Positions 1 through 64,000 of a stretch of 64,000 nt of DNA are shown in pieces. Origin of the DNA: Oscillospiraceae bacterium Zagget12 (lineage in GTDB: Bacteria; Bacillota; Clostridia; UBA1381). Under the pieces are notes generated by a model. That model saw nothing but the letters and a program-made list of their open reading frames with translations, was not told where the DNA came from and did not search any database. Each line of letters starts with the position of its first letter. Within the stretch, counting starts at the first letter, position 1. The position numbers and the translations under genes were made by a program. Location: NCBI GenBank assembly GCA_001941225.1, contig MSHM01000032.1:1-64000 (forward strand), read 5' to 3'.

Positions 1-230
1 TTCTTTCCAAAATCCGTGTAAAACGGCGGGAACAGCCGAAAGGAATCGTCTATGGCCCGCCCGGTCAGGCGGCTCATGATTTCCCGAATCTCCTCCGGCG
101 TATGGTACTGGGTATTCAATTCCATACCGATGCGGATCGCCTCCTGGTAGAGCACGTTGGCGCTGGCCAGACACTCGGCGCTCTCATCCGTCTCGTCCCG
201 ATACGCCGCGATGATATCCTCAACGGTCAC
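1..230 (-). CDS. Sugar O-acetyltransferase (maltose/galactoside acetyltransferase type), N-terminal part, truncated by window edge
   Basis: Reverse-strand reading from GTG at 230 gives VTVEDIIAAYRDETDESAECLASANVLYQEAIRIGMELNTQYHTPEEIREIMSRLTGRAIDDSFRLFPPFYTDFGK; FRLFPPFYTDFGK is typical of the NodL/LacA/Maa family. GTGA overlap with the upstream small ORF. Confidence 0.75.
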   Translation of the reverse strand, partial: MTVEDIIAAYRDETDESAECLASANVLYQEAIRIGMELNTQYHTPEEIREIMSRLTGRAIDDSFRLFPPFYTDFGK

Positions 231-469
231 GGTCCCTTTCCCCCTTTCTGATTCAGCCGATTTAACAAATAGTCCAGGCAGTCCAGCCGCTTCTGGTCCC
301 CGTGGATGCGGGTCAGCAGGTCCCGGCGGCTGTTTTGCAGCAGGAGCAGCAGCTCCCGGTTGCGGCCCTCCTTCTTCAGCAGAACGCAGCGGGAGACCGT
401 CTCCGCCTCCAGTCCGATGTCGACCAGGTTTTCATAAAAGCACTGGGCTTCGTTACCCGCCTCCGGCAT
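227..469 (-). CDS. Small conserved hypothetical protein (80 aa)
   Basis: ORF in the same operon, overlapping the acetyltransferase start by GTGA; helical charged protein; divergent from the LysR gene. Confidence 0.6.
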   Translation of the reverse strand: MPEAGNEAQCFYENLVDIGLEAETVSRCVLLKKEGRNRELLLLLQNSRRDLLTRIHGDQKRLDCLDYLLNRLNQKGGKGP

Positions 470-615
470 CGCTGACCACCTCCCTGTTGCCTATATTTTA
501 GAGGGAGTCAGAGAGGATTGCAAATACTTTGTTTCTATTTCTAATTATTCTTGAAATGAATATCTATTTGCGCTATAATAAGGAGGGAAATGACAATGGA
601 AGGGAAGGTTGTTTT

Positions 616-1536
616 ATGGAGCTGCGTGTGCTGCGGTATTTTATCGAAGTGGCCAGGGAGGGCAGCATCACGGGCGCGGCCAGAACGCTGCACATCTCTC
701 AGCCCACCTTGTCCAAGCAGCTCAAGGGGCTGGAGGCCGAGCTGGGGTGCAAGCTGTTTGTCCGGGGCAACTACAATGTGCACTTGACCGAGGAGGGAAT
801 TCTGCTGCGCAAGCGGGCGGAGGACATTCTGGACATGGCGGACAAGACCATCGGGGAATTTCAGTCTCTGAATGACCTGACAGGCGGGGATGTGCGCATC
901 GGCTGTGCCGAATCCTGGCTGATGCGCCACCTGGCCGGCGTCCTCAAGCAATTTCGCCTGCAATATCCGGGGCTGCGGTTTCACATCACCAGCGGCGACA
1001 CCCGCGTGGTGGTCAACGACCTGGAGCAGGGACTGTCGGATTTTGCGGTCATTGTGGAGCCGCCCGACCTGTCCAGGTACAATTATCTCTCTCTGCCGGG
1101 AGGCGACACCTGGGGCCTCTTGATGCGGGCAGACAATCCGTTGGCACAGAAGCCGTCGATTCGCCCGGAGGATCTGCAGGGAGTCCCTCTGATCACCTCC
1201 CCCCAGTCCATCCACGCGGATCTTCCGAGGTGGTGCGGCGAGACCGTCGATCAGCTGGACATCATCGGAACCATCAATCTATTCTATAACGGCTCCGTGT
1301 TCGTCCGGGAGGGCCTGGGCTGCCTGCTGGTCTTTGACCGGCTGGCCGACGTCAGCCGGTCGAGCGGCCTGTGCTTCCGGCCCCTCTCTCCCCGGTTGGA
1401 GACAAAAATGTATATCATCTGGAAAAAATATCAGATTTTCACGCCCATCGCGGAACGGCTGATCGATCTGCTGAAGCAGCATTTTTCCGAAAACCGGAAA
1501 ACGCACGAAGGCGGGGCGAACGACTCAGGCTCTTGA
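616..1536 (+). CDS. LysR-family transcriptional regulator
   Basis: MELRVLRYFIEVAREGSITGAARTLHISQPTLSKQLKGLEAELGCKLFVR is a canonical LysR wHTH N-terminus; start trimmed from the 529 ORF start. Confidence 0.92.
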   Translation: MELRVLRYFIEVAREGSITGAARTLHISQPTLSKQLKGLEAELGCKLFVRGNYNVHLTEEGILLRKRAEDILDMADKTIGEFQSLNDLTGGDVRIGCAESWLMRHLAGVLKQFRLQYPGLRFHITSGDTRVVVNDLEQGLSDFAVIVEPPDLSRYNYLSLPGGDTWGLLMRADNPLAQKPSIRPEDLQGVPLITSPQSIHADLPRWCGETVDQLDIIGTINLFYNGSVFVREGLGCLLVFDRLADVSRSSGLCFRPLSPRLETKMYIIWKKYQIFTPIAERLIDLLKQHFSENRKTHEGGANDSGS

Positions 1537-1795
1537 CCCGTCATCAAACCGACGCAGCATCTCGCCCGTTGCAGCCTTGCGCCTATATCCAGGTGAATAT
1601 GTCGATCCGATCTAAGGCGGCCGCACTTCCGGCGGATGTTTTGCTGCATGGGTAGAAAAGTTTATCAAGGTGTGGTATGATATTTTAAGAAAATAGTTGC
1701 TTTTTCGAATGATTCAGGCGGGTATATGATGTTTGCACTGGAGACAAACCGCGCAAATTGCCGGGGCTGAAACGATATTGGGAGGACAACTTGTG

Positions 1796-2071
1796 ATGTC
1801 GAGCAGACCGAAAATCAGAATTACGTTAATTGACCGAAAAGGGCCGATGGGATGCCACAGGGGGCACAAAATCGGCGACTCGTTTGACTTTGATACAGAG
1901 CGCGGAAGAATGTGCCCTATGGTCATGCACGTAGCGTTTCCGTATATAGACATATTGCGGTATGGCGGAGAAATACCGGGACAGCCTGAGGGAACCGCTG
2001 TGTTTTGCTGCCCGGATGTTGATACCATAAATGTGTTCAAAATCGAACGAGTGGAAAGCGAGGAGAAATAG
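1796..2071 (+). CDS. TIGR04076 family protein
   Basis: MSSRPKIRITLIDRKGPMGCHRGHKIGDSFDFDTERGRMCPMVMHVAFPYIDILRYGGEIPG resembles the TIGR04076 family; GGAGGA Shine-Dalgarno upstream of ATG 1796. Confidence 0.75.
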   Translation: MSSRPKIRITLIDRKGPMGCHRGHKIGDSFDFDTERGRMCPMVMHVAFPYIDILRYGGEIPGQPEGTAVFCCPDVDTINVFKIERVESEEK

Positions 2072-2075
2072 AGGT

Positions 2076-2558
2076 ATGATTGCAAAGGCGATTGAAAAGA
2101 TGATTGTCTTTTACGAGGGAAACATCCACGACATTGAGCATTTTTTGAAGGTCTGGGGTTACGCAAAGACGATCGGGGAACTGGAAAAACTGGAGCAAAA
2201 AACACAGCAGACTCTTGAGCTGGCTGCAATCGTACATGATATTGCCTGTCCTCTATGCCGCAAAAAATATGGGAGCACGGCGGGACCTTATCAGGAAAAG
2301 GAAGGAATTCCGCTGACAGCGGAATTCTACAAAGACTTTAACCTCCCATCCGCACAATTAGAGCGAATTTGCTATCTGGTGGGACACCATCATACCTTCA
2401 AGGATATCGCGGGCCTGGATTATCAAATCCTTGTGGAAGCGGATTTTCTCGTCAATGCATCTGAGAGCCACATGAGCCGGAACGCAATTTCTAATTTTAG
2501 AGAAACGGTATTTCAAACAAAAGCAGGGACAAGACTGCTTGATGAGATATATGGTTAA
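2076..2558 (+). CDS. HD-domain phosphohydrolase
   Basis: ATG at 2076; IHDIEHFLKVWGYAKTI, ELAAIVHDIACPLC and LVGHHHTFKDI match the HD-domain pattern. Confidence 0.8.
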   Translation: MIAKAIEKMIVFYEGNIHDIEHFLKVWGYAKTIGELEKLEQKTQQTLELAAIVHDIACPLCRKKYGSTAGPYQEKEGIPLTAEFYKDFNLPSAQLERICYLVGHHHTFKDIAGLDYQILVEADFLVNASESHMSRNAISNFRETVFQTKAGTRLLDEIYG

Positions 2559-2657
2559 AAGGCTGAGACGCAGTGAGCAGGCGAGCGCAGCAGGAGTATG
2601 CGCTCGCGTCAATTTGCAACCACGCAGCGGCAGCTTTGAACACCGATACGTCAATTC

Positions 2658-2705
2658 AGAGTGTGTTCCACCCCGATTTTCCGGGATGGGTACACGCTCT
2701 TTTTG
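2658..2705 (+). terminator. Putative imperfect rho-independent terminator downstream of the HD gene
   Basis: agagtgtgttccaccccg...cgggatgggtacacgctct followed by ttttt. Confidence 0.5.
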
Positions 2706-2735
2706 TATCACAACACAGGCGGAAATAAAAAGGAA

Positions 2736-2765
2736 CCGTATCAAAACAAATTCGTTTTGATACGG
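2736..2765 (-). terminator. Rho-independent terminator of the tRNA operon
   Basis: Perfect 12-bp stem ccgtatcaaaac-aaattc-gttttgatacgg; on the minus strand it follows the tRNA-fMet and precedes a U-rich tail. Confidence 0.75.
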
Positions 2766-2773
2766 ACCATTTT

Positions 2774-2849
2774 TGGTTGCGGGGACAGGACTCGAACCTG
2801 CAGCCTCCGGGTTATGAGCCCGACGAGCTACCAATTGCTCTACCCCGCG
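2774..2849 (-). tRNA. Initiator tRNA-fMet (CAT)
   Basis: Minus strand CGCGGGGTAGAGCAATTGGTAGCTCGTCGGGCTCATAACCCGGAGGCTGCAGGTTCGAGTCCTGTCCCCGCAACCA; C1-A72 mismatch and GGG/CCC anticodon stem are initiator hallmarks; CCA encoded. Confidence 0.95.
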
Positions 2850-2861
2850 ATATAAATATTG

Positions 2862-2949
2862 TGGTGCCGGAGACCGGGATCGAACCGGCACGAGAGAAAC
2901 TCTCACGGGATTTTAAGTCCCGGGCGTCTGCCAGTTCCGCCACATCGGC
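2862..2949 (-). tRNA. tRNA-Leu (TAA)
   Basis: Minus strand GCCGATGTGGCGGAACTGGCAGACGCCCGGGACTTAAAATCCCGTGAGAGTTTCTCTCGTGCCGGTTCGATCCCGGTCTCCGGCACCA; long variable arm, anticodon TAA. Confidence 0.92.
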
Positions 2950-2971
2950 AAATCATACCAACAACATATTT

Positions 2972-3000
2972 ATTATATCATATAATACGCCTAAAGTCAA
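2972..3000 (-). promoter_or_regulatory. Sigma-A type promoter for the tRNA-Leu/tRNA-fMet operon
   Basis: Minus strand TTGACT-17 nt-TATAAT. Confidence 0.75.
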
Positions 3001-3043
3001 GATTTATTTAAGACAATTTACGCGTTGCTTATATATGCCATAA

Positions 3044-3077
3044 AAAATACACCACCGCGTTTGCGGTGATGTATTTT
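3044..3077 (-). terminator. Rho-independent terminator downstream of secF
   Basis: aaaatacaccaccgc-gttt-gcggtgatgtatttt. Confidence 0.8.
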
Positions 3078-3091
3078 GAAAAATTACTTAT

Positions 3092-4009
3092 TTATCTTTT
3101 CTTGTTGCTTTTTCTTTCCTGAGCGGCAGCGGCTTTAGCCTGCATATTGGATTCCTTCCAAGCAGCCCAGAATGTGCTTGCGATAAAGATTGAAGTATAA
3201 GCACCGGAGATGATACCTACAATAAGAGGAAGAGCAAAATCCTTTATTGTGGAAACACCGAGAATGTATATAAGAACGATAGTGATAAGCGTTGTAATCG
3301 TTGAATTGATTGTACGTCCCATCGTTTCAAAGATACTTCTGTCGGTCATTGCGGCAACGGTTTCATTCTTTTTGCGAGCCTTTTGATTTTCGCGTATTCT
3401 GTCAAAAATAACGATTGTATTATTGATAGAATAACCGACCACCGTAAGCATTCCGGCGATAAAAGTCGTATTCAAAGGTATATTTGTGATTGAATATACC
3501 GACGCCATAACCAAGACGTTTATAGCCAAAGCGACAACCGCCATAACGGCGCTGCGCCATTCAAAGCGTATTGCTATATAAATAAGAATACACAGTATAG
3601 CAATCAAAGTATACAGCAACGCTTTTCTCTGAACCTCTTGACCAAAGCTTGCCGATGCCGAAGAAACAGAAATCAAATCTTCGTCAGCGAGGCTGTATTT
3701 ATCCTTTATCGCGTTGAATATTTCTGTTTTTACCGACTCGTCAACAGGAGGAGTCTTAATAACGGCAATCTCATTGGTTGTGCCTTTCTGCACGGTTGCC
3801 GAAACAGTATCTGTTGTGTTTTCCTGTATCAGCTGAACAATTTCTTCGTTGTCAAATTCGGTGTGCATATCAATCTGCATTCTGATACCGCCCATAAATT
3901 CAACGTCAAAGTTAAATCCGCCGTGAACAATATACATTACTATTCCGATTAGAACAATCAGTGCGGGGATAATCATAAATTTCCATCTGTTTTTAGTCAA
4001 CTCTTTCAT
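3092..4009 (-). CDS. secF: Protein translocase subunit SecF
   Basis: FNFDVEFMGGIRMQIDM, VVGYSINNTIVIFDRIREN, RTINSTITTLITIV are SecF motifs; adjacent to secD. Confidence 0.95.
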   Translation of the reverse strand: MKELTKNRWKFMIIPALIVLIGIVMYIVHGGFNFDVEFMGGIRMQIDMHTEFDNEEIVQLIQENTTDTVSATVQKGTTNEIAVIKTPPVDESVKTEIFNAIKDKYSLADEDLISVSSASASFGQEVQRKALLYTLIAILCILIYIAIRFEWRSAVMAVVALAINVLVMASVYSITNIPLNTTFIAGMLTVVGYSINNTIVIFDRIRENQKARKKNETVAAMTDRSIFETMGRTINSTITTLITIVLIYILGVSTIKDFALPLIVGIISGAYTSIFIASTFWAAWKESNMQAKAAAAQERKSNKKR

Positions 4010-5316
4010 TATTCTTCCGCACCTCCTTTTTTAGCTTTTGCATTATAGAATAAGTTTCTGTTTTCTATACCGATACCTACAAGCTGTTTCAAAAGGAACT
4101 TTGTAATAACAATAGCGGTAAACATACTAAGTATTACGCCTATGCCAAGAGTTGTTGCAAAGCCTGTTACGGTACCGATTCCCGAAAGATAAAGAACCAC
4201 ACAAGAAATGATGGTTGTTATATTCGAGTCAAGAATTGCCGAAAATGCCTTGTCAAAACCGGACGAAACAGAGGCCTTGATTGTCTTGCCCAATTTCAGC
4301 TCTTCCTTCATTCTTTCAAATATAATACAGTCCGCGTCAACAGCCATACCTATTGACAATACGATACCCGCGATACCCGGGAGGCTTAGGTTCACATGGA
4401 ACACGCCCAAAGCAAGTCCGATAAGACCTACATATATAAGCAGTGAAATATCCGCTATAAGACCGGGGATTCTGTACATTATAACCATAAATATCATTAT
4501 AAGAATAATACCGATTGCCGCCGCAAGAAGGCTTGTGTACAAAGCGTTCGGACCAAGCTCCGCTCCGACTGTTTCCTGAGATATAACAGTCAAATCAAAC
4601 GGAAGTTGACCGGATTTGATTTGGTTGGCAAGTGTTTCGGCGGTTTCGGGAGTAAAGCTGCCCGAAATTATACAAGAATCACTGTCGATTTCCTCGCTGA
4701 CAGTCGGGCTTGAAATTATTTCGTCGTCCATCTGAATTGTTATATAATTCTTGTTCTCGCTTGCAGCCGCCGCAGCCGTTGCTGTAGCCTCGACAAACTT
4801 TTCTTTTCCCTCGGCTGTGAATTCAACCTTTACATACGGTATCGAGGAGCCGTTCTGCTCAACCTGACCGTACTGGTAAGACGCGTCCTTGATGTCGGTA
4901 GCGCCGTCAAGAACCACATTTCCGTCAGCATCGTTGAAAGTCAGCTTTGCCGTGTTGCCGAGAAGTTCGGCAGCCTCGTCGGTATCGGTAACCGACGGAA
5001 TTTCAACCGTAATTTTTCCTGCCTCGCCGATTGATATACGAGCCTCGGTATATCCGGCATTTGTCATACGAGTCTGAAAAATCGACTCAACGACCTTCAT
5101 TTGGTCGTCCGTTGGGGAATCCGTGTTGGCTTGGAAAGTAATAACCGAACCTCCCGCCAAATCGATGCCCTTTTTGATACCCTTTTCGCCGAATGCACCG
5201 TCATATGAATAACCCGCTATGTTGAAACCGATAAAGGCAACATAGTTAAGTATGATGGCAAGTGCAATGACGAAACAAAGAGTGATTATGCTCTTTTTTC
5301 TCATTTGCGTATCCAT
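4009..5316 (-). CDS. secD: Protein translocase subunit SecD
   Basis: KKGIDLAGGSVITFQ, GIAGIVLSIGMAVDADCIIFERMKEEL are SecD motifs. Confidence 0.95.
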   Translation of the reverse strand: MDTQMRKKSIITLCFVIALAIILNYVAFIGFNIAGYSYDGAFGEKGIKKGIDLAGGSVITFQANTDSPTDDQMKVVESIFQTRMTNAGYTEARISIGEAGKITVEIPSVTDTDEAAELLGNTAKLTFNDADGNVVLDGATDIKDASYQYGQVEQNGSSIPYVKVEFTAEGKEKFVEATATAAAAASENKNYITIQMDDEIISSPTVSEEIDSDSCIISGSFTPETAETLANQIKSGQLPFDLTVISQETVGAELGPNALYTSLLAAAIGIILIMIFMVIMYRIPGLIADISLLIYVGLIGLALGVFHVNLSLPGIAGIVLSIGMAVDADCIIFERMKEELKLGKTIKASVSSGFDKAFSAILDSNITTIISCVVLYLSGIGTVTGFATTLGIGVILSMFTAIVITKFLLKQLVGIGIENRNLFYNAKAKKGGAEE

Positions 5317-5378
5317 TCCTTTCTTTGGTTTGAGTCTTATTTGCTCACTAAGACCCAGTTTAAAAATAGCATAAAGTT

Positions 5379-5407
5379 ATTATACATCTATATTCAGAGT
5401 TCGTCAA
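5379..5407 (-). promoter_or_regulatory. Promoter for secDF
   Basis: Minus strand TTGACG-17 nt-TATAAT. Confidence 0.7.
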
Positions 5408-5537
5408 CATTTTTTTGTTACTATAATATGACAAAAGGGTTACACAAAGATTAATTCGACGGCGTATTTCGCATATAAAGATATATATCAAACAGAAAAA
5501 TCGTCAATAATAAGGGCGTAAGGAGTAAAATTTACTC

Positions 5538-5565
5538 TTGACATATCACGTATTTGTTATAAAAT
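5538..5565 (+). promoter_or_regulatory. Promoter for rnr
   Basis: TTGACA-16 nt-TAAAAT ~30 bp upstream of rnr. Confidence 0.6.
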
Positions 5566-5595
5566 AATCAGTAGAAATAAAAATAGGAGAAAAAT

Positions 5596-7842
5596 ATGGA
5601 CAGAAAAGAAAAAATATTTGCATATATAAACTCAAAGGAGTATATACCGCTAAAATTCAATGAGCTTGCAACAGTTTTGGACGTGCCGAAGGAGGACGAA
5701 ACGCAGCTTACGGAGATACTTAACGAGCTTTGCGTTGAGGGAAAAATTTATATAACCAAAAAGGGAAGACATGTTTCACTCGGCAATGAAACAATGACTG
5801 CCGCGGGACGGCTCAGCTGTAACGCAAAAGGATATTTCGGCTTTGTTATTTGCGGTGAGGGCGAAGAGGATATTTTTGTCGCGGGCGATGATATGATGAA
5901 CGCCTTAAACGGCGATAAGGTTTTGGTTCGTATCGATAAAAACAATAAAACCGACAAAAAACAAAATCACCGTCAGGGACATATAATAAAGGTGCTGGAG
6001 CGTCACAACAAAATTATTGTGGGAATTATATATAAGGAAAAGGACGGATATTATTATCTGCGTCCCGACAACAGACAGATATACACCAAAATCAGCATAG
6101 CTCCGGACAAAATTATGACGGCGCAGATAGGCGACAGAGTAGCGGCGCTCATCACCCGATATACCGAAAACAACAAGGTTTTCGGCGAGGTTGTAAGTGT
6201 TCTCGGCAGTGAGGAGAATCTCAAAAGCTGCGTTGAGGGAATTATTATAGAAAACGGAATAAAACAGGAATTTGACAAGGAAACCGTTGCCGAATCGAAA
6301 AAAATTCCGCGCGAAATAAGCGAGGAACAGACGCAAGGCAGAGAAGACCTCCGCGATATGCTTATTTTCACGATAGACGGCGACGACGCACGCGATTTTG
6401 ACGACGCGGTATCTCTCACGCTTACCGAAAACGGAAATTATTATCTCGGCGTTCATATCGCGGACGTGTCCGAATATGTGACGGACGGCTCGGCGCTTGA
6501 AAACGAGGCGTATGAAAGAGGCACAAGCGTATATCTTGCCGACAGAGTGATACCTATGCTGCCGGAAAGGCTGTCCAACGGAATATGCAGCCTAAATCCG
6601 AAAGAGGACAGATTAACGCTGTCGGTGTTTATGGAAATAACCGGCGACGGCAATGTGGTAAATCACCGACTTTGCAAATCCGTTATTTGCTCAAAGGAGC
6701 GAATGACATATAATAACGTAAACTCAATACTTGAGGAAAACGACGCTAAGCTGAGCGAAAAATATAACTATATGCTGCCTACGCTTAAGCTTATGGAGGG
6801 CTTGGCTCAAATCCTAAGTAATAAGCGCGCGAAAAGAGGCGCTATACGCTTTGATTTTCCGGAGAGCAAAATAACGGTTGACGAAAACGGCGAGCCGATT
6901 GAAATATCGCGCGAGGTGCGCGGCGTTTCCAATAAGATGATAGAGGAATTTATGATTGCCGCAAATGAAACCGTGGCGGAATATGCCTTTTGGTCGGAAA
7001 TACCGTTTATTTACCGCAATCACGAGGCGCCGTCGCTTGAAAAAATAATCGCGTTTAACGAGTTTATTATGTCTTTCGGGTTGTCGTTAAAGGGAAAAAT
7101 AGACAGAGATAACCCGATTCACCCGAAAACTCTACAGGGAATACTTGACACCGTTAAGGATACGCCGGAGGAGAGAATTATATCCTCCGCAATGCTGCAA
7201 TCTCTTATGAAAGCGAAATACAGCGAGGAAAGCTTGGGACATTTCGGACTTGCCGCCAAATATTACTGCCATTTCACATCGCCGATAAGGCGTTATCCGG
7301 ATTTGGCGGTACACCGCCTGTTAAAGGATTTTATTGACGGACAGCTTACGGAAAACAAAATACCTTATCTTAAGGATTATGTCGCCGCGGCGGGCAGACG
7401 GTCGAGCGAATGTGAGGTCAACGCGGAGCATACCGAACGAGAGGTTGACGATTTGATGAAAACGGCATATATGAGCGGATTTGTCGGACAGGCGTTCGAG
7501 GGCATTGTGGCGAATGTAACCAATTTCGGAATGTTTGTGGAGCTGGAAAATTCGGTAGAGGGTCTTGTCAGAGTGGAGAATATGACCGACGATTACTATG
7601 AATATGTCGAAAGCGGAAATATCCTTATCGGAAGAAGAAAAAAGAAAACATACACAACGGGAGATGCCGTAAAGGTAATAATTGCCCGCGCGGATATAGC
7701 GTTAAGGCAAATTGATTTTGTGCTTGAAAAAGACGCGAGCAAAAAGCTCTTAAAGACCTTTGAAGAACGGTCAACAGAGCAAAAGCGTGAAAAAAATAAG
7801 AAAAAACCGAAGAAAAAATATAAAGGAAAGAAAAAGAGTTAA
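5596..7842 (+). CDS. rnr: Ribonuclease R (RNB domain, S1 domain)
   Basis: GDDARDFDDAVSL, HIADVSEYV, FGLAAKYYCHFTSPIRRYPDLAVHRLL, S1 domain GIVANVTNFGMFVELEN, basic tail. Confidence 0.96.
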   Translation: MDRKEKIFAYINSKEYIPLKFNELATVLDVPKEDETQLTEILNELCVEGKIYITKKGRHVSLGNETMTAAGRLSCNAKGYFGFVICGEGEEDIFVAGDDMMNALNGDKVLVRIDKNNKTDKKQNHRQGHIIKVLERHNKIIVGIIYKEKDGYYYLRPDNRQIYTKISIAPDKIMTAQIGDRVAALITRYTENNKVFGEVVSVLGSEENLKSCVEGIIIENGIKQEFDKETVAESKKIPREISEEQTQGREDLRDMLIFTIDGDDARDFDDAVSLTLTENGNYYLGVHIADVSEYVTDGSALENEAYERGTSVYLADRVIPMLPERLSNGICSLNPKEDRLTLSVFMEITGDGNVVNHRLCKSVICSKERMTYNNVNSILEENDAKLSEKYNYMLPTLKLMEGLAQILSNKRAKRGAIRFDFPESKITVDENGEPIEISREVRGVSNKMIEEFMIAANETVAEYAFWSEIPFIYRNHEAPSLEKIIAFNEFIMSFGLSLKGKIDRDNPIHPKTLQGILDTVKDTPEERIISSAMLQSLMKAKYSEESLGHFGLAAKYYCHFTSPIRRYPDLAVHRLLKDFIDGQLTENKIPYLKDYVAAAGRRSSECEVNAEHTEREVDDLMKTAYMSGFVGQAFEGIVANVTNFGMFVELENSVEGLVRVENMTDDYYEYVESGNILIGRRKKKTYTTGDAVKVIIARADIALRQIDFVLEKDASKKLLKTFEERSTEQKREKNKKKPKKKYKGKKKS

Positions 7843-8988
7843 ATGATGGATAAATTTGAAATTATAATAACAACACTGTTCGGTTTGGAATCCCTGGCGG
7901 CGAGAGAGGTTCGCCGTCTCGGATACGAAACAACCTCCGTGGAGGACGGACGGGTTACGTTTATGGGCGACTGCGAGGCGGTATGCAGAGCTAACCTATG
8001 GATTAGGACAGGGGAAAGAGTGCTTATAAAAATGGCTGAATTTACAGCCGTCACCTTTGACGAGCTGTTTGAGGGCGCAAAGCGGTGCGAATGGAGCAAA
8101 TGGATAGGAAAGAATGATTCGTTCCCGGTAAAGGGATATTCGCTCAAATCCACGCTTGCAAGCGTCAGAGATTGCCAGGCGATTATAAAAAAGGCTGTCG
8201 CGGACAGCCTTTCAACAAAGTACGGAATATCGTGGCTGCCGGAGGACGGCGCGGAATATCGAATACAATTTTCGATATTTAAGGATAAGGTCACTTTGAT
8301 GATAGACACCTCCGGCGAGGGTCTGCATAAAAGAGGGTACAGACAAATATCGAATATTGCGCCTTTAAAGGAAACGCTTGCCGCCGCTATGGCAGAGCTG
8401 AGCCATTGGAAATTCGAGTATCCGCTGTGCGACCCGTTTTGCGGCAGCGGAACCATACCCATAGAGGCGGCTATGATAAAGCGCAATATGGCGCCCGGAT
8501 TGTCGCGTGAGTTTGTTTCCGAGCAATTTAATAATATAGGAAGTGAAATTTGGAATAAAGCGAGGGACGAGGCAAAATCACTTGAAAGAAATGTTCCGCT
8601 TGAGATATACGCCTATGATATTGACGCGGACACCGTGGAAATAGCGCGCAATAACGCGGAAAAGGCGGGCGTGGGCGAATATGTCGTTCCGAGGCTCGGC
8701 GACGCGCGTAAAATTCACCTTGATATGCCTTACGGCACCGTGATATGCAATCCGCCCTACGGCGAGCGAATAGGCGAAATAAAGGAATGTGAACAGCTGT
8801 ATAGGGAAATCGGCGTCAATTTCGCGAAATTTGACAGGTGGTCTTATTACATTATCACATCAAACGAAAACTTTGAAAGACTTTTCGGGAAAAAAGCGAA
8901 TAAAAAACGCAAGCTCTATAACGGAATGATTAAATGTAATTTATATCAATATTTCGGAGAAAAGCCGCCGAGAAAAATTGAGCATTGA
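7843..8988 (+). CDS. THUMP-domain class I SAM-dependent RNA methyltransferase (RlmL/YpsC-like)
   Basis: ETLAAAMAEL, CDPFCGSGTIPIEAAMI, VICNPPYGERIGE motifs; first 5 nt after the rnr stop. Confidence 0.9.
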   Translation: MMDKFEIIITTLFGLESLAAREVRRLGYETTSVEDGRVTFMGDCEAVCRANLWIRTGERVLIKMAEFTAVTFDELFEGAKRCEWSKWIGKNDSFPVKGYSLKSTLASVRDCQAIIKKAVADSLSTKYGISWLPEDGAEYRIQFSIFKDKVTLMIDTSGEGLHKRGYRQISNIAPLKETLAAAMAELSHWKFEYPLCDPFCGSGTIPIEAAMIKRNMAPGLSREFVSEQFNNIGSEIWNKARDEAKSLERNVPLEIYAYDIDADTVEIARNNAEKAGVGEYVVPRLGDARKIHLDMPYGTVICNPPYGERIGEIKECEQLYREIGVNFAKFDRWSYYIITSNENFERLFGKKANKKRKLYNGMIKCNLYQYFGEKPPRKIEH

Positions 8989-9074
8989 CTTTTGTTCTGT
9001 AAATGCCATATATAAATAGGAAATAATTTTTTGCCTTATCGCAAATGCTTACGCTAATTTATGCAAATTTAATA

Positions 9075-9103
9075 TTTACAATATTGAAAAACTGGTGTAT
9101 AAT
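9075..9103 (+). promoter_or_regulatory. Promoter for leuCDB
   Basis: TTTACA-17 nt-TATAAT. Confidence 0.75.
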
Positions 9104-9136
9104 AGGAACATTAAGAAAATATATGAGGTGATTTTT

Positions 9137-10399
9137 ATGGGAATGACCATGACGCAGAAAATTCTTGCAAATGCCGCAGGAAAGGACAGTGTAAAAGCCG
9201 GAGAGCTGATAATGGCAGATTTGAATCTTGTTCTCGGCAACGACATCACAACGCCCGTTGCGATAGGAGAATTTGACAAAATCGGAAAGGAAAGCGTGTT
9301 TAACAAAGCAAAAATCGCGCTTGTTCCCGACCATTTTACTCCGAATAAGGACATCAAGTCCGCGCAGCAGGCAATGAAGGTCAGAACCTTCGCAAAGGAA
9401 CAGGATATTATAAATTATTTTGAGGTCGGCGAGGTCGGCATAGAGCACGCTCTTCTTCCGGAAAAAGGACTTGTGGTTGCCGGCGACGTGGTAATCGGCG
9501 CCGATTCGCATACCTGTACATACGGCGCTTTGGGCGCGTTTTCAACGGGCGTAGGCTCAACGGATATGGCAGCCGGTATGGCGACGGGCAAGGCTTGGTT
9601 TAAGGTGCCGGAGGCGATTAAGTTTAATCTTACCGGCAAGCTGAACAAGTATACAAGCGGCAAAGACCTTATTCTGCATATAATCGGAATGATAGGCGTT
9701 GACGGCGCTTTGTATAAGTCAATGGAATTTACCGGCGAGGGTATGCACACTCTTACTATGGACGACCGTTTCACAATCGCGAATATGGCGATTGAGGCGG
9801 GCGCGAAAAACGGCATATTCGAGGTTGACGATTTGACGGTTCAATATATGAAGGACCATTCGAACAGAGAATACGCGGTGTTCACGGCGGACGCCGACGC
9901 TCAATACGCTCAGGTTATAGATATTGACCTTTCTAAGGTGCCGCATACGGTTGCGTTCCCGCATTTGCCGGAAAACGCGAGAACTCCGGAAAACTGGGGA
10001 GAGGTAGAAATCGACCAAGTGGTTATCGGCTCGTGCACAAACGGACGAATTTCGGATTTACGCGCCGCGGCTGAAATTCTAAAGGGCAAGCGTGTTAAAA
10101 AGGGAATAAGAGTAATAGTGTTCCCGGCGACGCAGGCTGTTTATTTGGATGCTTTAAAGGACGGAACATTGTCAACACTTGTTGAATCCAGCTGCGTAAT
10201 TTCGGCGCCGACCTGCGGTCCGTGCCTGGGAGGACATATGGGAGTGCTTGCCGAGGGCGAAAGATGCGTTTCCACAACCAACAGAAACTTTATCGGACGT
10301 ATGGGACACGTTGAAAGCGAGGTTTATCTTGCAAGTCCGGAGGTTGCGGCTGCAAGCGCGATTACAGGTAAAATAACAGCGCCTGAGGAGGTTATGTAA
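9137..10399 (+). CDS. leuC: 3-isopropylmalate dehydratase large subunit
   Basis: [51 protein letters not shown] aconitase-family Fe-S motifs; followed by leuD and leuB. Start trimmed to ATG 9137. Confidence 0.93.
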
Positions 10400-10401
10400 T
10401 T

Positions 10402-10890
10402 ATGAAAGCAAACGGAAAAGTTATAAAATACGGCGACAATATAGATACTGACGTAATAATTCCCGCGAGATATTTGAACACAAGCGACCCTAAGGAGCTT
10501 GCTTTGCACTGTATGGAGGACATAGATAAGGATTTCGCGAGTAGGGTACAAAAGGGCGACATTATGGTAGGCGGCGCGAATTTCGGCTGCGGCTCGTCAA
10601 GAGAGCACGCGCCGATAGCTATTAAAGCAAGCGGTATATCCTGCGTAATAGCTAAGGATTTTGCGAGAATTTTCTACAGAAATTCAATCAATATAGGTCT
10701 GCCGATTCTTGAATGTGAGGAGGCATCCGAGGATATTTCCGCGGGTGACGAGGTAGAGGTTGATTTTGATACCGGTGTTATAACTAACAAGACAAAGGAT
10801 AAAACCTATCAAGCGGTTGCGTTTCCCGAATTTATGCAGGGTATTATAAACGCGGGCGGTCTTGTGGAATACATAAAGAAAGGAAACTAA
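10402..10890 (+). CDS. leuD: 3-isopropylmalate dehydratase small subunit
   Basis: [37 protein letters not shown]. Confidence 0.94.
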
Positions 10891-10893
10891 ATA

Positions 10894-11955
10894 ATGGCTG
10901 AATTTAATATAGCGCTTATTCCGGGCGACGGAATAGGTCCCGAGATAGTCGGCGGAGCGGTAACGGTGCTTGATGCAGTGAGCAAAAAGTACGGACACAA
11001 GTTTAATTATACAGAGGTTTATATGGGCGGCTGCGCGATAGATAAATACGGCGAACCGCTGCCACAGGAAACCGTGGATATTTGTAAGAAGTCGGACAGC
11101 GTGCTTTTGGGCGCGGTGGGCGGTCCAAAATGGGATAACGCTCCCGTAAGACCCGAAAAGGGACTTTTGGGAATAAGAAAGGCTCTTGAATTGTATTCAA
11201 ACCTGCGTCCGTCTATTTTAAAGCCGCAGCTGAAGGACGCGTCGCCGTTAAAGGACGAAAAGCTTAAAAACGGACTTAATGTAATGGTAGTGCGCGAGCT
11301 TACCGGCGGTATATACTTCGGTGAAAGAAAAACCGCCTCTGACGGCTCTTGGGCGTCGGACGAGGAAAAATATTCGGTTGAAGAGGTTAAGAGAATAGGC
11401 AAAATCGCGTTTGAAACGGCGATGCTCAGAGATAAGAGAGTTGTTTCCGTTGACAAGGCAAATGTGCTTGATTCCTCAAAGCTTTGGAGAAAGACAATGA
11501 TTGAGCTTTCAAAGGATTATCCCGAGGTCGAGCTTACTCATATGTATGTTGACAATGCGGCAATGCAGCTTGCGATAAATCCGGCTCAGTTTGACGTTAT
11601 TGTAACATCAAATATATTCGGAGATATACTTTCCGATCTTTCGAGCGCTATTGCCGGCTCAATCGGTATGCTGCCGTCAGCGTCGCTGGGCGCTACAAAG
11701 TGCGGAATGTACGAGCCTATTCACGGCAGCGCGCCGGATATTGCCGGTATGGATATTGCAAATCCGATTGCCACAATAGTTTCCGCAGCAATGATGCTTG
11801 AGATGTCTTTCGGTCTTGTTGAAGAGGCAAAAGCGATTAACAGCGCGGTGGACAAGGTTCTCGATATGAATTACAGAACGACTGATATTATGTCGGACGG
11901 TATGACAAAGGTAGGCTGCGCCGAAATGGCAAGGCTTATTGCCGAAAATATATAG
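10894..11955 (+). CDS. leuB: 3-isopropylmalate dehydrogenase
   Basis: [61 protein letters not shown]. Confidence 0.95.
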
Positions 11956-11963
11956 TTCTTTAG

Positions 11964-11986
11964 GGCGGCTTTTGAGCCGCCTTTTT
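11964..11986 (+). terminator. Rho-independent terminator of leuCDB
   Basis: ggcggct-tttg-agccgcc followed by TTTTT. Confidence 0.8.
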
Positions 11987-12044
11987 GTTGCATTGCAAGT
12001 GTGATAAATTTTCTGTATTATTATGGTAAAATTTCGCGTTACAG

Positions 12045-12073
12045 TTGACTTAAAATAAAGTTTGTGTTAGAAT
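12045..12073 (+). promoter_or_regulatory. Promoter upstream of the MazG-like/gdpP operon
   Basis: TTGACT-17 nt-TAGAAT. Confidence 0.65.
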
Positions 12074-12126
12074 ATAATATCAGATAGGCTTGCATAAAAT
12101 TATTTAACATCATAGGAGGCATCATA

Positions 12127-12429
12127 ATGAACATATCAACAAATCTGAAAGCTATTGAAATGATAAAAGGAGAAATCATTTCGGAAATAGCGAATCTTTA
12201 CAAAACACTTGCCGATTACGACGAAATAGGCGAGTATGAAAATGTAACCAACGAAATAGCAACCGTTATAGCAATGGATTACATATTGGCAAGGCGGCTT
12301 GGCGTAAGCTTTGCGGGCATTGACAATAAAATATCCGAGCTGCTTACAATCGGAGAGGAAAACGGGCACGAATTGGAAATTGAATTTTCCGATATGTCCG
12401 AACTCAGAAAATACTTAAAAAGCCGTTAG
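12127..12429 (+). CDS. MazG-like family protein
   Basis: LKAIEMIKGEIISEIANLYKTLAD...IVIAMDYILARRLGVSFAGIDNKI-like layout resembles the Clostridial MazG-like family next to gdpP/rplI. Confidence 0.7.
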   Translation: MNISTNLKAIEMIKGEIISEIANLYKTLADYDEIGEYENVTNEIATVIAMDYILARRLGVSFAGIDNKISELLTIGEENGHELEIEFSDMSELRKYLKSR

Positions 12430-12462
12430 ACTTGAACGCATACGCTGCGTTTGGAGGGACAG

Positions 12463-14478
12463 ATGAAGAAATATTACGGGCAGATAACAAAGACCTATTT
12501 GAAAATCACGTTTTTTTCGGCGCTGATTTTAATTTGCAGCGGAATAATTGTCTATTTGACAGATATTCCAATCTTTGGTCTTATTGAAATCATCATCGGC
12601 GCGGTTATACTTATAACCGTCGCGGTATTGGCAAATAAACGTAAAGAATATACCAATAACTATTTGAATATTTTAGCCAAAAGTTCAAATTCCATTTCGG
12701 CAAATCTAATGGGTTCTTTTCCCATACCTGTTATTGTGGCGCATATTGACGGCTCTATATATTGGTACAATGAAAAGTTTTCGGAGCTTTTTTTTAACAA
12801 GGATTTATTCGGCGCAAAAACAGACAGCGTTATACCGGATATAAAATGGGGAGAGGTTTTGAAATCCGCCTCGTATTATGAAAAGAATATAAAAATAGGC
12901 GATAACAGATATTGCTTAATAGCGAACACGATAAGAAACAGAAACGTATCCTCGGCTGAGGACGAGGACAAGGTAACCGTATATATTTATCTTATTGACA
13001 AAACAGCGGAAACAAATCTCCGCAAGATGTACAATAACGATAAAACCGATATTGCGATAATAAATATCGATAATTACGATGATGTTCTTCAGCGCGTAAA
13101 CGACAGTGAGCAGCAGCATATCCTGATACAGATAAGACGATGCGTAAACGAATGGGCGGCGGAAAGCAATTCCCTTGTTAAAAGCACCGACCGCGACAGA
13201 TATTATGTGTTTTTCGAGCATCGCTATCTTGCGGAGTATGTGAGTAAAAAATTCGATATTCTCTATAAAGTGAGAAAAGTCGGCGAGGATATAAAGCTGC
13301 CGGTGAGCATCAGTATAGGCATTGGCACCGGCGGAAATCTTACCGAAAACGACGCTTACGCGCGCAGCGCTCTTGATATGGCGCTCGGACGCGGAGGCGA
13401 CCAGGTAAGCATTAAGGACGATACTCAGTACAAATTTTACGGCAGCAAGGCGAGAGATTACGAAAAGAGTACAAGAGTTAAGACGAGAGCATTTGCGGTA
13501 GCGTTAAAGGACTTTATAAAAAACTCGGACAAGGTTATTTTTATGGGACATTCCGGCGCGGATTATGACAGTTTCGGCGCGGCAATGGGTTTGCAGCGCG
13601 CTGTACGCGCTCTTAATAAAAAGCCGTATGTTATTTATGATAACAATTCTCCGGCAATAAAAACTCTGTATGATGATTTAAAAGGAATCCCCGAATATAA
13701 GGGTATGTTTATAAGCGGAGATGACGCGCTTGAGATACTTACGCCTGATTCGCTTGTTGTCATTCTCGATACGCATCGGCCGTCTATGCTGCCGTGTCCG
13801 GCATTGGCGGAAAGAGCGGCAAAGGTCGTGCTTATTGACCATCACAGGCGTTCGACTGATTTTATAAGCCCGTGTTCTCTTATTTATCACGAGCCTTATG
13901 CGTCGTCCACCTGCGAAATGGCTACGGAGCTGCTTGAATATATGAATTTGGGCAGCGCGCTTACCTCCGAGGAGGCTGAATCGCTGTATACCGGTATTCT
14001 TATGGATACGAAGAATTTCATAGTCAAAACAGGTGTAAGAACCTTTGAGGCGGCGTCGTACTTAAGAAAGCTCGGACTTAATACGGTCGATATAAAAAAG
14101 CTGTTTAACGTAAGCAAAGAGGATTACGACCACAGAGCCGATATTGTGAAAACCGCGCGGGTTGTCGCTCCGCATATTGCCGTTGCTATGACCTATACCA
14201 AATTCCCGAATATAAAGGTAATAGCGTCGCAGGCGGCTGACGAAATGCTGAACATAGCCGATATATACGCATCCATAGTTGTATATCCGCTTGATAATTG
14301 CGTCAGCTTAAGCGCGAGGTCGCTCGGCGATATTAATGTTCAGCTTATAATGGAATATTTGGGCGGCGGCGGTCACAGTACCGTTGCGGGCGCACAAATC
14401 AAGGATAAAAGTGTGGATATGGTTATTGAGGACGTAATAAATGCGGTAAACGAATATTTAAAAACAAACGATAACTAA
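12463..14478 (+). CDS. gdpP: Cyclic-di-AMP phosphodiesterase GdpP (degenerate GGDEF, DHH-DHHA1)
   Basis: Two N-terminal TM segments, degenerate GGDEF region, FMGHSGADYDSFGAAMGL, VVLIDHHRR, EYLGGGGHSTVAGAQ. Confidence 0.93.
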   Translation: MKKYYGQITKTYLKITFFSALILICSGIIVYLTDIPIFGLIEIIIGAVILITVAVLANKRKEYTNNYLNILAKSSNSISANLMGSFPIPVIVAHIDGSIYWYNEKFSELFFNKDLFGAKTDSVIPDIKWGEVLKSASYYEKNIKIGDNRYCLIANTIRNRNVSSAEDEDKVTVYIYLIDKTAETNLRKMYNNDKTDIAIINIDNYDDVLQRVNDSEQQHILIQIRRCVNEWAAESNSLVKSTDRDRYYVFFEHRYLAEYVSKKFDILYKVRKVGEDIKLPVSISIGIGTGGNLTENDAYARSALDMALGRGGDQVSIKDDTQYKFYGSKARDYEKSTRVKTRAFAVALKDFIKNSDKVIFMGHSGADYDSFGAAMGLQRAVRALNKKPYVIYDNNSPAIKTLYDDLKGIPEYKGMFISGDDALEILTPDSLVVILDTHRPSMLPCPALAERAAKVVLIDHHRRSTDFISPCSLIYHEPYASSTCEMATELLEYMNLGSALTSEEAESLYTGILMDTKNFIVKTGVRTFEAASYLRKLGLNTVDIKKLFNVSKEDYDHRADIVKTARVVAPHIAVAMTYTKFPNIKVIASQAADEMLNIADIYASIVVYPLDNCVSLSARSLGDINVQLIMEYLGGGGHSTVAGAQIKDKSVDMVIEDVINAVNEYLKTNDN

Positions 14479-14497
14479 AGAAACGGAGGAGAATATA

Positions 14498-14944
14498 ATG
14501 CAGGTTATATTAACAAAAGACGTTAAAGGACAGGGCAAAAAGGGACAAATGGTAAATGTTTCCGACGGCTACGCGAGAAATTACCTTTTGCCGAGAGGTC
14601 TTGCCGAGGTGGCAAGCAAAGCCAATATAAATGTTATGAAGGGCAAACAGGAATCGCTTGAATATAAGAAAAAGAAAGAGCTTGAAGAGGCAAACGCCAT
14701 AGCGGACAAAATGAAAGAAATTAAGGTTGTATTAAAGGCTAAGGCGGGAGATAACGGAAAGCTGTTCGGCTCCGTAACCTCAAAGGACGTTGCCGAGGCG
14801 CTTACGATGCAGCATCATATAAAGCTTGACAAAAAGAAATTTGTAATGCCGGACGGAATTAAAGCGTTGGGAACAACGGTTGTTGATGTAAAGATATACA
14901 CCGGTGTTACGGGCAAGCTTAGCGTTGTTGTAGAACAAATGTAA
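14498..14944 (+). CDS. rplI: 50S ribosomal protein L9
   Basis: MQVILTKDVKGQGKKGQMVNVSDGYARNYLLPRGLA. Confidence 0.97.
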   Translation: MQVILTKDVKGQGKKGQMVNVSDGYARNYLLPRGLAEVASKANINVMKGKQESLEYKKKKELEEANAIADKMKEIKVVLKAKAGDNGKLFGSVTSKDVAEALTMQHHIKLDKKKFVMPDGIKALGTTVVDVKIYTGVTGKLSVVVEQM

Positions 14945-14960
14945 TTTTGGAGGTAGACTA

Positions 14961-16319
14961 ATGGCGGATACACCGGCGCCGATTGATGTAATCGGCAGAG
15001 AATTGCCGTACAGTCAAGATGCGGAACTTGCGGTTATAGGCAGCGCGCTTACAAATCCTCACAGCGTGGCGGAGTCGGCTGAAATTGTTAAACCGTCCGA
15101 TTTTTACTTTCCGCAAAACAGAGAAATATACTCGGCGATAATTGAACTGTTTAATGAAAACCTCGCTATAGATTTCATTACCGTGTCGAACAGGCTCAGT
15201 CAAAATGACAAGCTTGAGGCTGTCGGCGGTATAACATATCTCAGAAATGCCGCCACAAATGTGCCGACTACACGTCACGTCACGTATTATTCTTCTATTA
15301 TAAAGGATAAGGCGACGCTAAGGGCGCTTATTCAAAGAGCAAACGCGATTTCGGATATGGCGTACAGCGAGTCCGATAAGGTTGAAAGAGTTGTGGCTCA
15401 GGCGGAACAGCTGATTTTTGATGTTTCATCTTCGCGCGAGCGAGGCGATATACTGCCCGTGAGCGAGATTTTTCTCGGCAGTTACAGGGAGCTTGTCGAA
15501 AACTCGGTAAATCAAGGCGGCATCACAGGATTGTCCACCGGCTTTGACGAGCTTAACAGGCGCACCGGCGGTTTCCACAACGGAGAGCTTATTCTTATAG
15601 CCGGACGACCGGGTATGGGTAAGTCAAGCTTTGCGGTTAATATTGCGGAGTATGTAAGCATCACCGAAAAGAAAACGGTGGCTATTTTTAACCTTGAAAT
15701 GCCCAGAGAGCAGATTGTCAACCGTATAATTTGCTCACAGGCGCTTGTTGACTCCAACAAGATACGCACGGGCGACATAACGGGCGAGGATTGGGAAAAA
15801 ATAGGCTCTATAGTTGATAAGGTTTCAGCGGCGCCGCTTTATATTGATGATACCGCGTCCATAACGGTATCCGAAATACGCGCAAAGTGCCGAAGATTAA
15901 AACAGACAAAAAATCTTTCGATGATAGTTATCGACTATCTTCAGCTTATGCAGTCGAGCGGCCGCTCGGAGAACAGACAGCAGGAAATTTCCGAAATATC
16001 GCGCTCGCTGAAGATTCTCGCAAAGGAGCTTGAAGTCCCCGTTGTCGCGCTGTCACAGCTTTCGAGAGCCAGCGAGTCAAGGAGCGATAAGCGTCCGGTG
16101 CTTTCGGATTTAAGAGAATCGGGAGCCATTGAGCAGGACGCGGATATAGTAATGTTTCTTTACAGAGATGACTACTACAAAGAGGATACAGATGAAAAAA
16201 ATATCGCCGAATGTAGGATAGCGAAAAACAGAAGTGGAGAAACAGGCACATTTAAGCTTGGTTGGAACGGCAAATACACAAAGTTCTCGAATTTAGAGTT
16301 TGTCGTTAAGGAAGAGTAA
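14961..16319 (+). CDS. dnaB: Replicative DNA helicase DnaB
   Basis: SQDAELAVIGSAL, LILIAGRPGMGKSSFAVNIA, MIVIDYLQLMQ, LRESGAIEQDADIVMFLYRDDYY. Confidence 0.97.
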   Translation: MADTPAPIDVIGRELPYSQDAELAVIGSALTNPHSVAESAEIVKPSDFYFPQNREIYSAIIELFNENLAIDFITVSNRLSQNDKLEAVGGITYLRNAATNVPTTRHVTYYSSIIKDKATLRALIQRANAISDMAYSESDKVERVVAQAEQLIFDVSSSRERGDILPVSEIFLGSYRELVENSVNQGGITGLSTGFDELNRRTGGFHNGELILIAGRPGMGKSSFAVNIAEYVSITEKKTVAIFNLEMPREQIVNRIICSQALVDSNKIRTGDITGEDWEKIGSIVDKVSAAPLYIDDTASITVSEIRAKCRRLKQTKNLSMIVIDYLQLMQSSGRSENRQQEISEISRSLKILAKELEVPVVALSQLSRASESRSDKRPVLSDLRESGAIEQDADIVMFLYRDDYYKEDTDEKNIAECRIAKNRSGETGTFKLGWNGKYTKFSNLEFVVKEE

Positions 16320-17656
16320 TGATTTTAAATATAATCAGACAAACAATAATCGAATATAGTTTATTGAAAAAAGGCGATAAGGTTCTTGTCGCGCTGTCGG
16401 GCGGCGCGGACAGCGTGTGCCTTACTCACGCTTTGCGGAATATGAGCGAGGAATTGGGCATAGAATTGTATACCGCGCATTTAAATCACGGAATACGAGG
16501 CGAAGAGGCGTCGCGCGATGAAAAATTCGCTAAGGAATTTTCCGAGTCGCTCGGACTTCGCTGCTTTTTGAAAAGGGTTGATATTCCGAGGGCGGCAAAG
16601 CGCCTCGGCGTTTCGGAGGAAACAGCCGGCAGAAGAGTGCGTTATGAATTTTTCGCGGATTTATGCGAAGAATATAAGATTAATAAAATCGCTACCGCGC
16701 ACAATAAAAACGACAACGCCGAAACGCTTGTTATGAATTTTATGCGCGGCAGCTCTTTAAAAGGTCTTTGCGGCATACCGTATAAGCGCGGAAATATTAT
16801 ACGTCCGCTGCTTGGCGTATGCAGAGAGGATATTGAAAAATATTGCGCCGATAACGACCTTGTATATATGACCGACAGCACAAATCTCACGGACGATTAT
16901 ACGCGCAATAAAATACGGCACATACTGCTGCCGCTTATACAAAAGGAATTTAACTCAAATTTTATAAGCACCGTTACAGATAATTCCTCTATTATAAAGG
17001 AGGACAGCGCTTATCTTGAATCAAAAGCGGCGGAAATATATTTGAAGATTGTAAAGAACGGAACGGTGCAAATATCGGAGCTGCTGTCGCAGGATATTTC
17101 GATAGAGCGCCGCGTTGTAAGATATATGCTTGCGGAGATGTATAACGGGCTTGGCGATATATCCTCGGGATACGTAAACGATATTTTGGAGCTTGCGAAA
17201 GGGCGCAGCGGAGCAAAAATAGACCTTTCGGATAACGTGACGGTCAGAAACGAATACGGCAAGCTGATTATGGAACGAGGCTTTGCGGAAAGCACGCCTG
17301 ATTTTGAATACCGCTTTTCCTGCGGCAGCGGAGACATAATTAAAGAAATAGGAAAGAAAGTCGTCATATCGCGGGCAAACAGCAGGAGAGCCGACGGAGG
17401 AATATATCTCGGAATTGACTCGGACAAGGATATAATTATCAGAAACCGGCGCAAAGGCGATAAATTTTATCCGTCGGGAATGACGGGAAGTAAAAAGGTA
17501 AAGGAATATTTTATAGACAATAAAATTCCGCGTGAAAAGCGCGGTTCGGTGCCGATTGTTGAGATTGACAAAAATATAGCCGCCGTCGGAAACAGAGTTG
17601 ACAGAAGATTTCTGTTCAAGGACGGCGGAATAAAAATAGAATTTAAGGATTTTTAG
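16319..17656 (+). CDS. tilS: tRNA(Ile)-lysidine synthase
   Basis: VALSGGADSVCLTHAL PP-loop, AHLNHGIRGEEASRDEKF, C-terminal RRKGDKFYPSGMTGSKKVKEYFIDNKIPREKR. Confidence 0.96.
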   Translation: MILNIIRQTIIEYSLLKKGDKVLVALSGGADSVCLTHALRNMSEELGIELYTAHLNHGIRGEEASRDEKFAKEFSESLGLRCFLKRVDIPRAAKRLGVSEETAGRRVRYEFFADLCEEYKINKIATAHNKNDNAETLVMNFMRGSSLKGLCGIPYKRGNIIRPLLGVCREDIEKYCADNDLVYMTDSTNLTDDYTRNKIRHILLPLIQKEFNSNFISTVTDNSSIIKEDSAYLESKAAEIYLKIVKNGTVQISELLSQDISIERRVVRYMLAEMYNGLGDISSGYVNDILELAKGRSGAKIDLSDNVTVRNEYGKLIMERGFAESTPDFEYRFSCGSGDIIKEIGKKVVISRANSRRADGGIYLGIDSDKDIIIRNRRKGDKFYPSGMTGSKKVKEYFIDNKIPREKRGSVPIVEIDKNIAAVGNRVDRRFLFKDGGIKIEFKDF

Positions 17657-17667
17657 GAGGTAGTGAC

Positions 17668-19485
17668 TTGCAGAAAAGATTTAAAGGACTTGGAGTATGG
17701 CTCGCAATGTTTATTGTTATATATTTGATATATATGATTTTCATTGGTATGTCGTCGCATACAATAGATATTCCTTACTCGGATTTTGTGAACAGCATAA
17801 AATCGGAACAGGTAACGTCGATGGTTATTTCCGGCAACGACGTGACGGCTGCGCTTGCAAGCGGACAGAATGTAAAAACAACCATTCCGTCTTTGGAAAC
17901 ATTGCAAGCCGACGCGGGCGAGGAGATAAAAGCACAAATGGCAGACGGCACTCTAAAGCAGGAGGCGCACGAAAATAAAATCTCGTGGACGGTTATAACC
18001 AATATATTGCTTATTGTAGTGTTTATCGTGGTGTTTTTCTTCGGATTTTTGCGCCGCGGCGGAGGCGGCGCGGGAAATTTCACAAGGAGCAGAGCAAAGC
18101 TCAATGTGAACAATACGCGCGTCACCTTTAAGGACGTGGCGGGAGCCGATGAGGAGAAAGCCGAGCTTGCCGAAATTGTGGAGTTTTTGAAAAATCCGCA
18201 TAAGTTTTCAAGCCTCGGAGCAAGAATACCCAAAGGAGTGCTGCTTGTAGGCTCTCCGGGTACGGGTAAAACTCTTCTTGCAAAGGCTGTCGCCGGCGAG
18301 GCGGGAGTACCGTTCTTTTCGATAAGTGGTTCCGATTTTGTTGAATTATATGTCGGTGTGGGCGCGTCGCGCGTCAGAGATTTGTTTGAACAGGCAAAGA
18401 AAAATAAGCCGTGTATCGTGTTTATAGACGAAATCGACGCTGTCGGCAGAAAAAGAGGCGCCGGTATGGGCGGCGGACACGATGAAAGAGAGCAAACCCT
18501 CAATCAGCTGCTTGTGGAAATGGACGGTTTCGGAGAAAATGACGGAGTTATCATAATAGCGGCTACAAACCGACCCGATATACTTGACCAGGCGCTTTTA
18601 AGACCCGGACGATTTGACAGGCAAATTGTGGTGGATATGCCGGATTTAAAGGGCAGAGAGGCTATACTAAAGGTACATTCGGCTAAGAAACCCTTGGCGA
18701 ACGATGTTGATTTATCAGAGATTGCCAAAGCGACCTCCGGCTATTCGGGAGCCGATTTGGAAAATCTTATGAACGAATCGGCAATTTTTGCCGCAAGGAG
18801 AAACCATATTGAAATTACCCGTCAGGACGTCGAGGACGCGAACATAAAGGTTATGATGGGAAGTGAAAAGCGTTCAAGAGTGCTCACCGATAAGGAAAAG
18901 AAACTCACGGCATTTCATGAGGCGGGTCACGCCGTATTGGCGAAAATTGTTGACAAAACCTCGCATATCCATAGGGTGTCAATTATTCCGAGAGGAAGAG
19001 CCGGCGGATACACGATGTATATTCCGGATGAGGATAAAATGTACACGTCAAAAAATGAAATTTTAGATAGAATAGTCGTAATGCTCGGCGGAAGAGTTGC
19101 CGAGGCGCTTACTATGGACGATATAAGCACCGGCGCGTCAAATGATATTCAGCGCGCGACGGAGCTTGCAAGGCAAATGGTTACCAAATACGGTATGTCG
19201 GAATCCATAGGACCCGTTTCGTATGACGACGGCGGAGAGGTGTTTATAGGACGCGACTTTGCTCATTCCAAGGCGTATTCCGAGAAAACCGCCGCCGATA
19301 TTGACGACGAGGTAAAGCATATTTTAACATTACAATACAAAAAAACAGAGCAAATTCTTACTGAAAATATGGAAGTACTTACACGCGTGGCAAATAAGCT
19401 GCTTGAAAAGGAAACTATAGACGGAATAGAATTTGAGGAATGTTTTAATACTATAGAAGGAGGAAATCAAAATGCAGATAACTAA
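17668..19485 (+). CDS. ftsH: ATP-dependent zinc metalloprotease FtsH
   Basis: TTG start; [63 protein letters not shown] zinc site. Confidence 0.97.
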
Positions 19486-19672
19486 GGAAACCTTAATAGG
19501 CGAGGCTTTGCAGATTAACAGCGGGATTGCTCCTATTCTTATGAGAATAGGTATGCACTGCCTCGGCTGTCCGGCGTCGCAGGGCGAGTCAATAGAGGAC
19601 GCTTGTATGGTACACGGCGTTGACCCTGACGAGCTTGTTAAAAAGATTAACGACTTTTTGGCGGAAAATTAA
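19472..19672 (+). CDS. DUF1858-type small protein
   Basis: [63 protein letters not shown]; overlaps the ftsH 3' end by 14 bp with its SD inside ftsH. Confidence 0.85.
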   Translation: MQITKETLIGEALQINSGIAPILMRIGMHCLGCPASQGESIEDACMVHGVDPDELVKKINDFLAEN

Positions 19673-19708
19673 AAAAATGCTGTCGGCGCAAAACCGACAG
19701 CATTTTTT
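19672..19708. terminator. Bidirectional rho-independent terminator
   Basis: aaaaaatgctgtcgg-cgcaaaa-ccgacagcattttttt between convergent genes. Confidence 0.85.
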
Positions 19709-19713
19709 TACTA

Positions 19714-20541
19714 TCAGAGAGGAAGATAGTCAGAGGGATTTACATTAATTCCGTCTTTTGTCATTTCAAAATGAAGATGCGATTCGGTCACGTTTTCGCC
19801 TTTGCTTTCGCCCACGGTGCCGATAACCTCGCCCGATTTGATTTCCCTACCCTCGGTAAGATTTTCGCTGTTTTCAAGCCCCATATATTTTGTCACAAAG
19901 CCCGCCGCGTGTGAAACGGTAACGCAAACGCCCATAGCGTCCTCGGATACGGAATCGATAACGCCGTCCGCCGCCGCCTGCACGCTGCACCCGCTTTCCG
20001 CCGCGATGTCTATACCGTTATGCGTGCGCCAGTCCGATAAGGCACTGTTAAAAACAAGAGTATCCGAATATTCGTCAAGTATTTCGCCCGTTACCGGCAT
20101 AATAAACACAGGCTGCTCGCTTGACACAATAATCGCCGTTTCCTCAACGTCGGGATTGTCCACCGCGTATTCTTCCTTAGTTTCCTCCTGCGGCATAGCG
20201 CTCACATCTTCAACCGAATTTACGTCTTCGACCGAACCGGCGTCTTCGACCGAACCGGCGTCTTCGACCGAACCGGCATACGCGGAGGAAACAGCCTCCG
20301 GTTCATATACTACAGGCTCCTCTGTAGCCGGCACTGCCTGAGCATATTCCTCGGCGTCGGAGGAAAATACAGGCATTTCGGTCGCGTCCTCCTCCACGAT
20401 TTCGGTGCTTATTACATTTGACGCCTTATTGGCTTGCCTTTCCGTGAAATATCCCGCCACACCTATCACTAATACACAGCAGCACAGCGCTATGTAAAAG
20501 CTCGGCAGCTTTCTCGCGTCTTTCTTCTGTTCTTGGTTCAT
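19714..20541 (-). CDS. M23-family membrane-anchored peptidase (LytM/SpoIIQ-like)
   Basis: Single N-terminal TM, THNGIDIAAESGCSVQAAADGVIDSV, SHLHFEMTKDG; start placed at ATG 20541 after AGGAGG. Confidence 0.88.
   Translation of the reverse strand: MNQEQKKDARKLPSFYIALCCCVLVIGVAGYFTERQANKASNVISTEIVEEDATEMPVFSSDAEEYAQAVPATEEPVVYEPEAVSSAYAGSVEDAGSVEDAGSVEDVNSVEDVSAMPQEETKEEYAVDNPDVEETAIIVSSEQPVFIMPVTGEILDEYSDTLVFNSALSDWRTHNGIDIAAESGCSVQAAADGVIDSVSEDAMGVCVTVSHAAGFVTKYMGLENSENLTEGREIKSGEVIGTVGESKGENVTESHLHFEMTKDGINVNPSDYLPL
20205..20276 (-). repeat. 18-bp in-frame tandem repeat (three perfect copies plus one degenerate) encoding (AGSVED)n
   Basis: cgtcttcgaccgaaccgg at 20223-20240, 20241-20258, 20259-20276; degenerate copy at 20205-20222. 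Confidence 0.95.
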
Positions 20542-20731
20542 TTTAAAACCTCCTGTTTCAGTTGTAGTATTTAGTATTGTTTCCTTAATTTGCTGTATTA
20601 TACCCGATTGAGGAAAAGAATTAAAAAAAGCCTGTTTTGGCATAAATTAAATTAAGAAAATATTAAAAATACTATTCCCAAATTCAAATTTATATAGTAT
20701 AATAGCTATATAAGAAAGTAGGTGGTTGCTT

Positions 20732-21334
20732 GTGAGAATAGAAAAGCTCAACAGTGACAAGATAAAAGTGACTTTGACATCAGCGGATTTAATAAATCTT
20801 AATATAGACGTGGAACAGCTCGCGCCCGATTCAAAGGAGCTGCACACATTTTTATTTCATATAATGGAAACGATAAGAGAAGAAACGGGCTTTAATCCGT
20901 ACAGCGGTCAGATTGTGGTGGAGGCAATGCCGTCAAGCGACGGAATTATTATTATGGTAAGCCGCCTTAAAACAACCTCCGCGCAAATTACGAAAGAGCG
21001 CTTTAATAAAGCGACATCCGTTAAAGCGAAAAGGAAAACATCGACAAGGACGGAGATTTTTTACTTTGAAAGATTTGAGGATATGTGCGCGGCAATCACG
21101 GAGACGGACGAAGGCTCTCTTGCCGCGGGCAGCTTGTATAAGCTCAACAACACATATTGCTTTACGATAAAAAACGAATTGAAACACGCGAAATGTATAC
21201 ATACTATGTATGAGTTTTCGGCGAAGAAATCGGCGTACCCGTTGCAGACTGCGTATATCAAGGAACACGGCAGGCTTATCGCAAAGGGAAAAGACCTTGT
21301 GAATATGGCGGAGAAAATAAGACAGCTTACATAA
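20732..21334 (+). CDS. mecA: Adaptor protein MecA-like
   Basis: VRIEKLNSDKIKVTLTSADLINLNI N-terminus and C-terminal IKEHGRLIAKGKDLVNMAEKI; GTG start at 20732 (TTG at 20726 is an alternative). Confidence 0.8.
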   Translation: MRIEKLNSDKIKVTLTSADLINLNIDVEQLAPDSKELHTFLFHIMETIREETGFNPYSGQIVVEAMPSSDGIIIMVSRLKTTSAQITKERFNKATSVKAKRKTSTRTEIFYFERFEDMCAAITETDEGSLAAGSLYKLNNTYCFTIKNELKHAKCIHTMYEFSAKKSAYPLQTAYIKEHGRLIAKGKDLVNMAEKIRQLT

Positions 21335-21359
21335 ATTTGTTAATATTTTTTAAAAACAC

Positions 21360-21388
21360 TTGCAAAGTTATCTCAATGATAGTATAAT
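21360..21388 (+). promoter_or_regulatory. Promoter for yajC
   Basis: TTGCAA-17 nt-TATAAT. Confidence 0.7.
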
Positions 21389-21424
21389 ATCTAAGAATAA
21401 TAAATTAGGCAAAGGAGAAATATT

Positions 21425-21838
21425 ATGACAAATATTTTAGAAACGGTTGTTTTTGCGGAGGGCGAAGATGCTGTAAATACGCAGGCTCAAACCGCGGAAA
21501 CGACAGAAACCACAAGCGCGGACGCGGAGCAGGTTGCCGAGGCTAATCCGGTAATGAGCACTGTTGTAAGTATTCTTCCGCTTGTTCTTATTATCGTATT
21601 GCTGTACTTTATGATGATAAGACCGCAAAGAAAAAAGGAAAAAGAAACCAAAGAGATGATTAACTCGATGAAGGTCGGCGATAAGGTTGTAACAATCGGC
21701 GGCATCTGCGGCAAGGTCGCGAGAATCAAGGACGAATTTGTCTTTATCGAAACCGGAAATATCGGCACTCCCGATGAAAAATCCGTTATCAAAATGGAAA
21801 GAGACGCCGTAAAGACGGTCGAATCCAACAAAAACTAA
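21425..21838 (+). CDS. yajC: Preprotein translocase subunit YajC
   Basis: VSILPLVLIIVLLYFMMIRPQRKKEKETKEMINSMKVGDKVVTIGGICGKV. Confidence 0.95.
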   Translation: MTNILETVVFAEGEDAVNTQAQTAETTETTSADAEQVAEANPVMSTVVSILPLVLIIVLLYFMMIRPQRKKEKETKEMINSMKVGDKVVTIGGICGKVARIKDEFVFIETGNIGTPDEKSVIKMERDAVKTVESNKN

Positions 21839-21855
21839 ATAGGGTATAAAAAGCG

Positions 21856-21900
21856 AACCTCTCTAATATATTTATAGTAAATTATTAGGGAGGTTTTTTT
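21856..21900 (+). terminator. Terminator-like hairpin whose 3' arm contains the SD of the next gene
   Basis: aacctctctaat...attagggaggtt-TTTTTT immediately followed by ATG 21901. Confidence 0.7.
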
Positions 21901-22257
21901 ATGGGAATTAATTTTAAGGGCGTGATAAAAGGAACTTTATTTTCGTTAATTATCACATTTGCGATAATTCTTATTCTGTCACTGCTTTCGTATTTCACGC
22001 AAATAAGCGAAAACGTGATAACTACCGGAGCGTATGTATCGGTCGCGGCGGGTATTCTGCTCGGAACAATAGCCGTGGCAAAGGCGGCGACGCAGAAGGT
22101 ATTTCTCCACGCTATGCTTGTGTGCGTGCTGTATTTGATAATTTTCATAGCAATCTCCGCCGCCGTAAACAGAGGAATATCCTTTAATTCGCATTTTCTC
22201 GCGGTCACTGTGGGCGCGTTAGCCGCCGGATTTTTAGGCTCGATAATAGGCGGCTAA
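21901..22257 (+). CDS. TIGR04086-type membrane protein
   Basis: Four-TM 118 aa protein between yajC and the SCIFF locus, as commonly seen in Clostridia. Confidence 0.75.
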   Translation: MGINFKGVIKGTLFSLIITFAIILILSLLSYFTQISENVITTGAYVSVAAGILLGTIAVAKAATQKVFLHAMLVCVLYLIIFIAISAAVNRGISFNSHFLAVTVGALAAGFLGSIIGG

Positions 22258-22345
22258 GCTTTAAATCGAATTTTCAGAAAAATTAGCCGGATTTTTAGGC
22301 TCGATAATAGGCGGCTAAGCTTTAAATCGAATTTTCAGAAAAATT
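22225..22345. repeat. Tandem duplication with 61-bp period covering the 3' end of the TIGR04086 gene
   Basis: gccggatttttaggctcgataataggcggctaagctttaaatcgaattttcagaaaaatt at 22225 and 22286, identical over 60 bp. Confidence 0.97.
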
Positions 22346-22425
22346 TGTAAAAAACTCTTCCTTTTTATCCGAAAGTATGCTATAATGGTAATATATTATG
22401 AATACATATTAAGGAGGTTTTAGTG

Positions 22426-22569
22426 ATGAAACACGTACAGACACTAAACAAGGCTAATTTAAAGGATTCGGCAAAGCACGGCGGTTGCGGCGAATGTCAA
22501 ACGTCATGCCAGTCGGCTTGCAAAACTTCTTGCACTGTCGCAAACCAGAAATGTGAACAAGCAAACTAA
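22426..22569 (+). CDS. scfA: SCIFF (six-cysteine-in-forty-five) ranthipeptide precursor
   Basis: MKHVQTLNKANLKDSAKHGGCGECQTSCQSACKTSCTVANQKCEQAN, 47 aa with six Cys; AAGGAGG SD upstream; followed by radical SAM maturase. Not in the supplied ORF track. Confidence 0.96.
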   Translation: MKHVQTLNKANLKDSAKHGGCGECQTSCQSACKTSCTVANQKCEQAN

Positions 22570-22600
22570 TGTTTTGCCGAATAAATGAATGTTGCAGATG

Positions 22601-22625
22601 AATCATCGGCTGTCGGTCGATGATT
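22601..22625 (+). terminator. Weak hairpin/attenuator between scfA and scfB
   Basis: aatcatcg-gctgtcggt-cgatgatt followed by tttctg. Confidence 0.45.
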
Positions 22626-22668
22626 TTCTGCTAATAGCTGAATATATTAATAGGGAGTTTTTTTAAAA

Positions 22669-24039
22669 GTGATACATAAGTATAAGCAACTGGGACTAAA
22701 TATAGTTATGGACGTATATTCCGGCGCGGTTCATATTGTTGACGATGTGATGTATGATATGCTCGATTATATCCTTGAGCCGTTCATATCGGAATCGGAA
22801 TGTCCCGCGTACATAAAGGAGGGCTTGTCGGACAAGTATTCCGCCGAGGAAATAGCGGAAAGCTACAGCGAGATATGCCATCTTGTAAGCGCCGGACAGC
22901 TGTTTACCGACGACTGCTACAGCGAGATAGCGAAGAATTGGAATAAAAAATCCGTGGTAAAGGCGCTCTGCCTGCACGTCGCGCATGACTGTAATTTAAG
23001 ATGTAAATATTGCTTTGCCGACACCGGCGAATTTCACGGCGGCAGAAGTCTTATGAGCGCGGAGGTCGGCAAAAAAGCCATTGATTTCGTGATAAACAAC
23101 AGCGGAAACAGACACAACATAGAGATTGACTATTTCGGCGGAGAACCGCTGATGAATTTCGGCGTTGTCAAGGAAATTACCGAGTACGCCAAGGAACAGG
23201 GCAAGCTGCATAATAAAAATTTCCGTTTCACCGTTACAACCAACGGCATTTTGCTGAATGACGATATAAAAGAATATATAAACAAAAATATGTCGAATGT
23301 CGTGCTGAGCATAGACGGAACAAAGGAAACAAACGACAGAATGAGGTACCGCGTTGACGGAACCGGTTCATATGACACGATAGTGCCCAAATTCCAAGAC
23401 ATAGCCGAAAGCAGAAACCAGGATAATTATTACGTCCGCGGCACATTCACCGCGTACAATCTTGATTTCGCAAAGGACGTAATACATTTGGCTGACCTCG
23501 GATTTAAGCAAACGAGCGTCGAACCGGTAGTCGCGTCGGAAACGGAGGATTACGCGCTTACAAGCGAGCATATCGCAAAGGTTTGCGAGGAATATGACAA
23601 GCTTACCGATGAATATGTTAAAAGATACGACGAGGGCAGGGGATTCAACTTTTTCCATTTTATGGTTGACCTTGACCAGGGACCGTGCGCGATAAAAAGA
23701 CTTTCCGGCTGCGGAGCGGGACATGAGTATCTCGCGGTCGCTCCGAACGGCGATATTTATCCGTGTCACCAATTTGTCGGCAATGAGGATTTCAAAATGG
23801 GCAATGTTTCGTCGGGTGAAATTAACGAGGATATAAAAAATACCTTTGAGCGCTCGAATGTTTACACAAAGGAAAAATGCAAGAATTGCTTTGCCAAGTT
23901 TTATTGCAGCGGCGGGTGCAGCGCGAACGCCTTTAATTTTAACGGCGATATAAACAAGCCTTACGAGCTTGCCTGCGAATTTGAAAAAAAGCGTCTTGAA
24001 TGTGCGATTGCCATTGAGGCGCATAAAAAATTAAGCTAA
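22669..24039 (+). CDS. scfB: SCIFF radical SAM maturase (thioether-forming, SPASM/twitch Fe-S)
   Basis: GTG start; CNLRCKYCFADTGEFHG radical SAM motif, FFGGEPLMNF-type segment, C-terminal CxxCFAKFYCSGGCSAN cluster; directly downstream of scfA. Confidence 0.95.
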   Translation: MIHKYKQLGLNIVMDVYSGAVHIVDDVMYDMLDYILEPFISESECPAYIKEGLSDKYSAEEIAESYSEICHLVSAGQLFTDDCYSEIAKNWNKKSVVKALCLHVAHDCNLRCKYCFADTGEFHGGRSLMSAEVGKKAIDFVINNSGNRHNIEIDYFGGEPLMNFGVVKEITEYAKEQGKLHNKNFRFTVTTNGILLNDDIKEYINKNMSNVVLSIDGTKETNDRMRYRVDGTGSYDTIVPKFQDIAESRNQDNYYVRGTFTAYNLDFAKDVIHLADLGFKQTSVEPVVASETEDYALTSEHIAKVCEEYDKLTDEYVKRYDEGRGFNFFHFMVDLDQGPCAIKRLSGCGAGHEYLAVAPNGDIYPCHQFVGNEDFKMGNVSSGEINEDIKNTFERSNVYTKEKCKNCFAKFYCSGGCSANAFNFNGDINKPYELACEFEKKRLECAIAIEAHKKLS

Positions 24040-24060
24040 TATAAAAAAGGAGGAAGAACA

Positions 24061-24375
24061 ATGATACACAAGTGTTTTAAAATGAAACTGTACGACGGTA
24101 TGGCGGAGGAGTACGAAAAGAGGCATAATGAGCTGTGGCAGGAAATGAAGGATATGATTCACGAGCACGGCGGCAAGAATTATTCGATATTCCTCGATAA
24201 GGAAACGATGGTCCTCTACGGCTATATCGAGATTGAGGACGAGGAGCTGTGGGCAAAGGGCTCAGACACCGCCATAAACAGGAAATGGTGGGATTTTATG
24301 GCTGATATTATGGAAACAAATCCCGATAACAGTCCCGTGTCCGAGGATTTGCACCTTGTTTTCCATTTGGATTGA
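24061..24375 (+). CDS. rhaM: L-rhamnose mutarotase
   Basis: KMKLYDGMAEEYEKRHNELWQEMKDMIHEHGGKNYSIFLD...WWDFMADIMETNPDNSPV. Confidence 0.92.
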   Translation: MIHKCFKMKLYDGMAEEYEKRHNELWQEMKDMIHEHGGKNYSIFLDKETMVLYGYIEIEDEELWAKGSDTAINRKWWDFMADIMETNPDNSPVSEDLHLVFHLD

Positions 24376-24499
24376 TAATTCTCATTGGAAAAAGTCAAAA
24401 AACAGTGAATAATATTTCAAATAAGGGCAATAATAGTATTGACCTCACAAAATACATTAAACCGATTGTCAGTCGGTTGATAACCCCCTTATTTGTGAA

Positions 24500-24536
24500 A
24501 AGAGCGGTATCTCAAGCTACGATACCGCTCTTTTTA
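24500..24536 (+). terminator. Rho-independent terminator
   Basis: agagcggtatc-tcaagctac-gataccgctct-TTTTT. Confidence 0.85.
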
Positions 24537-24585
24537 TGTTTAACAAAAATGTCTGAAAAAATCTGCTAAATTTTGTTTAAACCGC

Positions 24586-24614
24586 TTGACAATAAAAACC
24601 GCAAATGCTATAAT
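24586..24614 (+). promoter_or_regulatory. Strong promoter for the SLH protein gene
   Basis: TTGACA-17 nt-TATAAT. Confidence 0.85.
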
Positions 24615-24671
24615 TATTATGAAGATATTTATATACAAGGTATATGTTAATTTTGAAAGAGGAGATGTAAA

Positions 24672-27035
24672 ATGAAAAAATTTATTTCATTACTGCTGGC
24701 AGGCTCAATGCTGTTGGCGTCAACCGCGGCACTCGCGTATGCTCCGTCATATTATGACGGCAAAAAGTATACTACGCTCGGACTTGATTCGGACGATGAG
24801 GACGGCGAGATTAATTTGGCTGTAATTGCGGCGTCTGACGTAACGCTCGGAAACACAATGTACATTCAAGGTTCTGTTTACGCGAACGGAACAATCAGCG
24901 TAATCGACGGTGCGGGCAACACCGTTGACGGCTTGTTTATTTCAAAAACAGGCAACACAAATTACACAGGCGCTACAGGTGATTATACAGCTGTAGGTTA
25001 TAAAATAGTGGGCACAGACGGTACGGAGGTAAACTCGACTGCATACAGCTCAAAGCCCAACTATAACGGCGCAATCTATGATGCCGATACATCTTTTGAG
25101 TGTACATATACCGATTATTCGGTACCTGATACATCAAGCTACACAAAATATACAGGCACTACAACGGCAGACGCGTATAACAATCAGCTTACAATAACAA
25201 GTGATACATATTTCGAACAGCTTGTATTATCGGGTGAGGGTATTATTATTGACGCTACAAGCGGCGAGGTAAATATTGTTATCGATAACTTCCTGCGCAC
25301 ATCGTCAACCGACCCGTATTTTACAATAAAGGGCAGCTATCCGGTTAATGTTTATATTAATTCGATAACCAGCAACACATATGAGGCTACAAATACTATA
25401 AAGATTTACACGCAAAGCGCGTTAAATAATATTAACTCCAATTATACTATTTGGAACCTTAACACAGCCGATCAAATGAAAGCGGATATTGAATCCGTAA
25501 ACGACGGTGGCAATGAGAATGTTACATTCTATCTTGACTGTAATGACGGTTCCGATTATATTGATTTGGACGGCAGCCGTATATATGCGGATATAGTCAG
25601 CAACAAGGGACTTGAGGTTAGCAGCTCATCATATGTAATCGGTGATTTCAATGTGGGCGGCGACTTCGAAATGGCATCATCGAGCCTTGTATGGGGTACG
25701 GTTTGTGCGCCGAATTCAACAACATACATAGGTCAGCAGGCTGTGCTTTACGGACAGCTCCATACAAATACTCTTGATATGTCCGGCGCCGGCGCGATTC
25801 TATATCAGTCAGATTCAATTAAAGCTACAGCTACCGAAGAGCCGACGGCAACAACCGACCCGTCAGCAACGACAGACCCATCAGCAACAGAGGCACCCGC
25901 ACAAAGCGGCGTTACGCTTGATATAGTTGAAGATGTTGTATATGTAGTAGTGAACGGTACCGCTGATCTTACAATAAATCACAGTGGAGAATATCACTGG
26001 GTATATGTTTATGAAGACGGCATATCGTATAGCGATGGCAAAATGACTGATGCGGATGGTGAATTTAACTCATATTATGACACAGACGGTTCTCATACCG
26101 CAGACACGGCGACTTCATCGACGGCTTATTTGTCAGCCGGTCAATACTATATATTGAAAGCTGTTTCAAATGAAGATTCAAGTGTATACGATACAGTAAA
26201 GATAATAGTTGTAGCGTCAGCGGCGGATATTCCGACTGCTACCGCAGCTCCTACAGAGGCTCCGGAGCTGCCGGAGGGTACGGAAATCGACCTAAGCGGC
26301 GCGGGCTATGCGTATATCTTCGGTTATGAACCGTATATATACAGCGTTGATATAACAGACGGCGAGGGCAACGTAACAGGCACCGAAGTGCGTGCCTCGG
26401 TTGAAATGGCTCCGAATGACGCTGTTACAAGAGAGCAGGTCGCTGCTATGATTATGAGAATGGTTGACCAAGCGTATAACACTACAGGCACAACATACGA
26501 GCTTACCTCAAACATGAGCCAGCATGAGGGTGCATGGTACGCGCGCGGTCTTGCGTATCTCGCAAGCAAGGGCACATTTGACGGTATCGATTATGTTAAT
26601 ACCGGCGCAGTGACACGCGGCGAGGTTGCTAAGCTTGTCGCTTACGGCTTGAATTTGTCAAGTACAACGGAAACTGAATTTGAGGATATTTCCGATAACG
26701 AGTATAAGGATTATATCGAAATCATGGTTGCGTACGGCTATATGGAGGGCGTAAGCGGAACTGCATTTGAACCTGACAGAGTAATGACAAGAGCCGAGTT
26801 CTGCTCAATGTTCAATAACATTATCGGACGTGACAAAATGGATCTTAAAGCCGAGGACGGCACTGAAGTAACTCAAGAAACATATTCGATAGTTGACCTT
26901 GAAGGTCACTGGGCTGAGAAAGTTATGCTTAAGGCTACAAGCGCGTATGACGATAACGGCTATGTTGATATTGACACAAGAGTTGCAAATATCAGAAACA
27001 CACTCGATAATTATGACAATCAGAAATTGTATTAA
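24672..27035 (+). CDS. Secreted S-layer-homology (SLH) domain protein with Thr/Pro/Ala linker
   Basis: Signal peptide MKKFISLLLAGSMLLASTAALA; TDPSATTDPSATEAPA linker; C-terminal SLH repeats (AVTREQVAAMIMRM, GAVTRGEVAKLVAYGL, VMTRAEFCSMFNNIIGR). Confidence 0.85.
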   Translation: MKKFISLLLAGSMLLASTAALAYAPSYYDGKKYTTLGLDSDDEDGEINLAVIAASDVTLGNTMYIQGSVYANGTISVIDGAGNTVDGLFISKTGNTNYTGATGDYTAVGYKIVGTDGTEVNSTAYSSKPNYNGAIYDADTSFECTYTDYSVPDTSSYTKYTGTTTADAYNNQLTITSDTYFEQLVLSGEGIIIDATSGEVNIVIDNFLRTSSTDPYFTIKGSYPVNVYINSITSNTYEATNTIKIYTQSALNNINSNYTIWNLNTADQMKADIESVNDGGNENVTFYLDCNDGSDYIDLDGSRIYADIVSNKGLEVSSSSYVIGDFNVGGDFEMASSSLVWGTVCAPNSTTYIGQQAVLYGQLHTNTLDMSGAGAILYQSDSIKATATEEPTATTDPSATTDPSATEAPAQSGVTLDIVEDVVYVVVNGTADLTINHSGEYHWVYVYEDGISYSDGKMTDADGEFNSYYDTDGSHTADTATSSTAYLSAGQYYILKAVSNEDSSVYDTVKIIVVASAADIPTATAAPTEAPELPEGTEIDLSGAGYAYIFGYEPYIYSVDITDGEGNVTGTEVRASVEMAPNDAVTREQVAAMIMRMVDQAYNTTGTTYELTSNMSQHEGAWYARGLAYLASKGTFDGIDYVNTGAVTRGEVAKLVAYGLNLSSTTETEFEDISDNEYKDYIEIMVAYGYMEGVSGTAFEPDRVMTRAEFCSMFNNIIGRDKMDLKAEDGTEVTQETYSIVDLEGHWAEKVMLKATSAYDDNGYVDIDTRVANIRNTLDNYDNQKLY

Positions 27036-27050
27036 TGATTTTTGAATTGA

Positions 27051-27076
27051 AAGGGCACCCTGCGGGTGTCCTTTTT
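27051..27076 (+). terminator. Rho-independent terminator of the SLH gene
   Basis: gggcaccc-tgc-gggtgtcc-TTTTT. Confidence 0.8.
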
Positions 27077-27118
27077 CTTGCAAATTAAAAAAATACTCAA
27101 AATGATTCTTGTGGAATA

Positions 27119-27147
27119 TTGACATATTATCCTGTTTACGATATAAT
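27119..27147 (+). promoter_or_regulatory. Promoter for rhaB
   Basis: TTGACA-17 nt-TATAAT. Confidence 0.8.
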
Positions 27148-27184
27148 AAATATATGAAATTTATTAAAGAAAAGAGGAAAAGAT

Positions 27185-28672
27185 ATGGGCAAAACATACA
27201 AATTTTTGGCATTTGATTTTGGCGCGTCGTCAGGACGAGCTATGCTTGCCACCTTTGACGGCGAAAAAATTACCTTAGAGGAAAAGCACCGTTTTTCCAA
27301 TGACCCTGTCAATATAAACGGCGATTTGCACTGGGACGTGCTGAGATTGTTTTTTGAAATAAAACAGGGCATTTTAAAATGCGCAAATTCCGGTGACCGC
27401 GACATTGATTGTATCGGTATAGACACATGGGCGGTTGACTACGGCTTGCTTGACGAGAATGACAAGCTGCTCGGCAATCCTTATCATTATCGTGACACAA
27501 GAACCGAGGGTATGTATGACGAGGCATTCAAGGTTGTACCGAAAGAGGAAATATTCAAGGAAACAGGTATCGCGTTCAACTGGTTTAACACGCTATATCA
27601 GCTGCTTGCGGCAAAGCTGTCGGGCGACAGCGCACTTAAGAACGCGAAAACAATGCTTATGATGCCCGATCTTTTTAATTTCTTCCTCACCGGTGTGAAA
27701 AAGACGGAGTACACCAACGCGTCAACAACGCAGTTCTATAACAGCGAAAAATACGAATGGTCGTATGATATGCTTGAAAAGTTCGGTATTCCCACCGATA
27801 TTCTCACGGACGTTATATTCCCGGGTGAAATCGTTGGCAAGATTAAGCCGGAGCTTGCGGAGGAGCTTGGCATTGACGAAATTCCGGTTGTGGCGGTTGC
27901 GTCGCACGATACGGGCAGCGCTGTCGCGTCCGTTCCCGTTGTGGATAAAAAGGATTTCATTTACATATCCTCCGGCACATGGTCGCTTATGGGCGTTGAG
28001 CTGGACAAACCAAACACCTCAGACGGCGCTTTTGAGTATAACTTTACAAATGAGGGCGGCGTGAACAAAACAATTCGTTTCCTTAAAAATATTATGGGAC
28101 TTTGGCTTATTCAGGAATCAAGACGTCAGTGGGACAGAGAGGGCGAGCTTTTGAGCTTTGACGAGCTTGAACAGCAGGCGAACGCCGCCGAGCCTTTCGC
28201 GAGCCTTATAGACCCCGATTATCCCACATTCCAAACGCCCGGAAATATGCCGAAGAGAATTAAGGAATACTGCGCTAAGACAGGTCAAAAGGTTCCCGAA
28301 ACAAAGGGCGAGGTTGTAAGATGTATCGCTCAGAGCCTGGCGTTCAAATACCGCCAGACCGTAGAGGGAATGGAGGACGTTACCGGCAATAAATACAATG
28401 TTGTGAATATTGTTGGCGGAGGCATAAAGGATAAAATGATATGCCAATTTACCGCCAACGCTACAAAGCGCGTTGTCAGCGCGGGACCCGTTGAGGCTAC
28501 GAGCATAGGCAATGTAATAGTGCAGGCAATGGCTATGGGCGCGATTAAGGATATAAACGAGGGACGCAAGGTTGTTAAAAACTCGTTTGATATAGCCACA
28601 TATGAGCCGCAGGACAGCGAGGCTTGGGACGCCGCGTATGAAAAGTGGAAGGAAATTATAAAAAAAGCATAA
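27185..28672 (+). CDS. rhaB: Rhamnulokinase (FGGY kinase)
   Basis: FLAFDFGASSGRAMLATFDG, DLHWDVLRLFFEIKQGI, YRDTRTEGM, VASHDTGSAVASVP, FIYISSGTWSLMGVE. Confidence 0.93.
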   Translation: MGKTYKFLAFDFGASSGRAMLATFDGEKITLEEKHRFSNDPVNINGDLHWDVLRLFFEIKQGILKCANSGDRDIDCIGIDTWAVDYGLLDENDKLLGNPYHYRDTRTEGMYDEAFKVVPKEEIFKETGIAFNWFNTLYQLLAAKLSGDSALKNAKTMLMMPDLFNFFLTGVKKTEYTNASTTQFYNSEKYEWSYDMLEKFGIPTDILTDVIFPGEIVGKIKPELAEELGIDEIPVVAVASHDTGSAVASVPVVDKKDFIYISSGTWSLMGVELDKPNTSDGAFEYNFTNEGGVNKTIRFLKNIMGLWLIQESRRQWDREGELLSFDELEQQANAAEPFASLIDPDYPTFQTPGNMPKRIKEYCAKTGQKVPETKGEVVRCIAQSLAFKYRQTVEGMEDVTGNKYNVVNIVGGGIKDKMICQFTANATKRVVSAGPVEATSIGNVIVQAMAMGAIKDINEGRKVVKNSFDIATYEPQDSEAWDAAYEKWKEIIKKA

Positions 28673-28694
28673 ATTTATCATAATCTCTAAAAAA

Positions 28695-28724
28695 TCTCAT
28701 AGTATGTACTATGAGAATTTTTTA
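28695..28724 (+). terminator. Rho-independent terminator of rhaB
   Basis: tctcatagta-tg-tactatgaga followed by ATTTTTT. Confidence 0.7.
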
Positions 28725-28732
28725 TATGGAGG

Positions 28733-28877
28733 ATAACGTGAAAAACAAGCGGCGCAGCTCACTATTATTCGGAGCTTGAAGTATAAATATACGACTGCGC
28801 TCCTCATAACAGTAATCTGCTTGCTTCTTTTCCACGTTAAAATTTATGCCGCCGAAAGGCGGCGGAATGGAGATTAA
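28733..28877 (+). repeat. Dispersed ~144-bp element, copy 1, with terminal inverted repeats, GNRA hairpin and RBS
   Basis: Gapless alignment (~83% identity by hand) to the reverse complement of 44675-44818; aacgtgaaaaacaagc...gcttgcttcttttccacgtt ends; gccgcc-GAAA-ggcggc hairpin. Confidence 0.9.
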
Positions 28878-28881
28878 AATA

Positions 28882-30423
28882 ATGGAATTGATAAAAGAAA
28901 ACATAACGGTCAATCAAGTAAATTGCAAAGGCAGCACGCAGGTGCTTGTGGACGAGGATATAATAGTTCCCGATATAAAACCCGATATATTGAAAATATT
29001 GCAGGTTGACACCGCGTCCTGTATTACAGGCAAGGAAATTACGAACGGCAGAGCGGTCATAAACGGCAGAGCGGACTTGAAAATACTGTACATACCCGAC
29101 AGCGACAGGGAAAAAATCAAGAGCATAATAACCTCCTTTGACTTTACTCAAAATGTGGACAGTCAGAAAATCTCGGGCGATATGACGCCCGTTGTGATGT
29201 CCAATGTTGACAGAGTTGAATTTTCCTTGATAAACAGCCGTAAGCTGCGCGTTAAAATCATAGTCGGAATCGATTATGAAATAATCGCGGAAAAGAATGT
29301 TGAAATAGCGGTCGAAACCGCGGACTGCGATGATGCCGAGGTACTGCGTGAAAGCGTAAAGCTGCAAAACTGCGTCGGACTGTCCGAAACCGAATTTTCA
29401 ATCAAGGACAGCATAGAGGTGCCGAACGGTCAAAGCTCCGTAGGTGAAATTTTGAAGATAGATACAAAAATATCCGATTGCGAATATAAAACCGTCACCG
29501 GTAAAATAGTCGCAAAGGGAGCCGCCAATGTATGCGCGCTCTATACCGATGATGATTGTAAAATTCGCTTTATGGAGTCGGAAATACCGTTTACCGAGGT
29601 TTTCGATTGCGACGATGCCGGAGATGAAACGATATGCGATATTGATTACAGCATATCCGATGTGAAGTATGAGGTGGCGGAGGACAGCGACGGTGACAGA
29701 AGAATAGTGTATTTGGATATTGCGGTCGCGGCGCAGATTAAGGCGACGGAAAATGTGTCGGTGGATATGATTTGCGATTGCTACGAGCCATTTATGAAAA
29801 CCGATATTTTTAAGGAGGATATAGAGCTTGAGGAAATAGTGTCGCGTCCGTCTACGCAGAACAGCATACGCGAAACGGTGGAAATAAACGCGAGCGCTCC
29901 GGGAGTGTCGGGCGTATATGACGTTATAACAAGACCGTACATAACAAAAGCTCAGCTCCAACGCGGCAAGCTCCTTGCCGAGGGCAAAATAGAGGCATAT
30001 ATATTGTATCTGACCGACAGTAATGAAAGTCCCGTATACAGTATGAAAAAGGAGCTGCCGTTCAGCTATATGCTTGACAGCGAATGCGGCGATGATGATT
30101 TAATTCCGGAAATTAAGGCGGAGGTTAAGCATACGGCATGTAATTTGAATGTGGCGGGTGAGATTGAAATAAGATGTATTCTCTCTCTCAGCGCGAACAT
30201 AATCCGCAGGAGAAAAATAGAGCTTATAAGCGACGTTATAACGGAAAAGCCGGAGAATGAGGATAAAAAGGGCATTGTGATTTACTTCGCGCAAAAGGGC
30301 GATAATCTTTGGGATATTTCAAAGCGCTACGCGGTACCCAGGGAGGAAATACTTAAATTCAACAATATGACCGAAACCGACAAGATTGAAGTAGGCTCCA
30401 GATTGTTTATTCCGGGAATGTAA
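28882..30423 (+). CDS. DUF3794 (SPOCS)/LysM-domain protein, SipL-like spore morphogenesis protein
   Basis: Repeated SPOCS-type blocks (QVLVDEDIIVPDIKPDILKILQV) and C-terminal LysM IYFAQKGDNLWDISKRYAVPREEILKFNNM...GSRLFIPGM; start placed at ATG 28882. Confidence 0.87.
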   Translation: MELIKENITVNQVNCKGSTQVLVDEDIIVPDIKPDILKILQVDTASCITGKEITNGRAVINGRADLKILYIPDSDREKIKSIITSFDFTQNVDSQKISGDMTPVVMSNVDRVEFSLINSRKLRVKIIVGIDYEIIAEKNVEIAVETADCDDAEVLRESVKLQNCVGLSETEFSIKDSIEVPNGQSSVGEILKIDTKISDCEYKTVTGKIVAKGAANVCALYTDDDCKIRFMESEIPFTEVFDCDDAGDETICDIDYSISDVKYEVAEDSDGDRRIVYLDIAVAAQIKATENVSVDMICDCYEPFMKTDIFKEDIELEEIVSRPSTQNSIRETVEINASAPGVSGVYDVITRPYITKAQLQRGKLLAEGKIEAYILYLTDSNESPVYSMKKELPFSYMLDSECGDDDLIPEIKAEVKHTACNLNVAGEIEIRCILSLSANIIRRRKIELISDVITEKPENEDKKGIVIYFAQKGDNLWDISKRYAVPREEILKFNNMTETDKIEVGSRLFIPGM

Positions 30424-30425
30424 AT

Positions 30426-30455
30426 AAAACAGCACAGCGGCAGCTGTGCTGTTTT
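30426..30455 (+). terminator. Rho-independent terminator
   Basis: aaaacagcacagc-ggca-gctgtgctgtttt. Confidence 0.8.
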
Positions 30456-30489
30456 TATGCGCCAATATGGATTTTTTCGCTAAAAACAG

Positions 30490-30518
30490 TTGTAATTTTA
30501 ATCAAAGTGCGATATAAT
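30490..30518 (+). promoter_or_regulatory. Promoter for cysS operon
   Basis: TTGTAA-17 nt-TATAAT. Confidence 0.65.
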
Positions 30519-30556
30519 TAGATATGATTGGAAAAAGCAAAAAAGGAAGTAGTTTA

Positions 30557-31963
30557 ATGAGAATTTATAACACTCTTACAAGGCAAAAACAGGAGTTTGT
30601 TCCTATAGATAAAAACGAGGTAAAAATGTATTCCTGCGGACCGACCGTTTATGATTATTTCCATATCGGCAACGCGCGTCCGTTTATTGTGTTTGACACG
30701 ATGCGCCGTTATCTTGAATATTCGGGATATAACGTAAAATTCGTACAGAATTTTACCGATATTGACGATAAAATGATAAAACGCGCCAATGAAGAGGGAA
30801 TAACCGTAAAGGAGCTTGGCGACAGGTTTATCGCCGAGTATTTTAAAGACGCTCAGGCGATAGGCGTAAAAAAGGCGACAATCCACCCGAAAGCTACGGA
30901 GAATATTGACGCTATAATAGATGTCATAAAAAAGCTTGAGGAAAACGGATATGCCTACAATGTTGACGGAAACGTATATTTTGCGACAAAAAAATTCAAG
31001 GAATACGGCAAGCTGTCAAAGCAGCCGCTTGAAGACCTTGAGGCGGGCGCGAGAATAGACGTCAACGAAAATAAACGCGACGTTATGGACTTCGCTCTAT
31101 GGAAAAAGCAAAAAGAGGGTGAGCCCGCATGGGAAAGTCCGTGGGGATTGGGCAGACCGGGCTGGCATATAGAGTGCAGCGCTATGGTAAATAAATTCCT
31201 CGGCGAAACGATAGATATACATTCCGGCGGACAGGATTTGATATTCCCGCACCACGAAAATGAAATCGCTCAAAGCGAGTGCGCTAATTGCAAGCCTTTT
31301 GCCAATTATTGGATGCATAACGGCTATATCAATATAAACAATCAAAAAATGAGCAAATCACTGGGAAATTTCTTCACGGTCAGAGATATTCTGAAAAATT
31401 ATGACGGCGAGGTAATAAGATTTTTTATGCTGTCCGCTCACTACAGAAATCCGATTAATTTTGCCGATACACTTATGGAACAGGCAAAATCGGCAGTTGA
31501 AAGAGTGTACACCTGTATAGACAACCTTGAATTTTTGCTCAAAAACAGCGCTGACAGAGAGCTTACTGAGGCGGAAAAGGAATATTCATCAAAGCTTGAT
31601 GAATTTAAGGCTAAATTCATCTCGGCAATGGACGATGATTTAAACACGGCGGACGCTATAGCCGCGATTTTTGATATAGTTTACGCGTCAAATACCGAGC
31701 TTTCAAATGAAACAGAAAACGCAAGGGCGGCAGTCGAAAAAACGCTTGACCTTATAAGAGAGCTTGGCGGCGTGCTGGGTTTGTTCCAAAATAAAGCGGA
31801 TAAATCCATTGACGCTGAGATTGAGGAGCTTATAGAAAAGCGTAACAAGGCACGCGCCGAAAAGAACTGGGCGGAGGCTGACGCAATCCGCGATAAGCTC
31901 AAGGCAATGAACATAGTGCTAAAGGACACGCCTATGGGCGTAAAATGGAGCTATATCGAATAG
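30557..31963 (+). CDS. cysS: Cysteinyl-tRNA synthetase
   Basis: [54 protein letters not shown]. Confidence 0.96.
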
Positions 31964-31996
31964 CAAAGCGTCAAACCTATATACAAGGAGAAAAGA

Positions 31997-32395
31997 ATGT
32001 CACTTACAGCAAAGAAACCGTCGCAGTTTTCGCCGCTTACGCTGGCTTATATCGGCGACGGTGTGTATGAGCTTTTTGTGCGGACAAGGGTTATTGAGGA
32101 ACACGAAAATCTTCCTCCGCATAAGCTGCACAAGAAAACCGTTCAATACGTAAAGGCACATTCCCAATCAAACAGCATAAACGCGATGGCGGAATATCTT
32201 ACCGAAGATGAAACGGCGGTATTCAAGCGCGGAAGAAACGCGAAATCAAACACAACACCGAAAAATGCCGATATTGCGGACTACAGACGCGCGACAGGCT
32301 TTGAGGCTCTGATTGGTTTTCTGTACCTTTCGGGAGAAACGGAAAGGCTTAACGAACTAATGAATATAGCGTATGAAAATGCGTTAGATAAATAA
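31997..32395 (+). CDS. mrnC: Mini-ribonuclease III
   Basis: LAYIGDGVYELFVRTRV, FKRGRNAKSNTTPKNADIADYRRATGFEALIGFLYL; downstream of cysS. Confidence 0.93.
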   Translation: MSLTAKKPSQFSPLTLAYIGDGVYELFVRTRVIEEHENLPPHKLHKKTVQYVKAHSQSNSINAMAEYLTEDETAVFKRGRNAKSNTTPKNADIADYRRATGFEALIGFLYLSGETERLNELMNIAYENALDK

Positions 32396-32420
32396 TATTT
32401 TAAAGGAGGAAACACGATAA

Positions 32421-33269
32421 ATGGACAAGAAAAGAGTTACAGAGCTTTCAATCATCGCCAATAATGTGCGTAAAAACGCTCTGACAGCTGTATATAATGC
32501 GGCATCAGGTCATCCGGGAGGCTCGCTTTCGATAGCGGACGCGCTTACATTGCTTTATTTTGAAGTGATGAATGTTGACCCGAAGAATCCTAAGATGGAA
32601 AACAGAGATAGGTTTGTGCTGTCCAAGGGACACACCGCGCCGGCGCTTTACGGCGTTCTTGCGGAGAGAGGATTTATTCCCAAGGAGGACGTAAAAACTT
32701 TCAGACATATTGACAGCTATCTTCAGGGACACCCCGATATGAATAAGGTGCCGGGTGTTGATATGTCAACAGGCTCGCTCGGACAGGGCGTTTCCGTGGC
32801 GGGCGGTATGGCGCTTGCAGCAAAGCTTGACAATAAGGATTACAGAGTTTATTCAATTCTCGGCGACGGCGAGCTTGAAGAAGGACAGGTATGGGAGCAG
32901 GCTATGTTTGCGGCTCACTGTAAGCTTGATAACTTCACTATTTTTATCGATAACAACGGGTTACAGATAGACGGCGATATTTCAAAGGTAATGAATCCCA
33001 ATCCCATTGACGAAAAGTTTAAGGCTTTCGGCTGGCACGTCATTGTGACGGACGCGCATAATTTTGAAAAACTTCTTGCCGTCGTTGAGGAGGCAAAGGC
33101 AACAAAGGGACAGCCGACGGCGATTATAATGAAGTCGGTAAAGGGCAAAAACGTATCCTTTATGGAAAACAATCCCGCATGGCACGGCGCGGCACCCAAA
33201 GAGGACGAATATAATAAGGCTATCGCAGAGCTTGACGAGATAATCAAAGGATTGGAGGCGAGTCTATAA
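32421..33269 (+). CDS. Transketolase, N-terminal (TPP-binding) subunit
   Basis: AASGHPGGSLSIADALTLLYF, LSKGHTAPALYGVLAERG, ILGDGELEEGQVWEQAMFA. Confidence 0.93.
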   Translation: MDKKRVTELSIIANNVRKNALTAVYNAASGHPGGSLSIADALTLLYFEVMNVDPKNPKMENRDRFVLSKGHTAPALYGVLAERGFIPKEDVKTFRHIDSYLQGHPDMNKVPGVDMSTGSLGQGVSVAGGMALAAKLDNKDYRVYSILGDGELEEGQVWEQAMFAAHCKLDNFTIFIDNNGLQIDGDISKVMNPNPIDEKFKAFGWHVIVTDAHNFEKLLAVVEEAKATKGQPTAIIMKSVKGKNVSFMENNPAWHGAAPKEDEYNKAIAELDEIIKGLEASL

Positions 33270-34198
33270 TGGCAAAAAAGGCTACAAGAGAATCATACGG
33301 AGCGGCGCTTGTAAAATACGGAGATAATCCGAATATCGTTGTTCTTGACGCGGACCTTTCAAAGTCTACAAAGACGGAGATGTTCAAAAAAGCATATCCG
33401 GACAGATTCATAAATATGGGTATTGCGGAGGGCAATATGATGTGCGTTGCGGCGGGTCTTGCCGCAAGCGGAAAAATCGCGTTCGCATCTACATTTGCGA
33501 TGTTCGCGGCGGGCAGAGCGTTTGAGCAGGTAAGAAATTCAATCGGCTATACTAAACTGAATGTGAAAATCGGCGCAACTCACGCGGGCATTTCGGTAGG
33601 CGAGGACGGCGCGTCGCATCAGTGCCTTGAGGATTTGGCGCTTATGCGTTCAATCCCGAATATGGTTGTAATCAATCCCGCCGACGATGCCGAGGCTATG
33701 CAGGCTGTAAAAGCCGCTATAGACCACGACGGTCCCGTATATATGAGATTCGGACGTCTTGCCGTTGAGGATATAAACGGCGAGGACTATAAGTTTGAGC
33801 TTGGCAAGGGCGTTCAGCTTAAGGACGGCGGCGACGCGACTATTATCGCGACCGGTCTTATGGTAGGAATGGCGCTTGAGGCGGCTCAAACGCTAAAGTC
33901 TGAGGGCATAGACGCGCGAGTTATAAATATTCATACAATAAAACCGATAGACGAGGATATAATAATAAAGGCGGCTAAGGAAACAGGCGCCATTGTAACG
34001 GCTGAGGAGCATTATATAATGGGCGGACTCGGCAGCGCGGTTACGGAGGTTGTATGCGCCAACGCTCCCGTTCCGGTAAAAATAATCGGCACGGATAGAT
34101 TCGGCAAATCGGGTAAGCCTGCCGAATTGTTTAAGGAGTACGGACTTACGGCTGAAAATATTGTAAAGAATGTTAAAGAAGTTATCGCAATGAAATAA
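33269..34198 (+). CDS. Transketolase, C-terminal (pyrimidine-binding) subunit
   Basis: VVLDADLSKSTKTEMF, FINMGIAEGNMMCVAAGLA, GEDGASHQCLEDLALMRSIPNM. Confidence 0.93.
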   Translation: MAKKATRESYGAALVKYGDNPNIVVLDADLSKSTKTEMFKKAYPDRFINMGIAEGNMMCVAAGLAASGKIAFASTFAMFAAGRAFEQVRNSIGYTKLNVKIGATHAGISVGEDGASHQCLEDLALMRSIPNMVVINPADDAEAMQAVKAAIDHDGPVYMRFGRLAVEDINGEDYKFELGKGVQLKDGGDATIIATGLMVGMALEAAQTLKSEGIDARVINIHTIKPIDEDIIIKAAKETGAIVTAEEHYIMGGLGSAVTEVVCANAPVPVKIIGTDRFGKSGKPAELFKEYGLTAENIVKNVKEVIAMK

Positions 34199-34215
34199 TT
34201 GTTAAGGAGAAAGCT

Positions 34216-34737
34216 ATGAAAAAGTTAATGCTTACGGCGGCAAGCCTGTTTATGGTGATAATGCTGTGCGCTTGCGGCGGAGGTAAAACCGCGTCCGAGC
34301 CTATTCCGGATATAGACCCCGCGGCGCTTATAACCGCGGATGACGTTGCCGCATACGCGGGATATACTCCCGTGATTGAAGAAACGGGCACAGCGCGTGA
34401 GGGCAATGTCGCGACCGTGCTTTACAGAAGTGAGCCAATCGGCGAACAGGATATTGTAAGCGTGAAAATAACTCAGTTTACCGACACAATAGGCTATCAA
34501 ACAATTTTTGAGGAGTACGAGCAGGGCAAAGCGAAACGCTCCTCGGCGGAGCTTGTGGACAGTATCGGTCAGGAGGCATATATCGCGTTCCCGACTATCC
34601 ACGTATATGACAGAGGCTGCCTGATTGAAATAACAGCCGGCTCCGGCTCAGATGAGGCTCAAAGTGAGCTGTTAAAGAGCCTTGCCGTTACGGCGGCGGC
34701 GCGCCTTGAGGAAATTGTTCCCGAATATACTAAATAA
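34216..34737 (+). CDS. Hypothetical lipoprotein
   Basis: Lipoprotein signal MKKLMLTAASLFMVIMLCACGGG; rest not recognised. Confidence 0.75.
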   Translation: MKKLMLTAASLFMVIMLCACGGGKTASEPIPDIDPAALITADDVAAYAGYTPVIEETGTAREGNVATVLYRSEPIGEQDIVSVKITQFTDTIGYQTIFEEYEQGKAKRSSAELVDSIGQEAYIAFPTIHVYDRGCLIEITAGSGSDEAQSELLKSLAVTAAARLEEIVPEYTK

Positions 34738-34743
34738 CAAAAA

Positions 34744-34794
34744 AAGAACGCATATGTGAATTGGTAATAATCTTTCACTATTGCGTTCTTTTGG
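34744..34794 (+). terminator. Rho-independent terminator
   Basis: aagaacgca..gtgaa...ttcac..tgcgttctttt nested stem. Confidence 0.7.
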
Positions 34795-34857
34795 GTTATA
34801 ATTGGCGCGGTTTATATTTATATGGACAATTATTTACACTCGAAAAGGAGTATCAAT

Positions 34858-36329
34858 ATGAATAAGCAGGAATATTTGCGCCGCATTGACGCTTTAATCG
34901 CGCGCGGCAAATTCAAGGACACATGGGAGTCGCTGTCGCAGTACACGGTTCCGCAATGGTACAGAAACGCCAAATTCGGCATATTTATTCACTGGGGCGT
35001 ATACAGCGTACCTGCGTTCGGCAGTGAATGGTATTCGAGAAATATGTATATACAAGGCTCAAAGGAGTTTGAGCATCACATTAAAACCTACGGCGCTCAC
35101 AAGGACTTCGGGTACAAGGATTTTATACCGATGTTCAAGGCGGAAAATTTCAATCCCGATGAGTGGGCGGAGCTTTTCAAAAACGCGGGCGCGGAATATG
35201 TCGTTCCCGTCGCGGAGCATCACGATGGGTTCCAGATGTACAAAAGCGATATTTCACATTGGAACGCGTATGAAATGGGACCGCGCCGCGACACGTTGGG
35301 CGAGCTTGGCGAGAGTGTGAATAAGCGCGGTATGATAAACGGCGCGTCCTCCCACAGAATTGAGCATTGGTTCTTTATGGGACACGGCAAGGACTTTGAG
35401 AGTGACGTAACGGATAATGAAAAGGAGGGCGATTTCTATTATCCCGCAATGCCGGAACCTGACCATTTTGACCTGTTTTCAGAGCCGTATCCGTCAAAGG
35501 AATTTATGGAGGATTGGCTTGTACGCTGCTGTGAGCTTGTCGATAATTACAACCCGAAGATTATTTATTTTGATTGGTGGATTCAGCATGACGCGGCAAA
35601 GCCGTACTTAAAAAATTCGCGGCGTATTACTACAACCGCGCGGTTGAGCGCGGCACGGAGGCGGTTATTAATTACAAGCACGACGCGTTTATGTTCGGTA
35701 CTGCGGTGCCGGACGTGGAGCGCGGTCAATTCACCGACGCAAAGCCGTATATTTGGCAAACGGACACGTCCGTCACGAGAAATTCGTGGTGCTATACCGA
35801 GGGCAACAGCTATAAAACTCCGAATGAAATTATCAGAACATTAATCGATGTCGTGAGCAAAAACGGCAGAATGTTACTCAATATCGGTCCCAAGGCCGAT
35901 GGCAGCATACCCGCCGAGGACAGGGAAATACTTCTCGCTATAGGCGGTTGGCTCAAGAAAAACGGCGAGGGTATTTACGGCGCAAACGTCTGGAGATACT
36001 CCGAGGAGGGTCCGACAAAGACCGTCGAGGGACAATTCAGCGACGGAGCCGAAACGGTGTATACCGAGCGCGATTTCCGCTTTACCGTCAAAGGCGACAG
36101 CGTTTATGTGTTCGCGATGAAATTCCCCGAAAGCGGATCCGTTACCGTAAAGGCTTTCGCCGACGCGGACGCAAGCAAAAAGCCTGTGTTTAACGGCATT
36201 ATAAAAAGCGTTTCCGTACTCGGCTTTGACTGCGGCGTTACATATACCCGCGACGAAAACGGACTGCATATAAACGCGCCCGAGGTTAAGAGCGAATATC
36301 CGGTTACGTTTAAGATTACAATGAAATAA
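34858..36329 (+). pseudogene. GH29 alpha-L-fucosidase, split by a -1 frameshift at 35610-35616 (programmed frameshift, sequencing error or pseudogene)
   Basis: Frame 1 (from 34858): WYRNAKFGIFIHWGVYSVPAFGSEWYSRNMY, VVPVAEHHDGFQMY, PKIIYFDWWI; continues in the -1 frame from 35616 (FAAYYYNRAVERGTEAVINYKHDAF...NGRMLLNIGPKADGSIP) to 36329. Confidence 0.85.
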
Positions 36330-36421
36330 AATTGATACATCATTATATCCCAAAAATTTCTTAAGAAATTTAAACAAAAAAGGGTTGATTTTTTTTTAGT
36401 AACTATGATAAGATAAAAAAT

Positions 36422-36450
36422 TTGACTTTTGGGTAAAATTGTGCTATAAT
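36422..36450 (+). promoter_or_regulatory. Promoter for carD
   Basis: TTGACT-17 nt-TATAAT. Confidence 0.75.
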
Positions 36451-36495
36451 ATACTTAGTGCAAAATTTGATTTTTTAGAAAGGCGGGAAAATGTG

Positions 36496-36981
36496 ATGTA
36501 TTGCGTCGGCGATAAGGTTGTACACCCTCTGCATGGTGCGGGTACAATAGAAGAAATTAAGGAAATGGAAATTGTCGGCAAAAAGCGTCAATATTATGTT
36601 GTAAAATTTGCTATAGGCAGCATGGTTACCAACATACCTATTGAAAGCAGTGACAGCATAGGAATACGTCCTGTCATAGACAAGCAGGAGGCTAAAAACG
36701 TACTTCAATGTTTCAGAGATGCGGACGTCGAAGATGACGCCAACTGGAATAAGCGTCAAAGGGATAATTTGATTAAGATAAAATCAGGTGATATTTATCA
36801 GGTGCTTGCGGTTCTTAAGGAGCTGATGTACCGTGAAAAGCTTAAAGGACTTTCAACAAGCGAAAGAAAAACTTTATGCTCCGCAAAACAGATTGTTGTA
36901 AGCGAGCTGGTTTTATCAGAGGTTGCCGATATTGGAGATATTGAAAGTATAATGAACGACACAGTCGAGGCACTGATTTAA
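36496..36981 (+). CDS. CarD/CdnL-family RNA polymerase-binding regulator
   Basis: MYCVGDKVVHPLHGAGTIEEIKEMEIVGKKRQYYVVKF. Confidence 0.92.
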   Translation: MYCVGDKVVHPLHGAGTIEEIKEMEIVGKKRQYYVVKFAIGSMVTNIPIESSDSIGIRPVIDKQEAKNVLQCFRDADVEDDANWNKRQRDNLIKIKSGDIYQVLAVLKELMYREKLKGLSTSERKTLCSAKQIVVSELVLSEVADIGDIESIMNDTVEALI

Positions 36982-36983
36982 AA

Positions 36984-37017
36984 AAACAGCACATTTCATA
37001 TAATTGGAATGTGCTGT
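36984..37017 (+). terminator. Hairpin downstream of carD
   Basis: acagcacatt...aatgtgctgt 10-bp stem; weak U tract. Confidence 0.5.
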
Positions 37018-37036
37018 ACTTACGTATGGAGGAATT

Positions 37037-37729
37037 ATGAAAATTACTGCGGTTATAGTCGCGGGCGGCAGAGGCACGAGAATGGGAGCCGGCAAGAACA
37101 AGATATTTCTAAAAATTCTCGGTGAAGAGGTAATTTGCCACACACTGCGCGCGTTTGAAAATAACGAATTTGTAGATGATATTATAGTCGTAACGGGCAA
37201 AAACGATATAACCGAATGTGCCGCGCTTATTCAGAAATATAAATTCTCAAAGGTAAGCGCTGTAGCCGAGGGCGGAGAAACGCGCCGCGAGTCCGTATTT
37301 AACGGACTTATGAGGGCAAACGGAGATATTGTTCTTATTCACGACGGCGCGAGAGCGCTTGTGACGGACAGCGAGATAAATAATTCCATTGAGGACTGCA
37401 AAAAATACGGAGCGTCGGCGGTGGGTGTAAAATGTAAGGATACGCTTAAGACGGCGGATTCGGAGGAATTTATATCGGGAACCGTAAACCGCGAATCAAC
37501 CTATCTTATACAAACGCCGCAGACGTTTTATCTTGACAAAATACTTGATTTGCATAAAAGAGCCGACCGCGAGAGCCTTAACGCCACGGACGACTGTATG
37601 ATAGCCGAGCGCTACGGAATGAAGGTAAAAATAAGCGGCGGCAGCTATGACAATATAAAGCTTACCACTCCCGAGGATATGATAATAGGCGAGAGGATAC
37701 TTAAAAGAAGAAAGGAAAACGGGATATGA
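37037..37729 (+). CDS. ispD: 2-C-methyl-D-erythritol 4-phosphate cytidylyltransferase
   Basis: [43 protein letters not shown]; overlaps ispF. Confidence 0.95.
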
Positions 37730-38193
37730 GAATAGGTCAGGGATACGATGTTCACAAGCTGGTCGCGGGACGCGACTGTATAATATGCGGTGTCAAAATT
37801 CCCTACGAAAAGGGACTTTTGGGGCACAGCGACGCCGATGTCGCGCTCCACGCGCTTTCCGACGCTCTTCTCGGCGCGGCGGCGCTTGGCGACATAGGGA
37901 GGCATTTTCCCGATACCGATGAAAAATATAAGGGTGCGGACAGCCGTATGCTTCTCAGAGCGGTTATGAAAAAAATATCGCAAAAGGGTTACGAGGTGGA
38001 AAACGTGGACGTTACCATTGTAGCTCAAAGACCGAAAATGTCGCCGTACATCGAGGAAATGCGTAAAAACATAGCGGAGGATTTGTGCATTGATATTGCT
38101 AATGTCAATGTTAAGGCGACCACAACCGAAAGGCTCGGCTTTGAGGGCAGAGGAGAGGGAATATCCGCGACGGCGGTCGCGCTTTTGAAATAG
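37726..38193 (+). CDS. ispF: 2-C-methyl-D-erythritol 2,4-cyclodiphosphate synthase
   Basis: [58 protein letters not shown]. Confidence 0.97.
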
Positions 38194-38205
38194 GAGGACA
38201 ATGAC

Positions 38206-39180
38206 TTGAACATATACGATTTTGACGAAACGATTTATGACAGCGACAGCACAAGGGATTTTTATTTTCACTGTCTCAGAAAATATCCGAAAATACTGCT
38301 TAGCGTTCCGGCGATGGCGTGGGCGTTTTTCCTGTATATTTTGGGATTGAAAACAAAGACGCAGTTTAAGGAAAAGATGTACCGTTTTTTGCGCTATGTT
38401 CCCGACATAGACAGTGAGCTTGATGTTTTTTGGAACAAAAACGAGCGGAAAATAAAGCGGTGGTATAGAGACAGACAAAAGGAGGACGATATTATTATAT
38501 CCGCGTCGCCCGAATTTCTGCTTGAACCCATATGCGAAAGACTCGGCATAAAATTGCTGATAGCGTCAAAGGTGGACAAGCATACGGGCTTGTACAGCGG
38601 CGAGAATTGCCACGGAGAAGAAAAGGTAAAAAGGCTTAAAGCGGAAATTCCCGATGCGGTATGCGAGGAGTTTTATTCGGATTCCTTGTCGGATACTCCT
38701 CTTGCGGAGCTTGCCGCAACGGCAAAGATAATCCGCGGCAATGAGATAATCGATTGGGACAAGTACAAGCCGTCAAAGCTAAAAATGTTCCTAAGCCGTG
38801 AATTTCTCGCTTTTCTGGTGGTGGGCGTTATAAATACCCTAAGCAATGTGGTATTTTCAACGATATATTCGATTTTTATACCGAACACCACGCTCGCATT
38901 CTTCCCGGGATATATAACCTCAAACGTGGTGTCGTATCTGCTTAACAGCAAGCTGACATTTAATGAAAGGCTGGGATTTGTAAAATTTATAAAATTCTTT
39001 ATATCGTATATACCGAACTTTGTTATTCAAACGGTTATAGTCTACCTGTTCGACCGCTTTATCCACGGCCCGAGCGTAATCGCATACGCAATCGCCGCGG
39101 TCATAGGTGTGCCGGTGACGTTTGTATTTATGAAGGTGTTTACGTTTAGAAAAGAAAAGTCCAAAAAATCCGCGAATTAA
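38206..39180 (+). CDS. HAD-IB family phosphatase fused to a GtrA-like membrane domain
   Basis: TTG start; MNIYDFDETIYDSDSTRDFY HAD motif I, N-terminal phosphatase half, C-terminal four-TM GtrA-like FLVVGVINTLSNVVFSTIYSIF...YLLNSKLTF. Confidence 0.85.
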   Translation: MNIYDFDETIYDSDSTRDFYFHCLRKYPKILLSVPAMAWAFFLYILGLKTKTQFKEKMYRFLRYVPDIDSELDVFWNKNERKIKRWYRDRQKEDDIIISASPEFLLEPICERLGIKLLIASKVDKHTGLYSGENCHGEEKVKRLKAEIPDAVCEEFYSDSLSDTPLAELAATAKIIRGNEIIDWDKYKPSKLKMFLSREFLAFLVVGVINTLSNVVFSTIYSIFIPNTTLAFFPGYITSNVVSYLLNSKLTFNERLGFVKFIKFFISYIPNFVIQTVIVYLFDRFIHGPSVIAYAIAAVIGVPVTFVFMKVFTFRKEKSKKSAN

Positions 39181-39263
39181 ACGAAAATTTTGGTGAATAT
39201 GCTTTACTTCGCCGTATTGACAAGAAAGAAAAATTGTGTTAGAATAAACATATAATAAAGAGA

Positions 39264-39300
39264 ACAAAGACGTTTCAAATTTTTTTGAGGCGTCTTTTTT
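39264..39300 (+). terminator. Rho-independent terminator
   Basis: aaagacgtttcaa-attttt-ttgaggcgtcttt-TTTT. Confidence 0.8.
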
Positions 39301-39355
39301 TCATTTTTTAGAGATTTTTATATGTTAAGGTCAGATGAAAAGGAGATGGTGTTCA

Positions 39356-40672
39356 ATGGACGCGCTTAACAGTCATGTTAATCAAATAAACGCGCTGCTG
39401 GAAAGATACGGGGTGCGTTTCGGTATTTATAAGAACGGGGTGTTTAAAGAGCAGCTGTTTCCGTTTGACCCGATACCGAGAATTATTGAAAAGGACGAGT
39501 TTGAAAAAATCGAGCGCGGACTAAAGCAGCGTGTAACCGCGCTTAATATGTTCATCGCGGACGTGTACGGCGACAAGAAGATAATCAAGGACAAGGTAAT
39601 ACCGCCTGAGTTTGTCTATTCCTCGTCGGGATATATGGCGGAGTGCGACGGCGTAAAAACACCAAAGGGCATCGCGAGCCACATATCGGGCATCGGCCTT
39701 GTGCAGGCAAAGGACGGCGAGTGGTACATACTTGAGGATAATCTGCGAATCCCGTCCGGAGCGTCATATCCGCTTATCGCGAGGGATCTGTGCCGAAAGG
39801 CGAGTCCGTCCACTTTCCGTGACCACGCCGTGGCGGATAACCGCGATTATGTGCGCCTTCTGCGCGATACGATGGACTATGTAAACACAGGCGGACTTAA
39901 CGTCATTCTCACTCCCGGACGCTATAATGCGGCGTTCTTCGAACATTCGTATCTTGCCGAGAGAACCGGAGCTGTGCTGGTTTCAAGCAATGAGCTTGTG
40001 GTGGAGAACAACATCGTATATTTGAATACCGCATTGGGCAAGCAGCGTGTCGGCGCGGTATACCGCCGTATTTCCGACGAGTATCTCGATCCGCTCGCGT
40101 TTAACGAGGAATCGCTTATAGGCGTGCCTAATCTTTACGACGCGTTCAAGAGTGGCAATGTCGTGATTTTGAATGCGCCCGGAAACGGCGTCGCGGACGA
40201 TAAGGGCATATATTATTTTGTTCCAAAAATGGTTAAGTATTACTTGGGCGAGGAGTGCATAACCAACAACGCGCCCACATATCTGCCGTATTACGAGGAG
40301 GATATGAAGTATGTGCTCGATAAATTCGACAGCCTTGTAATAAAGGACGTCGCCGAGGCGGGCGGCTACGGAGTTGTATTCGGCAGCTCACTAACCTCGG
40401 AAAAGAAAGCGGAATTTATAGAAATGCTGAAAAGCGAGCCGCGCCGTTTTATCGCTCAGGAGGTAATCGACTTCCTCGATTTGGATATACTTGACGAGGA
40501 CGGCAAAACACCGGTGCCGCGAAAGGCGGATTTGAGAGCGTTTGTCTTGTCGGGCAAAACGACGGAGGTATGGAAGAGCGGACTTACAAGATTTTCGCGT
40601 AATTCCGACTCATTTATAGTGAATTCATCACAAGGAGGAGGTTTCAAGGACACATGGGTACTGTCACGGTAG
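39356..40672 (+). CDS. Circularly permuted ATP-grasp protein (COG2308-like)
   Basis: VTALNMFIADVYGDKKIIKDKVIPPEFVYSS, GWYILEDNLRIPSGASYPL-type, AFFEHSYLAERTGAVLVSSNELVV, VIKDVAEAGGYGVVFGS. Confidence 0.9.
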   Translation: MDALNSHVNQINALLERYGVRFGIYKNGVFKEQLFPFDPIPRIIEKDEFEKIERGLKQRVTALNMFIADVYGDKKIIKDKVIPPEFVYSSSGYMAECDGVKTPKGIASHISGIGLVQAKDGEWYILEDNLRIPSGASYPLIARDLCRKASPSTFRDHAVADNRDYVRLLRDTMDYVNTGGLNVILTPGRYNAAFFEHSYLAERTGAVLVSSNELVVENNIVYLNTALGKQRVGAVYRRISDEYLDPLAFNEESLIGVPNLYDAFKSGNVVILNAPGNGVADDKGIYYFVPKMVKYYLGEECITNNAPTYLPYYEEDMKYVLDKFDSLVIKDVAEAGGYGVVFGSSLTSEKKAEFIEMLKSEPRRFIAQEVIDFLDLDILDEDGKTPVPRKADLRAFVLSGKTTEVWKSGLTRFSRNSDSFIVNSSQGGGFKDTWVLSR

Positions 40673-41316
40673 AAAGACTTGATAATTTATTTTGGCTCGG
40701 AAGATATATAGAGCGCGTATATCAGACGATACAGCTTTATATGGACGGCTATGACCGTATGATTGATGAGGACGGCGCGTATTACAATGAAATATGTGAG
40801 CAGCTCGGAATTCCGAATATATATGAATCAAGCGAGGATTTTATAAAGAGCTTTGGTTTTGACGAAAATAACGCGTCCTCGATTATATCGAACGCGTATA
40901 GGGCATACGACAACGCTATGGTAATACGCGATGAGATTTCAACAAAAACACTCGCGTATATTCATCTTGTAATAGCCAATCTCGAAAAGGCGAAAACGAG
41001 CGGTTCGCCTATGCTTGAGCTGCAAAGCGTTTTGGATAATATACTCGCGTTTTGGGGCTGTCTTGACGACGAGGTTGACGAGGAATCGACAAGAAACGCG
41101 GTCAAGGTGGGCAAGAGAATAGAGAGGCTTGACCTGTATCTGCGCGCGAAAAAGCCGCGCGAGGAGCTTGTGCGCGAAACCGACCGCCTGGAGCATCGTG
41201 TAAAGACCACGAACTTAAAGTATAACAAAGCGGCGTTAAAGCACGTTTCCGCCTTGATTGAGGACGAGCCGATAGACTACAGGGAGGCGCTTTCAAAAGC
41301 GATGATGATAATATAA
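40654..41316 (+). CDS. Alpha-E domain protein (COG2307/DUF403-like)
   Basis: VTVERLDNLFWLGRYIERVYQTIQLYMDGYDRMID; overlaps the ATP-grasp gene. Confidence 0.87.
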   Translation: MGTVTVERLDNLFWLGRYIERVYQTIQLYMDGYDRMIDEDGAYYNEICEQLGIPNIYESSEDFIKSFGFDENNASSIISNAYRAYDNAMVIRDEISTKTLAYIHLVIANLEKAKTSGSPMLELQSVLDNILAFWGCLDDEVDEESTRNAVKVGKRIERLDLYLRAKKPREELVRETDRLEHRVKTTNLKYNKAALKHVSALIEDEPIDYREALSKAMMII

Positions 41317-41319
41317 AAT

Positions 41320-42108
41320 ATGTTTTTAAAATTTTCGTATGATATGCGGATTGATTTTTCCTCGCCGGTTTACAATAACCGCTACAAGATAAAATATATG
41401 CCGTATGATACGCTGCGGCAAAGGATAATAAGCGCCGAGCTTTGCGTAAAGCCGGACAATGACGGGTACTGGGACAGCGACCGTTTCGGGAATAAAATCC
41501 TGTGCGGCACTGTCGCGGGCGCGCATACATCGTTTTCGGTGTCTTTAAGAGGCATAGCCGAAACGGGACTTGCCGTAAACGAGCATTACGACAACGACAC
41601 GGATATATTTACCGTGCAATCGGCATATACAAAGCCGGGAAAAGAAATTAAATATTTGTATGAAAAACTTTGCAAAGGTGCGCCGAAAAGCCGTTATGAT
41701 AGGGTTATGCACTTCATGAACGGTCTTTTTCGTGTCTTTAATTATGTGCCGCGCGCCACGACCGTCAAAACGACGGCGGAGGAGGCATTGCGCCTTCGCA
41801 AGGGCGTGTGCCAGGATTACGCGCATATTATGATTTCTCTTCTGCGTCTTGACGGAATACCCGCAAGGTACGTTGTGGGTATGATGATAGGCGAGGGCGC
41901 GAGCCACGCTTGGGTAGAGGTCAATCTAAACGGTTATTGGTACGGTATTGACCCGACAAACAATCTGCTTACAGATGATTTTTATATAAAGATTTCGCAC
42001 GGCAGGGATTACCGTGACTGCGTTGTGTCAAAGGGTGTGTTTACGGGCGCGGCGGCGCAGACGCAGAGCGTTTACGCGCGTGTTATAAAAATTAAGCGCC
42101 CGCGATAA
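41320..42108 (+). CDS. Transglutaminase-like cysteine protease family protein
   Basis: TAEEALRLRKGVCQDYAHIMISLLRLDGIPARYVVGMM...SHAWVEVNLNGYWYGIDPTN catalytic Cys/His/Asp blocks. Confidence 0.92.
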   Translation: MFLKFSYDMRIDFSSPVYNNRYKIKYMPYDTLRQRIISAELCVKPDNDGYWDSDRFGNKILCGTVAGAHTSFSVSLRGIAETGLAVNEHYDNDTDIFTVQSAYTKPGKEIKYLYEKLCKGAPKSRYDRVMHFMNGLFRVFNYVPRATTVKTTAEEALRLRKGVCQDYAHIMISLLRLDGIPARYVVGMMIGEGASHAWVEVNLNGYWYGIDPTNNLLTDDFYIKISHGRDYRDCVVSKGVFTGAAAQTQSVYARVIKIKRPR

Positions 42109-42132
42109 ATTTTTAGGAAAGGATATGAATAT

Positions 42133-43077
42133 ATGGTAGAAACAGTTGCGTCGGTTGAATTGCCGATAAATGAAAAGCTGGAAATAAGAAAACAAAGAAT
42201 TGTTCCCGTTTCGCCGCTTAACGGCAGTGAAAAGCGCATAAGCGTGGTTACGGGAACGCACGGCGATGAGCTTGAGGGACAGTATGTCTGCTACGAGCTT
42301 GCGCGTAGAATAAATGAAAATATAGGTGATTTAAAGGGTATAGTCGATATATATCCGGCGCTAAATCCGTTGGGAATAGACTCGATAACGCGCGGTATCC
42401 CGGGATTTGATTTGGATATGAACAGAATTTTCCCCGGCTCAAACGACGGCTCAATGGCTGAGTATACCGCGGCAAAGATTGTCGGCGACCTGAAAGGCTC
42501 GGCGGCGTGTATAGATATTCACGCGTCGAATATTTTCCTTACGGAAATACCTCAGATACGCATCTCGGAGGAAACCGCACCGACTCTTGTGCCGCTTGCA
42601 AAGAAGATGAATGTGGATTTCATCTGGGTGCACGGCGCGGCGACGGTGCTTGAGGCAACACTGGCACATTCGTTAAACAGCGTCGGGACTCCAACGCTTG
42701 TTGTGGAAATGGGCGTGGGTATGAGAATTACCAAGGCATACGGCGATAAAATCACCGACGGCATTTTCTGTTTAATGGAAGAGCTCGGCATTTGGGACGG
42801 CGAGGTGATAGAGCCTACGGAGCCGATTATATCAAGCAATCCCGATGACGTAAGCTTTATAAACGCTCCCGTGTCCGGCATATTCCTGCCCGATACGGCT
42901 CACTGCACGATGGTTAAAAAGGGCGATAAAATAGGAAGAATAGTCGATCCGCTCCACTCGGCGGTGCTTGAGGAAATAACAGCGCCCTGCGACGGTCTTG
43001 TGTTTACTATACGCGAATATCCCGTGGTTGACGAAGGCTCGCTTATAGCGCGAATATTGGGAGGTGTGTGCCGATGA
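42133..43077 (+). CDS. M14-family metallopeptidase (succinylglutamate desuccinylase/aspartoacylase-like)
   Basis: VVTGTHGDELEGQYVCYEL, GFDLDMNRIFPG, ACIDIHAS, TLVVEMGVG. Confidence 0.87.
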   Translation: MVETVASVELPINEKLEIRKQRIVPVSPLNGSEKRISVVTGTHGDELEGQYVCYELARRINENIGDLKGIVDIYPALNPLGIDSITRGIPGFDLDMNRIFPGSNDGSMAEYTAAKIVGDLKGSAACIDIHASNIFLTEIPQIRISEETAPTLVPLAKKMNVDFIWVHGAATVLEATLAHSLNSVGTPTLVVEMGVGMRITKAYGDKITDGIFCLMEELGIWDGEVIEPTEPIISSNPDDVSFINAPVSGIFLPDTAHCTMVKKGDKIGRIVDPLHSAVLEEITAPCDGLVFTIREYPVVDEGSLIARILGGVCR

Positions 43078-44003
43078 AAAAAACAACAGTTTATGAATTA
43101 AGAACACTCTACCGCGACAATATGCGCGTTACGGGTATGGAGTTCGGCAGCGGCGAAAAGTCCGCCGTTATTGTCGGCGGCATACGCGGAAACGAGGTAC
43201 AGCAGGTGTTCACCTGTGCTATGCTTGTAAAAAAGCTCAAGGAGCTTGAGGCGGACGGCAGAATTAACGCGGGAAAATCCATACTTGTGGTGCCGGTTAT
43301 AAATTCATATTCTATGAATATTGAGAAACGCTTTTGGTCTACCGATAATACCGATATAAATCGAATGTTCCCGGGATATGACAAGGGTGAAACAACGCAG
43401 AGAATTGCGGCGGGCGTGTTTAACGCCGTCACGGGCTACAAGTACGGAGTGCATTTCGCGAGCAATTACATACCCGGAAGATTTGTGCCTCATATACGAA
43501 TTATGAAAACCGGCTGGGAGGACGCGGAAACGGCAAAGGATTTCGGACTGCCGTATGTGGTAATGCGCGACCCGCGCCCGTATGACACGACAACGCTCCA
43601 TTATAATTGGCAGATATGGGAAACAAAGGCATACTCGCTGTTTACAAACCAAACCGAGAGCATAGATCCGGACGGCGCGGACGAGGCGGTAAAAGCGGTG
43701 CTGAATTTCTTAAACGCGCGCGGTATTATACGCTTTGATAACCATAGAGGATATATTTCGTCTTTCATCGAGGAAAAGGATATGGTAAGTGTGAAGTCAA
43801 ATACCGCCGGCATTTTCAGATGCTTTTCGGATACGCTTAAAACCGTAAAGCGCGGTCAGGCGCTGGCGGAAATACTCGACCCGCTCGACGGCTCGGTAAA
43901 GGCGGAGGTTAAATCACCGGTTGACGGCACGGTGTTCTTTACCCAGGAAAAATCGTTTGCCCACGCAAACGCGGTATTGTTTAAAATAATTCCGTCGCTT
44001 TAG
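43074..44003 (+). CDS. M14-family metallopeptidase (AstE/AspA-like), tandem paralogue
   Basis: VIVGGIRGNEVQQVFTCAML, STDNTDINRMFPGYD, C-terminal lipoyl-like DPLDGSVKAEVKSPVDGTVFF; overlaps the previous gene (GTG 43068 is an alternative start). Confidence 0.82.
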   Translation: MKKTTVYELRTLYRDNMRVTGMEFGSGEKSAVIVGGIRGNEVQQVFTCAMLVKKLKELEADGRINAGKSILVVPVINSYSMNIEKRFWSTDNTDINRMFPGYDKGETTQRIAAGVFNAVTGYKYGVHFASNYIPGRFVPHIRIMKTGWEDAETAKDFGLPYVVMRDPRPYDTTTLHYNWQIWETKAYSLFTNQTESIDPDGADEAVKAVLNFLNARGIIRFDNHRGYISSFIEEKDMVSVKSNTAGIFRCFSDTLKTVKRGQALAEILDPLDGSVKAEVKSPVDGTVFFTQEKSFAHANAVLFKIIPSL

Positions 44004-44038
44004 AAATTTTTAGCAATCATAGATTCATTTTTAACAGC

Positions 44039-44069
44039 AAAACAGCCGTCACGCGGTAACGGCTGTTTT
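44039..44069. terminator. Bidirectional rho-independent terminator
   Basis: aaaacagccgt-cacgcggta-acggctgtttt between convergent genes. Confidence 0.85.
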
Positions 44070-44672
44070 GTTATTTTTTGCTTTTTTCTTGTGTTTTTTG
44101 CATTTTAAATGGGTATCGGGCGTTAAATGACCTATTTCTATCTCAAAACACTCCTCAAGCTCGTCAAGACCGTCAATGCTGTAATCCTCAAGTATGCGAA
44201 CAAGCACCTCGGCGCAGGCGTAAGCATCGTCGTATGCTTGATGATGGTGGAAGTGTATTCCGAGAGCCTCACAAAGATTATTGAGCTTGTGGCTTTTAAG
44301 CTCGGGATATGCTTTTTGCGACAGCTTAACGGTGCATAAATAGTCGAAGGTGGGAAACGGTATATTAAAATGCTCCAGCGTCGCACAAAGCGCGCCCACG
44401 TCGAAATCGGCATTATGCGCCACAACCGTTTTGTTTTCAAGATACGGCTTTATCATGGGCCAATATTCGGCAAAGGTAGGCTTGTCGATAACCATATTAG
44501 GCGTTATGCCGTGTATGCGTATATTATAATCATTAAACTCAAACGGTTCGGGTTTTATCAGAATTTCTATCCTGTCGGTTACAATATTATTTTCCACCAC
44601 ACACAGTCCAAGACTGCAAACGCTTGTATAATTTGAGGTGGCTGTTTCAAAGTCTATAGCAACAAAATCCAT
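44049..44672 (-). CDS. 3'-5' exonuclease (DnaQ/PolC epsilon-like DEDDh)
   Basis: MDFVAIDFETATSNYTSVCSLGLCVV, VVAHNADFDVGALCATL, HHHQAYDDAYACAEVLV; start placed at 44672. Confidence 0.9.
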   Translation of the reverse strand: MDFVAIDFETATSNYTSVCSLGLCVVENNIVTDRIEILIKPEPFEFNDYNIRIHGITPNMVIDKPTFAEYWPMIKPYLENKTVVAHNADFDVGALCATLEHFNIPFPTFDYLCTVKLSQKAYPELKSHKLNNLCEALGIHFHHHQAYDDAYACAEVLVRILEDYSIDGLDELEECFEIEIGHLTPDTHLKCKKHKKKAKNNKTAVTA

Positions 44673-44674
44673 AT

Positions 44675-44818
44675 TAATCTCCATTCTGCCGCCTTGCGGC
44701 AGCACAAAACATAACGTGGAAAAGAAACAAGCGGATTAGTATTATGAGGAGTGTAGTCGTATGCGTATACGTCAAGCTCCGAATAATGCTGAGATGCGCA
44801 GTTTATTTTTCGCGTTAT
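44675..44818 (-). repeat. Dispersed ~144-bp element, copy 2 (inverted relative to copy 1)
   Basis: Reverse complement aligns gaplessly with 28733-28877; gctgcc-GCAA-ggcggc hairpin and GGAG RBS retained. Confidence 0.9.
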
Positions 44819-44821
44819 CTT

Positions 44822-44850
44822 ATTATACAACTTTTTTTGCACATTGTCAA
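44822..44850 (-). promoter_or_regulatory. Promoter immediately upstream of element copy 2
   Basis: Minus strand TTGACA-17 nt-TATAAT; transcription would begin at or near the element's 5' end. Confidence 0.85.
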
Positions 44851-44875
44851 AGGATATAGCTGTAACTTAAAAAAA

Positions 44876-44911
44876 TCCCGCATAACGGCTCAGCCGTCAT
44901 ACGGGAGATTT
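44876..44911 (-). terminator. Rho-independent terminator of the PspA operon
   Basis: tcccg cat acggctcagccgt cat acggga flanked by A/T runs. Confidence 0.75.
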
Positions 44912-45949
44912 TTATTTGTACTTATTTTCCAAATCGGTGAGCTCGGGGTCATCGTCGGAAAGAGTATGAATGTCTGCGTTTAGAATATCCGCCGTCTGCT
45001 GTGCCTCAAGGTTTTTCTGCTCCTTATATTTTTTCCACCAAGTAAAAGCAAGTAAAGCGAGTATAACAACCGCCGCGCATATTACGACATACACGACTGT
45101 CGGCACCGTTTTGCTCATAATTCTGTCCGCCGCGTCGCTGAACGCGTCGGCGAACATTTCCTCGTCGCTCTTGTCCGAAACAAAGTAAGAGTCGATATAA
45201 TCGAGCAAAATATCGCAAGCCTCATCGTCCATTACCGTTTTCGCCTGCGCGCCGCATACGTACCACATATTGTAATCAACGCCGCCGTCAAGACAATGAA
45301 ACAAGAGAAGAATATGTCCCTCGTCCGGGCAAAGCTCATCGTAAAGCTCCGACGCGTATGTTTCCATATCCGATGATGTAGGCGACTGAGTTCCGTTTAC
45401 GGTATCGGTGATGTAAAGCAGAGGGTGAACGCCTGTTTTGCTGTAAAAGTCTTTTAATCCCTTGTTGAGAGTGGTTGAATTTCTGATCCAACCCAATTCG
45501 TCAACATAAAAATCCGTGCTCGTGGTATACTGCGAATCCAGCTTTGTGCGGCTGACAGTTGACTGCGTGATGCTTGAATTTGACGCAAGCGACGCCGTAA
45601 TGCTGCTTATCGAAAATACCGCGATCAGTAAAATCAAAATTATCATTACAATGCTTAATGAGCAGCCCGGCATACAGCCCGTGCGCGGACGGCGCGGTCC
45701 GAACCCGCCGTAACGCGGATAAGGTGCGCGCGGAGGAGGATAACTACCTCTCGGAGGAGGACCTCCGAAACCGCCTCTTCCGCCGGAAAATCCGCCTCTC
45801 GGCGCAGAGCCTCTGCCTATGGGCGAAGAACCTCTGCCCATAGATGAGCCGCCTCTTCCGCCTGATGACATTCTTCCGCCCGATGAGCGTGAGGACGAAG
45901 AGGAATGACCGCCGGACGATCTGCCGCCGCCACTACTTCCGCGTCCCAT
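44912..45949 (-). CDS. Membrane protein with Gly/Ser/Arg-rich N-terminus and TPM-like extracytoplasmic region
   Basis: MGRGSSGGGRSSGGHSSSSSRSSGGRMSSGGRGG..., TM SIVMIILILLIAVFSI, central soluble region, second TM TVVYVVICAAVVILALLAF. Confidence 0.8.
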   Translation of the reverse strand: MGRGSSGGGRSSGGHSSSSSRSSGGRMSSGGRGGSSMGRGSSPIGRGSAPRGGFSGGRGGFGGPPPRGSYPPPRAPYPRYGGFGPRRPRTGCMPGCSLSIVMIILILLIAVFSISSITASLASNSSITQSTVSRTKLDSQYTTSTDFYVDELGWIRNSTTLNKGLKDFYSKTGVHPLLYITDTVNGTQSPTSSDMETYASELYDELCPDEGHILLLFHCLDGGVDYNMWYVCGAQAKTVMDDEACDILLDYIDSYFVSDKSDEEMFADAFSDAADRIMSKTVPTVVYVVICAAVVILALLAFTWWKKYKEQKNLEAQQTADILNADIHTLSDDDPELTDLENKYK

Positions 45950-45951
45950 AA

Positions 45952-46629
45952 TTACAGTCCCATCTCAGCCTTTATACGAGCAAGCTCGTCATCTGCGGAC
46001 TGAGAATTGATACCCGAATATCTTGCCTCGGCTGTAGCCGTTTCGTCCTCCGGAGAGGTGTTAAGCTCATTCATAGCATTCGCCTCGTCCAATTCGCGCT
46101 GAGCCTTTTCCTCCATAGCGGCAAAAGCGCCCATAGTGCCGCCGATTTTATCGCTCATTGCGCTCATTTCGTTTACTTTTTTCTGAGTTTTCGCTACGGA
46201 CATCTGACCTTTTACATTGTTGCGGCGAATCTTAAGCGCGGCTATGTCGTTTGTCAGCTTGTCGTGCATTTTACGCATATTTTCCGCGTTTAAATGAGCG
46301 GTGTCGTATGTCTTTTGCAATGTTACCAGACCCGCCTCAAGCTCCTGTTTCTTTGTAATAAATATTTTAGCGTCATCGTCATTTCCCGCCGCGATTGCTT
46401 TTTTGGTCAAATCCTGATAATGAGCAATATTTTCGGCAGCCGCGTCAAGGGCTCTCTTTGCTCTGGTTTCCTCAGCCATAACTGAGGCTGTTTCCTTCTT
46501 TACCTCCGCCAAATCCTCCATTGCGCTGCGCAGATATTGGTCAACCATTTTTTCTGGGTTCTCGCACTTGTCGATAAGAGCGTTTACGTTTGCGGATAAA
46601 ATATCCGAAACTCTTGATAAAATTCCCAT
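45952..46629 (-). CDS. PspA/IM30 family protein
   Basis: MGILSRVSDILSANVNALIDKCENPEKMVDQYLRSAMEDLAEVKKETASVMAEE coiled coil. Confidence 0.93.
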   Translation of the reverse strand: MGILSRVSDILSANVNALIDKCENPEKMVDQYLRSAMEDLAEVKKETASVMAEETRAKRALDAAAENIAHYQDLTKKAIAAGNDDDAKIFITKKQELEAGLVTLQKTYDTAHLNAENMRKMHDKLTNDIAALKIRRNNVKGQMSVAKTQKKVNEMSAMSDKIGGTMGAFAAMEEKAQRELDEANAMNELNTSPEDETATAEARYSGINSQSADDELARIKAEMGL

Positions 46630-46728
46630 TTTTAATAATCTCCTTTCGATTTATTTATTCTGATAATTATAACACAAATTTAATTTTATGTCCATATAAA
46701 TATCTTTACATTTTATACACAAAACCGA

Positions 46729-47889
46729 TTACATAATTACCGGCGATGTTTTAAAATCCATACCGCCCATACGCTTTTGCGGATTCGGCGCGCACAGCGC
46801 GGCAATATCCGTCGCGCGTATATCAAGCTCAAATTGCGGACTTTGCCGTTTAAAATCGGCAGCCTTTGTTATTATCGGAACGGAGCATACCTTTTTTGCG
46901 CGCTTTAAAATATCCGCTCCGGTTTTGTTCATTCCCAATACTCTTATATATTCGGGCGACGGAGAGTATATGTCTTTTGTGAAGTCGAGGAGCGAGGCTA
47001 AAAGTATGCGCCGAATCTTGCTCATTGTATAACACTTGCTTTTAACCGCGTCGGCAAGTGAAACAAAATTATCGTTTTCCATAGCGGCTTTAATAATTCT
47101 GTTTTCCAGACCCTCGGTCATTTCGCTTATATTTGTAAGGTCGCCGCTTTTTGCGCCGCGCAGCTTGGATATAACCGCGCAGTCGAGTCTTGACAGGGAA
47201 TATGGCATATTTTCGGATATTTCCGATAAGTCGTAGGGTATAAGAGCGGAAATATCCTCATTATCAGCAATCATCTCGCGAATTTTGGACGCGGAGGCAA
47301 TATTGCCGCGTATAAGAGTGTCGTGGTGACCCGCCGCGCGGCGCTCTATCGTTACGGGTGTTATATTGCTGCCCGTTCTTATAATAGCGCGAATGTATTC
47401 CACGGCAAGTATATTGTTCGGCTGCGATAAAAGCCGTGAATCAATTAATCCGTCATACGCCTTTGAAATCGCCGCGGGATAGCAGAGCCCGTCCGAAATA
47501 TATTTCTTTATTTTATCGGAAATACGCGTTTCCTCATTTTCCATAATCTGCGCCGTTTGCCGGAGCTGCGATATATCGCCGCTTTCCGAGCCGAACGCGA
47601 TGCTGTCTATCACGCCGAGAGCATTCATTATGCCAACCGCGCCCGAGGCAAAATTGGGAGCGGCATTTAAAGCATAACAGGCAGGAAGTTCTATAACAAG
47701 GTCAACTCCGCACATAAGCGCGGTTTTTGCTCGCGTCCACTTATCCGTTACGGCGACATCGCCGCGCTGTACAAAGCTGCCGCTCATAACGGCGACAACC
47801 GCATCGGAACGCTTTTTTATTTCGTCAATCTGATATTTATGCCCGTTATGGAAAATATTATATTCCGCCGTAATGCCCGTTATCATCAA
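46729..47889 (-). CDS. tmcAL: tRNA(Met) cytidine acetate ligase-like nucleotidyltransferase
   Basis: GITAEYNIFHNGHKYQI, AVMSGSFVQRGDVAVTDKWTRA, YALNAAPNFASGAVGIMNALGVIDSIAFGSESGD. Confidence 0.92.
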   Translation of the reverse strand: MMITGITAEYNIFHNGHKYQIDEIKKRSDAVVAVMSGSFVQRGDVAVTDKWTRAKTALMCGVDLVIELPACYALNAAPNFASGAVGIMNALGVIDSIAFGSESGDISQLRQTAQIMENEETRISDKIKKYISDGLCYPAAISKAYDGLIDSRLLSQPNNILAVEYIRAIIRTGSNITPVTIERRAAGHHDTLIRGNIASASKIREMIADNEDISALIPYDLSEISENMPYSLSRLDCAVISKLRGAKSGDLTNISEMTEGLENRIIKAAMENDNFVSLADAVKSKCYTMSKIRRILLASLLDFTKDIYSPSPEYIRVLGMNKTGADILKRAKKVCSVPIITKAADFKRQSPQFELDIRATDIAALCAPNPQKRMGGMDFKTSPVIM

Positions 47890-47996
47890 ATCACCTCACA
47901 ATAATTATATAACAAAATTGAATATTTAACAAGTCCGGTGCAAAAAATAGATGTAATCTTTGCGTAGAATAATTTGGTATAAATTATTAAAACCTA

Positions 47997-48025
47997 TTGA
48001 CAAAGTAGGACATATAAAGTAAAAT
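47997..48025 (+). promoter_or_regulatory. Promoter for nifS-nifU
   Basis: TTGACA-17 nt-TAAAAT. Confidence 0.7.
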
Positions 48026-48080
48026 ATAAATGAACAGTTATTCAAGTGTTCAAGTTTAAGAAATTACGGGAGATGATATT

Positions 48081-49268
48081 ATGAATTCGGTATATATGGA
48101 TAACAATGCGACAACTTCAATGAAAAAAGAGGTTTTGGACGCAATGATTCCGTATTATACAGACATATATGGCAATGCGTCGTCGAAGTTTTACAAGATT
48201 GGCAGAGATGCCGAGCAGGCGCTTTATAAAATGCGTGAAAGCGTGGCGAAAAGCATAGGTGCCGCCAATGTGAATGAGATTTATTTCACCGGCTCCGGCT
48301 GCGAGGCGGATAACTGGGCGATAAAGGGAATTGCTTTTGCGAACAGCAAAAAGGGCAATCACATTATAACGACAAAGATAGAGCATCACGCTATTCTCTC
48401 CGCCTGCGAGTATCTTGAAAAGCACGGCTTTGAGGTTACCTACCTCGATGTTGACGAATACGGAATCGTGAGCGCGCAAGCCGTTGAGGACGCAATTACG
48501 GATAACACAATACTTATATCCGTGATGACCGCGAACAATGAGATAGGCTCAATCGAGCCTATAAAGGAAATCGCGGAAATCGCTAAGCGTCATAAGGTAA
48601 TATTCCATACGGACGCGGTACAGGCTATAGGTCATATGAAAATTAACGTGAGCGAGCTTGGAGTGGATATGCTTTCATTGTCGGCGCATAAATTCCACGG
48701 ACCTAAGGGCGTGGGTATGCTGTATATAAGAAACGGCGTGCGTATTGACAACCTTATTCACGGCGGCGGACAGGAAAGAGGAAAAAGAGCCGCCACGGAA
48801 AATCTTGCCGGCATTGCGGGTCTGGCAAAGGCGCTTGAAATTGCGGTAAAAGACCTTGACGAAAACACGGCGCATATGAGAAAAATGCGCGACAGACTTA
48901 TCGAAGGTATAAGGAAAAATATCCCGTACTGCCGTCTTAACGGACCCGATGATGACAGAAGATTATGCAATAATGTAAATTTTTCGTTCCAATATGTTGA
49001 GGGCGAATCGATATTGATGATGCTTGATATGAAGGGCATAGCCGCGTCGAGCGGCAGCGCGTGCGCCTCGGGCTCTCTTGATCCGTCGCATGTCCTTATC
49101 GCGATAGGACTTCCGCACGAGATAGCGCACGGCTCGCTCAGATTGAGCGTCGGAGAGGACACTACGGAGGAGGAAGTCGATTACGTTATTGAAACTCTTC
49201 CGCCTATTATACAAAGACTCAGAGATATGTCGCCGCTATATGAGGGCGTAGAGAAAGGAGATAATTGA
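48081..49268 (+). CDS. nifS: Cysteine desulfurase NifS/IscS
   Basis: VYMDNNATTSMKKEVLDAM, HTDAVQAIGHM, LSLSAHKFHGPKGVGMLYIR, ASSGSACASGS. Confidence 0.95.
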   Translation: MNSVYMDNNATTSMKKEVLDAMIPYYTDIYGNASSKFYKIGRDAEQALYKMRESVAKSIGAANVNEIYFTGSGCEADNWAIKGIAFANSKKGNHIITTKIEHHAILSACEYLEKHGFEVTYLDVDEYGIVSAQAVEDAITDNTILISVMTANNEIGSIEPIKEIAEIAKRHKVIFHTDAVQAIGHMKINVSELGVDMLSLSAHKFHGPKGVGMLYIRNGVRIDNLIHGGGQERGKRAATENLAGIAGLAKALEIAVKDLDENTAHMRKMRDRLIEGIRKNIPYCRLNGPDDDRRLCNNVNFSFQYVEGESILMMLDMKGIAASSGSACASGSLDPSHVLIAIGLPHEIAHGSLRLSVGEDTTEEEVDYVIETLPPIIQRLRDMSPLYEGVEKGDN

Positions 49269-49270
49269 TT

Positions 49271-49702
49271 ATGTACAGTGAAAAGGTAATGGATCATTTT
49301 TCAAATCCGAGAAATGTCGGAGAAATAGAGAACGCGAATGCCGTGGGCGAAGTCGGAAACGCTAAATGCGGCGATATAATGAAAATATATATGGATATTC
49401 AGGATAACGTGATAAAGGACGTAAAGTTTAAGACGTTCGGCTGCGGAGCGGCAATCGCCACAAGCTCAATGGCAACGGAAATGGTAAAGGGCAAGACGGT
49501 TGACGAGGCTCTTTCCCTTACAAACAAAGCCGTTATGGAGGCGCTTGACGGACTTCCGAAGGAAAAAATTCACTGCTCCGTTCTTGCGGAGGAGGCTATA
49601 CAGTCGGCAATAAACGATTACAAAAAGCGCAACGGTGAGGCGCCGGCGGAGAATAAATGTGATTTCTGCTGTCAGAAATGCAATGATGTTAAAAACGATT
49701 GA
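49271..49702 (+). CDS. nifU: Fe-S cluster scaffold NifU/IscU-type, with Cys-rich C-terminal tail
   Basis: MYSEKVMDHFSNPRNVGEIENANAVGEVGNAKCGDIMKIYMDI, FGCGAAIATSSMATEMVKGK; tail CDFCCQKC. Confidence 0.93.
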   Translation: MYSEKVMDHFSNPRNVGEIENANAVGEVGNAKCGDIMKIYMDIQDNVIKDVKFKTFGCGAAIATSSMATEMVKGKTVDEALSLTNKAVMEALDGLPKEKIHCSVLAEEAIQSAINDYKKRNGEAPAENKCDFCCQKCNDVKND

Positions 49703-49721
49703 TTATTAAATATATTGTACA

Positions 49722-49775
49722 ATATGGTGTTGGTATCTGGTCACAAAACCGCTTGCCGACACCATATTTTGTGTG
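49722..49775 (+). terminator. Terminator-like hairpin downstream of nifU
   Basis: tatggtgttgg...ccgacaccata stem (one GU) followed by TTTT. Confidence 0.6.
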
Positions 49776-49854
49776 TATTTGGTAAAAACGGACACAAATG
49801 ATTTTCAATATTTAAACAAAATCAACAATGTTTACAAGAATTTAAAATTTAATA

Positions 49855-49883
49855 TTGCAATGCGCCAAGCTATAGTATATAAT
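49855..49883 (+). promoter_or_regulatory. Promoter of the fapR/fab operon
   Basis: TTGCAA-17 nt-TATAAT. Confidence 0.75.
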
Positions 49884-49897
49884 CATTAAGGTTAATG

Positions 49898-49917
49898 ATT
49901 TAGTACCTGCTACCAAT
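49898..49917 (+). promoter_or_regulatory. Putative FapR operator
   Basis: TTTAGTACCTGCTACCAAT just downstream of the -10 and upstream of fapR; resembles the Bacillus FapR box (TTAGTACCTxxTxCTAA type) from memory. Confidence 0.7.
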
Positions 49918-49930
49918 AATAATTGATAAA

Positions 49931-50503
49931 ATGTCGAAACGGCGGAAAGGAGCGCTCTTTATGACGAGAACTTTGTTAAAAAAACAGCGTCACGAATTTT
50001 TACTGAGGCAAATAAAGCAAAATCCGTTTTTAAAAGATGAGGAGCTTGCCGAGGCTTGCAGAGTGAGCGTATCCACAATACGTTTTGACAGAGCCGAGTT
50101 GGGAATAGCGGAATACAGAGAAAGAGTAAAATCCGCGGCTCAGGAGGGAATGAGCGCCAATATGGCGGCTACGGGCGAGGTTCTCGACCTCAACCTGTTT
50201 CATGACGGAATATCCGTTTTGAAAACCGATAAATCAATGGTATTTTCGGGTACAAACATTATGAAGGGTCAATATATATACGCCTTTGCCGAAAACCTTG
50301 CATTGAGCGTTATTGACGCCAACGCGGCGCTTGTCAAGGTGGCGAATGTAAAGTATGTGCATGAGGCGCACGCCGGTGAAAGCCTTGTGGCAAAATCCGA
50401 TGTTATGCGCGTAAAGGAAAAGGAATTTATAGTACGCGTTGTAATCAAGGCGAATATGAATGAGGTATTCAGAGGTAAGTTCAGTCTGCTTGTAGCGGAT
50501 TAA
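49931..50503 (+). CDS. fapR: FapR, malonyl-CoA-responsive fatty-acid/phospholipid biosynthesis repressor
   Basis: KKQRHEFLLRQIKQNPFLKDEELAEACRVSVSTIRFDRAELGIAEYRERVK; head of fab operon. True start may be 49961. Confidence 0.93.
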   Translation: MSKRRKGALFMTRTLLKKQRHEFLLRQIKQNPFLKDEELAEACRVSVSTIRFDRAELGIAEYRERVKSAAQEGMSANMAATGEVLDLNLFHDGISVLKTDKSMVFSGTNIMKGQYIYAFAENLALSVIDANAALVKVANVKYVHEAHAGESLVAKSDVMRVKEKEFIVRVVIKANMNEVFRGKFSLLVAD

Positions 50504-50531
50504 TAATGATATGTGATATTCGGAGGATTAA

Positions 50532-51539
50532 ATGAAGATTATAATTGACGCAATGGGCGGAGATCACGCTCCGCACGCTCCCGTAAAGGCGGCTGTTAAA
50601 GCGGCAAAGGAGCTTGGAGTTGAAATAATACTTGTCGGTGTTACAGATGTTTTGAAAAAGGAGCTTTCGGGATATGATTATCCGAAAGACAAAATAAGCA
50701 TCGCTCACGCGAACGACGTAATATCAAATCATGAAGAACCGGCAAAGGCGGTCAGAAATAAAAAGAACGCGTCCGTCGTTGTGGCGGCGAATATGCTGAA
50801 AAACGGCGAGGGCGACGCGATGCTGTCAATGGGCAATACGGGTGCGCTGCTCGCGTCGGGACTGCTTATAGTCGGCAGAATAAAGGGCGTTTTAAGACCC
50901 GCTCTCGCGACGCTGCTGCCAAGCGCAAAGGGACCCAAAATGCTCATAGACGCCGGCGCGAACACGAACTGCAAGGCTGAAAATCTTGTACAGTTTGCCA
51001 TTATGGGCAGTATATATATGAAGAATGTGCTTGCGATAGAAAATCCCACGGTCGGACTTATCTCCAACGGCGAGGAGGAGGGCAAGGGCGATGAACTTAC
51101 AAAGGAAACATTTCCTCTTCTTAAAAATGCTCCCGTTAATTTTATAGGAAATATAGAGGGACGCGACGTTATGGAGGGCACTGCGGACGTTATAACCTGC
51201 GACGGCTTTGTCGGCAACGTAATACTGAAAACCGTTGAGGGTATGGGTCACGTTGTCAGCCAAAAGGTAAAGGGTATATTTACAAAGAGCCTTTTTACCA
51301 AAATAGGCGCGCTGTTTGTTATAAGCGGCTTGAACAAATTCAAGCAGACAATGGATTACCGAGAATACGGCGGAGCGCCGCTTTTGGGAACCAAGCGTCC
51401 GGTGATAAAGGGTCACGGCTCGTCTGACAGTAAAGCGGTATTTTCAGCAATATATCAGGCGAAGAAATTTGTCGAAACAAATGTAATAGATGAAATAGTT
51501 AAGAATATAAGCGGTATGGAGGAGAAAAAGAATGGTTAA
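50532..51539 (+). CDS. plsX: Phosphate acyltransferase PlsX
   Basis: MKIIIDAMGGDHAPHAPVKAAVKA. Confidence 0.96.
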   Translation: MKIIIDAMGGDHAPHAPVKAAVKAAKELGVEIILVGVTDVLKKELSGYDYPKDKISIAHANDVISNHEEPAKAVRNKKNASVVVAANMLKNGEGDAMLSMGNTGALLASGLLIVGRIKGVLRPALATLLPSAKGPKMLIDAGANTNCKAENLVQFAIMGSIYMKNVLAIENPTVGLISNGEEEGKGDELTKETFPLLKNAPVNFIGNIEGRDVMEGTADVITCDGFVGNVILKTVEGMGHVVSQKVKGIFTKSLFTKIGALFVISGLNKFKQTMDYREYGGAPLLGTKRPVIKGHGSSDSKAVFSAIYQAKKFVETNVIDEIVKNISGMEEKKNG

Positions 51540-52509
51540 CGCAAAAATAAGCGGCGTCGGGGGATATATACCCGAAAAGGTGTATGACAACGCGTATATG
51601 GAAAGCATAGTTGACACGAATGACGAGTGGATAACAAGACGCACGGGAATAAAAGAAAGACATATATCCGCCGATAACGAGTATACGACCGATATGGCGA
51701 CAATAGCCGGAAAACGCGCTATTGAAAACGCGGGACTTACGGCGGAGGATATAGACCTTATACTTCTTGCGACGGTCACTCCCGATTATTTTACGCCGGC
51801 TTGCTCGTGCATTGTACAGCATAATCTCGGAGCGATAAACGCTGCGGCTTTTGACTATAACGCGGCTTGCTCCGGTTTTGTAACGGGACTTACCATAGCA
51901 AAGCAGTTTATACAGACGGGAACATATAAGAATGTGCTTGTTATATGTGCCGATGTTTTAAGCAAGGCGACCGATTATAAGGACAGAGCCACCTGCGTGC
52001 TGTTCGGCGACGCTGCCGGAGCGGCGGTTGTATCGGCAAGCGAGGAGAGAGGCATTATCTCCACCGATATAGGAGCGGACGGCTCAAGCGGACTTGCGAT
52101 AACCAGCCTTGCATACAGAGATGACGAGGAGGAAACGGAAAAGAGAGTAAGCCGTAAAAAGGATACAATTTGGATGGCGGGACAGGCTGTAATGAAATTC
52201 GCTGTAAAGGCAATGGCGGACGCATCGCAAAGGGTTATCGATGAGGCGGGTCTTACATGGGACGATATTGAATTGGTAATTCCGCATCAGGCTAACTACA
52301 GAATTGTTGACAGCGCGATAAAGAGAATGGGAATAAGCAAGGATAAGGTATTTTTAAATCTTGAAAAGTACGGAAACACCTCCGCGTCATGTATTCCCGT
52401 TGCGCTCACGCAGGCAGTTGAGCAGGGCAAAATTAAAAAGGGCGATAAGATAGTGCTTGTAGGTTTCGGCGGCGGATTGACATGGGGTGCCGCGGTTCTT
52501 GAATGGTAA
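51532..52509 (+). CDS. fabH: Beta-ketoacyl-ACP synthase III
   Basis: GVGGYIPEKV, NAAAFDYNAACSGFVTGL, IPHQANYRIVDSA, GFGGGLTWGAAV. Confidence 0.96.
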   Translation: MVNAKISGVGGYIPEKVYDNAYMESIVDTNDEWITRRTGIKERHISADNEYTTDMATIAGKRAIENAGLTAEDIDLILLATVTPDYFTPACSCIVQHNLGAINAAAFDYNAACSGFVTGLTIAKQFIQTGTYKNVLVICADVLSKATDYKDRATCVLFGDAAGAAVVSASEERGIISTDIGADGSSGLAITSLAYRDDEEETEKRVSRKKDTIWMAGQAVMKFAVKAMADASQRVIDEAGLTWDDIELVIPHQANYRIVDSAIKRMGISKDKVFLNLEKYGNTSASCIPVALTQAVEQGKIKKGDKIVLVGFGGGLTWGAAVLEW

Positions 52510-52556
52510 AATTTTGATAATATATTTTATGACGGTGCTTTGCACAGAAAGGACAA

Positions 52557-53504
52557 ATGAATATGAAAACAAGATTATGTGAACTGCTTGGAATTGAATA
52601 CCCTATTATTCAGGGCGGTATGGCATGGGTTGCCACTGCCGAGCTTGCCGCGGCTGTATCGAACGGAGGCGGCATAGGTCTTATAGCGGCGGGAAACGCT
52701 CCGGCGGACGTGGTAAGAGAACAGATTAGAAAGGCAAGAGAGCTTACCGATAAGCCCTTCGGCGTAAACGTGATGATGATGTCGCCGTTCGTGGAAGAGG
52801 TAATGCAGGTTATTATAGAAGAAAAGCCGGCGGCTGTGGCGACAGGAACGGGAAATCCGGGTAAATACATACCCGCGCTCAAGGAGGCGGGCATAAAGGT
52901 TATGCCGGTTATCGCAAGCGTTGCAATGGCGGTAAAAATGGAAAAATCAGGCGCGGACGCGGTTATTGCCGAGGGTACCGAGGCGGGCGGACACATAGGC
53001 GAGCTTACGACTATGGTTCTTGTTCCGCAGATAGTTGACGCGGTATCTATTCCCGTTGTAGCGGCGGGAGGCATTGCGGACAGTCGCGGCGCGGTTGCGG
53101 CATTCGCGCTCGGCGCGGACGGTATACAGGTCGGAACGCGTTTCCTTTGTTCAACCGAATGTATCGCTCACGATAACTACAAGCAGGCGGTTATAAAGGC
53201 AAAGGACAGAGATGCCGTTGTAACGGGCAGAAGTACGGGCGCACCGGTAAGAGCGCTTAAAAATAAGCTTACTCGCGAGTATGACAAGCTTGAAAAGGCG
53301 GGAGCATCATTTGAGGAAATCGAACAGCTCGGCGTTGGCGGTTTAAGACGCGCATTTGCTGAGGGCGATGTGCAGATGGGTTCGCTTATGGCGGGACAAT
53401 CCGCGGCAATGGTCAAAAAAATCGAGCCATGCGCGGACATTATAAAGAGCTATTTTGACGGCACCGAGGCGGTTATAGAAGAGATTTGTTCCAAACTTAA
53501 ATAA
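52557..53504 (+). CDS. fabK: Enoyl-ACP reductase FabK (FMN-dependent)
   Basis: MKTRLCELLGIEYPIIQGGMAWVATAELAAAVSNGGGIGLIAAGNAPADVVREQIRKARELTDKPFGVNVMMMSPFV. Confidence 0.95.
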   Translation: MNMKTRLCELLGIEYPIIQGGMAWVATAELAAAVSNGGGIGLIAAGNAPADVVREQIRKARELTDKPFGVNVMMMSPFVEEVMQVIIEEKPAAVATGTGNPGKYIPALKEAGIKVMPVIASVAMAVKMEKSGADAVIAEGTEAGGHIGELTTMVLVPQIVDAVSIPVVAAGGIADSRGAVAAFALGADGIQVGTRFLCSTECIAHDNYKQAVIKAKDRDAVVTGRSTGAPVRALKNKLTREYDKLEKAGASFEEIEQLGVGGLRRAFAEGDVQMGSLMAGQSAAMVKKIEPCADIIKSYFDGTEAVIEEICSKLK

Positions 53505-53517
53505 GGAGAAAAATAAA

Positions 53518-54453
53518 ATGGGTAAATTAGCATTTGTATTTGCGGGTCAGGGCGCTCAGGCAGTAGGAATGGGTAAGGAATTGGCTGAAAACTTCCCTGT
53601 TGCCGATAAGGCTTTTGACGAGGCGAGCGAGGCGCTCGGCTTTGATATAAAGGATATGATATGGAACGGCGACAGTGAAACTCTTATGATTACGGAAAAC
53701 ACTCAGCCTACCATAGTCACAATGAGCGTTGCGGCTCTCAGAGTATTGCAGGAAAAGGGTATAAAGCCCGATGTTGTCGCGGGACTGAGCCTCGGAGAAT
53801 ATACGGCGCATATTGCCTCCGGCTCAATGGATTTTGCCGACGGTGTAAGACTTGTAAAAAAACGCGGCAAATATATGCAGGAGGAGGTTCCCGTAGGCGA
53901 GGGCGCAATGGCGGCAATAATCGCGCTCAGCGCCGAGGATGTTATCGCGTGCTGCGACGAGGCGTCCAAAATCGGAGTATGCTCTCCGGCGAACTTTAAC
54001 TGCCCGGGACAGATTGTGGTATCGGGCGAGGTAGCGGCGGTTGAAAAATGCTGCGAATTGGCAAAGGAAAAGGGCGCAAAACGCGCTATGAAACTTCCTG
54101 TTTCCGCTCCTTTCCACTGCTCGATGCTCATAGGCGCGGGCGAAAAGCTTGCAAAGGAGCTTGAGGGCGTTGAAATAAAGGATATGCAGATACCGGTAAT
54201 TACCAATGTAACGGCTGATTACGTTGCGTCCAAAGATGATATTAAGCCGTATCTTATAAAGCAGGTATCGTCCTCCGTCAAATGGGAAGAGACAGTCAGA
54301 AGAATGATAGCCGACGGTGTGGACACATTTGTTGAGGTCGGACCGGGCAAAGCGCTAAGCGGCTTTGTAAAAAAGGTTTCACGAGATGTAAAGGTGTTTA
54401 ATGTGGAGGATATGACTTCGCTTGAAAAGACACTTGACGGACTTAACGCGTAA
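53518..54453 (+). CDS. fabD: Malonyl-CoA-ACP transacylase
   Basis: LAFVFAGQGAQAVGMGKEL, VVAGLSLGEYTAH. Confidence 0.96.
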   Translation: MGKLAFVFAGQGAQAVGMGKELAENFPVADKAFDEASEALGFDIKDMIWNGDSETLMITENTQPTIVTMSVAALRVLQEKGIKPDVVAGLSLGEYTAHIASGSMDFADGVRLVKKRGKYMQEEVPVGEGAMAAIIALSAEDVIACCDEASKIGVCSPANFNCPGQIVVSGEVAAVEKCCELAKEKGAKRAMKLPVSAPFHCSMLIGAGEKLAKELEGVEIKDMQIPVITNVTADYVASKDDIKPYLIKQVSSSVKWEETVRRMIADGVDTFVEVGPGKALSGFVKKVSRDVKVFNVEDMTSLEKTLDGLNA

Positions 54454-54471
54454 GAGAAGGGAGAAAAAGAA

Positions 54472-55212
54472 ATGTTAAACGGTAAGGTTGCAATAGTAAC
54501 AGGCTCTGGCAGAGGAATAGGCAAAGCGATAGCGGTAAAGCTTGCGTCATACGGCGCGAATATCGTTATAAACGATATTCCCTCATCGGATTACGCTGAT
54601 GAAACCTGTGAGGAAATCAAAGCAATGGGCGTGGACAGCATAGTTATAAAGGGCGATGTAAGAAAAACCGAGGACGTAAAAAGGCTTATATCCGAAACTA
54701 TGGATAAATTCGGGAAAATAGACATATTTGTTAATAACGCGGGCGTTACAAAGGACGGTCTTATGATAAGAATGTCAGAGGAGGACTGGGACCTTGTAAT
54801 GGATATAAACTTGAAAGGCGCGTTTAACTGCATAAAGGCGGTTGCAAGACCGATGATGAAACAGAGGAGCGGCGCTATTATAAATATCGCGTCCATAGTG
54901 GGAGTTATGGGCAATCCCGGTCAGGCTAACTACGTCGCGTCAAAGGCGGGACTTATCGGTCTTACAAAGACTACGGCAAAGGAATTTGCCTCAAGAGGCA
55001 TCAGATGCAACGCTGTCGCTCCCGGATTTATACGTTCGGCAATGACAGACGTGCTTGCGGACGATGTTAAGCAGAAATATTTTGACTCAATTCCGCTCGG
55101 AAAATTCGGAGAAACAGAGGATATTGCCGATGTTGTCGCTTTTTTGGCGTCGGATATGTCAAAATACGTTACAGGTCAAGTAATAAATGTTGACGGCGGA
55201 CTTGTAATGTAA
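54472..55212 (+). CDS. fabG: 3-oxoacyl-ACP reductase
   Basis: GKVAIVTGSGRGIGKAIAVKLA, NNAGVTKDGLMIRMSEEDWD, NYVASKAGLIGLTKTTAKEFASRGI. Confidence 0.96.
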   Translation: MLNGKVAIVTGSGRGIGKAIAVKLASYGANIVINDIPSSDYADETCEEIKAMGVDSIVIKGDVRKTEDVKRLISETMDKFGKIDIFVNNAGVTKDGLMIRMSEEDWDLVMDINLKGAFNCIKAVARPMMKQRSGAIINIASIVGVMGNPGQANYVASKAGLIGLTKTTAKEFASRGIRCNAVAPGFIRSAMTDVLADDVKQKYFDSIPLGKFGETEDIADVVAFLASDMSKYVTGQVINVDGGLVM

Positions 55213-55277
55213 TATAATAGATATATAATTCTTTATGAATTTATATAATTACCATCGAAAGGGGGTGCAGGAATATA

Positions 55278-55511
55278 ATGGAGGAGTTTGAAAGAGTAAA
55301 GGACATAATCGTTGATCAGCTTAGCGTTGATGCTGAAGAGGTAACAATGGAGGCATCATTTGTTGATGATTTAGGTGCGGATTCATTGGACGTTGTAGAG
55401 CTTATAATGGGCTTTGAAACAGAATTTGACATCGAAATCCCTGACGAGGACGCTGAAAAAATCAGCACGGTTGGCGACGCAGTTGAATATATCAAAAGTC
55501 ATAATGCGTAA
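55278..55511 (+). CDS. acpP: Acyl carrier protein
   Basis: [20 protein letters not shown] phosphopantetheine motif. Confidence 0.97.
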
Positions 55512-55523
55512 GTTAAAGAAGTA

Positions 55524-55565
55524 GCGCCTTGCACCAAATACGTTTTGATGCAAGGCACGAAACTT
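55524..55565 (+). terminator. Hairpin downstream of acpP (partial terminator/processing site)
   Basis: gcgccttgca...tgcaaggcac stem followed by acgaaacTTTTT. Confidence 0.6.
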
Positions 55566-55625
55566 TTTGAACAGTAATAATTATTTAAATTTATATATAC
55601 AAAGATAAAACAGGAGGGGAAAAAG

Positions 55626-56864
55626 ATGAGAAGAGTTGCTGTAACCGGTTTGGGAGCGGTTACTCCTATCGGAAATGATGTAAAGTCCTTTTGGGACGGA
55701 ATAAAATCCGGAAAATGCGGTATAGATAAGGTAACTCATTTTGACGCTTCGGATTTAAAAACACAGATTGCCGGTGAGGTTAAGGATTTTGAGCCTACCG
55801 ATTATATCGAGAAAAAAGATGCGCGCAAAATGGACAGATATACTCAGTTTGCCATGGTTGCGGCAAGCGAGGCTGTAGCGGATTCCGGACTTAATATGGA
55901 AAATGAGGACCCGTGGAGGGTCGGAGTTATAACAGGCTCCGGTATAGGCGGCATAGACACCCTTGTGGAACAGCATAATGCGCTTTTAAACAGAGGTCCC
56001 GGCAGAGTAAGCCCGTTCTTTATTCCTATGATGATAGGCAATATGGGTGCCGCTCAGATTGCGATTAAGTTTAACGCTAAAGGCGTAAATGAAAATATCG
56101 TAACCGCCTGCGCGTCAAGCACAAACGCTATCGGCGACGCTTTAAGGCATATTCAATACGGCAAAAACGACGTTATAATCGCCGGCGGCGCGGAGGCTGC
56201 GGTTAATCAGCTTGCCTTTGCCGGATTTTGCAGTATGAAAGCGATGTCAACCAGAAATGACGACCCAAAAACAGCGTCAAGACCGTTCGACGCGGATCGC
56301 GACGGCTTTATTTTAAGCGAGGGCGCGGGATTTGTGGTATTGGAGGAGCTTGAGCACGCCAAAAAGCGCGGAGCGCATATATACTGCGAGCTTGCCGGTT
56401 ACGGCGCGACGGACGACGCGTATCATATAACAAGTCCTGTTCCGGGCGGCGAAGGCGGAGCGAAAGCTATGGAGCTTGCAATAGAAGACGCGGGCTTAAA
56501 ACCGGAGGATATAACATATATAAACGCTCACGGCACATCAACAAAGTATAACGACCATTTTGAAACTCAGGCTATAAAGACCGCGCTCGGCGATGCGGCA
56601 AAGACCGTTGCCGTAAGCTCGACAAAATCTATGACGGGACATCTTCTCGGCGCGGCGGGCGGCGTTGAGGCTATAATATGCGCAAAGGCTATCAGCGAGG
56701 GATATATTCCCGCGACAATCAATTACGTAACTCCCGACCCCGACTGCGATTTGGACATAGTACCGATCGTGGGCAGGGAACAGGAGGTAAAAGCGGCTAT
56801 GTCAAATTCGCTCGGTTTCGGCGGACATAACGCTACAATCGTTATGAAAAAATACGAGGAATAA
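55626..56864 (+). CDS. fabF: Beta-ketoacyl-ACP synthase II
   Basis: [57 protein letters not shown]. Confidence 0.96.
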
Positions 56865-56877
56865 TGTGGATTTTATA

Positions 56878-56905
56878 GAGGATGCCTCTCTTGAGGGGCA
56901 CCCTC
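56878..56905 (+). terminator. Hairpin downstream of fabF
   Basis: gaggatgcctct-cttg-aggggcaccctc, CUUG tetraloop, one mismatch; no strong U tract. Confidence 0.5.
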
Positions 56906-56987
56906 TAATGTTAATTTATGTGGTTTGCTCCCAAAAGCGAAAGGTTCGCTGTTGGGAAGAGTTCATATATTGAAAGGTAAAATTGAT

Positions 56988-57659
56988 ATGAAAAACGTAC
57001 AGGAAAAAATCGGACACACCTTTAAAAATATAAATCTTTTGGAAACGGCGCTGACACATAGCTCATATGCAAACGAGAGTAAAAAGGCAAGCAATGAGCG
57101 TCTTGAATTTTTGGGCGACTCTGTTTTGAGCCTTGTAATAAGTGATTATATTTTCAGACGCTTGCCGAATGTTGCTGAGGGCTGGCTTTCAAAATACAGA
57201 GCAACGCTTGTATGCGAACAGTCCCTTTATGAAATTTCAAAGAAAATATCCCTAAGTAAATTCATTTTGCTCGGTAAAGGCGAGGAAATGACCGGCGGCA
57301 GAGAAAGACCGTCCATTGTTTCGGACGCGTTCGAGGCGGTGTTGGCGGCAATTTATCTTGACGGCGGAATGGAAAAGGCGAGAGCTTGGGTGATAAATCT
57401 TATGCGCGATTCCATTGATGATGTTATTATGGGACACGGATACGCCGATTATAAAACAATGCTCCAGGAGGCTTTGCAAAAGGGCAATAAGGGCAAAGTG
57501 ACCTACAGAACAATTTCGGAAACGGGACAGGATCACAACAAAACCTTTGAGGTTGAGGTTTTGGTTGACGAGGTTCCGCAAAACAGAGGAAAGGGTCACA
57601 ACAAAAAAGAGGCGGAACAAAACGCTGCGCATACCGCGCTGAAGAATATCGGTAAATAA
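56988..57659 (+). CDS. rnc: Ribonuclease III
   Basis: LLETALTHSSYANE, NERLEFLGDSVLSLVISDYIF, dsRBD GKGHNKKEAEQNAAHTAL; start placed at ATG 56988. Confidence 0.95.
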   Translation: MKNVQEKIGHTFKNINLLETALTHSSYANESKKASNERLEFLGDSVLSLVISDYIFRRLPNVAEGWLSKYRATLVCEQSLYEISKKISLSKFILLGKGEEMTGGRERPSIVSDAFEAVLAAIYLDGGMEKARAWVINLMRDSIDDVIMGHGYADYKTMLQEALQKGNKGKVTYRTISETGQDHNKTFEVEVLVDEVPQNRGKGHNKKEAEQNAAHTALKNIGK

Positions 57660-57660
57660 G

Positions 57661-58668
57661 ATGAAGACGTATAATATACCTATATTTGTACCGCACAGAG
57701 GCTGTCCGTTTGACTGCGTATTCTGCAATCAAAAGCGCATCACGGGAGAGCAAAAGGAAGTAACTGCGGACGATGCGCGGAAAATTATATCCGAGTATCT
57801 GCAAACTCTTCCCAAAACGAACAGAAAAATCGAGGCGGCATTTTTCGGCGGCAGCTTTACCGGAATACCGTTTGAGGAACAGAGCGCTCTTTTGTCCGCG
57901 GCGTATGAATTTGTTCAAAAGGGTCTTATAGACGGTATTCGTTTGTCCACAAGACCCGATTATATTGACAAGAAAATATTGGATAATCTTATGCGCTGCG
58001 GCGTAACAACCATAGAGCTTGGCGTTCAGTCGATGGATAACAGCGTTTTAAAAGCGTCAAACAGAGGTCATACGAGTGCGCAGGTGATTAATGCCGTCAG
58101 AATGATAAGAGAATATCCGTTTAATTTGGGACTGCAAATGATGACGGGACTTCCCGGCGACACCGACGAGAAATCTCTTTACACGGCAGATGAAATCATC
58201 AAATTAAAGCCTGATATGGTAAGAATATATCCCACGCTTACGATAAAGGACACCTTCCTTGAAAAAATGTACAATGCCGGACAATACAGACCGCAGACGC
58301 TTGACGAGGCGGTAAGCCTTTCAAAAAAGCTTTTGCTTAAATTTGAGGAAAATAATATAACCGTAATACGCGTCGGCTTGCAGTCAACAGACGAGATAAG
58401 CGAGGGCGGAAGTGTTGTCGCGGGACCTGTTCACAGCGCCTTCGGAGAGCTGGTGGAGAGCAGTATTTATTATGATATTATAAGCGCCGCTCTGAAAAAT
58501 ACCGCGTGCAAAAAAGCCGATATATTTGTAAATCCGAAAGAGATGTCAAAGGCTGTCGGAAACAAAAGGACAAACATAATAAAAATTAAAAACGAGAAAA
58601 ATATTGATATAAAAATCAGAGCTGATGAAAGCTTAAAAAAGAGAGAGGTGAGATGTGTTTGCTGTTAA
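57661..58668 (+). CDS. Radical SAM protein (Elp3-like)
   Basis: NIPIFVPHRGCPFDCVFCNQKRITG, FFGGSFTGIP, STRPDYIDKKIL; rnc-elp3-smc order. Confidence 0.92.
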   Translation: MKTYNIPIFVPHRGCPFDCVFCNQKRITGEQKEVTADDARKIISEYLQTLPKTNRKIEAAFFGGSFTGIPFEEQSALLSAAYEFVQKGLIDGIRLSTRPDYIDKKILDNLMRCGVTTIELGVQSMDNSVLKASNRGHTSAQVINAVRMIREYPFNLGLQMMTGLPGDTDEKSLYTADEIIKLKPDMVRIYPTLTIKDTFLEKMYNAGQYRPQTLDEAVSLSKKLLLKFEENNITVIRVGLQSTDEISEGGSVVAGPVHSAFGELVESSIYYDIISAALKNTACKKADIFVNPKEMSKAVGNKRTNIIKIKNEKNIDIKIRADESLKKREVRCVCC

Positions 58669-61600
58669 AAAGATTGGAATTGCAGGGCTTTAAGTCCTTT
58701 GCTGACAAGACTGTGCTTGACTTTGTGGACGGCTCGACCGCCGTGGTAGGTCCGAACGGCAGCGGAAAAAGCAATATATCCGATGCCATACGCTGGGTAA
58801 TAGGCGAAATGAGCGCGAAATCTCTCAGAGGCTCCAATATGCAGGACGTTATTTTTTCGGGTACGGAAACCAGAAAGCCCGTAAATTTTGCCGAGGTTAG
58901 CCTTGTGTTGGACAACAGCACTCATATGTTTGATATAGACTTTGACGAGGTGGTTGTAACAAGACGCCTGTTTCGCAGCGGAGAGAGCGTATATCAGATA
59001 AACCGCGCAAACTGCCGCTTAAAGGATATACACGAGCTTTTTATGGACACCGGTTTGGGACGTGACGGATATTCGATTATAGGACAGGGGAATGTATCGC
59101 AAATACTTTCAACAAAGGCTGAGGACAGGAGGAGCCTTTTTGAGGAGGCGGCAGGCGTATCAAAGTACAAATACCGAAAGGAAGAAGCTGAAAGAAAGCT
59201 TAAGGGTGTTGAAGAAAATCTTGTAAGAATAGGCGATATAACGTCCGAGCTGGAGGGTCAGAGAGCGCCTTTAAAGCGTCAGTCGGAAAAAGCGAGAAAA
59301 TATCTTACCTTTTATGAGGAATACAAAAAGCTCGATGTAAATTTAAGCCTTATAACCATTGACAAGAACAAAATTTCCTCCCGGGAAACGGAGGAATTGT
59401 ATAAAAGCGTCGAGGAGGAGCTTAGCGAGCTTAGAAACGCGGAATCCGAAACGGAACAAAAAATCACGAATTTATATAACGAAAGCAAGACAAAGGACGC
59501 GGAAATAGCCGAATTAAACAACCGTATTCACGACGCGAATTCGCGTATTATGACGGAAAAAAACGATATTTCCATTGCCGAAAATACCATCAAAAACAAT
59601 CATTTGATGATTGCAAGGATAGATAACGAGATAAAAGCCGTTAAGGCTAAAAATATCGAGCGCGAAAACAGCATAGATGCCCTCAAAAGCGAAATCAAGG
59701 AAAAGGAAAGCGCCGCAGAAATTATTCTGCAAGAGTTCGACTCTGTAAAGGGTGAGCAGGACAAGATGACGGCGGAAAGGGATAAAATTGCCGCCGAAAT
59801 CGAGGAAATAAAAGCGCAAAATATCGAAAAGCTCAATGAAATATCCTCAAAGAAAGCGCAGATGAGCGGAATTGAAACCCTACGTGAGAGCTTTATAGAA
59901 AGACGTTCCGCTGTCGAGGCTGAAATTAAAAATTTCAGCGAGGGAATTTCAAACACAAAGCAGGATATTGAAAAATGCGAGGCGCAAAAAGCCGAAAAAT
60001 CCGAAAAGCTTAAAAAAATGCGTATAACCGTGGAGCGATGCACCGAAAGCGCGAATAAGCTCAGGTCCGAGTATGAGGAATTAAGCAAAATACTTAATAA
60101 TTTGAATGTGGACTACAGCTCAAAATCCTCAAAGAAAAAAATACTCGAGGGTATGGAAAATGACTATGCGGGCTACGCGAAGAGCGTAAAAATGGTTTTA
60201 AAATCCGACGAGCTTAAAAAGCTCTCGATTTACGGAACCGTATCGGGACTTATCGAGGTTCAAAAAAAGTATGTGACAGCCATTGAAATGGCGCTTGGCG
60301 GCGCATTGCAGAATATTATAGTCGAGAGCGAGGAGGACGCAAAGGGCGCGATTGCGTATCTCAGAAGAAATAATGCGGGCAGAGCCACATTTTTGCCGAT
60401 AAGCTCGGTAAAAGGCAGAGAGCTTGACAATGCGCGCGCCGTAAGCGAATCCGAGGGATTCATAGGCTTGGCGTACACGCTTGTTAAGTATGACGGGAAA
60501 TATGACGGTATTATAAAAAGCCTGCTCGGACGTGTGGTTGTGGCGGATAATATCGATAATGCCATCGCCATAAGCCGCAAATTCGGATATAAATTCAAGG
60601 TTGTGACCCTTGAAGGCGATATACTGAACGCGGGCGGCTCGATGTCCGGCGGAAGTGTCAATAAGCAGAGCGGATTTTTGTCGAGAGCGGCGGAGATAAA
60701 AACTCTTTCGGCTGAGATAAGGGAATTATCTGATAATATCAGAGAATATAATGAGAAAAAGCAAAAGACGGAAAATGATATAGCTTTGATTGAAAATCAG
60801 CTTTCGTCATACATTCCGCTTGTCAGAGAATACGAGGACGAAATTCTCCGCCTTGAAAATACGCTTAAACATTTAAAGCAGTCGATTGAATCCGAAAACA
60901 ATACGGAGCATAATTATAAATCGGAGCTTGAGCAGATTGAAGAACAGCTTTCGCAGTCGTCGGACGAGATAGCCATTTTGCTGCAAAGCATAAGAAATCT
61001 CGAAAAAGAAACGTCGGCTCTCCAAGAAAAAACGGAGGAGCTTACGGAGTATTTTGATAAAATATCCGCTGAAAAGGAAGAGAAATCGCGGAGCATTATG
61101 GAGAAAACAATGGCGCTTGCGGCATTGGAAAAGGATATAAAAATAAACAAGGACAGCATAGAGGCTGCCGAAAACGATACCCGTGCCGCCGATAACGAAA
61201 TCGAGCAAAAGGAGCGCGACAGGGAAAGAATTTGTATTGAAAATGACAGCCTTTACGAGAGTATTAACGAAAGCAAACGAATCGCGGAGAATATTGCGAT
61301 ACAAGCGGAGAGTATAAAAGAGCAAATATCCGATACGGAGCAGGAAAAGAAACGAATAGTAGAAACCCTGCAAAGCATACAAAATTCAAATAAGGATTTA
61401 ACCGACAAGCTCCTAAATTTACAGCAGGAGCTTTCAAGGCTGGAAAACAGGCGCGACAAAATAGCCGGTGAAACAGAAAATATTCTGTCAAGACTTTGGG
61501 ATGATTACGAGCTTACATATACGGCGGCGTCCGAAATAAAGACGGAGGTCGAAAACGAAAAGCAATCCTTCGCAAGACTTGCGGAGCTTAAATCGCAGAT

Positions 61601-62225
61601 TAAGGCGCTCGGCAGCGTCAATATTGACGCAATCGAGGAATATAAGGCTGTGGAGGAAAGATTTAATTTCCTTACCGCGCAGAAGAAAGACCTGGATAAA
61701 TCAAGGAACGATTTGAATGATATTATATCGTCAATGGAAGAATTGATGGAGGAGCTTTTTGAAAAGCAATTTGCCGATATTAACGAAAGTTTCGGCATAG
61801 TATTCAAGGAGCTGTTCGGCGGAGGAAACGCAAAACTGGAGCTTTCCGAGCCGGATAACGTCCTTGAAAGCGGAATTGAAATCAAGGTACAGCTGCCGGG
61901 CAAAGGCTTGCAGAATATTAATCTGTATTCCGGCGGAGAAAAATCATTTATAGCCATCGCGCTCTTGTTCGCGATACTGCGCGTAAAACCCGCGCCGTTC
62001 TGTATTCTTGATGAGATTGACGCCGCTCTTGACGATGTAAATGTTTCAAGATTTGCCACATATTTAAAGAATTATATTGAACAAACCCAATTTATCGTTA
62101 TTACGCACCGACGCGGCACAATAGAGGCGGCAAATATTTTATACGGAGTAACAATGCAGGAAAAGGGTGTATCAAAGCTATTGTCACTGCATATAGACGA
62201 TGTGGCGGACGATATGGTCAGTTAG
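58653..62225 (+). CDS. smc: Chromosome segregation protein SMC
   Basis: LKRLELQGFKSFADKTVLDFVDGSTAVVGPNGSGKSNISDAIRWV, hinge GGALQNIIVE, YSGGEKSFIAIALLFAIL. Confidence 0.97.
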   Translation: MCLLLKRLELQGFKSFADKTVLDFVDGSTAVVGPNGSGKSNISDAIRWVIGEMSAKSLRGSNMQDVIFSGTETRKPVNFAEVSLVLDNSTHMFDIDFDEVVVTRRLFRSGESVYQINRANCRLKDIHELFMDTGLGRDGYSIIGQGNVSQILSTKAEDRRSLFEEAAGVSKYKYRKEEAERKLKGVEENLVRIGDITSELEGQRAPLKRQSEKARKYLTFYEEYKKLDVNLSLITIDKNKISSRETEELYKSVEEELSELRNAESETEQKITNLYNESKTKDAEIAELNNRIHDANSRIMTEKNDISIAENTIKNNHLMIARIDNEIKAVKAKNIERENSIDALKSEIKEKESAAEIILQEFDSVKGEQDKMTAERDKIAAEIEEIKAQNIEKLNEISSKKAQMSGIETLRESFIERRSAVEAEIKNFSEGISNTKQDIEKCEAQKAEKSEKLKKMRITVERCTESANKLRSEYEELSKILNNLNVDYSSKSSKKKILEGMENDYAGYAKSVKMVLKSDELKKLSIYGTVSGLIEVQKKYVTAIEMALGGALQNIIVESEEDAKGAIAYLRRNNAGRATFLPISSVKGRELDNARAVSESEGFIGLAYTLVKYDGKYDGIIKSLLGRVVVADNIDNAIAISRKFGYKFKVVTLEGDILNAGGSMSGGSVNKQSGFLSRAAEIKTLSAEIRELSDNIREYNEKKQKTENDIALIENQLSSYIPLVREYEDEILRLENTLKHLKQSIESENNTEHNYKSELEQIEEQLSQSSDEIAILLQSIRNLEKETSALQEKTEELTEYFDKISAEKEEKSRSIMEKTMALAALEKDIKINKDSIEAAENDTRAADNEIEQKERDRERICIENDSLYESINESKRIAENIAIQAESIKEQISDTEQEKKRIVETLQSIQNSNKDLTDKLLNLQQELSRLENRRDKIAGETENILSRLWDDYELTYTAASEIKTEVENEKQSFARLAELKSQIKALGSVNIDAIEEYKAVEERFNFLTAQKKDLDKSRNDLNDIISSMEELMEELFEKQFADINESFGIVFKELFGGGNAKLELSEPDNVLESGIEIKVQLPGKGLQNINLYSGGEKSFIAIALLFAILRVKPAPFCILDEIDAALDDVNVSRFATYLKNYIEQTQFIVITHRRGTIEAANILYGVTMQEKGVSKLLSLHIDDVADDMVS

Positions 62226-62236
62226 GAGTAAAGCAT

Positions 62237-63148
62237 ATGAGTTTTTTTAACAAATTAAAAGAGGGACTTACAAAAACGAGAGAGTCCATAGCACAGCAGG
62301 TAAACAATGTTTTCAGCGCGTTTGTAAAGGTTGACGAGGAGCTGTTTGAAAACCTCGAAGAGGCTCTTATTATGGCGGACATCGGAGTGGAAACCTCGGA
62401 ATATATAATCGAAACGCTGCGTGAAAGCGTTAAGCATAAGCATATCACGGACGGCAACGCGGTAAAGGCGGAGCTTAAGAATATTATAAGCGAAATCCTC
62501 AGCGAGCAGGACTCCTCGATGAATATATCCGCACAGCCTTCGGTTATACTTGTAATAGGAGTAAACGGAGTAGGCAAAACTACAAGCATCGGAAAGATGG
62601 CGTCGTATTATAAATCTATGGGCAAAAATGTTCTTCTTGCCGCCGCCGATACTTTCAGAGCCGCCGCGATAGACCAGCTTGACATATGGGCGCAAAGGAG
62701 CGGGTGCGATATTATAAAGCACCAAGAGAACAGCGATCCGGCGGCGGTTGTGTTTGACGCCTGCGCCGCGGCAAAGGCGCGCGGGGTTGACATTCTTATA
62801 TGCGACACCGCCGGCAGACTGCACAATAAGAAAAATCTTATGGCGGAGCTTGCCAAAATAAACAGAGTTATCGAGCGCGAACTTCCCGATTCTGCGCGCG
62901 AAACGCTGCTTGTTCTTGACGCCACCACCGGACAAAACGCCGTAAGTCAGGCAAAGCTCTTTTCCGAGGCGGCGGATATTACGGGCATAATTCTTACCAA
63001 GCTTGACGGAACGGCAAAGGGCGGAATAGTAATATCGATAGCAAAGGAACAAAATTTGCCGGTGAAATTTATCGGAGTGGGCGAGGGCGTTGACGACTTA
63101 CAGCAGTTCAATCCGGACGATTTTGCAAAGGCTCTTTTTGACGATTAA
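62237..63148 (+). CDS. ftsY: Signal recognition particle receptor FtsY
   Basis: VILVIGVNGVGKTTSIGKMASYYKS, LLAAADTFRAAAIDQL, DTAGRLHNKKNLM, LTKLDGTAKGGI. Confidence 0.97.
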   Translation: MSFFNKLKEGLTKTRESIAQQVNNVFSAFVKVDEELFENLEEALIMADIGVETSEYIIETLRESVKHKHITDGNAVKAELKNIISEILSEQDSSMNISAQPSVILVIGVNGVGKTTSIGKMASYYKSMGKNVLLAAADTFRAAAIDQLDIWAQRSGCDIIKHQENSDPAAVVFDACAAAKARGVDILICDTAGRLHNKKNLMAELAKINRVIERELPDSARETLLVLDATTGQNAVSQAKLFSEAADITGIILTKLDGTAKGGIVISIAKEQNLPVKFIGVGEGVDDLQQFNPDDFAKALFDD

Positions 63149-63178
63149 TTTTAATATATTTATATGGAGGCAAAGGCA

Positions 63179-64000
63179 ATGAGCGATAAGGAATTATTTG
63201 AGAAATTAAGCTATTCGAGAAAAAATGTGTACGAAAGCATAAGCGATGCGAAAAAGGAAGAGATGCTTTCGCTTTGTGATGAGTACCGAGAATTTCTTGA
63301 CGAGGGAAAAACCGAGCGTGAATGTGTTGAAAAGGCAATTAAAATGGCTAAAATGCACGGATTTTCCGACATCGACGAAAAAACCGACCTTAAAGCGGGC
63401 GATAAGGTTTACAAGATAAACAGAAACAAAAATATATTTTTAGCGGTTATCGGCAGCGAGGATATAAGAAACGGCATAAATCTTGTCGGAGCGCATATAG
63501 ACTCACCGAGATTGGATTTAAAGCAAAATCCTCTTTATGAGAGCAACGATATGGCGCTGCTGAAAACGCATTATTACGGCGGAATAAAAAAATATCAGTG
63601 GACGGCTATGCCATTGTCGATTCACGGAGTTATCTTCACAAAGGACGGCGAAAAGGTAACGCTTAGCATCGGCGAAAATGACAACGACCCTGTTTTCTGC
63701 ATAACCGATTTGCTCCCACATTTGGCAAAGGATCAAATGGCAAAAAAGATGACCGAGGGAATAGAGGGCGAGAGCCTCAACATTCTTATAGGCGGTATGC
63801 CGATAAAGACCGAAGATGTTAAAGAAAAGGTAAAATTCGCTGTTTTAAAGCTGCTTTATGACCGTTACGGAATAACCGAGAGAGATTTTCTGAGCGCGGA
63901 AATAGAAGTGGTTCCCGCGTTTAAAGCGAGAAATGTGGGGCTTGACGAAAGCTTTATCGGCGCTTACGGTCAGGACGACAGAGTATGCGCGTTTACAACG
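63179..64000 (+). CDS. M18-family aminopeptidase, truncated by window edge
   Basis: ATG 63179 after GGAGG; MSDKELFEKLSYSRKNVYESI...NLVGAHIDSPRLDLKQNPLYES...HYYGGIKKYQW...FIGAYGQDDRVCAFTT; not in the ORF track because it runs off the window. Confidence 0.9.
   Translation, partial: MSDKELFEKLSYSRKNVYESISDAKKEEMLSLCDEYREFLDEGKTERECVEKAIKMAKMHGFSDIDEKTDLKAGDKVYKINRNKNIFLAVIGSEDIRNGINLVGAHIDSPRLDLKQNPLYESNDMALLKTHYYGGIKKYQWTAMPLSIHGVIFTKDGEKVTLSIGENDNDPVFCITDLLPHLAKDQMAKKMTEGIEGESLNILIGGMPIKTEDVKEKVKFAVLKLLYDRYGITERDFLSAEIEVVPAFKARNVGLDESFIGAYGQDDRVCAFTT

Follow-up and report, generated by a model that had tools for sequence, protein, structure and literature searches.

Two repeated leaders in the window

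The window, i.e. the whole stretch of 64,000 nucleotides that was analysed, contains two copies of a short repeated unit, one directly upstream of a sipL gene and the other, on the opposite strand, directly upstream of a gene for an RNase_T-type 3'-5' exonuclease (Table 1). The unit is about 141 bp long and consists of an imperfect palindrome of about 106 bp, here called the core, followed by a tail of about 35 bp with a GC hairpin and a Shine-Dalgarno (SD) sequence. The core has the form TAACGTGAAAAATAAGC...GCTTGCTTCTTTTCCACGTTA and is followed by TGATTTGTGCCGCCnnnnGGCGGCGGAATGGAGATTA and then by the start codon, the right end of the element being ...GGCGGCGGAATGGAGATT. A second subfamily, common in the related genome G012, reads AAGTCTGAATAA...TTTCAGCCTT and has a different tail, in which an SD is also present and which ends in ...GTGAAAGGAnTTAATG. 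The ends of the core are complementary, but their sequence varies between subfamilies, unlike that of classical terminal inverted repeats, and the unit runs about 35 bp past the right arm.

The initial annotation of this DNA, made from the sequence alone, had described the two copies as a portable element with pairing ends. The alignment of the copies gave 83% identity over 148 bases (28733-28881 on the plus strand against 44671-44818 on the minus strand), which matches the earlier estimate. The proposed pairing of the ends agrees with the predicted fold of copy 1 (-50 kcal/mol, z -4.2, equalled or bettered by none of 200 shuffles); that of copy 2 is weaker (-38.6, z -1.7, equalled or bettered by 13 of 200). 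Also confirmed were the gtat-NNNN-atac tip, the GC hairpin and a GGAG ahead of the start codon.

Table 1. Features of the two copies and of their neighbouring genes (positions in the window)
Feature	Position	Strand	Basis
Copy 1, whole inserted unit (141 bp; AACGTG...GGAGATT)	28735..28875	+	Empty sipL site of G006 (GGAGGAT^AAAATAATG) compared with the filled site
Copy 1 core, imperfect palindrome TAACGTG...CACGTTA	28734..28839	+	Match to covariance model R1 (124.8 bits); consensus pairs
Copy 1 GC hairpin of the RBS module (GCCGCC-GAAA-GGCGGC)	28848..28863	+	Fold; pattern recurs in the genome and in relatives
Copy 1 element-carried SD (GGAG)	28869..28872	+	Within the inserted unit; start codon at 28882
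Native SD of sipL (GGAGG), upstream of the insertion	28728..28732	+	Empty G006 ortholog (L076) has GGAGGAT, 7 nt ahead of its start codon
sipL (SPOCS domains and LysM), gene behind copy 1	28882..30423	+	Pfam SipL, E 3e-43; LysM, E 3.5e-9
Copy 2 core	44712..44817	-	R1 match (105.2 bits)
Copy 2 GC hairpin (GCTGCC-GCAA-GGCGGC)	44688..44703	-	Fold; alignment
Copy 2 SD (GGAG on the minus strand); start codon 44672-44670	44679..44682	-	Sequence; element-free orthologs read TATAAT..GGTTAGGAGAGATAGTATGG
Conserved TTGACA-17-TATAAT, putative exonuclease promoter, 4 nt upstream of copy 2	44822..44850	-	Present in element-free orthologs too
RNase_T-type 3'-5' exonuclease gene behind copy 2	44049..44672	-	Pfam RNase_T, E 3e-29

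Copies, filled sites and empty sites in related genomes

The further copies envisaged by the initial annotation were found: more than 20 additional matches to the repeat exist in the same genome, where about 25 matches lie below E = 1e-5, several of them being parts of one copy. This genome (G000) carries about 20-35 full or partial copies, and several relatives carry more. A covariance model of the core, built from 34 sequences with 31 pairs over about 106 bases, matched 35 of 61 related genomes, with up to 64 scored candidates per genome and 34-64 or more matches per genome in several relatives, and there were almost no matches in the other families of the order. Within the genus the distribution is patchy, some species having dozens of copies and others none. 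Outside the order, at least 12 copies lie on different contigs of G303, a genome that belongs to the same class but to another family; this suggests horizontal spread. Orthologous sipL loci occur in gut MAG records labelled Oscillospiraceae, Clostridia or Lachnospiraceae. No match to the element was obtained in the phage and plasmid collections, nor in viral contigs scanned with one exact 22-mer only. The patchy presence in the genus, the high copy numbers and the copies in G303 fit mobility, and the unit is short, non-coding and multi-copy as MITEs are, its 141 bp being too small for a transposase gene.

Comparison of orthologous sites showed insertion. In G006, whose SipL protein is 97% identical, the sipL leader reads tgtGGAGGATAAAATAATG, and in the window it is tatGGAGGATAACGTG...GGAGATTAAAATAATG. 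Thus all 141 bp of the unit, its SD included, lie between the native SD and the start codon. The short sipL leader is also found in other genomes of the genus, and in most of the genus the site is empty; in G012 this place is taken by a second-subfamily member, and in G014 by an apparently eroded element. By a concatenated search with fragments of the downstream genes, orthologous places were found for 24 further loci, and about 15 clean filled/empty pairs were obtained between G000 and the near-identical species G006, including argF, argH and the genes of L008, L010, L011, L175, L176, L183, L186, L189, L200 and L203. In nearly all clean pairs the joint lies after a T, 2-4 nt before the start codon, for example AAGGAGTAAT^ACTATG at argH, GGAGGATT^AAAATG at L010 and CGGAGGAAT^TATATG at L008. 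No clear target-site duplication was seen at these joints, which are compatible with a duplication of T, of TA or with none, the T or TA there being ambiguous.

At the exonuclease gene the element is common to this genome and G006 (L058), while at least nine other genomes of the genus lack it and have TTGACA-17-TATAAT followed directly by a native GGTTAGGAGAGATAGTATGG or a close variant. The filled allele retains the promoter but not the native SD; its mRNA would be expected to begin at the start of the element. Eroded copies were also found, in which the RBS module is intact with a core remnant of 37-44 nt (L176-L178), and at L025 and L026 the RBS module stands alone, without a core.

The precise empty sites in a near-identical species, and the RBS inside the inserted unit, bear out the portability of the element. 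The initial annotation had offered two readings, a structured 5' UTR and a small mobile element with an RBS of its own; since whole units, SD included, have been inserted at empty sites, the element is mobile and not a fixed leader.

Other repeats were observed within and around these copies. Further hairpins are nested in the core at L175, L182, L199 and L203, and tandem copies occur at L173, L194, L211, L235 and L252. Two recurring core inserts, GGTAAGTTGC..GCAACTTAGCCC..GGGCTTGACTGC..GCAGTCAA and TTCAGCACCTTTTGCC..GGTGCGAA (L012/L175, L199, L200, L203, L182, L197), are themselves built of small hairpins, like palindromes inserted into palindromes. At L173 and L193-L196, tandem arrays of core relatives (TAACGYnCAATA...TCTTGAACGTTA, with the 5-bp spacer ttaca) lie directly behind the stop codon of one gene, and their copy numbers differ between G000 and G006. 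Another dispersed repeat, CAATAAGGGGTTTTGCCCCGTCATTCAACGTTTCAGTGG..., lies in or beside the element at L013/L019 (G000:C11, about 2070-2200), L098 and L099; it is also present upstream of sipL in G021, and a similar one in G023.

A second repeated leader, found in other families and in G050, differs in its hairpin, TCTTATCATTnCTTGCC[nnnn], but ends in the RBS module of the present element. Its loci (L314, L326, L327, L328, L321, L304/L046, L044/L057) are centred near a GGCGGCGGAATGGAG site, and in G050 GGCGGCGGAANGGAG occurs at 15 sites, as against one core match. The loop and the module contain complementary stretches (CCATACG/CGTATGG, CCCTGC/GCAGGG), which hints at a putative covarying pseudoknot next to the SD; cmscan of the loci L042 and L046 gave no credible match. 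At L329, L330 and L331, in several f2 genomes, the same module occurs at a conserved site with a complementary upstream loop (CCATGC/GCATGG), in leaders between an rpmG-like gene (ribosomal protein L33) and the next gene.

Pairing, orientation and position of the element

To be kept by RNA folding, a stem is expected to favour G-U pairs, which a DNA palindrome is not. In the 93 core sequences compared, 95.3% of the cells pair and 29 of the 31 pairs show double changes, the paired fraction being inflated because the sequences were aligned to the structure; all shuffled and slid controls fell far short of these values. Among the 2857 cells of the core pairs, G-U occurred 62 times and A-C 70 times, whereas a small control of 7 distinct tRNAs from the same loci gave 15 G-U and 0 A-C in 147 cells. 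For the small GC hairpin the anchored count was 5 G-U against 7 A-C in 132 cells. A looser hairpin search (GNRA in 13 of 68; G-U 24, A-C 4) rewarded G-U, and the anchored count was used instead. The G-U pair that the initial annotation had pointed out in the second copy does not generalise, G-U showing no excess over A-C in either hairpin, and the GNRA tetraloop it described is present in only 10 of 22 anchored modules, the others having gcag, gcat, taaa or loops of other lengths. Strong covariation without an excess of G-U points to a constraint that acts on the DNA inverted repeat and not on RNA folding. Such a constraint may come from one protein that reads both arms or from template switching, which can homogenise the arms of a palindrome (PMC8604942); the conserved internal mismatches argue against homogenisation alone.

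The annotation's remark that no known riboswitch was recognisable held in an Rfam scan, in which no match to the element reached the gathering score and none up to E = 1 was credible, and an Rfam riboswitch or leader was rejected. Copies elsewhere exist, the covariation exceeds that of every shuffle and matches to a described family are absent, and on none of these counts is the initial proposal overturned. A conserved set of target genes across species, by which a riboswitch may be known, was not found. A structured cis-regulatory RNA, riboswitch-like or a protein-bound leader, that governs many genes and is retained for its function would account for the orientation and the position, as the element is always on the sense strand of an mRNA leader and stands before many genes per genome; the paired cells, the double changes and the conserved internal loops are also as such an RNA would have them. 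We nevertheless consider it improbable, given the wobble counts in the core and in the tRNAs, the unrelated downstream genes, the empty sites in a sister species, the several genomes of the same genus without any copy, and the eroded copies that have lost the core and kept the RBS. The structured-RNA half of the initial proposal is weakened by the lack of G-U excess, by the unconserved GNRA loop and by downstream genes that are mutually unrelated and differ between species. Strong covariation alone is no proof of a structured RNA, and the ratio of G-U to A-C is worth checking.

Orientation and position were counted from model hits in G000, G006, G012 and G014 and samples from other genomes, with simple ORF calls as genes. 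Of 127 matches, a start codon with an SD was found within 80 nt on the sense side only in 93 and on the antisense side only in 1; 32 of the 127, mostly tandem copies, short stretches or 3' ends, were unscorable. Where the upstream ORF could be traced, it terminates inside the element, among its first 20 bases, in 51 of 102 cases, chiefly at the TAA or TGA of TAACGTGA. Directly behind 39 of 40 recognisable RBS modules there is an open start codon within 20 nt, and the spacing from GGAG to the start is 6-8 nt for most modules. Random sense insertion in intergenic DNA would give about 6% (649 of 5591 sites, halved for orientation), taking the roughly 5.6 kb of intergenic DNA in the window and the 649 sites 2-12 nt before a start.

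These results are best explained, in our opinion, by a non-autonomous, MITE-like family of mobile DNA which carries an RBS and inserts in sense orientation at translation starts, and we hold this to be probable; a point against the MITE reading is that MITEs do not typically insert in the sense direction only and precisely in front of start codons. As the filled/empty pairs show, the unit goes in a few bases before the ATG and in most cases downstream of the native SD. The native SD is thereby displaced about 145 nt upstream, and the SD of the element would take over, while the TAA and TGA in the left end would close the upstream reading frame. The gene would remain translatable, and the insertion would be tolerated. 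Later, the core would erode and the RBS tail, now needed by the gene, would stay, as the eroded copies suggest. The palindrome is probably kept complementary in the DNA by recombinase handling or by template-switch homogenisation of its arms.

The same mobile element could also insert at random, with selection alone leaving it in sense orientation before start codons. Between an SD and an ATG it would survive only with a working SD of its own, and the SD-to-start spacing of the survivors, mostly 6-8 nt, is in agreement with this. Under random insertion, however, harmless places (far upstream, at 3' ends, in convergent intergenic regions or antisense) should fill up, and whole-genome surveys found almost none there; the pneumococcal RUP, BOX and SPRITE elements are reported to be enriched between convergent genes (PMC3049150). 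In addition, the sipL leader was hit twice separately, by different subfamilies in different species (G000 and G012). We regard selection alone as rather unlikely, and the scarcity of copies where they would do no harm speaks for targeting of the start region rather than selection for position. We tentatively propose, with less than even confidence, that the insertion machinery recognises the SD/ATG context in an orientation-specific manner and swaps the RBS of the gene for its own. If true, this would be a new insertion specificity, which could rewire translation initiation at many genes per genome.

A route through RNA, in which the element, as RNA, is inserted into an mRNA near the SD and then reverse-transcribed, would explain the sense-only insertion; the strict sense orientation in transcribed leaders and the lack of a clear target-site duplication are compatible with it. 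It appears very improbable to us, because the pairing has no wobble pattern of a functional RNA fold, and we know of no precedent at this element size.

The short gap between RBS and start codon is a place that small mobile elements would normally be expected to avoid. The mobile DNA family described here repeatedly enters this gap with its own RBS and stops, so that the gene need not be silenced, and an insertion may uncouple a gene from its operon neighbour. The filled and empty sites of closely related bacteria form a natural series in which genes can be compared before and after RBS replacement, and they raise the question of how a transposition system could find start codons.

Candidate mobilising enzymes and known small elements

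Imperfect DNA hairpins and oriented insertion, as in the element here, are features of the palindromes derived from IS200/IS605 and of REP/REPIN sequences; in contrast to these, no fixed flanking tetra- or pentanucleotide was seen at the element, and Y1 transposases do not follow its copy number. No Y1 transposase was found in the high-copy genomes G006, G012, G042 and G043 (assemblies 81-98% complete), and an association with Y1 was rejected. An association with IS110 was likewise rejected, since a DEDD transposase is above the cut-off in the copy-free G004 and G007 and absent from the high-copy G043; incomplete assemblies limit how these absences of Y1 and IS110 are to be read. The fragmented assemblies showed no autonomous copy in the form of a long element whose matching ends enclose an ORF. 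Integron attC sites were set aside, because the inserted unit carries no gene.

In size, hairpins and copy number the family is comparable to MITEs and to the Correia/NEMIS, ERIC and RUP/BOX elements (PMC2229807, PMC2649163, PMC3049150, PMC10969869), and no description of an RBS-carrying MITE, or of RBS replacement by small bacterial mobile elements, was found in the open-access literature. The Correia/NEMIS elements (CREE) of Neisseria are alike in their length of 105-155 bp, palindromic ends, high copy number, location near genes, mobility by strain comparison and transcribed hairpin (PMC2229807, PMC2649163); a long hairpin is predicted for copy 1. They differ in that the sources describe promoters and IHF and RNase III sites, and neither a carried SD nor insertion between SD and ATG was found there. 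The enterobacterial ERIC is also a small mobile hairpin that lies inside operons and has an orientation-dependent effect on the mRNA, but its effect is reported to be exerted through an RNase E site, and an RBS of its own or insertion at start codons is not described there (PMC2229807). The pneumococcal elements resemble the present family in that RUP is about 107 bp long with more than 100 copies and in their nested and clustered insertions, whereas RUP, BOX and SPRITE are over-represented between convergent genes and the element here lies sense-only before start codons (PMC3049150). The closest positional parallel is given by the TAACTGA repeats of Beggiatoaceae, which are mostly forward, lie directly before start codons, overlap the position of the SD and contain stop codons; unlike the element described here, they are 7-nt direct repeats with no predicted RNA structure, and they appear to replace the SD rather than to bring one (PMC4679880).
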